Positions 1 to 64,000 of a stretch of DNA of 64,000 nt are shown one piece after another (the stretch's first letter is position 1; every line of letters begins with the position of its first letter). The notes beneath the pieces are model-generated. The model did no database searches, had not been told where the DNA came from, and saw nothing but the letters and a program-made list of their open reading frames with translations. The stretch covers positions 372,001 to 436,000 of the forward strand of contig WIXG01000016.1 in assembly GCA_009869945.1 (NCBI GenBank), given 5' to 3'. The position numbers and the translations under genes were made by a program. This DNA comes from Mesaphorura yosii. Taxonomy: Eukaryota; Arthropoda; Collembola; Poduromorpha; Tullbergiidae.

Positions 1-2172
1 GACGAGTAGCAGTTGAAGTACTCCAAAATCATGACGAAATCTCCAAATAATTGATTTGGAATTTTGCAGCAAATTGGGTCGGGTTCTGGCAAATCCTGCA
101 CACAAACAGCCCAGATTTCAGATAACGTCCTCACGCCCTAATTACAAGTGGCCTTCGTGGGGTTGATAGTAAACTCAGAGGTAGTGACGAAACATTGTTT
201 TGTATCATGGAGATCAATAACTTTAGTGCTGCATCATTGATAGTTGAATATGAAGTGTCATGTCACAATCGTCTTCGCTACTAACCTTTAAATCTTCGAC
301 TTCTAAATCCTCCTTCGGTTTGAACCAAAGCTTCTTGAAGTCAGCAATTAGCTTTTTCTGTGCTTTCAAATTCTCACGTTCCTGAGCCCTCTTTTCAAAC
401 TCAAGTTGTTTTAGTTCTTGTGGAGTGAGCTGTTTCTCTCTACAAAGTTAAGCATGCAAGTAAAACGTGGCCTGTGGGAGAACGGCAAATTAACTGCGTC
501 GTATTCTTACTTTTTCTCCTTTTTCTTTTTCTCATGGTTCGAATTGTTCTGGCTCTTCGATTTGGATTTAACTTCTCCATCGTGTTTACTCTGAAGTTTG
601 CCATTCTGATTCTGCTTACTGCTTTTTTGCTTGGGCTTTCCATCAACTGTGCCATTCTTGTGCTTTTGCTTATCGCCCTTTACTTTGCTGCTTTCGTGTT
701 CGGTGGTTACTTTCTTTTTAGGTGGTTGTCCCAATGACTCCTCAAATATAGGAGGCTTCCCCACAAACAAGTGCTCGAAAGTCATATTGGAAAGACACAG
801 TTGCTGCGAAATGTCCTCCTACAAAGTTTCATATTAATGTAATAATGATCAATAATTGAAATATAAGCAGCATTTTTTTTTCAAATACGCGTACACATGC
901 ACGTAGTACTTACCTCAACCCTCCATACTAGATCGTGTTCATTATAATAAGTGGACAACTTTAGCAGAAATCTACACTTGTCTCGTGTCAGACAGGTCTT
1001 TTCACGTTTGACATCAATAGCCTCCAGTACATAAACTTCCTTTGTATCCGCGTCAGGGTCAAGTTCTTGAACTTCGTAACGAAACAAGTCTGGCGGTGGA
1101 CCCCAGCTATCATCCCTATCAATGCAACAGTTGCATAATTACTATAACATACTGGCTAAGTGCAGCACACGTTGCGTTGTTATTAAAAACTTAAAACGAC
1201 GTGGATTTTCTTTTCAGATTTGAATTTTCACCAGTAAGAATAAGACAGGGATAACTTAGATCATCATCAATTTGAGTGAATCCGGTTTCGCGCACATGTG
1301 AGTGGAATATCCCGCGCCTTTGACACTTACTTGAGATAATCGTTGGCTTCGTAGTCTCCGCTTTCAATCTGTTCCTTCTTATAGGACTCGAATTCGTCAC
1401 TCGTTGGGGGAATGACATTAAGCACTCGAGACGGGCACCTGCAAACACGAGAACAGAACACACAAATTAACACTGATTCAGGAAAGTAATTTCAAGTGTC
1501 AATGTCATGTCGGGCAACTCAGACTTATTTTTCACCAGTTTAAAGTAAGACAGGGATAACAAAAATCATCACAGGTTTTAATAATATTGCGAGCAAAGAG
1601 CTCCTGTGAAGCTCGATCAACTTACCACATATTTCCAATAACGCTCAAGACAGTTTCGCCTTTGAAATAGCGATCTTTTGCATAACTAAAGATGTCTTCA
1701 CACACATCGAGAACTTTGCCGCGCTTGGTCATGTTGGCCAAGAAGAGTAGTGCCGTTCGCAACTAAAAGTCGATAAGAAAACCGCCGAAAATTACTGTGA
1801 TTTCCCTTTGCAGATTAAATCTAAACTCTGAATTAAGCGCACCTCGCTGGGGAAATTGCTCATTGATTTCATGGCTGCTCTTTCGCTTTCCATTGCCTCC
1901 TGGTATGTCAGGTTGATTTTTCCAGTTATCGAGCAGGACCATACTAACGTGTTGCATAAAATCACTCTGTCAAAGTAGTCCCTGCAAGTTGCGAAGACAA
2001 AAACGAATAATAGTCAGCGTCTGGCACAATGTGATGCCAATTAAATATTTGAAACATACTCGTAATTACGGAAGATTTCATTTGTTGGTTCGAAGAAGAA
2101 TATTTCTTCGTCCGGTCGTAAATCTTTTGGTGGCTTCTGCGGCACAAACTTCTGCCGTCGAAGCATAGGCAT
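1..2172 (-). CDS. BAZ1A: ACF1/BAZ1A-like chromatin remodelling subunit, 5' part
   Basis: Accessory subunit of the ISWI remodellers ACF and CHRAC, which space nucleosomes in the nucleus. The start ATG is at 2172; the N-terminus begins MPMLRRQKFVPQKPPKDLRP, the WAC domain signature of ACF1/BAZ1A. Exon 2 (about 1980-1843) encodes a stretch with VILCNTLVWSCSITGK, again typical of ACF1. Further exons lie near 1763-1623, 1440-1330, 1118-915, 821-507 and 441-285; one exon carries a lysine-rich linker. The leftmost exon contains LPEP and PNQLFGDFVMILEYFNC, the beginning of the DDT domain. The WHIM, PHD and bromodomain regions would lie beyond the left edge. An AG acceptor just upstream (exon start 2216) shows the 5' UTR is spliced. 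BAZ1B is a worse match at the N-terminus. The family call is firm; exon ends are approximate. Confidence 0.9.
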
Positions 2173-2208
2173 GTTTGCGATTTCTTTCTTGGGGTTGCCT
2201 CTTTCTGG

Positions 2209-3286
2209 TCAAAAGTCTACAAAGAAAGAGAGCCGGTTAATTACGCCCATTCAATTAGACAACATGAAGCGGTTGAGTGCATGAGTGCCAAAATGTTCAA
2301 ACCTCCAAGCCCGTTATCTGCTGCTGTAACTCAAAATATTGGATTTTATCGAGTTTATCGAGGTGAGTTCATATCAAGAACCATTATTTTCCAGTCTTTC
2401 CGGTGGCATGCAAACTCAACTTATAGTCATATCGTGATCCCGTTAAGTCAGTTAACCGGCCACATCTATATGCAACTCAATATTCGAAGAAAATTGGGAA
2501 GCTAAGCTGTCTTTGGAACTTGAGACTCACCCGAAAACAATTTCTTGCCCAGGAACTCCTTGGAGTAGGTCACTTCATGGATGTACTGTCCGTAGTATCC
2601 ATTCGAGATAGCGCTAAATCAATCTCGATTGGAACTGTTTCTGTCGAATACTGTCCCTGGGGTATACTAATCAATTTGACTGGTCTCTAATAAATTGTTC
2701 CGACGATTTTATCAAAATTTGTGCTGAAATTATAGTAAATTCGCAAGCACGGACAAGCATTAACAAGTCCGCGAGGCTTGCTTAGTGACTACTGCTGTGG
2801 AACTCGCAGTGGCGATGAATATACTTTCACTGTGGTACATCATTTGCCTCGCTTGCGTACATGACCTGGCTGATTCTTTCGGACACTATCTTCTCGTGGT
2901 GTTAGAGAGCAGTACCAAACCAGTACATGATGCTTGGTACTGCTGCACGAGCGTAAAGCACGGAACAAAAGAACGAACGTTAGCGCTTGCCAAGAAAGCT
3001 ACCAACTGGCTGTGTCTTGTGTCAGTCAGCCAGTGCATGTTAATGGTGGGGGCTCCTGTCCCGCGTTCACCCACCCAATCAATGCCCAAGGATTAAATGC
3101 GAGCAACAAAGCACCGGGCTGAGAGGACCTCCGTCGAGGCAGGTAATCAGGATCAGGGTAACATGGCGTGGATCGTGCATTGGCGCGGCTGTAACGTTCG
3201 CCAGAAGTCGCAGTTTCATACGCTTTTATTTCATACACTGGCACCTTTCGATTTGCTTCCTTCACATGCTTAAAATTTGAAATCAC
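2209..3286 (-). CDS. Unrecognised coding exons upstream of ACF1 (partial model)
   Basis: Two exons on the minus strand read as coding and join in phase. The first (ending at 3129) contains KVPVYEIKAYETATSGERYS and then PDPDYLPRR. The second, 2613-2531, is exactly 83 nt, opens in phase 2 and ends at a strong GTGAGT donor; it contains NGYYGQYIHEVTYSKEFLGK. Spliced to the acceptor whose exon starts at 2216, it would add Asp-Phe and a stop (2211-2209), 36 bases before the ACF1 ATG. The donor after the first exon (GTCCTC) is weak and the true start is not found: an apparent start at 3286 is GTG and may be an acceptor region. I do not recognise the family. The exons could belong to a separate small tyrosine-rich protein or be alternative 5' exons of ACF1. 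Confidence 0.35.
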
Positions 3287-3545
3287 CTACTAAAATAAGA
3301 ATCCACATAAATAGCATAACTTATGATCATTATCACAGTTTAAAAGATACGAACACGATAGATCGAAAAAATCAAGATTGAGCAAGAATTTTGGCTGCAG
3401 TACCAAATCTTGGGTGTGACCACCGCTGGTAATTAGACGAAACCGTGAGTGGACAGTGGGCACGACAGCATAAGCACAGATTCAGTCTAACGTGGCTTAA
3501 GTCCCTTGAGTGTTAAATGAGTATTCTGATTTGGACAACTTTTGA

Positions 3546-5720
3546 CTAGTAAAATGTTCTGGGCGCGTTGTAATTGAAACGCAGAGCAGCCTCTTGCCTC
3601 TTATTGAGCAAAGGGTTAAGATTCTGTCTCGCATACTCAGCATTCAAGGCATTGTTGCACCTCGCATTGGCAAAAATTAAATCAGCAGTTCTCTTGGTGT
3701 TGGAATCGACATCCACATGAGTAATAAGGTCAGATGCCAGTCCATCAAGCTCAGGAATGTTGTACAGAGGCTTCTTGTTATCCCGGATAGGAGTTTCGAC
3801 TGGAAATACCGAAGACGCAGTCGAAGAAAGCACGCTAGCAATGCTTGTATCGCCCATGTTCAGGGCAGTGTCGTTTATTTCTCCTTCGGCGTACGTGTCT
3901 TCTGCGTTTAATTTGGTCGACGTCGAGATATTCCTTGCGTTGAAGTGGCTGTGCTTAGGTCTTGGTTGATTGCTTCCGCCGCTTCCACTTGCAGTGCTGT
4001 AGATGATGTGTTTATGTCCAAATGCTGACGGAATTGGCGACAGTGGCGATGCATCGCTGAGAGAAGCAACGGTCGACGCTTCAGTCTCGGACAGTTTGTC
4101 CATATTTATCACAGTGGCGGTAATTGTTGGTCCTCCAGTTCCGCCGCCCATACCTCTAATAAACTGCTGGACTCCTCCGAGATGCCTCCCGGCCTCATCT
4201 TTAGTCACCTTTAAGTCAATAACGGGCGAGCTAGATGGATTACTGAATCCTGATTCTCTAATTTCTCTAAATTGTGTAAGCATTATTTACCTGAATTGTG
4301 AGATGCTGAGCAAGAGGAAACAATTTCTCATAAACTTGCATTAAAATAAACTGCTCATTCGCATCCCGTCGAACACGAACATGAAGTGAACCCGCCTGAA
4401 AGTTTGGAGGCCATCGGTTAGAAATAAAGTTAAATGCACAAAGGCGTGAATCCTACAATTTGTCCGTAGCTGAGAGTCCAGAACATTTCGTTTCGAAACT
4501 CCAGCACTCCGTCAATAGTGAGAGCCTCCCTTAATGCCTTGTCCAATTGTGTTAACGTATGAGCAGGTGCAGTCTGACAATAGCAACACATGCAACAGTT
4601 GGTGAGCCGCATGTATGCAACAATACCACAAAGAAGCAGAATTTGAGCAGGTCTCACCTGTAACAAGATTTGCCCGGTGTAGCAAGTTAATGGCCACAAT
4701 GTACTGGCAGTCGCAGAAAGTATCAGTAGTCCACCAAAGAAATCCACCCATCTTGGACTGAGACACAAAACAGGAACGTTATGATACCGTCAACGCAGTG
4801 CTCAAACAAAACAAAACTCAAGAATTAATGACTGACATACCCAGCTGGTAGCAAAAAGCTCAGTACAAAGATTATACAAGAAGAAAATGCTCCTAATATT
4901 GCTAGAGGGTTGTTCTTGAAGGCGAGATCACTGGAGGAACTCAATGAAAGTCCAAAACTAGCACACATACCGTGATAGCATTTCTGAAGGTATGTGTACG
5001 TGGACGACGCCTTCGAGACCATAACATAAGGATTGCTTTGAAGGCACACAAAGAAGTGAAGTGATGCGCCGATAATCAGAGTGGGCATAAATCGTCCCCT
5101 GTGAACAGAAAGCGTGATTGCGCCTTAACTTTCCTTCATAATTCGATTAGAGTCAGACTCGGAGACTGCGTGAAACTTACGTATGCATAACGGCACCAGC
5201 TGAAAGTAAACCCAAGCTCATCTTCAATGTCCATGCGTTTATCAGTAATCCCAAGCTCAATACCGTGAAGTGCACTAGAACCTCCACTCGAACGTAGCCA
5301 AAACTTAAAGTTGGGGACGATTTACCAAACTGAGCATAGAAATGAGTGATCAGGTCTCCAACAACCCTAAAACATGATACTATTTTAGAGTCATTACTTG
5401 CTGCATAGCATTAGACGGCGTGGGTACACAAACTTACGTTAGGACATCGAATAATATAAGACCCATGAAGGCGACTAAGGCTGGAAGAAGAGAATGAATA
5501 TAAATGAAAAGATTAGATCGCAACAACTAACGTCAAAATTTAAGATCGGCTTACCACAACTTCTCGATTGCAAGCTCCAGGAATAGACAAACGCGAAGCC
5601 GAGAGCACAGAATGGTAAAGCCAAAATTTTTCTTCTCAAGAATCGTAAGCTCCAGAGCTGAGTTCCCACCCTCCATAACTTCGCCCAAGACTTTGCTCCA
5701 AACTCAGACATTCCTGGCAT
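3546..5720 (-). CDS. SLC30A6: Zinc transporter 6-like protein (SLC30A6/ZnT6)
   Basis: Cation diffusion facilitator family protein of the Golgi. In animals ZnT6 does not move zinc itself but pairs with ZnT5. The ATG at 5720 lies two bases inside an exon that follows a TTTGCAG acceptor. Several hydrophobic segments follow, for example around FMGLILFDVLTVVGDL and LAILGAFSSCIIFVLSFLL. The cytosolic domain has LDKALREALTIDGVLEFRNE, then AGSLHVRVRRDANEQF, both close to ZnT6. The His/Asp zinc pair expected in the fifth membrane helix is absent, as is normal for ZnT6. After LTIQ the intron most likely ends at about 4214, so the tail resumes at VTKDEAGRHLGG; that join is in phase, whereas nearer AG sites are not. 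The long serine- and glycine-rich tail ends in APRTFY at the TAG at 3546-3548. Confidence 0.87.
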
Positions 5721-6302
5721 CTCTGCAAAGAATGCAGAAAGAATCTCTACATGCGTCGTCTGAAATCAACACTAGCGGCGTCATCCCGAAAATATTGCTC
5801 ACCTTAATAGTGATATAATGAAGAAGTTGGCCTCGGCGGCTGAATGTTTCGTGGTCAAAAAATTAGTTCACACACGACACACCTGTGTGCATACCTCGAG
5901 GAAAGTCACGTAGATTACTTCTAGCGCTTCACTGGAAAGCGCAAGCCTTGATCCGTTATCTCTGAGGTCTGGGGTCACTTCTGTGATTTCATGATGAAAA
6001 TTTAGACGGGCCACTGATTTTTAAAACACAATTTGTATACGTTTCTTGACTTTAAACTTTGAACAGCATCACTTCGGCGCTTGCAGCTGTCCCTTGCCTG
6101 TTTGTCCTGTGGCGGAAGAAACACGTTGTTCGAAACAGACTCGTGATCATCGTCAAACATCTATCTCTCATCTCTCCTTGAACGCTTGGATACCAGCAGT
6201 AGTTAATTGAATTAAATTAGATTTTCAAGAATAATCGTGTTCTAAGAGTGAACATTTGGCACTGCATTAGGTGATATTTTGGATCAGCTGGTCATACTCA
6301 AG
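5721..6302. other. Divergent intergenic region, ZnT6 / FCF1
   Basis: About 580 bases between the start of the ZnT6 gene and the start of FCF1, which point away from each other. It holds the spliced 5' leader of ZnT6 and presumably both promoters. No coding exon, RNA gene or repeat was recognised. Confidence 0.6.
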
Positions 6303-7400
6303 ATGGTAATGATACTAAACTATGGGACTAGATTCATAACCCGTCAGTAAAGTTTAAGGTCTAATTCTCATTTCTTTTTTGTACAGGGCAAAGCGAAGAA
6401 AAGTCACGGCATGAGACAGCAGTACGCCCAAATGAAGCGGATGATAAGCCTCAGCGATACCAGATTGTAAGTAAATACTCTTAATATTGACTCCGCCCGA
6501 GTTCGTACGACAAAAGTAGTCGCTGAAGACTTTCTGTGGTCAATCGTGAAAGTTTCTACACATTTTGTCCTATTATTCTATTCACAGAAAAGCAAAGGAC
6601 CGGGAACCGCCCAAGAAAAAGAAAAAACCTGATCCGAACGAGATCCCAAAGAGAGAATTGTAAGCACTAAACTAACCTGGCTAAGACTGGCTGTAGAACT
6701 GTTATTCTGTTTTGCTCCTAGGCCTCAGACGTCGTCGGCTCTATTTTTTGAGTACAACACGCAGTTAGGACCTCCTTATCACATCATTTTAGATACCAAT
6801 TTCATCAATTTCTCGATAAAGAATAAACTAGACGTGATGCAATCAATGATGGATTGTCTTTATGCCAAATGTAAGTCCGCAGTGTGTCCCATCTCCCATA
6901 AACACTGAATCAGCAATTACAGGCGAACTCTCCCATTTTCAGGTACACCGTACATTACGGATTGTGTAATGGCTGAATTGGAGAAATTGGGCTCCAAATA
7001 TCGGCTCGCTTTAAAAATTGTCAAAGATCCCCGATTTGAACGACTGACTTGTTCTCACAAAGGGACGTATGCGGACGACTGCTTAGTGCAGCGTGTGACT
7101 CAGGTAATAATCGGACTAAGATGTAAGATTGCAATTAACTTCTTGGATGTTGAACTTATTGTTCTGTCCTGAATATCTATAGCACAAGTGCTATATCGTG
7201 GCCACTTGCGATAAAGACTTAAAGCGAAGGATACGAAAGATTCCTGGCGTGCCAATCATGTACATTGCTCAACGCAGGTAAAATGAAATCACAAATGGCA
7301 TTTACTTCACGTATACAAGAATTTCTAATGTTAAAGTGAATATTTTCGCAGATTCGCCATAGAACGTATGCCAGACGCGTACGGCGCCCCCAAGTCGTAG
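6303..7400 (+). CDS. FCF1: FCF1, PIN-domain rRNA-processing nuclease
   Basis: FCF1 (yeast Utp24) is the small-subunit processome endonuclease that cuts pre-rRNA in the nucleolus. Seven exons fit exactly: the ATG alone in exon 1 (6303-6305), then 6387-6468, 6588-6659, 6722-6871, 6943-7103, 7183-7277 and 7352-7400 (TAG). The protein begins MGKAKKSHG, has [20 protein letters not shown] at the start of the PIN domain, then [48 protein letters not shown] and [14 protein letters not shown], and ends YGAPKS. The PIN-domain acidic residues are visible in LDTN, YADD and the ATCDKDL stretch. The length of about 200 residues matches the family. The first intron right after the start codon is unusual. 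It points towards MOK, whose stop lies 213 bases downstream. Confidence 0.97.
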
Positions 7401-7597
7401 GACGAAGCGGCAGATAGCTATGAGAACGTTGGCAAGTGGTTCTTGCTTAACTTGCCTGAAGACTTGTTTGGAAAATTGTATTCAATTTAATGCACACTTG
7501 TTTTCTTGCCGCGCACAAACGTTCTGAAATTTTGAGTTCTATTTTATACCAAGCAAAACTACTGGAAGCGCCTTCTGGTTGGCTTCATACTCTTTGG

Positions 7598-7603
7598 AAT
7601 AAA
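7598..7603 (+). terminator. Polyadenylation signal AATAAA of FCF1
   Basis: A canonical AATAAA lies about 200 bases after the FCF1 stop and 10 bases before the MOK stop codon on the other strand. Cleavage 10-30 bases downstream would put the FCF1 3' end inside the last MOK exon, so the two convergent transcripts should overlap. Confidence 0.65.
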
Positions 7604-7613
7604 TGAATGATTT

Positions 7614-10600
7614 TCAATTAGCAATTAGTATCATTTCATTACCACGTAATGTCCTTACACACTGCACAGGAACTCGCAAACTTCTCCCTGAAATGTATTT
7701 CGGTCTGGGTGGAGGAATGTAGCTTCGGTCGACTCGCGTCTCCTGAAAAGGTGGTTTCTTCTCCAGATATCGCCTGGGATTTCTGTCCAAGACGGAGGTG
7801 GTGTTGTACGTCCGCTCCTGATTCTGTGCCGAGTAGTACGAGATTATGCCTCCCAGAGTCTGCTTGTCGCGTCGTCCGTATTGATAAGTGCTGATACTTG
7901 GCCGTTCTTCCTGGTACGGGACACGCTCCGGTTTTCGAGTGATTGAACGCTGCAAGGCAAGATAAAAGCGTTTCGAAACAACACGTTTCACATCGCCAGG
8001 CACTTACGATTTGGTCTCTCACATTCTGCGGCACTGGAACTGGTAGACTGCTTCCTGCTACGTGCCTCGGTGTAGGTGGAGGATTGTGCCCTCTTTCGAC
8101 GAGCGTTCGTTCAAAAGTGGATCGTTTCTGCAGAAGCCGGTCTGGTTTTTGCTGCTGTTGTTGCATGAGAGGTGAATGATATGAGAGTGTCTGATACTGG
8201 TAATAGGGTCCTCTGCCGGATCTGTCTCCATGAACAAGTTTCGCACGACGGCCATACCGATACACACCGGCATTGGCGTTTATGTCTTCTTCGGAGCCCT
8301 GATAATACTCCTCACGTTCCTTGTTTAGTCTTCTGGCACGCTGCATGATGAGCGTGTCGAACTGAGAAAATTTTAAAGACGTCCTTCTGAAGACCAAAAT
8401 ACTTTACTGCGCGTTTAAAACCCGTTTCGTTTGACAAACCTTCTGTCTCAATGTGGTCACAGCGTCCTCGTCAGAAGAAAAGAAGTTACCATTAACATCG
8501 CTGGTCCGCTGTACGACATTGGTGGCATTGCTCTGTACAGTTTTTGTGACTGTTGGAATCCTGCTGCTCGCCTTCACAACGTCCTGGACTTTTCTGCGAG
8601 GGTCAACTTCCTTCATTCGTCGGACGATCGAAGTGGGCAACTTGGAAACTTTAGTTGACAATCGTTCCGGAAGTAAGTAATGATCTCTTTGAAGCTTTGG
8701 AGCTTCGCCTGAGACCTCGGCAGCCACAACGCTCTGATTAACATGGGAGCTCGCAAGTGGCTTCATATTGACGACGCGTCTCGTTTCGTTCATGCGGCTG
8801 ATGGCAAAAGTGTTCAATTTGTTTCTATAAACGAATTTCTTGTTGAATTCCCTTCTCTTCAACAATGAAGTGATAGATGGCTTGCTCTCAAGCTTTTTGA
8901 TAGGCGGGACGATGTTGGCATTGATATCCAAAGTATTCTGCAAGAAGTGGTATTTGATTTCTTTGCTTCTTCTGACAAAATCTTCGAGCTGTGGCGTCTT
9001 GGCCCCGGTTCGACTGTTTGGACTGTCGACGTCAGCATCCCGGCTTTCTGAGACCTCAACTGAGAGGCTTGGAACCTGACTGTAGAAACGACCCTGCATT
9101 TCTTCATTTTGATTCGCATCATTCAAATAAACTCTTAGAAATGGCAACGGTGCCTTTTGTGGGGCGGCTGTGTCTCTCCGGATTAATTCCGAATCCACTG
9201 CTTTCGAATGTAAAGGGTTCTGGGAGGTTATTGGAACATTTGGTGGCGGCACGAGTTGAGGCAGTTCCGATCTTTCTTTCACAGGCACAGGGACCTTGAC
9301 TGCGAGTGCTGGGGGAGCAATTTTCTTTACAGTTGACTGAGATACCTTCGAATCTATTCGTTTGGAATTCAAGATGCTCTCAGAGACTACTGGAGTATTG
9401 CGTGGAGCCAGTTTTGGCAACTCTGTCTTGCCCTTTGCCAATACTTTTGGAATGACCATTGGAAGAGCAGCTTTCTTGAGCGACTTGTCGACGTTTATTA
9501 CAAGCCTCGAGGTGATTGGTGTCTCGTTCATTTTCTTGGAGGGTTTAAGTTGCGCGAGCACGCTGGCGACGGGGACGCTCGCGTCATTCCTCTGATGAGC
9601 AATAATACTAATCATAGTTATAATGTCTGATTAGAAAACAGGAATTATGAAAATGAACAGCTGATTCGATTTACTTGTTTCCCTGCAGGTGCATTCAGAG
9701 GGGCCATGACCCCATCTTCTCCTGCTGTTGGGTTCGTCTGATTTTTGTTTTTTGGGAACCTGCACACAAATTGCAAATTCATCTTTCAAAGGCAGTACTT
9801 TTGAACAAGTCGACGAAAGTAGAAGAAATATCCTAACCTCCATTGCAGAAAATAATCGTGCTGCAGGACTCGATGAGAGGATGGTCTCAATTCTACGTCA
9901 TACTCGAGCATGATTCTTAGCAAATCGTGAGCCGCATTGCTTATGTGAACAGGCAGTAATTTAGCAAATGGTGACTGTTTACCGACTGGTAACTCGATAC
10001 TTTTGGACCTGCTTCGCATGCCATGCAGTACTCCTTTTCTGTAAACGTTCGTAAAAATAGCATTCAGAGGCTGGTTGGACGGAAACAAAGCCTTATCCAC
10101 TTGCATGGCATCAAATCTGGACTGCTTCTGAAGTTTCGCGGGTCTGTCACCTCCTTCACCTTCCCTTGTCCTTTGGGAGCAAAGAAAGTCTTTAGAACGA
10201 ACGTAAAATTGGTCTTGTGAGCAAAGAAACCCTCACCAGTATGCGAACTTCTCCAGGACCCGATCAGACGGCATTCCCAAAATGCTGTGAATCTTATTTA
10301 TCTGATCTATTTCACTCGTACCAGGGAACAACGGGCGTAATCTAGTCCATAGAAGCGCAAGAGTTAAAAGGGAAATCCCAATTTTGATGCCAATTTGTGA
10401 TAATTTGTCTCACGTCAATACTTCATAGAAAACACAGCCGGCAGCCCAAACATCCATTTTGATATTGTACCTGCCACTCGTCAAGAGACACTCGGGTGAT
10501 CGATACCACCGCGTTGATATGTACTCGGTGTAGGGCGGTTTGCTCCCAATTTCTCGAACTGACCCCAAGTCCGCTAATTTTATGAGATCTCGTTTTTCCT

Positions 10601-11459
10601 GGAATGATGGCAAGATGCCAAAACTTAAGAAATGCTTTCACTAGGACATGAAATTCAGATTACTAACGCCATCGGGTCTAGGGTCGGTTTGTACAAGAAC
10701 GTTCTCAGGTTTTACGTCCCTGTGGAAAATGCCATGCCTGTGTAAATGTCGAAGCGCCCTCATGAGTTGAAACAATATTCCTCGGACCCGGCTTTCGGCC
10801 AATAGCCTTCGAGAAAAGCAAGAGCGTCGGGAAACCGAGGAATATGAAAATATGATCACTTCTTGATTGTGCTCAAATTAATTGATTACCTTTTTCGATC
10901 TTTGATTAGTTCGTACAAGTTCATTTCCATCAGCTCAAACACCAAGCAGACACGCCCGGCATTGGGATCACTGGAAAGAAAAATCCCAGTGTGTATTTTA
11001 TGACTTTGACCACATTTACGGCAGATTGACACGGCAAATTACAAGTGTGTCTCGAGCATTTGCAAGATATTTGGATGTGCTGGCAGCCTCCTCAGTGTCC
11101 TCACTTCCGGAATGGTTTTAACCTGGTTTTTACTGATTGCATACATAAAATTAGATTAGTAATTGCCAATATTCTTGCTTGTTCTGGACTTACTCGCGGT
11201 AGGAATTTTTCAGTTTCTTCACAGCTACTTTAAAATCAGTTGCACGGTTTCTACTTTTTATCACAATGGAATAGGATCCCTCTCCGATTTTTTGCAACTC
11301 CTTGTACTCTGTTGATTAAGAAAAACTTCGATACCACATTGAATGCTCCTCTGTCAAGTTAAATCTACTGTACTTACTAGTCGAATAACTATCCGTGCTG
11401 ACTATAATGTCAACAATTGGCTCCAGCGAATTCGAGGACACTTTGATCTTTCTCGCCAT
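7614..11459 (-). CDS. MOK: MOK-like protein kinase with extended, exon-duplicated tail
   Basis: Serine/threonine kinase of the MAK/ICK/MOK group, linked in animals to cilia. The ATG at 11459 opens [14 protein letters not shown]; the kinase domain starts at [15 protein letters not shown] (glycine loop) with VAVKKLK for the ATP lysine. Later exons give [10 protein letters not shown] (catalytic loop), LADLGSV (DLG in place of DFG), [18 protein letters not shown] (the TEY activation loop typical of MOK) and [11 protein letters not shown]. Compared with human MOK the C-lobe has an insert of roughly 70 residues before [21 protein letters not shown] long tail of about 700 residues follows, rich in Pro, Lys and Ser. 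Its last two exons (about 8363-8008 and 7952-7614) are similar to each other. The stop is at 7614-7616. I cannot exclude that the tail is a second, fused gene, but no start or promoter separates them. Confidence 0.85.
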
Positions 11460-12008
11460 GTTTTTGAGTTTGGTCAAACTTGTCGCTACGATTTGCTCTT
11501 CGCCTTCTTCGTTTGTTAAACTTCTAATTGCCAGTACAAATCAATGCATATTCATGTTTTCGCTGATTCTGGTCGAACGATTGATTTTGCCTTGTGAATA
11601 ACGTTTATTCCATTAGTAGTCAGAAATCTTAATTGCAATTTTCTTTGTGTGACAGTGGGAACGGTTGCATTGTTGCATGGCCGACCAGCTTCTCTGCAGC
11701 GACGTGACGTAATTTTGCAGAACGTGGTTTCGCTAGAGGGTAAAGACAGGCTGGCAATCATTGGGGGTACGAATACGCATAATAAATGAGATTTTGCATC
11801 TACATGCAGCATTTACACAGAAACAGATGAGCATAATATTGCTCAAGCACATCAAGGACAGTGCTCCCGGTTTACCTGGACCTGTTTATTTCAGCTGAAC
11901 ATAAGGATAGTTAATTCACGTAATTTATTTTAACAAATGACGCGTACTAGCGAGGAACAAGTTTAGCTTGCAGACCACCTGTGTGTGCTACGTTAACAAA
12001 CTCAGTTC
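11460..12008. other. Intergenic region upstream of MOK
   Basis: About 550 bases between the MOK start and the end of the next minus-strand model. A minus-strand open frame of 86 codons (11812-11552) shows no family resemblance and was not called. Presumably holds the MOK promoter and 5' UTR. Confidence 0.4.
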
Positions 12009-12628
12009 TTACTTCCATCCAGCCATATCAGAGCTAGTATTTTCCTTTATCTAATCCGGGGTTTATGGAGTAATTGTCCACACAGCGTTAAATCAATCCA
12101 AGAGTGCGTGGATTCAAGAATTTGGGTAAGCTGGTGTACTCAAATGTTCTAGTGGTAAAACTAATGCTGGCGATGTAAATAGCTCTTAAACTATCTCTAC
12201 TGTCTGTGTCTGGTTCCTGCTGATAGTGCGAGCGAGTGGGGAAAGCTTGGCCGGCCGGCACTTACCTGAAATCTAGCTGCCAGTGGCGCTCTCCGTTGTA
12301 CCAAACAGCTGGACCCCGAACAACGAAATTGGCGCTAACCGGGAGGTGATATGATCTATCCGCTCGTCCTGGATTGGATGATACGAGAATAGTCTAGGAA
12401 AAAGGCGAACATCGAATGTACAGTGTAAGCTTTTATTACCCGGCCATTACAAAGCCATATCTTGTCCTGGTCGGCACCTGAAATGATTGACGGTGGCTAT
12501 TCTTTCCTGTCTAACTTGTATTTTCTCGAACACCAATTCTGCTCTTGTTAAGTCGGAGGTCCAAAGTTGACGCGGCGCTACTCAGGTTTAGACGAGATAA
12601 ACCTTTGTTTGTCGAGTAAGAGCTAAGA
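12009..12628 (-). CDS. Unrecognised short-exon gene (partial model)
   Basis: Four minus-strand exons agree in phase at every junction: 12628-12516 (113 nt, phase 2 in, phase 1 out), 12477-12440 (38 nt), 12393-12266 (128 nt) and 12033-12009 with a TAA stop. The encoded stretch includes LNKSRIGVREN, ADQDKIWLCNGRTILVSS, SYHLPVSANFVVRGPAVWYN and GERHWQLDF, then SSDMAGWK before the stop. All donors are GTAAG- or GTTAG-like and all acceptors end in AG after a pyrimidine run. The N-terminal exon and the start codon were not found; they would lie upstream, across the GALNT7 promoter region. No family was recognised, and the last 25-nt exon is the least certain part because its intron is 232 bases. 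Confidence 0.45.
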
Positions 12629-12952
12629 CTAGGACAAAAACTGAATAGAAGTCCTCAATTCCACTGTATTATTGTGTTTGCTGTTGCTGAATTTCTCAGG
12701 ACGTATTTGTTGAAGTTGAAGTTTGTAAGGCACTGATACACGTTGCTACGACCTCCCATGTGGCTTCGTTTTCCTTTATTAGGAGTTAATTAAAGCAGCG
12801 CAGCAGCAGCAATTTATGTACCAATGAACGAATGTGCCCCTGAAAGGAAACGTGTAATCATTCCTGAGCGCTTGAATTGGTCAGCCGGCAGTCTGAACTT
12901 TATCGACTACTATTATCATTCTTTACAGGTCTCGGAGGTTCTCACGTAAAAC

Positions 12953-15569
12953 ATGAATATTGTGGCTTGGAAACGTTCTCGGGTTGTGAAATTATGCGCT
13001 GCGGCATGCTTGATACTGCTGGTTTTATACTTATTCCTCGGGTCTAACAGCGATGGTCCAGTGTCTAGTTATGGTCAAGCAGCTCTTCATGCTGGAAGCG
13101 TAAGAATTTTATTCCTACTATTTCTATTAATCCGAAAGAAGCAATAATGTGGCAATGGCCAATTTATCAAACAGCAAAAGGGAAAAGCCGCGCCCTGGTT
13201 GACACCTGGTAAGCTTGGCAATTTTGAGCCCGAGGAAGAAGAAGTAGGCGACGAGCCTGGAGCAGGCGGTAAGCCGTACAGCCTTCCCGCAGACAAGAGA
13301 AGTGAAGGAGAAGAATCCGTGGGCAATTACGGGATGAACATGGCAGTCTCTGATGCGATTTCACTCGAGCGAGCGATTCCAGACACAAGAATGGATGAGT
13401 AAGTTTCTGGCAAATCGAGGATATCATTTTTGTATGCCTCAAAGTCAAAGTTTCCGTATGGCTGATTCTGATTCTGGTTTTATTTCAAGGTGTAAATACT
13501 GGAACTATCCAACGGACATGGGTCTGAAAGCTAGCGTAGTAATCGTTTTCCACAACGAAGGATGGTCCACACTCATGCGGAATGTGCACACTATCCTGAA
13601 GCGAACTCCTCCGGACCTGTTGAAGGAAGTTTTATTGGTAGACGACTTCAGCGATAAAGGTAAACAGTAAGCAGTCTATTGGATGATGAGGTGAAAGAAT
13701 TCGACCTCTCACGCTTCACCGGTGGGTCTCGGTTGCAGAAAATCTTAAAGGAAAACTTGACGACTACATCAAGCAATTTAATGGAAGAGTGAGACTGATT
13801 AGAAATGCGCAGAGGGAAGGCTTGATTCGCACCAGAACAATCGGAGCTCAAGAATCAAGGGGGGACGTCGTCGTCTTCCTGGATGCGCATTGCGAGGTAT
13901 GATCTTCATTACAATCAGTGCTCATAATCGTCGAAGGAAGAAAGCGTTGCTCAATGCATGCGAACTTTTGCCTCAGGTCAATCGCAATTGGCTTCCTCCA
14001 CTACTTGCGCCTATCTATCGTGACAAAACGATAATGACTGTGCCCTTTATCGATGGTGTTGATCATCAAACCTTCGAGTACCGCCCAGTTTACACTCCAG
14101 GAACACTGTTTCGAGGAATATTTGAATGGGGCATGTATTACAAGGAGACTGAGATACCTCCGAATATGGAGGCGAAAAGAAAACACAAGTCTGAACCTTA
14201 CAAGTAAGCCTCAAATGAGATGTCAAATGATTAAGTTCAACCATTTAGGCCATTTACAAGCAAATACGACGCTTGCGTTTTGGCAGGTCCCCGTCGCACG
14301 CGGGTGGATTGTTTGCAATAGACCGCAGTTACTTCCTTGAACTTGGCGCGTACGACCCTGGACTGCTCGTGTGGGGTAAGCGCTAAACGCTTGAGGCTAT
14401 TTAATTAATTATCAGTTGGAATGGACCTCTTTTTATCGCTTTCCCCTTCTAGGTGGTGAGAATTTTGAACTGTCGTTTAAGATTTGGCAATGCGGCGGTT
14501 CCATTGAATGGGTTCCGTGTTCACGCGTTGGACACGTGTACAGGGGATTTATGCCTTACAACTTTGGAAAGCTTGCAGAAAAGCACAAGGGCTCACTTAT
14601 CACTATTGTAAGATGATCGATTTATCTACCCAATGCCGTACGTTCTTGCACACGCTAGTTATGCAAATTGGCATTATCCTCACAGAACTACAAGCGCGTT
14701 ATCGAAGTATGGTTCGATGAAAAATACAAAGAATTCTTCTACACGAGGGAGCCAATGGCCAGATTCCTTGACCATGGCGATATAACTGATCAACTAGCAA
14801 TTAAGGAACGACTGAAATGCAAATCCTTCCAATGGTTCATGGATGAAGTGGCTCCAGGTACGTACATTGCGGAAGAGCATCCTAATCTGCTGTAATTTGT
14901 ACTGTAATGCACCTCTGATTTCTCACTAGACATGCTACTTAAATATCCTGAACTGCCGCCGAACCTTTTCTGGGGCGAGTTCAAGAATAAAGGAAGCAAT
15001 CAATGCATGGACACGATGGGCAGGCCAGCACCCACCAAAATGGGTGTATCAGGGTGTCATGGGTTTGGAAATAATCAGGTCCGCTATCGAAAGAGTCAGG
15101 CATGCGTTCATTATTTATGCACAGCACACATTACACATGCATGAATCAATTTATCCACATGTGAAATTCAATTGCCGTGAATGACTACAATTTTGGCACA
15201 ATTCTTGTGATTGTAGTTGGTGAGGTACAACGCTGAGGGACAACTTGGAATAGGAGAAAGATGTGTCGATGCTGATAAAAGCTCCGTCAAGCTGATTTAT
15301 TGTCCTTTGGGCCATGTGGATGGACCCTGGGTCTACGACGCAGTACGTTTTCCTAATTTTCATCCCAGTAACCACTCACCTGCTCCTACAGATAGCCTGG
15401 CTTGACGCTATATTTTCAAATCTTGCAGGAATCTGGAACGATGGTGCATAAGAAGTTGGACAAATGCCTTACAGTTCTGCCCAGTTCAAATCAATTAGTT
15501 TTACGGGAATGTGACAGCGAAAATACTTACCATAAATGGACGTGGAAGAAGTTGTCTCCGAAATATTAA
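12953..15569 (+). CDS. GALNT7: Polypeptide N-acetylgalactosaminyltransferase 7-like
   Basis: Golgi type II enzyme that adds GalNAc to glycopeptides in mucin-type O-glycosylation. The start follows an intron in the 5' UTR (acceptor ending about 12928). A short basic cytosolic end precedes the signal anchor [17 protein letters not shown], then the stem motif LGNFEP shared with GALNT7. Catalytic features are [27 protein letters not shown], the metal-binding DAHCE, and [20 protein letters not shown] with [12 protein letters not shown]-terminal ricin-type lectin domain contains [13 protein letters not shown] and KWTWKK, and the protein ends SPKY at the TAA 15567-15569. All key motifs are present, so it looks intact. 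Assignment to GALNT7 rather than another paralog rests on LGNFEP and overall similarity. Confidence 0.92.
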
Positions 15570-16102
15570 GTCAAGCCGCATTTAGGCATCGAGATATAAC
15601 CTAAAAATTCCATATCCGAATTCCATCTTGTTATTCTAGTTTTAGAATTTAGCTACCTCTGAATAGGTTCATACGTTTGTTATTTTAAATAGTGCATAAA
15701 TGCATCGTTAGTTTTTTGGGTTTGCTATTCAGCAGTCGACTGTTGAAATATTCCCTTAAAATTTTTATTCAGGAATGTAGGCAGGGTAACTTTTACTTAC
15801 GAAATTGCAGTATTAGCGAAGTTGGCATTTGCATATCGTGTCGCCAGGTTCTGATTGTGTGAGGTGCCACCTTTTACTTTCATGGAAAATACGACCCTGT
15901 CATCGAGAAGCACACGCCAATTTATTGCTTACACTTGGAAAACTTGGAAAAGGTCGCTTTTGGTTTATATTGCAATCATTATATTTTTGAAATGTGATAT
16001 TTACAAGTTTGCTTCACGTAGATATTAGTAAGAAAAAAATTAACTAAGCCTACGACGAAATGAGAATTAAGAATGTCGGCAGCCTCACGAAGAAATTAAA
16101 TT
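15570..16102. other. Convergent 3' flank of GALNT7 and the HIT-finger gene
   Basis: About 530 AT-rich bases between two converging genes; it should hold both 3' UTRs. No coding exon, RNA gene or repeat recognised. Confidence 0.6.
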
Positions 16103-16984
16103 TTATACAGTAATTTCTTGAGTTTCAATTTCAGCATGGCACAGATTGATCTCCAAATTCTTCTTGTAGCATTCTAAACTGCATAGTGGAACTTTGGTCT
16201 TTGAACAAACGTACTTTCGGGGGTTCAGACATCCAGCCACGCCACACCGCTTCGAAGTTTCAGTCCTATAAGTAGAAATTTTATGGTTAATGGGTCTTCC
16301 GCTCTTCACTATTGCTGACCATGAAGTTTTTTACCGATAATTTGATGATATAGAGAGACCAATTTCTTTTGGAAACGTGATGTAGTTTCCGGAGTTGTTA
16401 CTTAAATATATACTCCTCTGCTTGGCATCATTGACCGTATTTATACTATTTGCGGTAGTGCTCCTCTGCGCGTGCTGACCTTCCACTCCCACGAATGAAG
16501 ACACCAGCACCGGCGCTTCATCAGCATTGCCTAACATTGCGAGCCCAGCGAACTTGTCCTGCTTGGCGCAGTAGGATGATATCTCCGGACAAGCAGTAGT
16601 GAGGGTGAGGGCAGCAAAGGCCCCGCTTGTCGTGGACTGGATTTCAGGTTGACAGCTCACGTTGTTTCTTACTTGGTCGGTGCTACCTGATAGTAAGTTT
16701 GGAATTTCCGGTGGACTCACCAGAAGCGGCGACTTATTGGGAGTCAACAAGACTGTCGTGGGGCTAATTTTCGTCTTAGCCCTTCTGAGCGTCGGCGAGA
16801 TATTTGGTTGTGGCAATAACGGCGATGGCGTTCCTCGAGAGTTGGAAGGGCTGCAGGACCTGTGCTTGGTTGTAGAAAATAGTGGGGTGAAGTAGTAATC
16901 GTCTTCTGATACCGGCGTTCCTGCCTCTTCACGTAATTTGCGCTTCTCGGCTAGTCTCGCCGACTTCTTCGGCTCTGACGTCAT
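16103..16984 (-). CDS. INO80B: HIT-type zinc finger protein, INO80B-like
   Basis: Two exons: 16984 to about 16338 and 16265-16103, joined at CG|G to give an arginine. The C-terminus is a single HIT-type zinc finger: CGVAGCLNPRKYVCS, then TKVPLCSLECYKKNLEINLC. This closely resembles the C-terminal finger of INO80B (ZNHIT4, yeast Ies2), a subunit of the INO80 chromatin remodeller. The N-terminus has SARLAEKRKLREEAG, a basic stretch that may be a reduced PAPA-1 region, followed by about 190 low-complexity residues rich in Ser, Thr and Pro. At about 270 residues it is shorter than human INO80B, and the usual adjacency of the basic region and the finger is lost. The zinc finger is clear; the INO80B identity is likely but not certain. 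Confidence 0.65.
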
Positions 16985-17380
16985 TTTTCTTTAGATGTTC
17001 GAATGCTTAGGCTTAGGTGTGATTCCACGCTGACGCTGATACTTCGTTTCACGGTTTCACAACCAAGGCTCTCTCTGAACTATCAAACATCCAAACCAGT
17101 CTGACCCAAACAAACAAATCAATAAACAATGAATTCATTTAAATTCAAGCACTCTTTCTTCCCGCGAATCCAAGTTATGACAAACTGAATGTGATCCTGA
17201 CTTGACGGGATCTCGAACTGAAACTGACCCCAGATGAGAGAAGATGAAAAAGGGCTCTTACCAGCATAGCCAATTCGCAAACATTAAGGCACTTTCATTT
17301 TCAGTCTTCAATTTTCAATGAGAACTAGTATGTGTTTATTGACTGTTTGAATGTTCTTGAGTAATGATACTTATAGGACG
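16985..17380. other. Intergenic region, TRNT1 3' end to HIT-finger gene start
   Basis: About 400 bases between two genes in tandem on the minus strand. It should hold the TRNT1 3' UTR and the promoter of the HIT-finger gene. Nothing else recognised. Confidence 0.5.
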
Positions 17381-19276
17381 CTACAATTTAGCAACTATTT
17401 CTTTAACCTTTGGTACCAATTCCTCACATGTTAGTGTAAAATTAGAATCAATCCAGTTTTCCTTCAGTTCAAGCATCACATGAGACATTAATTTTGCTGG
17501 ATAAATAAAATCAAATGAAAAAGCTACTGCATTCATTCCTTCTTGCTTAGAATTGATTTTCAGAATTTGTGATGGCTTACGTGGGACGCCGTGTTCCTTC
17601 AACATGTGCCCATTTACAGGAAATTTCGGAACCACCCATGACTCAAATTCCTTGACTAAATTAACACAGCCATTGTATGTGAGGAGTTCGATTATCCACT
17701 GTTTAACCAGGTGGGAAGGAGCTTTGGAGAAAACTAGAAGTTTCTGGTATGGCCTAATCAGAGACAAGTCGTTAGTCGCCACAATGTAAAGAACCAATAT
17801 GGATCCCATATCTGTATTTACCGAATTGGAATTTCATGAGGCGTATCTCCCCTGTGAAGCACTATGAAAAAGCAAAGGTCACGCTCAAAAGCGCTGAGTC
17901 GTAGCCTTTTGTGCATGTTTTGCACCTGAGAAAATGAATGTGCACTCTTTGAGTTCGACATAAAAGAATAAGTGCCAAGTGTAATTACTCACCTCATCTT
18001 TATCCCTGAGAAGAGCACTCAGCAAAGTAATTGGATTGTAATTGAGCTTCTGATTATCTAGTCTCGCCATGATCACTTTAAACTCGCCAATGTCAGGTTC
18101 ATCAGGTAAACCAATATGGCTTCCAACCCCTAATTCCAGCATTTTCAGCATTAAAGACCCAGCATATGGCCCGCCCAGTATTTTTCTCAATTCCACCCAC
18201 AACCGTTCTCCAGAAATCATGTCCAGTCCACCCACGTGTCTTTTTATTGCTTCAAGAGTCCCTCTTTCGTGGTTGTCTGGACTGGTTGCAATTCTTCCGT
18301 AGAATCTGCGAATAGAATAGATTTGATGGAAACGAACGTCAAAATTCATTGAGAGATTAGGAGATGAGCTTCATATTACGAACCTGAAGTATCGCAAAAT
18401 TCGCAAATAGTCTTCTTGAATTCGATCTTCTGCCACTCCGACAAATCGTACTCGATGATTTTTCAAGTCGTAAATTCCATTATGATAGTCGTAAATTTTG
18501 CCCTCAAAATCTAAACAGAAAAGACCAAGAAATAGAAATAATATTTGTTGCTCCAAGAAATACAAGCAAGGTCAAAATCATACCGAGAAACATGGAATTA
18601 ATTGTTAGGTCCCTTCTTCCTGCGTCTACTTCCCAGTCAGTCGTGAATTCTACTTCTGCATGTCGCCCGTCTGTGACAACATCTACCCGCAAAGTAGTTA
18701 CCTTCATGAAAAAAATGAAATGAAAGCAAGGTTGTAATTTCATTCTGGTGAGTTTGCATTGATATAACTGATCTAACCTCGAAATTTTCTTTGTCATTGA
18801 TTCGTGGAGTGATTGTTCCATGTTTCTCGCCATTCATGTTAATCATTCGAACATTTTCCTTCTCGAATATTGCTTTCATCTGGGACGGAGTCGCCGTCGT
18901 TGCGAAATCAATGTCTTCCGGTTTCTTATTGGATATCAAATCCCTATCGCATAACACCAGACACCAATACTCTCATTACAAAATACGTCAAAAGGAAAAT
19001 ATGTATTTTCTATTACCTGACGGCTCCACCTGCCATTCTGATTTCGTAACCATATTTCTTAAATAGTTCGTGCAAGGTTTCTAGCTCAGGAGTGAAGAGC
19101 TCCTTCAGAAGTTGTTGGTTTTCTAGTTGCATTATATTAAGATGTCCGAGCACAATCTTTGGATATCGTTTGTGTCTGACAATGGCAAAGGATCTGCTGC
19201 TCGAGTGAATTTGTCTAGCAGCCTGATGAAATTTGGATGTCCAACTCCACCTGAAATATGTCACCGGCCTCGGCAT
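17381..19276 (-). CDS. TRNT1: CCA-adding tRNA nucleotidyltransferase (TRNT1)
   Basis: Adds the CCA end to tRNAs in mitochondria, cytosol and nucleus. The ATG at 19276 starts [20 protein letters not shown], rich in Arg, Ser and aromatic residues with no acidic residue, as expected of a mitochondrial presequence. A second in-frame ATG at about 19133 ([13 protein letters not shown]) begins where the conserved enzyme begins. Class II nucleotidyltransferase motifs appear in order: [80 protein letters not shown] and [13 protein letters not shown]. The stop is at 17381-17383. It is complete and lies downstream of the FASTKD gene in tandem. Confidence 0.95.
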
Positions 19277-19488
19277 ACGACTCTACAACCGATAAAAAGA
19301 TTATGGGACGGTTTGTTCGAACGTTCGCATTAAAGGCGATAACTCTGAACTGTGATCAACCTGGTTAATCGACTACAATATTAAGAGCCGACAGCCGGAA
19401 GAATAGGAAGTCTAGACTTACCAAACTTAGGAATGTGAATGTCGACAAGACGGACTTGACGGCGTTCATGCAGACTATCGAGGCTCAC

Positions 19489-19675
19489 CAGATTTATTGA
19501 CAAATTGAGGTTGAAACGTCCAGGTGACTTCGCTAACTTCAGTTAAGTCTAAGATTGGTGAATTGATGCAATCGCAGTTCACTTTCAAATGAACGTTTGT
19601 TTGAATCGACGTGAAGGGTGAAACTCCCGCTGACTTTGTTGCTTCAATTGAAGAAGCTTGAACTTCAGAAGACAT
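19489..19675 (-). CDS. Small ORF in the TRNT1 upstream region
   Basis: An ATG at 19675 opens a 62-codon frame (MSSEVQASSIEATKSAG and on) that ends at a GTGAGC donor after 19489. Spliced in phase 1 to the exon starting at 19282 it would continue [20 protein letters not shown] and stop, reading through the TRNT1 start codon in another frame. An overlapping frame from about 19550 contains VSLDSLHERRQVRLVDIHIP and ends at a second donor 67 bases on, also in phase 1. Both may be 5' leader exons of TRNT1 with an upstream ORF, or a small separate protein. No family was recognised. Confidence 0.25.
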
Positions 19676-19808
19676 AATACATTATTTGGGAAAATTTTTA
19701 AGGAAAATGTGAGCGATTCGTAATGATGTATTTAAATAACAAAATTCGACGATCATGATCAAGAAAATCAATTTTATTAGTGCTTAATTTAACCATTTCG
19801 TTGTATAT

Positions 19809-22089
19809 CTACTTCCAGTACTTGTCTACCACATCCCTCACTTTGTGCATCAAGAAGGGAATCTTCTCGTAGTCTTGTAAAGCCTGCCATCGTTTTATGT
19901 CAATAGGTATGACGGGATGTCCGAACTTTTCTATTATCCTTAACTCCAGTGCACTGGTGCCACGCATTCGGTTTGTGTTGTTGGCATACGATTCTTGCAG
20001 AAAAGCCTTCATCATAACGCTAAAGCCAGAAACTCAGAATTAGGCCGTTTACAAATTGTGGATTGACTATTTGGACAATCTTACATGATGCTATCTGGTG
20101 GTAACTGCAGCTCGCTGATAAGTCGTGGTCTGTCATTAATTGCCATAGGAAATCCGCCCTTTCGCATGACGATACCGTGGTCTGAATAACCAATTAAGGC
20201 ATAAGTGCACGACACTCATACGCTGTAGTCGGCCGAAACCTTGGCTTTCAAAATACCTATGTGAAATCCTTCATGAACCAGTCCACTGATGACGTATTTG
20301 TCCCCGCCAAAGCCAGATTCCAGTGCTCCTTTCAATTGGTATTGCTTTGGCAAGTTGAGAAGTCTGTTTTTCCAGCCTTCCACCATCGACATCGGTGGGA
20401 ATGGGCCTTCGTACGATGGGTGCAGGTATTTGACCGCATTGTATAAAACCATCAGCAAATGTGGTGAGGACGTCTTTAAGAACTTCTCAAGGCGTAAGAA
20501 GTAATCTTCCGAAAGCAGCCTAGATATCAGTGATTGTGGGAAAATGTCTAACGCCAACAAATCCACAGCTATTGTCACTTCTTGGGACGCCATATCCTAT
20601 TCGAAAATAAATGAAAATATTAGAACTCTACAACGCATGCATTGGTCGTCAATTACTCGCCTTTGTCAATGCAGGGTGCTCAGCTAGAACTTGTTCCAAT
20701 ACTTTAAGGCTTTCCGGTTTGTAGTTTGCCATCGAGAACACTCTGACTAGAGACGTGTACAGCCGATCATCGTTGAGCATAACTGAAGGGTCCTCTACTA
20801 ATAGCTCAGCCAAATAATCCAAATACTCTATATTAACGTGTCTCTGTGCACAAAAATTAAAATGCATTACAGTTACAAATTCAAAACATGCGGCATTGTT
20901 CAGGACTTTCTTAGTCTGGAGTAATTACCATTAATGACACGGATTTGGCCGACCACAGCGCAAGCATTTTGTCCTTCCGGTTGACCAACGTGCTGCATAC
21001 TGCCTCAGCAAAGTCGTCATTGTAAAATGAAGTCGTACTCCCCTTCCCATTGTGCACACGTTTTGAAAGTTTGAAGATTGTTGTATTAATTTCATTTCCC
21101 GTTAGGCTGTCTATTGAGTTTATGATTGTGGTGAAACAGGATTGTTTCAGCAGCTCAAAGTTCTTATTTTGATTTTGTGAATCACTTAAAGCACTCATCT
21201 CCCACAGAATTATCGCGGCTTGCTTGGCAGTCAATTGCTTTGCCAATGCCAATAGAGCGTCAATAATCAGCTGGATATTGTTTTCAGCAATTTGATATCG
21301 ACAAGCATAGCACAAATTATCCACCAGTAATTGCGCATTGTCTAACTCAAGTTGACTCGGAAGCTGGGTTTCAAAAACAACTGGTAAAGCTAACTTCAGA
21401 GCTGAAACGAGAGGCGTCTCGGTGGTTCTGTCGAGAAGGAAGTGGAGATAGGAAATTTCCTTCAACGAAAGCATGTTGGCTTGCTTTGATAGAATTCTGA
21501 ACATTATCTGTAGCGTCGAATTTGATGGTGGTGCTCCTAAAAGCACTAGAACCTTGGCCGCATTCAAAAGTGTGTGTGTCTTAAACCAGCGCCCTCGATT
21601 TCGAAGGACCTTACACAGCTTTTGCATTACAACACTATTGAGAATATCTTTTCTTCCTGCGTCAGACCTGAAAATATAAGGGTCAGAATGTCAACAATAC
21701 TGTAGTAGGAACAAAAATTTTTTATTATTAAATTTAGTAGACCCCCCCCCCCCCAAAAAAAAAAAAATATATTGAAGTTTGAATATTTACTTCACATCTC
21801 TGCTAAGCATGACGAACGAGTCGATGAATCTGTGTATTAGTTCGTCATCCAATGTCTTTTCCAGAGTTGTCTTTTCGAACAGCCTGTCCAGTTCGTCTAA
21901 GCTCCGAACGGCTCTAATCTGTTTTGTCAACTCGATTACGAGATCATCCCTTTCTTTACCCGGCGACACCGGCTCGGGTGCCACATGTCTCCGGGCAGCC
22001 AGCTGGACCAGTGGATCAAGTTTTGGGAGTAACTGCGATGTGACTGAGCTAGCTGCAAGAATGAATATGAGATTTGAGCGAAGTTTCAT
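19809..22089 (-). CDS. FAST kinase domain family protein with RAP domain
   Basis: FASTKD proteins act on RNA in mitochondria, controlling stability and processing of mitochondrial transcripts. The ATG at 22089 begins MKLRSNLIFILAASSVTSQL, a plausible mitochondrial presequence. The body is alpha-helical and leucine-rich (KTHTLLNAAKVLVLLGAP, AKQAAIILWEMSALS), like the helical repeats of the family. The C-terminus has ELRIIEKFGHPVIPIDIKRW, then QDYEKIPFLMHKVRDVV, which fits the RAP domain that closes FASTKD proteins. It stops at 19809. It may be FASTKD4/TBRG4-like, but I could not separate the paralogs. One intron carries a C13A13 homopolymer tract (plus strand). Confidence 0.72.
21742..21767. 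repeat. Homopolymer tract C13A13 in an intron
   Basis: Thirteen C followed by thirteen A on the plus strand, inside an intron of the FASTKD gene. On the transcribed strand it reads T13G13, so it could serve as, or interfere with, a polypyrimidine tract. Length is prone to sequencing error. Confidence 0.9.
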
Positions 22090-23045
22090 GTTTCATGTTC
22101 CTTTACTTTCATAGATTACGTTTATCGTGTTGTACGCTCGACAGGAAATACGACCGAACTCCGAGACTTCTCACGCGAACTGGTAGAGTAAATGGATCCT
22201 CAAACGGCTGAACTTTGGGCTTGGCCAGGGTCAGTAGGAATCTTCGAATCATGGTGACTTCACGTAAAAGTCACAAATGCGCGGTGTAACTTCGTATTCC
22301 CTGGCCGATCTGCGAACACGACTGTCACCACCTCGTGCCTGGCTTAATCAGAGCAACCTTGGACCGGATACCGGACCTTCACGGGTCGATGGAGGAATGA
22401 ACAACTATCACCTACTTCCAATCAAAGTAGGATGAGTTTCTACAGATAGTTAAAATTCTGCAACAACGAGAGATCTCTTCTGTGCTTCTCTCACATGCAC
22501 ATTTGACTGAAGAATTTTCGTGCGTGAGGAATTTCTCACCCCAAGGAAAGCATATTGGCTCTCATTGCCTTCCTAGCTTTGGACGTTGGGACCATTCGAA
22601 CAAAGTGACTGGAAAATTGGTATCTGCGTCAACTTACTTTCCAGAAGAAATATATGCTAAATGACCAAAGTTGAGCTTTGGGTTTAGCACCGAGTAGAAA
22701 CGACAGAAATACGTGCTGATGTACGTTCTTGAAAATGATAATGATACTGCAGATTCTTTCGAGTCCCAGTAGGAGCAAGGCGGAATAAAATTTATTGGGC
22801 AGGAGCCTCCAGCCCCTCCAAATTAGTAACCTTTGGCTACATACTAACTGTTAGAATCAAACACAGACAGTAGAAATTCTGCAGAGATACCTGTTTCGGC
22901 GAATTCAATGAGCTCGTGGCTGAAGGGTTGACCACCCGTTGAGTCTCATCGATCAAACTACCTAATAATTTCATATCACAGCACAGTTGCGCTAATTGTA
23001 TAAAATATATCAGGAACAGAAAATATAAAAGCCTAAGGCCACACG
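22090..23045. other. Divergent intergenic region, FASTKD / CFAP44
   Basis: About 950 bases between two divergent starts. I looked for WD-repeat exons belonging to CFAP44 and saw none on the plus strand. It presumably holds two promoters. Confidence 0.6.
22999..23030 (+). promoter_or_regulatory. Candidate TATA boxes of the CFAP44-like gene
   Basis: TATAAAATA at 22999 and TATAAAA at 23024 lie 39 and 16 bases before the ATG at 23046. If the first is used, transcription would start only about 15 bases before the ATG, arguing that this ATG is the true gene start and that no upstream exon is missing. The region is AT-rich, so chance is possible. Confidence 0.3.
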
Positions 23046-26000
23046 ATGCCGGCACTTTCCAAAACGCCTCCTTCGGATGGCAATGGTCACAGTCCAAGCA
23101 GTCCCCACTTTAGCGACTTGGTAGCCGAGTTGGAAGGAGAAGTTTCGGAGGAAGAAGAAAATGTGGAAGCGGAGGAGGAATCGGTGTCATCGGCCGAGGA
23201 CGAGCTGGAGTTGTCTCCGGATGAAGAGTTTCTTCAAGAATACGCAGGTGAAGACGAGTGGGTTGGGGAAACGCAGATGGAGACGTTCGTGGGATCACGA
23301 GAATTTGAACCTCCACTTACCAAGACTCCGGACAACAAGGAGGCAGAAGGAGTCCTCCAAGGACAAGAAATCAGTCAAAGACAAGAGGAACCTGCGAATG
23401 AGGTCCTTCAGCAGCATAGTGCCGAAGAGGAAGAAGGGTCCGCCTTTGAATTGAGTGATGAGGAGCACGGAGGCGACGAATGGTTTGGAGGAGTCAAGAA
23501 TTTAATCTCCAGAGCAGAGGCGAAGCGAAAGGTGATTCAGAAGCGAGAACTGGAAAGGCTGCAGGTAAGGGAACGTCTGCTGCAGGAGAGACTCAGGCAG
23601 CAAGAGCTTCTCAGGGAACAAGAGCCACTCAAGCAGCGAGAATTGTCTGTCCGAGAGTCGATATCATTCGAGAATGAGTTTGAAGGTGAACACTTGGGCG
23701 AAGACTCCAGAAGACTCCCCCCGTTCGTTCGTCCGGTGAGGGTTTCCGAGTTCGACGAAGGACGCGAGTCGGAGTTGTTTGAGGCGTAAGTGTCAGTCAT
23801 CAATCCACACTTTGAATTCTTGTCCTACGAAAATTGCTACAACTTTCTGTTGCTTGTTGTAGAGTTCATGAATCGGAGAGCTCAATTGAGCTACACGCTT
23901 CAGAAGAGTATTTGAGTCCTCTAGATGAAGCACGTGTAAGTAACCCAGTCTATGTCGGTTGATTACATTGTGTGTGAAGCCTTGGTATTAGTTTCAATAT
24001 CGTGGTCCAGGAAACGTCCGAAGAGGTTCCGCTAAAGGAGGAGGAGAAAGTACCTGCGGCGGAGGAGGCTCCACTGCAAGCTCCTGTGGAGTCTGAGACT
24101 TCGTTGTTTTTGGCGGGGACAAAGAAGGAGGCCGTATTGAAGCAATTGAAAACGCTCAAGTCAAGGCTTCGGCTCTTGAAGCACAGGTAGAATTTCTTGC
24201 AAAATTCAATATATGGTCTTGCGAATTATGCTGAAGGAATTTGTGGGGTTTGTCATACCTTTCTCAGGAATTCAGAGCTTCCATCGCCCGTGAGGCTCAC
24301 GAAAGACGACTTTATCATTGACGAGCGACCTGGTGCCACAAAAAGGACCGACACCGAAGCGGAGATGCTTGAATATTATCGAGCACAAGAGTTCCCCGCA
24401 GCCAAGCAGTTTGTTCAGATGCGAAAGATTCAAGACTTTTTTCTCAATATCGAAGTGCATTTCGTCGTAGTGAAGGATTTGGAGCACCAGAACCAAGTTT
24501 CCACTTTCAGACTGCGGGCTCCAAGCGAGGAATTCTGGAAAATCATGCAACGAAATCAGAAGCTGCTTGAAGAAGTAGAGTCGCCTCAAGCCGAGATCTC
24601 AGTCGAACGTGTGCCTGAAGCGATTGCGCCTGTTGCGCGGTTTTATGCGAAAGACATGATTGGAGACTTCAAAGGGAAAACGTACGACATTGGAACGATG
24701 CATGCAATTCAGCGTCTCGAGAAGCGCCTGGAGAAACGATTTCAACGCGAATGTGATGTATTGCCGTATTACCAAGCAATTAAACGAAGGTCAGATATGA
24801 CTGGAGTGTTGATTGGTTTCAGTGGGCGCGACTGGACGCTGAGAGGATTCCGGATGACTGGGTCGACGAGGAGGACGTGAGAGCACTGAGACGCGCTGAA
24901 GAAACGTTGGGAGACTACAAATTGAAGTTGGATAACAATTTCGTTGGCGAAAGAGTGCCCACTGCACACAGAAGACAGAAGATACTTGACTTGAAGCTGG
25001 AGGTTAGTCGTTAATCAATTTTACCTGCCACAGAAGGAATGCCTTGGCGCAAATGCCTCAGTGAGTTCATTTGTTGTTGCAGATGTACGAAAAGATGCAC
25101 CAGTTCAACAAGCTGATCTACCTGCTGAGGGATGAGAAGCCTCGCCTGATACAGGAGTGCGGACGATTGATTCAGGAATTGGTCCGTCTTCAAAGATATC
25201 TGCCTGCCAACCTTCGGAAGCCCATTCCGGTCCTGCATCACTTGGAACCCTCCGAACAGCCTGAGAAGTTGTTTGACATTTCGGCGGAGGACGTGGAGAA
25301 GAAAATCGAAGAAAAACTCACTGAGTTTGGGTTCCACCAACAAAATGAAGTGGTAAAGCGATTTTCAACTCGAAACCCTCGAAGTATTTGCACTTGAACA
25401 CGGCATTTTCTTGAAATCATTTAGCTGGAAAAGAAGCTGTTTGGGTCAAACGTTCATACGTTTGAGGCCCCAGTTCTGACGCAGATTCCGGATGCATACA
25501 AGCACAAAGCTTACTATTCGGAGACTGACACGATCCTCAATGAACCACCGAGGCCCACACAGGAAGTGATGAAAAGCTTAGCTTGTAGCACCTTCATTCC
25601 GAAAGTCCAGCCACTTCCACAGAAGCCAGTCGGAACGAAGACGAATGCGGAGTACGACGGACTTCACTCATCCGTGTATTACTATCGTCAGCTCTTTTAC
25701 GGAGCCAAGAATGAACCCGACACGACCAAACTCGATTATGCGATTCTGCAGAGGAAGTTTCAGCAGCAGACGCTTTACGATAAACTGTACCAGAAAATAA
25801 ATTACTACAAGAACCGTGTCCTGGCATTGGCTGGCGAGAAAGTTCATTTAGAAACGAATCTGAAAATGATGCAAATTACCCTGACGAATCTCTTGGAGGA
25901 ATTCGACATATCAAAGCACTTCGACTATGAGGAGCAGACAATTGAAGAAAAGTTGGAGAGGGTGCACGAGGAACTTTCAGCCACAAAGGCCAGGGTCAGA

Positions 26001-28217
26001 AATTAAACGATGCCTTTCTGCCTTTCATTAACAGTCGTTCCACGAGTGAGCTCTAAAATAATGTTACTCGTTCATTCAGGGAGACAAACTCCAGAGGAAA
26101 GTGGAGAGAGCGCACGAGAGAATGGAAAAAATACACAAGGACATGGAAGATAATCGCATCGAAGCTGCGTCAGTGATCGGAGAGGATCATCATTTCGTAG
26201 ACTATTTGTGGAAGCTGTTTAAGACAAGCATGGACCCATCCGTTTTATTGGGTTCGTTAATTTAAAATCGACGATCAAAGTATTGTTAAGAATTTCCATG
26301 CAGGAGTTTAGTTGAAATATTTTTACAGATCGGTCCAGGTCATCAGCAGGCGGTCACAGTCACTCTTTCGTTGAAGAGAGGCAGTCGCTTGCATCCGACC
26401 ACGTGTCCGGGAGCAGTAGCCTTATGCGTAGTAACGACAGCATTAAAAATGGCGGCATGGATGTGATGGATCCGCTGCTATCCGTGCCTCCGGAGCCACA
26501 GTCGCATCAGTCCATTGCTACGAGAATAACCAAAGCCCCGGGGATCAAGTACGATTTTGTGCGCTGTCCGGAAGGTTTGAACAAGTCAAAGTTTGACAAA
26601 GTTCGAGAGTTGAGAGCGAAGCAAATGCAGAAGAAAGTCGAACTAGAAAGTTGTCGCAGGGCTGTACTTCATGCCATCAAACATTACGAGGAGACAGAAG
26701 GTGCATACGCCGAGAAGGAGGCGCAACTGACGGAGATCCTGGAGGACATTCATAGCTTGCAAAAGCGAAAGCAGGAAAAAATCAATAACATTGATAAGAT
26801 CGTGCTGGCGAGGGCACATCAGATCCAGTAAGCAATGGACCCTTTCTCGTCCTACAGGCTTTCTATCGGTCTGACACTGGACGAAATTGTCCCGCGGTTT
26901 CGTTTTCAGGTGTTTGGACGACGACAAGCTGGAAGACAAGGACGGCGACTTCGAGCACAAAATACTTGACGCATTTGACAACCCGAAGAAAATTCTGGCG
27001 ATCTCGAGTGGGCTGACTGATCTCCTGGATGGCCGGGCCGAAGAACTGAAAATTGAGACCAAAATGGAGAAGGAAAAGCTAAGGTGTGCGCTAATATCTG
27101 GTCTGTTGTTTGGTTTTGAAGTAATCCGTGGTTTAAACGGATACAAACGATCTCTATTTCCAGGCAAGCGAAACAGCTGCTTCGCAGAGCGAAAGAGGAA
27201 CTTCTGAAGAAAGAAAAGAGCATCGATAAGCTGGAGAGATCTTGCAACGAGGACATGATTAAGAAGTTCGGGCGTGCTGTTGATCTGGATCAGATTTCTG
27301 CGGCGGTGATTAACTTGGAGCTGCTGGAAGCCACGGCGAAGGTGGAGCGTCGGCGGAACCAGCAGTTCAACGAGGACAACTGGGTGAAGAGGGAAATTCA
27401 GCAGGCGAAGGATATGCTGATGGGGGCCACGAAGATCAATTCGGAACTCAACAGCCTTGTTGCCATTCTGGAAGAACGCCAGAGAGACATTGAATATTAC
27501 ATGCATTTGCAAGGAAAGGATGTTAAGCAGGTGGAGATGGACACCGAGTTAAAGGATCAAGTAAGTGTCTTCCGTTTAATTAACTCGACTCAGACAACAC
27601 TTAAATAGCTTAAATTCCCATTGCAGCCTTTGTACGAAGTGAGCGAGTCCAGAGAACTTCGTGCAAGGAACGAAGACATTGCGGACGAGATTGATCGGCT
27701 GGACGACATAATTTGGACTCAAGAAATGAGGATTGGAATCTTGAGAAGCGTCATCACCGTGTGCAAGACAAAGGAGGGCGTTCCGATTCTGATTCCGCTC
27801 AACACCATTTCCAAAGACCGGGACGTTGGGCGAATGTTTGCGACGTACCAAGAACTGCAGCAGTATCGCGAAAGTCAAGACAAAAACGTACGCACTCTGT
27901 ACGCGAGAGAACACATGACGGAAACGCTGGAGAAAAGTACCTCTGAAGTGCCCTTTCCTCACCATCACCATCATGACGGCAGTGCCCAAGACGAAACAGA
28001 GGAGCAAGGGGAGGGATACGCTGGGGAAGAAGAGGAGGACGCGCTACCGTCGAGGAAATCAAACACTGAAATGGAGGATTCTCGGAAGGAAGCAGAAATG
28101 GAGCAAGAGCAGTCGGAATTCGATTTACAACAAGCGCAAGAATTTATTACAGAGAATGAGGAAGAAATCCACGAGCCAATTGTTCAAGATGAGATCCAGA
28201 CAGACGTAGAATTTTAA
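23046..28217 (+). CDS. CFAP44: CFAP44-like protein, coiled-coil half only
   Basis: CFAP44 with CFAP43 forms part of the tether complex of the I1 inner dynein arm in motile cilia and sperm tails. The predicted protein begins MPALSKTPPSDGNG, passes through about 150 acidic residues, then a basic coiled coil (QVRERLLQERLRQQELLREQ). From about 24268 it matches the C-terminal half of CFAP44: NSELPSPVRLTKDDFIIDER, GDYKLKLDNNF, LPANLRKPIPVLHHLEPSEQ, HFVDYLWKLFK, RCPEGLNKSKFDKVRELRAK and MIKKFGRAVDLDQI, ending in an acidic tail at TAA 28215-28217. The WD-repeat domains that form the first third of CFAP44 are absent, and no exon for them lies between here and the divergent FASTKD gene. CFAP43 shares these motifs, but GDYKLK fits CFAP44 better. 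Confidence 0.78.
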
Positions 28218-28287
28218 TCGATGATTTAACGGCTAACTAAACTGTACTTATTTATACAATCTACTACGGCATGCAGCTGCAACATGG

Positions 28288-28293
28288 ATTAAA
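28288..28293 (+). terminator. Possible polyadenylation signal ATTAAA of CFAP44-like gene
   Basis: ATTAAA about 70 bases after the stop, in the 295-base gap between converging CFAP44 and DDB1. Confidence 0.4.
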
Positions 28294-28512
28294 GTAAAGT
28301 GTTCCTCGATTGTAGAAAATCTGTGTATTTCTGGTACTACTTATACGCTAAGTAGGCTATTGTTATTATTACAAGAATGAGATTGTATTTACAGAGATTT
28401 AAAATTTGTTGAACATACTCTCAGACTCACCGGCTAATTACACGGAATCAGCGTAACCAACGTTTATATGAACAAATTAAAAATACTTTTCCGTATTTCA
28501 GAATCCCAGTTC

Positions 28513-31500
28513 TTAATGAATTCGGGTTAAATCTTCAACAATTTTGATAATGTCGTCAACTGTCGCTGGATTTTTCACATTGTTTCCACCATCGATCTGT
28601 AATTTCAAGTTATGTGTAGGTTTCAAAACTTGAAAATTGAAACCAGGAACCATTGTTTCTAATGCGACTTACCTGTAATCCGCTAATCACGGTCTTCATG
28701 TCATCCCTCGGCAAATCCAAAAAGCTCTCAATTAAATCGCCGTCAATGAATCCTTCGCACGGTTCTTGTTTGCGATCGTTCAGGAGACTCCGCCAAAAGC
28801 TATGGTCAATTTTTCCGACTGGCTTGATAACTTTTGTCAGTCTTTCTTGTAGGTCAAGCAGGAACTCGTAGAACTCTGAAGGAATTTGCGTGACCAATCC
28901 TAAAATCACAATTAAAGTGAAATAAGATGTGTTTAACAAATGTCTCGTACATCAGAAGAGGAATGACTTACCAACGGCGCCACTGACAGTTCCGAAGAGT
29001 ACACTTCCAGAGACTTGTGCCGTCGTGTCTCCCAAATGCTGACGGACTAAAGAGCCATGTCGAATTGTATTGATCATGTCTCCAACGTAAATTCTTCCTG
29101 AGTCCTGCATTTGACATCTCTCTTCATCTGTTGCCGCACCTCTGTAAATGTTCATGAGTAAGAATGTAAGTATAATTAAACGGTACATAGTGTAAAAAAG
29201 GCGACAAGTAACTTCGTACCCGTCCTTTGTGCAAATGAAGAGATTAAATGCGTTATCAGCCCCCAAGAAAGTGTCGTCATCCAGAATTTCGACCGCTGTC
29301 ATCCAGTTCGGATTAAAGTCTCTCGCAATCTAATTTTTAAAGAATATGAATGTAAAACCAAACAATTTTGTAGAATTACAATTACAATGCTGGATCGGCT
29401 GAGCGCCATTATTCTTGGTCTTACCTCCTCGAAAGTTCCTTCCATACTTTTGTATTGAAGCAGTGTCATGGACCTCATAAGATCTCCTACTAAGACGAAA
29501 TCCCCTTTGTACTTCAAGTACAGCGATAGGATATTGTTGAAATACGAGCACTCTACTCGCAATTCTTTCTCCGAAGTCCATTCAAATAATCGAACCTGAA
29601 TGCATTCAAGAAGTTCATTAGCAGTTAAGTGACTTTCTCGCGGATCCTTCCACAACTTACTGTGCTATTAATTGACGCCAAGATTTTCCCGTTGAACCCG
29701 GCCAAGCAGTAACACGCCCCGCGAACTTCCTTCTCGGCGATTTGTTGTAGTTTTCCGTCAACGTACTGGAATATTACTATGCGCCCTTGTTTGGGTTCAC
29801 TTTCGTCTGGGATTACGATTGCAGTTCCAACAACATAGTATTGAGTTGGATCGTCTCCCAGTTTGCACGACACAATACTCAAGGCGTACTCGGATTGCAT
29901 GAACTGGTGAGCATGTAACACTACAAGTGAGCAAAGCAATTTAATTAACCATTATATTTGAAAAAAGCGTCAATTTTTGAAGACACAATTTAACACCTAA
30001 AAGATTCACAATACCTTCAAATGTATGCTGATCAATTATCAGCAGGTTATGGACTTCGATGTCTTGTCCGTATTCCAAAGGCGTACTAGGAACTGACGCG
30101 TTTGATGGCCCGGAATTAGAGGGTCGTATTAAAGTTCCAACAGACGATGAACAACTCACACTGAGACGCAGACGATAGTCAAATGTTAGCACTTCACACA
30201 GTTACAATTAGAAGAATGAAGACGAAAAGATCCGATTCATTACCTCGCCGTGAGGGTACTGACGCTTGCCCTGACCGGTGTCAAGCCCGAACTTTCCATC
30301 ACATCAATTCTAAGCGTGATAACGCCAAAAGTCTAAAATAAATCATAGTAATTAGTAATTGGTTAGTCGAAAGTACACGTCATATGAAGACTGGCCGTTC
30401 TGGACTGAGCAGTTACCTGCGAAGACTCCTGGTACGCAATCCGCCTTGGCGTTTCGCCTAAAGAAACCGTTCTAATGTGCAGCTTCTGTATTTCATCGAT
30501 GGTTCCAATTGTGAGGCAGGACTCCGTTGCTAAAGCTAAACTCTCAGGAAATGCAGCAGCATTCAACGGACACATGTGAGAAACCTCCCGAAGATTTACA
30601 TTTGAGAAAACTAATTTGTGGTTCGACCAGTAGATTACGGTTGGTCTGTCTGAGCACGCAAACACACTGGCAGTTGACTGGCTCTTGAAGAACTTCAAGA
30701 CTGTCGGCTGGGTTCCCAGTGTGACCTAATTTACGACAGGGACACGTTCATTTAGCTTCGTACCTTTCAAATCGTCAGAGGAGTCAAAGATGAAACATTA
30801 CCTTCTTGTTATCTGTCAATTCTCCGGTGATCGGGTTGAGTGAAAAGTAATACAGTGAACCATCACCAAGTGCGCACATCAAGAAGCAATTGTCGTCAAA
30901 GCACGCGAGGAGAATCGATCGCGGAATAATTTCTGTAAGTTGGACAAGAAGTTCACAGGAGTCCCTCTTCTACATTTACATTTTTCATCCTTGGGGAAAT
31001 TTACCTCCTTTCAGCCCTTGCTTTGTAACAACTTCCAAGTTTGGCACGCGGAGGATTAACGCCGACACATCTGTCCACAACCCGACAGCCACGAAATGAG
31101 CTTTGCCTGTGCCGAAAGGTGTGATGTCCAGGCAAGCAATTTCGTTCTCCATTATCATGTCCCTAAGAACATGCACAGTTTACAAGTTTACGCTTTTCGT
31201 GGTTGTAAAAGTATGCATTTCGGAGCCTTACCCCATTAAATGAAGAGTGCTCTTTTGAATTTCCAAGTAGTACAATTCTGACCCAGCAGCGCAAACAATT
31301 TGGTGCGCATTCCCACCCACAACGCTTATTCCTTTGCCGGATGGTGTACGCCATTCCCTGCAGAAAGAGCACATTTGCACATTTCGATATGTAATAAAAT
31401 TCTTTGGATGGCAATTTCTACCGTTTCAGGCACAGTACGAAGGAAATCGTAATAAACTTACGTGAGGAGGGTTTTCGAAGACGCATCAACCAACCTCACT

Positions 31501-33526
31501 CCTTCAGATGTAACTTGAACCATTTGCCCGTGACACACATTTGATGCCCACAATGTTTGCTGTCCGTTGGCGAAGCCAGCCAATTCTGTTTCCTCCACTT
31601 CCTCGCCAGATAGGTACAGAAATCTAAAATGTTAATTCGTTGATTGGAGTTATAGGATCATAACACCTGCTAACATATGGTACCAAGGTGGCGTGTACCT
31701 CGTATCACCAATGCACGACACAACCAACATATTGTCATGTATTGTTTCTCCACCAACTTTCAGTGACCAAAGTCCCTTCATTCCAGATAAATCCAAGCTC
31801 GCGTGTTCTTGAATTCCGATTCCGTTCCTGATGATTCGTAGTGACCCTTCTTTGTATCCACCTGAGGGAGTAAAATCAGAAGGTGTAGAGTGCAATGCCA
31901 GAAATGAAAAGACCATGACAAGTGCGACGAACTAGTCTGTAGTCTACCTGAGCAAGTTATGAGTTGTCCCTGTCCTTGCTTATCCATGTCAACTACCACC
32001 ATGTCACTGATCGGAGCCAAATTGGTAAAGGTTTCCATCACCGAAATGTAACTCATGTTTTCATCAGGAACCGTATTGAGTTTTATGAGCTGAGAATCTC
32101 CGAGTCTGGACCCCACAAACACCACACCATTGTCCAAATAAGTTAAGCATTCCGGTGTGCTCGTTTCACCTAAATATAGCCAAATATTATAAAATACGAC
32201 TATGATGAGTAGGAAGTTTGTTCCAACATCGCCATCGAACCTAAGACTTCAAACTTGATGTCCTTCACTACGGGACCATCCATTTTGTCCTCTCGTTCAA
32301 GAAAGAGCATGAAGAGATTGCCCAAGAGGTCTCCCAATAAGTATCGGAAACCAGAAAGGTCAACCCTGGCGTAGCACATGATTGTGCTTTGCTGCAATCC
32401 AAAAACGTATGCGGATAAAGTCAATTCACATAGAAAAGTTTCTGCTCGACAAAAATACCTTCATTGCAGCGGGAGCTACCGCTAAGAAGTTTGTGCCATT
32501 GTGGTACAGAATTGATTCCTGACCAATTACAATGGCGCCGCCCAAGGGCAGGGGGACGGGAATAACCATTGATGAATGACTTTCCACATTTTCTTGCTTC
32601 CAAGTTGTCTGTTTTAAAATTACCATTAGGACGTGAGCGTTTGAGTCAGTGATGGAAAATGTACCTTAATGAAGTCTTTATCCTTGAGTGAAATCTCCTT
32701 TGCCCTAACATGTCTACCATGTGAATCCTGATTTATTAAAATAATGGTTGGATTCGAACACCCATACAGAAATTCCATATCCTGAATTAATGGTTCTTCG
32801 AGTCTGTCGGTAGGGAAATGAGAGTTGTGGAGTTAATTACACCTTATCACAAAAACATGTGTAGTATGTACCTGATGTTGTACGCCCTTAATTCCGCGTT
32901 GTCTTTGTCTATTGGTATAATTTTAAAAAGGCCTTCATACAGCTTGAGTCCGATCACTCTTGCTTCCGGGTCGATCACACCAATGATGCCAGTTTCACAA
33001 GGCTTTCCAATTCTGTCGCCAACATTTCCGTGCGCTAGAGTTACAATTTCCAAGTTATCACCTCCGCCTTGGCACTCCAAAATCATTGCATTGTATCTTG
33101 ATGTGACCAAGAACACCAAATCCTTATCGTCGCCCTGATTCGATTGAATAAAAACATCAGTGATTATATTCAATGATGGTCATTAGTGAGTTCCAATGAA
33201 CTATAGATCAGAAGTACTACCGGGTGTCTAAACAGCTTGAGGAGGGCGATCTTGCCGTAGATGGAAACTTCTTTCAAGGCTCGGAGTCCTTCCGGGGTCA
33301 CCAAGTACAGCTCTAGCCTCGTATTTTTCACCAGTATTAAGTTTATATCTGTCGGTGACGTGAAATTGCCTGGAAGAAAGAACATCAAATCATTCATAGA
33401 AAACGAATGTTAAATTACATTACATCATTTAAATTCCAACTTGCTCCAAAACTTACCAGTTGCACACGCCGTCACGGCGGTGGGTTTATGCGCTGTGACG
33501 ACGTAGTGATGCGCAGAAGTTGACAT
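28513..33526 (-). CDS. DDB1: DNA damage-binding protein 1 (DDB1)
   Basis: DDB1 is the adaptor of CUL4 ubiquitin ligases; its three seven-bladed beta-propellers link CUL4 to DCAF substrate receptors in nucleus and cytosol. The ATG at 33526 gives [20 protein letters not shown]. Further recognisable stretches are [76 protein letters not shown] (from the reverse of about 30835-30860), [20 protein letters not shown] and [19 protein letters not shown]. The C-terminus is [12 protein letters not shown], nearly identical to the family end, with a TAA at 28513-28515. It has roughly 20 short-intron exons and appears complete at about 1,140 residues. It converges with CFAP44. Confidence 0.95.
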
Positions 33527-34632
33527 TTTGTGGTGATGCCACGTAGTAAGCACTAGTTGAATTCAATTATAATGCATAAAGTGCTTGCAATCGCAATTAC
33601 CAGAATTGCCACAAATTACAACTACTATAAAAGTTGAACAAGGTCAATATTTATAATCCGGTTGATGTTGAAGTCGCGTTTATTATTTGAAACTGAAACC
33701 TCCAATTCACGAGCTTTGAAACCGGCTGGTGGAAAAATTTGAACGCATTGTATAGACAGACACACCGACAACTCTCCTCATCCATCAACACTTTCCTTTC
33801 TTGATTCTTTTTGTGAGTCTTTGTCGGCGTGCATCCACGAGGAAGTCATGCCCAGAACTATATTTCATATTTCAGTAAATAATTAAGAATGGCCTATTAA
33901 TTGTTAAAAATAATGTGACATCAGTGTTTCATCTTCGTAACATAGTAAATATGATTGTTATTATGTTCTATTTATTATGAATGCGCTTCTTTAAGGTGGA
34001 GAGGGCTACACGTTTCGTTCGTGGCAACAGGAATTCGAATTTTGTTAACAAGAGTATGGCAAAAGCTATCTCTCCCCCTTGGTCAAAATCCTCCGATTGA
34101 CTTATCTGTACCAAGTTAGCAATAGCTTAAATTAATCCGTGGCGTCAACCTCATAAACGACGGGCCTCCACGCTGCGTACTTACCTACGGAGCAATTAGC
34201 AGTTTTAATTTTTAATACGAATTTACTCCGGTGGTACAATTAATTGACTAATGACTATTCGCATTATTGCACAAGGTAACGTTTGGTAGGGAAAGAGCAC
34301 TTGGAATGCTTCCGAGGCGCTTGAGAATACTTCTACTTCTGTAAGGAGCTAGTTAACCGGTACCGTATAATGGCGAATATATCTACTGTTAGTGAATTGG
34401 AGATTCTGAATTAGACTAAGAGAATAAGTTACTAACAAAAAAAGAACAAGCATTTGTATTTTCAAATGAGCTAATCTATAAGTAAGTTCATCAGCTAATC
34501 ACTAACAAGGGCCCGGGGGAGAAATCATTTCAGACAATACTAGACTACAACACAAAGAACACTGTATTCATATAGGCGGAGAGGCACCAGGCACGTAATA
34601 ATATGCATGACAATCATTTCTCGTCAATTTGT
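33527..34632. other. Intergenic region, dsRBD gene to DDB1
   Basis: About 1.1 kb, AT-rich, between two minus-strand genes in tandem. It holds the 3' UTR of the dsRBD gene and the DDB1 promoter. No exon, RNA gene or repeat was recognised on either strand. Confidence 0.5.
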
Positions 34633-35747
34633 CTACGCTTCACCAGTTGCAATACTTCCTCCAGTAAGACTGCAATTAGCTGCCATTTCGTTTCGCGTAA
34701 TCTCGTCTGGCATATCCGTATAATTTAGCTTGTAGATGTCTGTGGCAGCCACCTGTGCAGCTAGTCTTTTCGAGTTTCGCTTCCCAATCCCTGTAAGGAT
34801 CACGTTAATCGAAATTAAACTTTATAATTGCTAATCAGCCATGCAACTTACCATATCCGTAGTAAGTTTTTGTATCCTGCAGAACTATAGTCAACGCCGT
34901 TTTGAAATGCTGGATATTTGCTGGGCACACGAAGAATTCAAACTTCGGGTTCAGTCTCATGTCGTACAAAAGTGAAACAGGGTGTCTCTCCGTCGGATTC
35001 GGTGGCAACGTTGGAGGGCCCTGGAAGCAACAATCCACATTCTATTCAGATTTGGACTTCTTGAAGTCAGAAATCAAGGCAAAGGCTCAGCCTACGTCTA
35101 TGTCGCATAATCACGTCAAAACAACCAAATTGCAATCTGAGACATTCGCAACTAACCCTTCGTCTGCTCGAATTGCGAGATCTTTTCGTTCTTGACGGAA
35201 AAACACCCTCATGCTTGTGGCCTTCGTAACTTCTGAATCTGATGCCATCAGCTTCCGCGTTTTCTATTTCTTGGCTCACCTGACCTGATGTCTTCTCTCC
35301 AGTGCCACCTGGAGCGGGGTTCAATGGCGGAGGCGTGGATGATGTGTCTTTGGGGACATTGGATTGGCCATTTGTTGGACCAGATTGAGCCGCATATGTC
35401 GACATTCTATTATCGTTTGAGCTGAAACCAGTGGCTGTGAAAAAACAAGAGCTATTGATTGAGTGAAGAATTCCAAGAGTTGCCCCTTGTAAACAATTGT
35501 TATTACCTGAAACTTGCTCAGTTTCGAAAGTGGAAGGAATGTTTAAAGAAAATATGCCGTATCCAAGAATACTGGCGATAAACACAATCAATGTAAACAG
35601 CGAGGTAGCGAGTAGAGTCTTTCTCCGCGCTTCAGCCTTGCGTCTAGGATTCGGTGGCTCGGGTCGGGTGAGTTGATTGTTGGATGCCGATGACATGCTT
35701 TCAACATCGTCACCAGTAGCAAAGTTGTGAAGCGGTTGAAAACTCAT
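34633..35747 (-). CDS. Single-pass membrane protein with C-terminal dsRNA-binding domain
   Basis: Four exons fit exactly: 35747-35507, 35434-35157, 35020-34852 and 34790-34633 (846 nt, 281 residues). Residues 1-43 are hydrophilic and end in basic PRRKAEARRK. Residues 44-66 (LLATSLFTLIVFIASILGYG) form one membrane helix; the flank after it is neutral to acidic, so the positive-inside rule predicts N-inside, C-outside (type II). A Pro/Ser/Gly linker follows, then a furin-like RTKR at 162-165. Residues 186-251 fit a dsRBD: HPVSLLYDMRLNPKFEFFV, QHFKTALTIVLQDTKTYYGY, then GIGKRNSKRLAAQVAATDIY, where KRNSK matches the RNA-contacting KKxAK motif. N-glycosylation sequons occur at N168, N252 and N268. 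The domain is split by an intron. I know no family with this layout. Confidence 0.72.
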
Positions 35748-36426
35748 GTTAGCTGCGGTTTATTTACTTAATTGGAATGTATTAACAAACTCACTAATAA
35801 AAACAGCTTATTTTGGCTGGACAAAGTAGCTCATACTTAAGAATCTCGAGTTCAAATTTTTGTTTACAACGACTTGACCTCACTTTGCTATGTTCATGCG
35901 GCCGCGCTTCTCCATACGACCTGATACAACATCCAAGAGAGTCGACAAAGCTTTGTTTATGCCAAAGTTCGAAAGGCGATGATCACAATTAAACAAGACA
36001 AGTGAAAAATGACCAAAATGGAAAGATAGTTTAAAGGAAGTTTAAGCTGTGAGTATAATTTTGGAACAGAGTCCCAACTCGACCGAGTTGGTCTTCTTTT
36101 ATTGACATTTTACAAAAGACAAAGACACAAACAAAAGAGCATTAGAATGCCTAGTGTTCAATTACAGGCTAAGTTCCATAGTTTTACCATAAAGTCAAGA
36201 TCTTCCTGTGAGAACGGATCTTGCCTTCGCTTCTCATCCAAACTCTTACGTGACATTTGACACGAAAAATGAGACATAAAAATATGCATGTGTAATTATT
36301 ACCATTTTCTGCAAAATTCATAAATTGCTCAAATTACATTGTCTGGAGTCTGGAATCTCGAGGTTGCCCCCGATTCCATGCTCTAACATAGTTATAAACT
36401 ATTTATTCACTGCTCATGTTAAAATT
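35748..36426. other. Intergenic region, DNAH2 tail to dsRBD gene
   Basis: About 680 bases between the stop of the dynein tail gene and the start of the dsRBD gene, both on the minus strand. I looked here for continuing dynein exons (linker, AAA1) and saw none. Presumably the dsRBD gene promoter. Confidence 0.55.
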
Positions 36427-36431
36427 TTATT
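36426..36431 (-). terminator. AATAAA overlapping the stop codon of the dynein tail gene
   Basis: The last codons read CCG CAA TAA AAT, so AATAAA (36431-36426) contains the stop codon itself. A polyadenylation signal here would give a very short 3' UTR and fix the gene end, supporting a true tail-only transcript. Confidence 0.5.
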
Positions 36432-39400
36432 GCGGGGCAGTAGTGGCAGCAGCAGGCAAAGACGATTGCAGATGGTTCAACTTCTTGATGAAATTTTTCA
36501 AGTTGATATTTGGTGGGATCTGGGTGTCAAATATTTCCAGCGAGCCCAGGAGTTCTTGTTCTTCTGCCTTCAACTCGTCCGCGACTAGAAGGTAGTCGCC
36601 CAGTTCCTCCTGCACATCTTCGGTCAGACCCTCACTGAGATCGGGAGCTTGCGTATTGTAATCCTGAATTAAATCCTGCCAAAAGTGATAGAACAAGCAA
36701 TTAGTAGTCGAGTCATGGCATAATGGATAATAATTAAGTCACGCCAAGCGAACATACGTTGACTTTCTCCCGAAATTCGTCCGCCTTCCCGACGAAGATT
36801 TTTCGCATTCGCAACTTAACCTTCTTGAGCGTGTTGTCGACTTCCTTCAACTTTTGCAGATAATTGCGCCACTCCGCTTCCAGGTTCTCGATTTTCTGTG
36901 TGATTTCTTCTCCCAACTCAAAATCATTCTTTGACAAGCACTCAAACTGATCGTAGATGTCTAAGAAGCCGAGTTCTTTCGACGGCACCTCTGCAGCGAG
37001 AGTTCTGAATAACTGGTGGTCCCGCAGCAGCTCCTCCACGTTTTCTGGTGTGCGCGCGAAGCGCTCCAGGTTTTCGCTCATGTATTTGTAGCATCCCAGC
37101 AACTCACGCGTGGAGGTGCGAAAGAGAAGCTTGCAAATACGATCTTGCCAGATTTTGCAGTGCTTGGAAATGGTGTCCTTGATCTTTGCGCAGTCCAAAA
37201 CACAAAAGCCGACGTTGTGGATGCTGTCCTGAGCTTCGATAACGTTTCTAACATTCACGTATCTTCCAATGTCCGTGTTGAAGCTGGTGATGGTTGGCAG
37301 CAGCTTCTCGTAGCGTTTTATGAACCAATCCTTGTCCACTTCCCAAATGTCACGGTAGGGTTCGAAGGCCTTGAGGTACTTCTCGACTTGATTGGTGCAG
37401 TTGAAGACTATTTCGGAAATCTGCTGTTGAGTGAACCGAGCCTCGTCGTCGTTGGCCAAGATGTGACTGAATGACTGAACACGCGCATTTTTGTCACCCA
37501 GAAACTGAATAATGCGGGGAAATGGCCGGAGGGTGTGACAGATTTTGGGATAGGTTCCGAGAACCATGTCCGACACCTCAGAGATGGTAGGAGTGAATGC
37601 GATCGAGTTATTTTCTATAATTACATCTGCAAATATCATCACCGAATGATAAACGAACGAGAAATACATCAAACTACGTAATTCGAGCTGGAAACTCTAC
37701 TCCGCATCTTCATTACCGATTTTGAAAACAGGAGTTTGCCCTCCGCTTCTGACGTCGTCCTCAAGTCCCCTGTGCACAGTTTATTAATACAACATTCAGA
37801 CAACTCCTCAGGTCAAGGCTCCAAATGCGGCTCAGGCGTTACCTTTTAAGGATCTCGAGAGAGCGTCTGACGTTGATGCACAGAGCTTCCTGTGCAATTT
37901 CGTCCACGACGTGCAAGTATTTTGTCCACTGCTGCATGACTTCTTGCCCGTCAGTTTGAAACATTTCGAACATCTGTCGCAGAATGAGCGTGATGTCCTT
38001 GTACGCTTTGGCAATTTTCAAGACGGCCTTTTCGAGGATCGCAGCTTGGAAGTCACGGAAGCCGAATTCTGAGAACGCTTGCTTGTGGTTCATCCGAACG
38101 AGAGGACGATTGCTGATTTTTGTCGCTAACTTCCCAATGCGAATGTTGGCGTTCTTGTAGTCATCCGTGAATCCCTGCACCTTGTTGGCTGCCATTCTAC
38201 AGTCGTTAATGTAAGCGTCCGACACGTCCGATGCCCACGTGAGTTTTGTGAGACCAGCGTAAATCTTTCTCTCCAACAGCCGAATTCGTCCTTTGAACAA
38301 GCTTCTTTCCTCCATGGAGAGTGCTGCAACGATTCTATTGTAATCCTTCACGACGAGCAGAACCGTCTCGCGAAGATTGTGCAGTCTATCACGTTGCTGA
38401 AAGACGGAGCGAAGAACGTCTGGAATTTCTTTACCGAGACGAATCCAAATCTCTCCTTCAACAAGGTTCTTGTGCAAAATCTTGTCAAAGTTCACTTCGA
38501 TCATTCCCGGTCTGTAGGTGCTTCTAATCATCAGCGGGATTTCAAGACGCTTGGCGAGATCTTTCGTCCCAAGCTGTGCCAACCACTCGCTATACATTCG
38601 ACCTGAGAACTCGACGAGCGTCTGAGCCAAGGCTTTGTATTGAGCAATGGCCTCACTGTCGAGCAAGAAGTAAGTGTGGAGTGTGAAAGCAGAGTTTAAG
38701 AGTTCCCAACGCTGACTCACCTGCCATATCCGCATTCTGGCAAGAACCAGGCGTCAGCCAGACACTGGTAATTCAAGTCTAGTCGCTGTTTCATGTACAG
38801 GGCCCAGGCCGCCCGACCGGCCACTTGTGGAAAGCTGAGTGGCAGTGGCAGCACGTTCTTCGTGTACATGTTCCGTACGAGAGTGGTTTCCTCTTCGAAC
38901 ATTTTGTAGAGCTGTACGGTGAGCTTGTCGTACGCTCGAATTATAATCTCCCTCTGGTAAAAGTTGTAGAAAGTCTTCAGCAGATGAACTCCTGTGAGAA
39001 GATAGAAGGACACACAAATTGTGACCTCTTGCCAATCGCCATGCACTATCTACATGTACCTTGAATTGGCAATTGGGAAGCATTTTGGAGTATTTAAACG
39101 TACCTTGTTCAATGTTGCTGATAAATTCGAACGCGTTAAACAAAGCGTTCTGCACTAAGATCTCGAGATCTTTCACCAGCGCACGAAATGCGCCCATGTG
39201 CTCATGCCATTCCGCATTCTTCACATCGAAGACAATGTGAGAATACTCATGCAGCTTATGTAGCTGTCCGTCGAACAACTTCTCGACTTCTTCCATAACT
39301 CGAGTAATTTCTGGAGCTTTTACGCCTGAAAAAGTAGCGAAAGCGACAAAGTTACGAGACCAGGCATTCATTAGCGAAGAAGCAGAGCACAAAAGATACT

Positions 39401-40797
39401 CGCCTGGATAAAGCGGCAGCTCTTCTTGATCGCCTTCGATTCTTCTCGCAAACAATTTTTGACAGACACAGATTTCCAGCAAATCTCGCAATCTTTGTGT
39501 GAAAGCGTCTATATGTGCAAAAATAATCTGTGATAGAACGAAGAATTGCATTGATGCGATCAAAGTCAGTCAGAGTCAGAAATTAGATCCATTCCCTCAC
39601 ACACATCGTACTCCAGAAGCCACGGCGAGTTTGAAAACATGGAGTGCATTTTCTCGGCTTCCATATACTTCTCACGCCAGACAAGCAGACATTTGATGCC
39701 TCGTTGCAGTACGGCCTCGCTGGAGGTGATGAAGCCACCGAAGACTCGCTCTACGTCAATTTCACTGGCGCATTTGGTTATGAGTTCGTTGCTCACTTTG
39801 CGAACCAGCCCATTCAGTTTGTCTCGCGTGTTGTAAAAGGACGAGTTGAGCCAAACCACCTGAAAATGTCAGTATTCTACTTTCCACTGGCATTTGACAC
39901 ATTTGTAGCTCTGCGGTGCTCGATTGCATTGACTGAATCCGACTGAATGACTTACCCGTATTGACCACAGGATGTGTTTCAGTTGTTCTGGAGTCTCACT
40001 ACTAATTGGCGACGCATGTAACTTTTCACACGGTTCTCTCAAGATGCTAAGATAGTGCGCGTTCGACAAACTTTCATTTAATCCATCCAGAATTTCTGAA
40101 GTGCTATAAATCAGAAAAGACTCCTTCAGTTGTACTGGCAAAAGTTTGCGTACAAAAGCTTACGCTTACGCTTACATCGCATTAAATTGCCCAACAAAAG
40201 GGGACTTGATTATTTGCATTATATCTCGCACGTTACGAACGCCTTCGCCGTTGATCTGCTCAATCAGCCCCGTCAAATCCTCTCGCAGTTCCCAGAACGC
40301 CAGTTCGTCCAAGGGCCCTCCATCCATGTCCAGCACAGTTTGACTGGAGAGAAGCACTTCCTTCGCTTGCGCAATCCAGTGAATCATGATTTCTGGAATG
40401 TCAGAGGCAAGCACGTGCAATTGGCAATCCAATACACATATTGACACAATAACGTAAAACTCTGAGTCTGGGTCTGACCTTCCAGATGAGCACAAAGCTC
40501 CTTGTCTCTCGACGCCTCATCAACTCGCAAGTTGAGGGCTTCCTTCGGCACATAAAACAAGGTTTGTTTCGGCAGTTCCTCATCTTCTTCTGCTTCTTCG
40601 AATTCATCCTCCTCTTCCGTTGAAGATTCCTCTGATTGGCCCTCCAATTCAGTTTCCTCATCGGTGTGATCCACTTCTGGCTTTTCGGACTTGACCTTAT
40701 GGGTTCGCTTCTTACGTTTATGACGCAGCTTGCGTTTACGGCGTAGCTTGCGCTTTTGACGCACCTTGTTTCGTTTAGGACGCTTCACTGGCGCCAT
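36427..40797 (-). CDS. DNAH2: DNAH2-type dynein heavy chain tail without motor
   Basis: DNAH2 is one heavy chain of the two-headed I1/f inner-arm dynein of cilia. The ATG at 40797 begins MAPVKRPKRNKVRQKRK, a very basic stretch followed by an acidic one. From LFYVPKEALNLRVDEA onward the protein follows the DNAH2 tail (DHC_N1): MIHWIAQAKEVLLSSQTVLD, WSIRVVWLNSSFYNTRDKLN, GVKAPEITRVMEEVEKLFDG, FDVKNAEWHEHMGAFRALVK, GMIEVNFDKILH, DYNRIVAALSMEERSLFKGR, WTKYLHVVDEIAQEAL and YRDIWEVDKDWFIKRYEKLL. It ends after LGSLEIFDTQIPPN and AAATTAPQ, at TAA 36427-36429, where the family would enter the linker. About 1,150 of the usual 4,400 residues are present: no linker, AAA ring, stalk or P-loops. No motor exons lie downstream in the window. 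Confidence 0.85.
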
Positions 40798-41244
40798 TAT
40801 TATTGCGACTTGTTAATTAATGTGTTCAAAGTTCAAAATATTGCTGCTTCCTGCACGTGATGATTTTTCTTGATGCGGTACCAGAAGTATGATATGCTGA
40901 TGGGATGCTACTTATGGATCCATCGTCCATCATTGACCAAACAACATATCCAAAGCAAAGCATGGATCAAAGGATCAGTCAGTTGCCAAGATCAATTTAT
41001 TGAATTTCTTTTATTGAAGACACATGCTACATGACAATTTGTGATCCAAAATGAAATAAAATATAACCTTAAAATCCAAAACTCAAAGTGCAACATAAAA
41101 TACTTGAATATTAATACTTCATTTGCGGTAACGGGAATGAATGACCAGGAAAGTAGATTGCACTGTCCACCACCAACCATGGAAGCGTTTCGAAAATCCA
41201 TTAAACTATTCTTGTATAACTGGCATAATTAAATTCTGATAAGA
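40798..41244. other. Intergenic region, KLC 3' end to dynein tail start
   Basis: About 450 bases between two tandem minus-strand genes; KLC 3' UTR and the promoter of the dynein tail gene. Nothing else recognised. Confidence 0.5.
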
Positions 41245-46155
<4,911 letters not shown>

Positions 46156-47116
46156 TTTGCTGCCAGTTGTCCTAAACAGATTATCGTGATTTATGGTATG
46201 CCAGTGGCACTTTACAAAGTAATTTTATAATAGTTCATCAGGTTCGAGAACCCAATTGTTGGTGTACTTACTTGTCCATAAAACTGCAGACGCAAAAGCC
46301 TTCGAACTGCTTGAACTAAAAGGTCGGAATATTGTAGTGGCCGAACGACAAATCACTAAAAATATCTGAAGCCAATTACCCAATTTGAGCATACATTTTA
46401 CTTAAGGTTTAGTTGGTTTGTTTTTGGCTTACCAAGTCCTGGTGAAATATGACAGCTGTATCTCAATTCTGGGTGTATTCTTTGGCTAAAATCACTAAAA
46501 TGATAAGATTGTTTTAGAAGTTCCCTGTTCTCCCGTATTTCAGTCAATTATCAAGTTTACGGCGGGTCACATCATCAGTAGAAGAGTTTAAATCGCCTCA
46601 CCAAATCAGTATTACATTGCGCAGTTCGTTTATCGTAATACTGAACTAAATTGAGCACAGACAAGTGACGTAGCAATGGTTTAACTCATCAAATTGATTA
46701 GGCTACCTCTGTAGCTGTAAAACTTTACCTTGTAGCCGATGAACGCTGACAGTGCGATGTCGAAAAGTTGAGTCACTCACCCTGCAGCTACGCGATGATG
46801 ATGAGCTTCTCCGTACACTACACAGCAGCAGCGAAGGGGTGCATACGAACGAATCGACGCAGCCAGAGCAGAAGGGGTTTACAAGTTGTTTGCCTGAATC
46901 AATTCATCTGCTGTTCTGTGCTTGCTTGGGATAGTGCATAGTGTAGTCGTCTGCGCGAGGAAAGTTTGCGACAGGAGAGATCACATTCCTCTCATGTGCT
47001 TTCTCTTCTGAATCGTGGGAAACTCGAAAACATAATAAACTGTGATTCCGAAAGTTAGTGACTTCATTTTCAGTTCATATTCATTTTGTGATCTTACAAA
47101 CTTCCGGACGTCCGTG
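46156..47116. other. Divergent intergenic region, KLC / CRIPT
   Basis: About 960 bases between divergent starts. An acceptor about 20 bases before the KLC ATG shows a spliced KLC leader. No further coding exon recognised. Confidence 0.55.
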
Positions 47117-47509
47117 ATGGTTTGTGACACGTGTCAGAAGAAACTTGGAAAGGTGATTACTCCCGATCCATGGAAGGCAGGTGCCAGAAACACGACGGAA
47201 GGTGGAGGAAGGAAAGTAAGTAATAATACCTTTCAACTCGCGTTCATTGATTCATGATCGGAAATAAAAGCCCGAACTACACCATTCTATATTGCATTTC
47301 AGGTTGGAGAGAACAAATTGCTTTCGGCAAAGAAGGCAAGATTTTCTCCTTACCAAAGTAATAAATTCGAGCCATGTCGGATCTGCAAGCAGAAAGTTCA
47401 CCAAGTTGGATCACATTACTGCCAGCCCTGTGCATACAGTAAAGGCATCTGTGCCATGTGTGGGAAGAAGCTCTTGGAAACCAAGAACTATAGGCAATCC
47501 TCGACGTAG
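47117..47509 (+). CDS. CRIPT: CRIPT, cysteine-rich PDZ-binding protein
   Basis: CRIPT is a small zinc-binding protein that associates with minor spliceosome components and with PSD-95 PDZ domains. Two exons, 47117-47215 and 47303-47509, join in phase 0 at RK|V. The protein is MVCDTCQKKLGKVITPDPWK, then GARNTTEGGGRKVGENK, KKARFSPY, CRICKQKVHQVGSHYCQPCA, YSKGICAMCGKKLLETKNYR and QSST. All paired CxxC motifs and the family length of about 101 residues are kept. The usual C-terminal PDZ ligand of vertebrate CRIPT (YKQTSV) becomes YRQSST, so the last residue is Thr, not a hydrophobic one. Confidence 0.97.
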
Positions 47510-49076
47510 GCCCAGACTAATTGATTACATAACGATCTCAGAATTCGCTAAGTTACGGTGTACCAACGTTCAATTTCTAGGATTTGAGTATTAAGTGTTA
47601 TCAGTCACATTGCAAAAACATTTGCAGCTCGCCCCGCTTTGTTGTCGAATCAGTTTACGCGTATTGTAAAAAGAAACAATGCGAAATTAAATTCTAGCAT
47701 TTATTTTCTGTTTACTCTCATTCATGGTTTAATTACATTTACCATTTGACGGTAAATGGCATCCTTAAGCAATGAATGTGGTTAGAATGATTTGACACAA
47801 GAAATACAAAGATTAAGCATACTGCATTGATGCATGTAAATATATTTTTAATTTACTCTAAGTATTATTGCTAATAAGTTATACTCAAAATAATGTTATA
47901 AAACCGGAAGATTACAAAATAAAACTGATGCATACTAATTAAAATTAAGCTAAAAACGCACTGATCAACTGATCCAATATGCACATGATTGTCGTTTAAC
48001 GCATTCTTCACTAAAGTGCTTTCCTTGGTGAAAGCTGTAGCGGGTGAGCTTATAATAGTAAAGAGGAAAAACTGACATCTAAACGGCGGCAGCACAACAT
48101 TTTGCATACGGAGCTCATACAGGTGAGAAGCCACAAAATAAAACATCTACAATACGACTACAATAAACTTACTCTGAACATGGCACATTAATAAACTCAT
48201 AAACCCGTGATTTAATAGATTCTAAAAATTTTCTGAAAGCGTTAAAGAAGGCATGCTGTTTTTTAAACTCCATAAATAAAAGCTTGATTTCGTCGTCTAA
48301 TAGAATTTTGTAGAATTGACACTTTACATTGTAAACTCAGTTGTAATTGGAGACATTAAAAGCCTTAGTTAAAAATCTACTGACTATAGAGTCAGTAATT
48401 AACCACTACGCGACGTTCCCTTAAACTCTCCAGTTCAGAGTTCATAGAAGTCTATAATACAAACGAGTTCGTATATTATGTGTTATTGCCCAATAACCCA
48501 GCCGTTTGTCTACATCTTTTGCTAATTACGAGTTACGACTTTCACATAAACTTAAAACACAACACGACTACAACATTAGTACATTAATACGGTTGAATAA
48601 TGCCAACCTAAGAAGCCTATTCTTTAAGTGTACATTCATTATGATACATCGATTGGACGGAATGATTCTGTCAGGCAACGTTGTCAAAACTCAAGACTTT
48701 GCAATGCATGGAAGCAAATTGTCTTCAGAAAATGATTCGTAGACAAATGTTCCAAGAGTATCTTAATTTTAGAGTCCCAAGTTGTATTCTATCTAGCAAG
48801 AAATTACATTATCTAGCGATTATGGGAATTCTAATTCTAAGGCATACATTTTACATTCGACATTAGACAAGGAGTATTCAACTTTGCTAAGTATTTTGGC
48901 AGAAAATATGCGTAAGCTTGAGCAATGTATTTAGATTATCACGTGGTTTAAGGTAATGCTAGTAGAACTTGTCTATACGGAACTCGAGTAATACGAGTGT
49001 ACTAAAAGTATCCGCTACAAATTAATTACCTCGCCATTATCTGCATATTACTCCAATACTCCAATTACTACTTCAT
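47510..49076. other. Convergent 3' flank, CRIPT and the PDZ scaffold gene
   Basis: About 1.6 kb, strongly AT-rich, between converging genes; probably long 3' UTRs. A tRNA-like box near 48425-48365 was considered and not called. No coding exon recognised. Confidence 0.5.
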
Positions 49077-52000
49077 TCATTTGAACGTGGGGAGTGGTGA
49101 CGTAATTTCAATGTTCTGACTTGACTCTGGGCCCAAAGTGATCTGCGTGATTGTTTTCTGCGGTAAGGTCATGGTGGTTGAGTACACCTTGCTTGGTTTG
49201 ATGGCAGGGTCAGAGTGCGTGGGTGACGACGTGGTCACTTTGAATTCCGAGGTCTCAAACTCAATGGCTGTCTTGTAGGTCGCTGGTGACATTGCCCCAT
49301 TTCTCTCCGCTCCTGAATTCTCCGATGCTGAAGCCGAAGTTGAATGTTTCTGGTCAACATAAACCCAGTTGTCAAAACTGGAATCTGTTGGTAACGTCTC
49401 GATGGGATGCAGCGCAGCCTGACGCGCCAGGAATTCAGAATGTGACATCATAATTCCGTCCAATTCTGTCGCTGTGATTTCAATTGTTTGGCCGTTGACT
49501 GGCTGAGAACTCTTGCTTCCGTTCGCCTGCGCCTGTGTCCTTGTCTCTGGAAACAGCGGTTTGTTATCACTTTGAATTTCCGGAGATATTTGCGGCGAGC
49601 CGGAGTCTTTTCGAGGTGGTGATTTCTGCGTGATTTTAATTTCATTTGCATCTGCTACCAGTTGCATTAATCTGCTCTTGCTGTCACCACGAAGCAACTG
49701 CTTGGAGTCAGATTTGGAACTTCCTGACTTGCTTGACGTTGAATCATCAATTTGGATATCCAGCGCTTGAGTTGACGATTCAGACACGTTGCGCACGTTC
49801 ATGACGGTAACGTTAGTTGGTCGATTCATCACGTCAATTGACATCTTTTTCTCTGTCGTTTCTTCTGGAGACGCATCTTTCACAGCTTGCGCATTCAGTT
49901 TTGCTAATATTTCATCTACAGCATCGTTGGCGACGTTCCTCACTTCAGGGTCTTCTGGAATGCTTGAACCGACGGTGGAAATTGTGACTTGGTTTGGTGT
50001 AAACGAACTCACACGACCCTCCTCCTTCAAATGAACACCGGTACTAATCATTGTGACTGTATCCTGCACCATTTTGTGCACTTCGATGGAGGTTCTTGCC
50101 ATTTCGTTGTTGGTGGACTCCTCGCGTTGAAATACTTGTACAACTGAATTTGGGGAGGCTTTCAGCGTCTCCGAGCTGGAGCTTCCGCTCGAGGAAAACG
50201 ACTGCTGCGAGTGTTTATAGTGCGCGTGCGTCACGGCAGTCATCGTGGAGTCTGTGGCCGTGCTCAAGTCTTCCACGGGCGACATGACCATGTTGGGAAT
50301 GTGGGCGCCACGTGCATTGCTCCCGTCCTCCTCTGCACCCATGTCCATTGAAACAGCTCGCTCGAGGGAATCCACTTTGGACTTGGGCGTGGACTGAAGG
50401 CTGGACAGGTCCGCGAAAGAGGCTGACCTCTTGTCGGGCGTCGTTGAACGAGAACGAGGGCCTGAATTCACGCCGTGGATCTTGACTGGGATTTTGCTTT
50501 TGGGCTTCACAGTCGCCTCGACGATTTCAGGAGCTGAGTGCTGATGTGAGTCTCTCGGGGCTTCAGTCACTTCGGCCTTTGTGACTACGATGTTGCCCTT
50601 AGCCCCTTCGGTAGCGGGAACCGGTGGCGTCGGAGCCTGCCTCTTTGCTAATTTGTTAACTTTGCCTTCGGAGTCACTTCCGTCGCTGCTGCTGTTTGAG
50701 CTGCTGCTGCTCTTTGAACTACTGGCACAATCTCTCCTGCTTCTTTTCGGTTTCTTGACTGATTTCTCTTCACTGTCCTCGTTTCCTGTGTCCTTCTTCG
50801 AAGAATCCTTTGACTGTCTCGGTGCGACAGGTGGTTTTGCTGGAATCAGCTTGGACTTGATGTTCTGCATTTGGGAACTGCCTTTCGCCACTTCTTGAAT
50901 CATCTCGGCGGACTCAATTTTCTCCACGTCATCGCTTTCTTTGCTCGGTGTCATTTTTACGTCGTTCTTGTCATCGATTACTGCTTCGGTTTTCTTTCCT
51001 TTGGATGTGACTTTCTTCTTCGCTTGCTGGCCCTCAGCCTGATCACTCTCCTCAGAAGACGACAATTCACTGGATTGATCCTGTTTTGACGACTTCCTTT
51101 TCAGCTCTGCCTTCCTGGCGAGTTTCTCCGCTTTGAGTCTTTCCTTCTCTCTTGCCTTCTCTTTCGCTCTTTCTTCTTTCTCCTGCTTCACTCGCAACTT
51201 CGCAGCCGCCCTGGCTTCCCGTTTCTCCCTCTTCGCTCTTCTGACGTCATCGTCAACCGTCCCGACAGTCTTATCATCTTCGTCCTCACTGCTTGACGAG
51301 GAGGGGCTGTCGTGAGAAGAAAGCTTGTGCGTGACCTTGTCTTTGAATTCTCGTAAACTCTGCAGCCCCTTCGACATGAGTCCTGGCTTCTCCTTGCCTT
51401 CTTCCTTTGGCATGTCAGTCTTCTCAACCGATTTGACTTTTTCCGCCGATCTGTCAGGCATATCTACGTCTGATGTGGGAGGCTGATTAGCGCCACTGGC
51501 GGTGCTTGTGTTCATTTCATTCGAGTCATCAAGTTTCTTGACAATGACATTGGACGTGATATTCGACTGTCTCTCGGCCTTTGTCGGCGTGCTGTGCTCG
51601 CTGTGGTTGTGCCCGTCGTCCTCGGGCTCTAAGTTGTACTGCTTGCTATGCCCAAATTTCGGGAGCTTGATTCCAATACTTGGCAGGTGAAAACCTGAAG
51701 ATTTCCTGCTCGTCGGTTTTTCAGCCGAGTCCAGCGAATCGGTTGATGGCGGTCGCTCGCTTGCGGACTCTTCAACGTGAGAGTCGCTGATTTTTGGTAC
51801 TGCCAACGACAAATCCAACTCAACATCGTCAACCTCGCCCTTTAACATTTCCTTCGACTGAGATTCATCTGACTTTTTGTCTTTACTCTTTTCCTTCTTT
51901 CGTTTCTCTTTAGTTGGACTGGCTGATGGCTTGCTAGTGTCATCATCTTCTTTTTCTTTTTCAGGCGTCCTCTTCCCAAAATTTAAACTGATGTCGGGAA

Positions 52001-55000
52001 GAACGCGGATTCCAAATTTTCCCAGTCTGGTTTTCTGTTGCTCCTTGTCGTGTGGTTCATCACTCGCAGGTGTATCTTCTTCCAGTTTTGACTTTTTCTC
52101 ACTTTCATAGCTGGTTCTTTCTTTCAGCACGTTAAGCAGGCTCTTTTTCTGGCGCTTAGGCTTTTGAATCGGAGGCGTGTTCATCTGCTCCTGCTCGATC
52201 GTAATTGAGACGTCGGATGGAGTCACACTTGTGAGTGGACTGCCATCAGCTGTGCTGAAGCTTGCCATGTGCAGCAAAACCGGGTCCGGGATTTCTGAGC
52301 AAGTTATTTTGACAGAATTCCTGGTCGGTTTGATGATTGGCGGAGTCGGCGTCTGCGGTTGCCGCTCCTGACCACTCTCATACACCATTTTGACGACCGG
52401 CGATATGGCTTCAACGATGCCTGGAGGTGGCATCGTCTCGGACCTCACAGTGATCGTTTTCGTTTTGGCTCTGGGGACGAGCTCTGGCTTGACATTCGTC
52501 TGTTGAATGGTGTCTGCGCCTGCGCCCTTGTCGGTCTCGTCTGGCATAATTATGACTGCCTCATCCCGAGGTTTTGGGCTGCTGCCAGCTTTCTGCTTCG
52601 TTTGCTTGGCGGGTTCAGCTGAGTCCCTCTTAGTTTTAGAAGGACTCTTCGATGGACGACTGTCCTTGGGCACAACAACCAGAAGAGGGGATTGGGATTT
52701 GACTTTGACTCCATTCGCCTTCTTGCGCATTCCATCGCTCAGGTGTTCTTTTCCAACCTGTTGAGAAAAAGCATGTCAGACGTAAAATCGCTATCGCGTA
52801 CAGGTTCTCGTTTTCATAAATAGAATTTCGATTTCAATCAGAACCACAACGTTAGACCCGCTTTCTGATTCATCAATAATGATGCAACGATACAAGTCCG
52901 TATGAGGCATGAGAAAGAATTGAGTGCCAAAGCTTTCATTGCGATTCGAGCTCAGTTTAGTCAAACGCCTGTCTGCGTACGAAGACAATCAACTCTCGTC
53001 ATTCATGTATTTCGATTTCGACTCGGCCCGGCCGGCTTACGTGAGCCGCATATTTCTGCGCGTATCCACGGAGGATTAGCCTTTGGATCTGCGTTATCAA
53101 TTTAATCTTCATCATCATTATTTGATCGAAACTGTTTTAAGCATTCTCCTCACGTTCGCAAACACCAAACAACGCAGCGTCAGGTGAATAACTTCATGAT
53201 TGGCTCTTCTAGCTGGCGATCATCTCTTCTGCCTGCGCCGCATTTGCATACTACAACTAACTACTTTGGAGCTCTGCTACCTACCTGGTACCTGCCTCCT
53301 CCGCCTCTTCACCTGTGCAACTTTGATTTTGATACTCGGCGGATGCAGTGTTTATTTATTTAAAAGCCATTATTCCATTCCTACACTCTTAATTGCACCC
53401 AATCATGTATTTACTTTGCGTTTAGAGTCCATAACCGCGTGCATTATACTTTTGGCTTGGATAGTTACACGTTTTTAGCTCAGGCACACTTTCTTACGAA
53501 GCGATGAGCTGATTCGTCTTGCTTAATAGGTAACAATTATTAGCGTCAAAACTTTCTTCTTCTTACCTTTCTGAGATCGTCGATGGACTGGCTCTTGAAG
53601 AATGGATGACAAACCATGTCCGTGGTCGGAGAACTCGAGCCCTGTCCGCTCAGGTGAGAGGAGCTGGACAGAAGATGGATGCCCTTGTGCGACAGAGACT
53701 TCTCCGGCAGTCGCAGCATGTCCAGCGTCACGTCGTAGGGCGAGGCGTAACTCAATAGGGTCAAGGCGTCTTCCAGCACCATGTGCTTGAAGGAAATCGT
53801 CAATGCTGTGATGCGGTCTCCTGAAAATGTAAGAAGGCATCATGTTCAAAGGTTAGCTAGAGAGGGCAGAAGAATGAAGGGCAAAAGGCAGAAGGTTTTG
53901 ATTTGCTCGCTACCTGGAAGAATTTTCTTCGACTCCGCTGCCGGTCCGCGTTGCATGATGTCCTTAATAAATATTCCATCGCGCATGTTGCCGCAAATGT
54001 TGAAGCCCAAGCCAGTGAAGTCGTGGCCCTTCAGACTGGCGGTGTACACCAGCGGCTCCTTTATTGCAAAGAGATTCAAATCAAGGGCTCATTAATATTA
54101 GAGATGGAGATGGAGATTACAATTTATTGCACGCGCGTAATATGTAGGATAAATTCGCTCCTCAGTCATTAATTATCGATTTAATTAAAGATTCATGATT
54201 GTTATAATAATTGAAATACTGCACTATCTTTCAGTATCGATGGTTTAAATCATTCGCTTCGACAACTTTTACATTTTGTTAGACCCTGCTTAAAATTTTG
54301 AGATTTGCTTCGGCTTAATGACTGCTAGTGTCGATTTGAAACAGAACACGTCTTATCACTTTGCGATCATTGTAAACAAGGTGAAGCGGGAATTATTGAC
54401 GTGCCATGTTGCTTAATTGTTTGTTGTAATTGTTCAAATTACACCTGCACCCAATTGCCAATTGCAAGAAAATAAAATATTTACGAAACTCTTCCCTGCC
54501 GCTGCGTTGCGTTTCTTATTTCGTAAGGGCATATCAATTCGATGGTACGCGTTACAAAGCTCGAGGGGAAAGTAAACTCTCAATCTTGGCTCCAAACAAA
54601 ACTCTCAGCATGATCAATTCATTATTCCTAATTTTAGCAGGTGTAATCGAAACACGAGGGTCATTCAACTATCAACTTCACCTCCTCCGTGGACAATATT
54701 GCTTGCAATCGAAAGAGAACAGACAATTGACAGCGATTGGCAGTTTGCAATTACCTCCAAGGCCGAGTCATCCACAGCATTCTTTGCATTTCTGTTGAAA
54801 AGAAAAGTTAAGGGTCCCCAAGGCAGGTGCTTGCTTTTCCCCGACGCGTCTTGATTGGAAACCTGTGGACAATGATAAATGACTTTTGTTGAGAGCTGCG
54901 TCGAAGCTGCGTAGCTGCTTGCATGATTGCTGAAATCATTGCATTATTATGCGCAGCGAATGCGAAAGAAAATGTCAGGGACAAATTCACGTTGATGTTA

Positions 55001-58000
55001 TTGCTAAAAGCCTAAAATTAACTTTACGCAGTGCGATTCGCTGCACTGCACGGTGCGGCCGCACGGTGCTGATGAGCATACGAATCACAATCAGCGCTGA
55101 TGTATGGAATTTTTTATTACTCTTACAAGACACGCAGCGAGTTAGCGAGACACGCTGGCCTGTTCTCGTAAGGCGTTAATATGAGCTAAGCGCCATGCAA
55201 CAACAGCTTAAAATAGCGTGTACAAAGGCACTCAGCACTACAACAATTTCGACAACTAATTTGCATGCAGGAGCCCAGGAGTTGTCCCGGGATGGCATAA
55301 ACAATCGACAATCAACTGTCGCTCAGTATAATTGTTGGCATAATGCTGCACGCTATACAAGGAAATATTTGTAAGATAAGTCGTAAAGTTTACGAGATGA
55401 TTAGAAAAGCTGCGGGGCGAGTCTACGCCCAAAACACATGCTTCATGTCGGCTACAAACACGTACCTGCTTCCCGGTTCCATTTTGTCGAACTCCGTAGC
55501 TCTGCGAATGGTGCTCTGAAACAAAAGAAAGTACGACATGTTTTGAGGTGTTGTGAACATTTTTAACCGGGTTCAATTAAAGCAAGGCGAAGTGAGAAAG
55601 AATCAAGCAGGAATGCGTCGCTATGTCCCAAGAAACTTTCTCAGAGCAAAACTTTTCATTTCAATTGCAAGTGTCATCATCCTAACGAGTCACTTTATGA
55701 ATAAAAACCTTAAAAACGAAAAGTTGTTCAAATCGTAATGAGACGAGAGGAAGAAACGAGCAGGTAGGCTGCAATGAATGACATACCAGCAGGCCATATT
55801 TTATTACCAGTGAAAAAATTAAGAGACGAAACGGGTTTGAGTCATTTCGAATCTACTTAGTCAAACGAGATGATAATGTGCAGCAGCTCAAAAGCAGTAA
55901 ACGCCAAAGAATAATAATCAACGAAAATTAATGCGTGGACCAGGCACATAATACAAGATTTAAAGGCCCTGCGATTTTTGAACTTGGAGAGAGACGCGAG
56001 ACGCGGAGAAAGACAAGTCGTTCTTCTCTTCGTTTCTCGTTTCTGACCAGTTCTTGTTAACCTTGAAGAATTTACGATTAAAGAGCTCAGCTCCAAGAAT
56101 GTTCCATCAAATTATGATAACATTTACATCACTCCGCTGCAGTGCACGTAAATACGATTTTGAATTTGAAACGAAACCAGCAACAGCAAAAGTTGCGAGC
56201 AGAGAGTGACCGCGTAGCTTTCCTTCTGCAGTTGCATCGAAACCTGACTTGATGTCAGTTGCAGGGTCCATAAATTGATCCCGCGGCACTGCTCCTTCAA
56301 ATTGAAATGTCTCGCTATTTAATTATCTCGTCTTTGCCTTGTTTAAACCTTTGCGTGCATTGTGGGAATAAGGACACTCGCACCAACTGCATTAAATTAA
56401 TGTAATATCGTAGTTTGCATGTCCATCCACTTCAAAACTATCAAACGAAGGTTTTCCTTTGCGAATTCGCGAAATATGTGGATTCCTTTTATTGTACAAG
56501 ACAAATGCAGTCGTAATTTCATTTCTCAAGTCTCAATTGCGTGCAGAATTGATTACGCACGCCTTGGTTTAGTAATTCAGCATTCAGCCAACATCTTGTT
56601 GGTGGCACACGCGTGGCGTTAACGTGCATTTGCGCCTTCCTTCGCGTTCGCTGATTTGAAATTGTCAGAAAGCGACAGCTTTAATAACTCATTCTTATGC
56701 TTGAATTATGCATGCAATTCGACTTGACGCGGCTCTGCATTATTGGGCATTGCATTCGCTTCGGTTTGTTTGTCAGCAGAGAGAAATTGTATACTGCGCC
56801 AGTCAGGCCTTTGCAAATCTCAGGAGTGCATGCGCGCAATTAACTAACATTAATCATCATAAATGATTTCGAATTACACCCGGAGTGTTCATTTATTACA
56901 CGTTAATGTGTTATGAAGATGAGCTATCAGATATCTTCATCCCATATTTGCATTTTTGCACTGCTTGCACGAAGTTAATTCTGAATGATCGTGCCTCTGT
57001 GCAACGGACACGAAATGAAATGATGAAAGTTGTATTTCACAATTAAGTAGTATCACGCCTTATTAAGAATGGCGATGGCGCTGTAATTGATTTAGGCAGT
57101 ATTGGAAAATCGGATTCCGGAAATCCATTCCGTGACTGAAGGCAGTAATTAAACATTAGTCACAGGCAAACGAGTACTTGTATTCGTTTCGTAGAGACGA
57201 CAGAATGCAAGGCGAGAAAAAATAATTCTTCCATAATCTTTTTGCCCCAAAAAAAGTCAAGTCAAAGTTGGTTACTTGAAATTTAACAGCTTTAACTTAC
57301 GCTTATGCTTAAGTTTAATTCCTTGGCGCCTGACGCCCTTAACAGCACACGTTCTTGTAATTTATCATGTGCTTGGCTGAAAGTACGCTTACGGAATAAA
57401 ACACGTAAATGTAATGTCAAACATCGCCATACAACGACGATCTAACTGTAAATGGTGAAAAGCATCATTTCATTATTGCTGTACGAAAATCTCGCATCTC
57501 GCATGTGATTTCATTCATTTTGCTTTACACAATGTGTGCGCACGAAGATAATTCAGAGGAGTATTCAGGACAGGAGTATTCAGAAAAGACAAGACACAAC
57601 ACAGCGGTTGGCGGTTGTAGATGCGGCGGCGTGGATTGTAATTGTTCGTGAAATTCAGTGGAGCCATGTCCACTTGTGTCGAGAGAAAATGTGTTAATAA
57701 CAAGTAGGTTAGGCATCTCATCTCTGCGCTGCGCTGCGTTTGCGTTTGCCGCTCGTCCTCATCATTTTGCCTGCATTGACTGCATTCTGGCAGTCGCCGT
57801 CCACTTCATTCTGCAAATACACTTTGCAGTGTATCACTTCTTTGACATTTATTATTCTTTCTCGGCAAGGCACTCCACGCACTCGACCGAAAGGAATGCA
57901 AAACGCGAAATAGAAAAATGCACGCTGCGTCTGATTGTTTTGAAATTGTTATCCCACTTATCGTTAATGGGAAGAGAGAAATGCCTGATGCGGCCAAGCG

Positions 58001-60944
58001 TGAGCGAACTGCATTTACGCGTTTTACAGCGTAATTATCGAGAGACATGAGATCGAGACTTGTGAAAAGAGAATTGCGAATTTCAATTGCATCTTGCACT
58101 TGTTGCATCTGCCTGCCAATATGACACCGTCTTGTCAAAATCATGCGTGCGTTTGATGTGATTAAGAATCGCCATTCGCCATCGCACTCTTATCGCTCGG
58201 TCAATCCACCTCCGTTGGAGACTTATGACGTGTAATAATGAAAGGTACAAGACATCAATCGGCCTTTTGTGATTGTCATGTCGCTCGCTTCGCCATGCCA
58301 CGCACGAATACGAATTCGAATACCATACTGTCTTGTCTGACCGCGTGAGTACGCGCACATTGTTGCATTACGTGGTGAAACAAGTAAATAAGGCAGTCGG
58401 TAGTGATCGTAGTTTAATTCATGATTGGACCCCGCCTGAAGCGCATATTTACGACAACCTTTTGACCCGTTTCCCCACACTGCATATGCATTGCATTGTG
58501 ATGTTATTCCGTGCTTTGTGCTAAGGACCAAGGAATTTCAACTTTCAGCCCATATACACTCACGCTGAGTGCAGTGCATGTACACGCTACGAATTCCTTT
58601 CTTGATTCACAAGTCAATATGAGCACAACTTGTTTGCACGTTTGCGATTATCGTTATTGCCAGCGCCTCCGATGAACACGCAGGAGACTCGCCTTCGCCA
58701 ACTTGATTTTACTACCATACTGCAACACTGATCAGTAATCAGCGGTAAACGCAGCGTGGCATGAAAAGAATAAATTCACTTCCAAAAATAGGCACACTCG
58801 GAGCATCTTTTACAATTGAAAACATTCGAATGGTCAACTTGAATATTAATGTCAATACTCTCACACAGACGGACACCGGCCGGGTCCGACTCCATCTCGA
58901 TTGCAATTGCGAGTCAATAATATCAAGAAGAAAAAGACGATCCACGGTGTCATGCCGTGAAGAGCACAGAATGTTGAATGCTGCTTCAAGAGAAAAGGCA
59001 GACAAGACAGGCAGATAGCGTGGCTAAAAGCAATTTGATGTTTCTTGTACGTCTTTTTGATGGAGTAGTCATTTCGTGCTCTGCACTGCACAAGCTTTCG
59101 CATTTATGGCGTGGACAGAAGAATTTAATAAAGCAAGGCAAGGTAAGCTAAGGCATTGTTGGGTGAGAGGCGAAGGCTTGCGTGCTAGAAAATTCGACTC
59201 ACTCTTTGGGTCAGTAGAGTCATCAAAGAATCCAGGATTATCATAACTGAAGTTCCTTTTTGGTTCCTCTCGTCTGTCTCCGTCCTCCACCATCACCAAG
59301 TCGTGGAGAGGCGAACCTGAAAGTAGAATAAAAAGCATGACAGATTATTGTTGGGTTCCGCGGTAAATTATTGCGAGGTGAGACTGCTGGAATGCGAATG
59401 CACACGGACGAGTTTGAAAACGATTCTCCGCTCTGCTTTAGTTGCGTTGCATTGAAGCTATGCATTGTTATTGTGAGATTACGGCGCAGATCGTGCACGT
59501 ATTTATAACTCCTACAACAATTAATCTCTCAAGGTCATGGAGCGGCAAGGCAAAAAGAAGCTGAATTTTTATGGACGCGGCTGCAGTGGTCTGCATTCTG
59601 CTTGTGATGGGCAGCTTAAAAGAAGAGCATAGATCGAGACCAACAACAGGAAACCAAAACACTGCGCACTGCCGTGTTAAGTAAAGTAGAGTTAATGTGC
59701 TACGACTGCGACGTGTACGCTGCATACAGTAAAATTGCGCATCACAATACACGACCAGGTAAATGGTAAATGAATAGAATTATTATGTGAAGTTCTCAGC
59801 AGGTAATGAGTTAATCTGCGTGCTGTGCGCTTGCGTTTGTACGTGCGCCCACCATTTTATGTCATTTTGGTATTACATCATGTTTGTTTCTGGAATCGCT
59901 CCTTCTGCGGCGAAGGATGTGGATTTGGCAAAGGCCTACCCTGCTTGGATCTCGTAAAAGATGTAAATTCGCGTATAAAAGATGTAAAATGTCGCCAAAG
60001 TCATTATTAATGGGTGCCACGATTAATTATCAGACGAAAGTTACCTTTTCGCAAGAATGTCGCCGACAGAATGCTCGCCAAACACATGCAATAAATTCTA
60101 GAAATGATGATGCATTGCTCGACTAACCTTGAATTGTCTTGTGTTTGTTTACCTGATTTTCATTTCATTCTGAAAAATGAGTTATACGAGTCTCACGCAC
60201 ACGCGTATGCTTAAATGCATTCCGAGGTGAGCCTTGAGAACTTCTTGCGACAAAAATACACAGCATAGCTTCTCTTGCTTCACGGCTACCAATTTACTTA
60301 ATGACTTTTGTAGTGAACAGTGAACAGTGAATAGTGAATGTGGTTAACTGCAAATCAGCAAATCATGTCCGCCTTCTGTCTTAGACTTGCTTGGCGGAAA
60401 TCTCAGCATGTGCTATGAAAACGATTACGGTTACAGCTAAAACCATGTTAAATTAGTCACGAACCTTATTCTTTAAACAATATTGCTCCAACTTGTCAGC
60501 TGATGTTGCGTTAGATTATTGTTATTAATGCAATTGTCAGGCGACGTGACCTTCGTTAAAATAATACTGCGGCGCACTGCAGGTACCGAGAGTTCATTAA
60601 TCATACCGGCTTTAGGCCTTCGGTTTCTTTACATTACTTTGCATTTAGCAATTCGCAGTTTGAAAGATTTGCCAGGTTAGATTTCGCAAAGGAACAACAT
60701 TTTCATTGGAATTAAGTTGGAATGTCAAAAGGGCTGCATTTGCGCATCGCGGATTCCAAAATTAGTCAGAAAAGTTGAACAAAGTGTGTAGAAATGTGCA
60801 AAAGTCAGACTTACTTCGAGCACGACGTTCACGGTAGTGATTCCACAGAAAGAGAAGAAAGGCCCCGACAACGAGCGTGGCGAAGAAGGTTCCAATAACG
60901 GCACCGGCAATGGACCCACCACAGAAGCACTCTGCGTCCGCCAT
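49077..60944 (-). CDS. Membrane-anchored AHNAK/periaxin-type PDZ scaffold
   Basis: Seven exons on the minus strand. Exon 1 (from ATG 60944) gives MADAECFCGG, a membrane helix (IAGAVIGTFFATLVVGAFLL) and basic YRERRARS, predicting a tiny outside end and cytosolic body. Exons near 59320-59206, 55516-55467 and 54867-54757 add RNFSYDNPGFFDDSTDP, HSQSYGVRQNGTGKQ and a linker; each junction is in phase. Exons 54060-53915 and 53822-53568 form one PDZ domain: LKGHDFTGLGFNICGNMRDG, IFIKDIMQRGPAAESKKILP, then LEDALTLLSYASPYDVTL, most like AHNAK and periaxin PDZ domains. The last exon (about 52760-49077) encodes over 1,200 disordered residues rich in Lys, Ser, Glu and Pro. Total about 1,500 residues. The specific ortholog was not recognised; a junctional or cortical scaffold role is inference. 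Confidence 0.65.
55053..55064. repeat. Perfect 12-bp palindrome in an intron
   Basis: GTGCGGCCGCAC, flanked by direct copies of CACGGTGC, in a GC-rich island inside an otherwise AT-rich 3.7-kb intron. Function unknown. Confidence 0.6.
60312..60339. repeat. Short tandem repeat, four copies of a 7-mer
   Basis: Four copies of AGTGAAC/AGTGAAT in a row, within the first intron of the PDZ scaffold gene. Confidence 0.85.
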
Positions 60945-63900
60945 TGTTCGAGTGCAGCAGCGTCAGCACGTCAAATGAATTGATTAACTGTAAACTCTCG
61001 TAATTAGTTCATCAACACGCTAAAGTATTTCATCGGCCTCGGCGTTTAATTGTCATTCCGATTATTTCCTTGTCTTCGCAGCCGTACTGTGCGAGGAGGT
61101 TAAAATGTAGCTCACGCACGCTCATGAATCCAAACTATTCAGGTCAGAGTGAGTCCGGTCCCATCAGCACTTGACGCAGTTTAATTCGGAATTAAATTCT
61201 TTTGCTGTCGCACTCGATACGAATTTACGAGAGGCGTTGCCCCAATCGTCAGTCTTCAATGTTCAATTCATTCGTCAATTGTTTATGCTCATTTTAATTA
61301 TTCTTCTCTGCGGAGAGCGGCGTCGTTCGCATTCGACGCTTTCACTTGAGCCCTTCCACAATGGCGATGCGATACGGCGAAGATGACACTTCTGATAGCA
61401 ACAGACTGCAGGCACCGACGACGGAGGTTTCACTTTTACATGTTAAATATTAATTTATTAATAATGTTGCACTTGATAAGCACTTGTTACTTGTTAGAGA
61501 TGACGATGGAGCTTTGTACTGTGTAGAAGAAAGAGGCGATGAAGATGGAAGACATTTAGACAAAGCAATCACTCGGTTGTCTTGATTGTTCAATATTTCA
61601 ACCTAAAAGGGAAAATAATAGAGATAATTGTTAACAATAATAACAATGGATCCTTACTCATCGTGAACACAGTTTTTCTTTGTACCGAGGGCCGAAACCG
61701 AGATTCAATATTCAATACGAAAGTAAATTACAATTACTGCCAGCAAGCGGAGGCTGATGGAGCGAAATTTGGGTTACGATATTGGTCATGTTTTGTGAAC
61801 GCTGTGAATTTTTAATAATGCATAATGCGCTAGCGGCAGTGGCGGCGAATCGGCGCGCGTGCAAAAACAATGCGCCTGAAGCAGGTTGCGATTATTCGTC
61901 AATGAAACGTCTCGTGCAAAATTTGATTCATTTTCTGAAAAAAGTTGCAAGATGAATATTCTGAATTTCGAAGAACACGATTCGAATTCTGAATGAATGA
62001 ATTCCTTCTAATCATTTACTCTTAAAACGCACGAACCTCCTTACTGGCATAAGTTTTGGGGTCACGAAGGCTTCAAATCGGCTTGAGGATTCACCAATTA
62101 AGTTATTAAGACAGAGAAGTTAGCAAATACAAGTACATGAGATAGGTGCTTTGCCAAAAATTCCAACGAAATAATGGCATCCTTTGAACTCTTTAAACAT
62201 AATTTTGGCTGGCGAGAGCAGCTTGTCATCGAATGAAACAACTCAGTTGTTGAATTGAAACAGAAAAATTAATTGCGTTACGCTGTGTGAGTTTGCAACA
62301 TTCTGGGCAAAATGGCAAAAATAAAAATACAGGCAAAATTTGCTGTCCCTTTCTACACCATGCGCCGTAATTACGCTAGCCATCATCAACAATCAACTCT
62401 GCTTGATGCAATCAGGAAGTGACTTCCTCTCTAAGTTTACTAGTTTCGGGGCATGCTAGGGCGGCCAGGCCTCAGGACAATGACCACGAAGGTAAAGAAT
62501 GGAGAGAAATTTCTGGAATCCGGAACTCATTTGCAAATCAGTGCTACACATGGTTTCAAATCGCATTGTTCTCTTATTTCAATGCTTCTGTGCATAATTG
62601 ATATCTACTCAAACTCAACCACAACCACGCTATGGCCACCTGGAGAAAATCCTCACTTGCTCATTAATGCTTGCTCTGCACGCATTTTGTGGGTTTGGTG
62701 TTTCTACTTGCGTTTGATATTTGATTTGGCCGCACGCACACACTTATTTTGTAGGCAATAAAGACTGAAAATGTCTATATTCAGATGGTCTCTTCACGCA
62801 CGTGTTGACGTAAACGCAACGCCAGTATGCAGTCTATTATTAGGAATAGGAATCGTACCAGTTACAAGAGACATTCAATTGGAATCCCATGCAGATTCTG
62901 ACATCGGGACTGAATCGCTCAGCTCCATTCAAATCGATACTGTTTACAAAATGCTATTCTCACGAAGACGAACGTAACGGAATGTTACACTTCTCCACTG
63001 CCATTTTGCCAAATACATTCGTATTATGGATCAAACAGACGAGACCAAGTGACGGACGGACAATCCGCAATGCGAATTTTTCCTTCGACGTATGCTGATT
63101 GCTGAATCAAATTGCTTAATGAGAAAGCAACAGAATGATGCGCCTAATGACTGAGTGTCTAACTCGAGGTGGGTGCACCAAATACAAAGTGATTTAGTGA
63201 TTAATTGCGACTATGTGACTTTTGCTGGTTTGACATGATTAAATCGTAATGAGATTTTTGTGAGTGAGGGAAGTTGTGTATTTACTCAGCAGTCATAAAT
63301 ACTGCATACCACTTTCGACAACTGGAGAGACCGGATATTCTGTTCCTCAACGGAAGTAATCTGTCCACCTGCGAGAATCGAGACAGCGAGCGAGTTCCAC
63401 TTATGTGAACGTGAAAAAAAACTTCACATAAACAGCCAAATAAAATCTCATCTTTTCAAATCTGTACGGCTTGCGGTTGCAGGGAAATAAAAATGGAAAC
63501 AAAACTCGCGAATCGCAATGCAGAATGCGGTCTGCCGTATGGCTTGCCATAGGAACTTGGTTCTTGAAGTCGCTCGGATCAATGACAAAATCTTCAAAGT
63601 ATTGGTTAATGGTTAACGAAGTTATGGTTATGCTTGAATGAGTAAGTGGTTATGCGGTGGGCAGAAGATTCGTGCAAATGCGCGATTTTTCCTCAAAAAC
63701 TGTTAACATACTTAGGCTTGCCCTGTCCGTGTGTTTCGTGGTCTGTCCATCTGTGTGATGTGACTAGTTTTGGTTCGGCAGGCCCAAATTATGGGTCGTA
63801 AAATAAAATACATATGAGCAATTTATGAAATATGGAAAGTCTGGTCTAAGCCAATCAGCCGATGAAGAATTTACGCATCAACTCCCTCAAGTCTCTGAAT

Positions 63901-64000
63901 TATGACATGAAATCCTGTCTTCTAGGTCATTCAAATATTTGTTTGCACTGCAAACAGACTGGCAATAATCTTTTTGTGTCAAAGGCATAAAATTACCGAG
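60945..64000. other. Gene-poor right end of window
   Basis: Three kilobases upstream of the PDZ scaffold gene. All open frames are short and lack family resemblance or flanking splice phase. It should include that gene's promoter and possibly further leader exons. Nothing else could be supported. Confidence 0.5.

Follow-up and report, generated by a model that had tools for sequence, protein, structure and literature searches.

A gene on the minus strand of the window (the whole 64,000-nucleotide stretch of Mesaphorura yosii DNA analysed here, to which all coordinates refer) is predicted to encode a single-pass type II membrane protein with a diverged C-terminal double-stranded RNA-binding domain (dsRBD). 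Homology of the C-terminal domain to dsRBDs is highly probable from its sequence and the gene model is probably correct; the complete reading, in which a type II protein is expressed and carries a dsRBD at its C-terminus, is judged to fall slightly short of an even chance.

Four exons were joined in phase to give a reading frame of 846 nt (281 codons plus stop), all three introns (72, 136 and 61 nt) having GT-AG ends; the four phase-consistent exons described in an earlier note on this DNA were thereby reproduced. Exon 1 (35507-35747) encodes residues 1-80 and the first base of codon 81 and contains a basic N-terminus and a hydrophobic segment at residues 44-66 (35616-35550). Exon 2 (35157-35434; residues 81-173) encodes a linker rich in Ser, Thr, Pro and Gly with the basic stretch RTKRSRNSSRRR at 162-173, and is followed by the donor GTTAGT. 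Exon 3 (34852-35020) encodes residues 174-229 and the first base of codon 230, covering elements alpha1-beta1-beta2-beta3 of the dsRBD, and is separated by the phase-1 intron 3 (34791-34851) from exon 4 (34633-34790), which carries the motif KRNSK (233-237), the dsRBD helix alpha2, an acidic tail and the stop codon. N-glycosylation sequons are found in the 281-residue model at the positions claimed previously, one at 168 and two in the acidic tail at 252 and 268; motifs as short as sequons or RTKR are common. A search of the 93 Mb assembly of the same organism returned, beyond the four exons themselves, only one match (E = 0.22), and the gene is therefore single copy as far as this search reaches.

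The extent of exon 2 depends on the donor of intron 2. If the in-phase donor CAG/GTGAGC at 35279 were used, 35157-35279 would be intronic and residues 133-173 would be removed in frame, including both the furin-like RTKR (162-165 in the 281-residue model) and the basic stretch RTKRSRNSSRRR; the membrane helix and the dsRBD remain joined with either donor. A generic donor matrix gave 6.6 bits for GTTAGT versus 10.2 bits for CAG/GTGAGC, and a matrix derived from the genome itself, for which 20 noisy introns were collected and only 11 noisy sites used, gave 8.0 versus 7.0 bits. Enrichment of 8-mers failed to discriminate between donors. When residues 133-173 (35279-35157) were scored alone with a codon table the used frame was not the top frame (0.032 versus 0.123 and 0.069). 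The furin-like site noted previously is thus present in the sequence but hangs on an uncertain donor.

The best 19-residue Kyte-Doolittle mean within segment 44-66 is 2.27, a hydrophobicity reached by 11 of the 103 ORFs of at least 150 residues (coding or not, the present one included). Since such a segment alone is not rare, its reality depends on the joining of exon 1; of the membrane helix claimed at 44-66, the hydrophobic segment was found but is by itself not above chance. The ten residues before the segment include six basic and one acidic residue, and the ten residues after it include no basic and one acidic residue. According to the positive-inside rule the basic flank of a helix stays on the cytosolic side, and because of this charge bias the C-terminus is predicted to lie outside the cytosol. 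The sequence has the N-terminal hydrophobic segment and the positive preceding flank expected of an uncleaved type II anchor, in agreement with the type II, C-outside orientation proposed before. Provided that the helix is real, the C-outside topology is considered likely, with good confidence.

The alternative that survives best, although unlikely in our judgement, is a soluble dsRBD protein of the cytosol or nucleus, for which exon 1 would be left unjoined in the main transcript or translation would start at Met91, and RTKRSRNSSRRR would act as a nuclear signal or RNA-binding patch. Known dsRBDs act in the cytosol or nucleus, Met91 lies in exon 2 downstream of the helix, a linear basic stretch does exist and the hydrophobic segment alone carries little weight for the reason given above. 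Against a soluble product stand the in-phase joining of exon 1 with GT-AG ends and the rank of its frame, which is the top of six in a phased Markov model.

A second alternative keeps the protein at the membrane and turns the dsRBD towards the cytosol, either by an N-outside/C-inside orientation or by insertion into an outer organelle membrane, where it would retain RNA or a dsRNA sensor. The domain would then stay where dsRNA handling is known, but the six basic and one acidic residues before the helix, with none and one after it, predict an N-inside orientation, and a cytosol-facing domain is regarded as improbable. A comparable arrangement comes from Trichinella nelsoni Dus2, for which PMC9775027 describes a dsRBD within a predicted membrane protein and a cytosolic location of this dsRBD as proposed by its authors; unlike the present protein, Dus2 is an enzyme whose dsRBD precedes a multi-pass CTNS domain.

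The C-terminal domain was compared with Pfam, with solved structures and with other dsRBDs of the same genome. With the full-length protein, Pfam returned nothing at E ≤ 1. When the 68-residue domain was searched on its own, dsrm (PF00035) was matched with E = 0.021 over 24736 models and 15.8 bits, the cut-off being 23 bits; because this score is below the cut-off and the full-length protein was without a match, the domain is filed as dsRBD-like and not as a member of Pfam dsrm. A phmmer search against solved structures returned the editase ADAR2 as the top match (E = 2.7e-4, residues 175-253), with an alignment that spans the whole domain (alpha1-beta1-beta2-beta3-alpha2); a 75-residue piece matched ADAR2 with E = 0.0039.

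A profile built from 11 dsRBDs of the M. yosii genome was run on the protein together with 2251 ORFs and 2000 copies with a shuffled C-terminal part. The protein ranked first of 4252 with 10.6 bits (best ORF 7.4 bits, best shuffle 5.9 bits), and its match covered profile positions 2-64 of 71 with E = 0.1, which is short of the HMMER inclusion threshold. Pairwise scores were calculated against nine of the genome's dsRBDs; the labels Staufen, Pasha, MLE and Drosha given to proteins of this genome are presumptive. Those with L002, Pasha and L007 exceeded all 500 shuffles, and the score was reached by two of 500 shuffles for L005, five for the first Staufen domain (a), 23 for ADAR dsRBD2, 49 for the second Staufen domain (b), 98 for ADAR dsRBD1 and 244 for MLE. 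The L007 dsRBD, which gave the highest of the nine scores, lies in an exon on contig C84 (L007:1453-1944) that passes the Pfam cut-off with 29.4 bits and has its best solved matches in TARBP2 and Staufen (E = 0.025-0.05).

From the sequence comparisons we conclude that the resemblance is more than chance and that the domain, though diverged, is genuinely dsRBD-like. The dsRBD announced in the earlier note is supported by the ADAR2 match, by the first rank with the genome's own profile and by an intron shared with the genome's ADAR dsRBD2 (see below), with the profile E value counting against it, and the suggested dsrm search yielded a match only for the isolated domain and below the cut-off.

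Binding of RNA by this domain is considered reasonably likely. Where alpha2 begins, the RNA-contacting basic pattern KKxxK is present as K233-R234-N-S-K237, the KRNSK pattern that had been claimed, and His211 is kept. A structure model of exon 3 alone, a fragment of the domain, contained one helix at low confidence (pLDDT 60). The domain could instead have lost RNA binding and serve as a protein-protein or dimerization module of a membrane protein, in keeping with its divergence below the dsrm cut-off and with the missing Gly-Pro before the loop His, a feature of several dsRBDs of this genome; this is given a small probability, as K233-R234-x-x-K237 and His211 are retained.

The position of intron 3 bears on the origin of the domain. 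The ADAR gene of the same genome (L017 on contig C43, so called because of its deaminase match; A_deamin matches were found on contigs C175 and C43) has a phase-1 intron that interrupts its second dsRBD, with two residues between the split codon and KKKSK. Intron 3 of the present gene matches it in position and phase, the split codon being followed by two residues and then by KRNSK, and the two split codons occupy one alignment column. In 10 of the 11 dsRBDs of the genome examined for this intron it is absent and the open frame continues across the site; one further dsRBD match (C48:27994) was left out of the comparison. A chance coincidence of position and phase is estimated at 1-2%, based on approximately 200 positions and phases and approximately three known introns within these domains.

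Owing to the shared intron and to ADAR2 as the top solved match, descent from ADAR dsRBD2 is favoured and appears the most likely origin of the C-terminal domain; the pairwise score against the genome's own ADAR dsRBD2 is at noise level and its alignment is out of register. The present protein resembles the second dsRBD of ADAR2 and of the own ADAR in the whole-domain match and in the intron column, and differs from both ADARs in its single dsRBD, its membrane segment, its low similarity to the own dsRBD2 and the lack of a matched deaminase. No adenosine deaminase domain (PF02137) was found in the protein with Pfam at E ≤ 1, and an assignment of the whole protein as an ADAR paralogue was rejected for want of this domain.

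Coding potential was assessed by a phased Markov model for which 27 ORFs of the same genome served as training set, the quantiles of the training windows being in-sample. The used frame was the top of six in all four exons. Exon 1 scored 0.53 and exon 3 scored 1.17 bits per 100 nt, each less than its in-sample 5% training quantile (2.66 and 2.37, respectively). A reverse frame within intron 2 reached 5.44, higher than every exon of the gene. With a stop-skipping codon table the used frame was top in exons 2, 3 and 4, and in exon 1 it was 0.003 below one reverse frame. The codon bias of the joined coding sequence is 0.019 per codon, compared with at least 0.091 in the 27 training ORFs, and its codon score was reached by 67 of 2000 synonymous recodings. 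Such values are compatible with a gene that evolves fast or has little codon bias, but are no proof of one.

In homologue searches no homologue was scored for the full-length protein among 921 candidates and none for residues 178-268 among 18 candidates. A Vps13D-like exon of the same genome, used as a coverage control, gave 57 matches including named proteins of Ladona, Ranatra, Halocaridina and Halyomorpha, from which we infer that the database covers arthropods; since the search requires shared five-residue words, a fast-evolving orthologue could be missed. The genome also gave 66 Chitin_bind_4 matches, which together with the named control proteins point to an arthropod source, probably a pancrustacean; a COX1 search of it was empty. 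An unexpressed or decaying gene fragment would agree with the weak coding bias and the empty homologue searches but is very improbable given four open in-phase exons with an unbroken frame that ranks first of six in each of them.

The genes on either side were also inspected. Upstream, at window positions 36427-39569 on the minus strand, matches to the dynein heavy chain tail (DHC_N1 and DYH2-5-8_CC) were found in a frame that ends at 36427; matches to the AAA_6 motor lie on seven other contigs, with none on the contig of the gene (C16), and this neighbour appears to be an axonemal dynein heavy chain that comprises the tail alone. Downstream, at 32847-33179 on the minus strand, the first beta-propeller of RSE1/DDB1/CPSF1 was matched, and this neighbour is presumably DDB1.

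In the proposed mechanism, the single-copy, fast-evolving gene would give rise to an N-inside single-pass membrane protein with a diverged C-terminal dsRBD. The helix would serve as a signal anchor, with the linker and the dsRBD lying extracellularly or in the lumen of the secretory or endosomal system. There the domain would bind dsRNA and retain it at the membrane, where it could be taken up, sensed or sequestered. Cleavage at RTKR might in addition release a shed form, a further and weaker step. A role in the handling of extracellular or endosomal dsRNA is put forward tentatively, as possible but more doubtful than not. Its interpretation as a receptor, trap or carrier draws on a functional precedent, MSR1, to which no sequence relation exists.

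MSR1 is a type II protein (helix 51-73, C-terminus outside) that binds extracellular dsRNA through positive residues of its collagen-like domain and carries it to the endosome, as stated in PMC3662657. The present protein would resemble MSR1 and the class A scavenger receptors in the single-pass type II layout with the C-terminus outside; MSR1 differs in having a collagen-like domain and forming a homotrimer, without a dsRBD. Aedes Loqs2, as described in PMC10809485, is likewise a lineage-specific, fast-evolving arthropod dsRBD gene that goes back to a single dsRBD within a conserved gene, and differs in being derived from Loqs and mainly nuclear. Among the titles and abstract openings of open-licence PMC literature on dsRBDs with membranes or extracellular dsRNA, no protein with a lumenal or extracellular dsRBD was found.

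SID-2 and SID-1 serve dsRNA import in nematodes, and the likeness to the present protein is one of concept, with dsRNA from outside the cell being handled by a protein of the membrane. SIDT1 chains appeared among the solved-structure matches of the protein with E of about 3 and were set aside as chance. In the 93 Mb assembly 27 matches to the SID-1 channel were obtained at E ≤ 0.001 and grouped into seven diverged loci, on contigs C13 (L041), C652 (L044), C615 (L045), C23 (two loci, L046), C568 (L047) and C1117 (L048); one further match, on contig C497, was below the cut-off. These loci are not alleles, since even the closest pair, C568 and C1117, has an identity of 55% in protein (324 residues) and 74% in DNA (546 bases). 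Four of the seven lie on small contigs with a G+C content of 0.45-0.52, compared with 0.40-0.47 in 20 other stretches, and may derive from contamination. PMC3146951 gives no SID-1-family copies for Drosophila, up to three for Tribolium and an expansion in Caenorhabditis; the seven loci found here exceed the number in Tribolium.

The preferred reading, a type II protein with a C-outside dsRBD, could at its furthest represent a new class of surface or endosomal dsRNA handler in which an ADAR-derived dsRBD is placed behind a signal anchor and, displayed outside the cytosol and perhaps shed, picks up dsRNA to be imported or serves as a decoy that restricts it, in an arthropod that also has the seven diverged SID-1-family loci; we hold this to be rather doubtful. 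If true, a lumenal or extracellular dsRBD would constitute a ready-made dsRNA receptor or trap, and would be relevant to the ways in which environmental and viral dsRNA is taken up, sensed or neutralized in arthropods.
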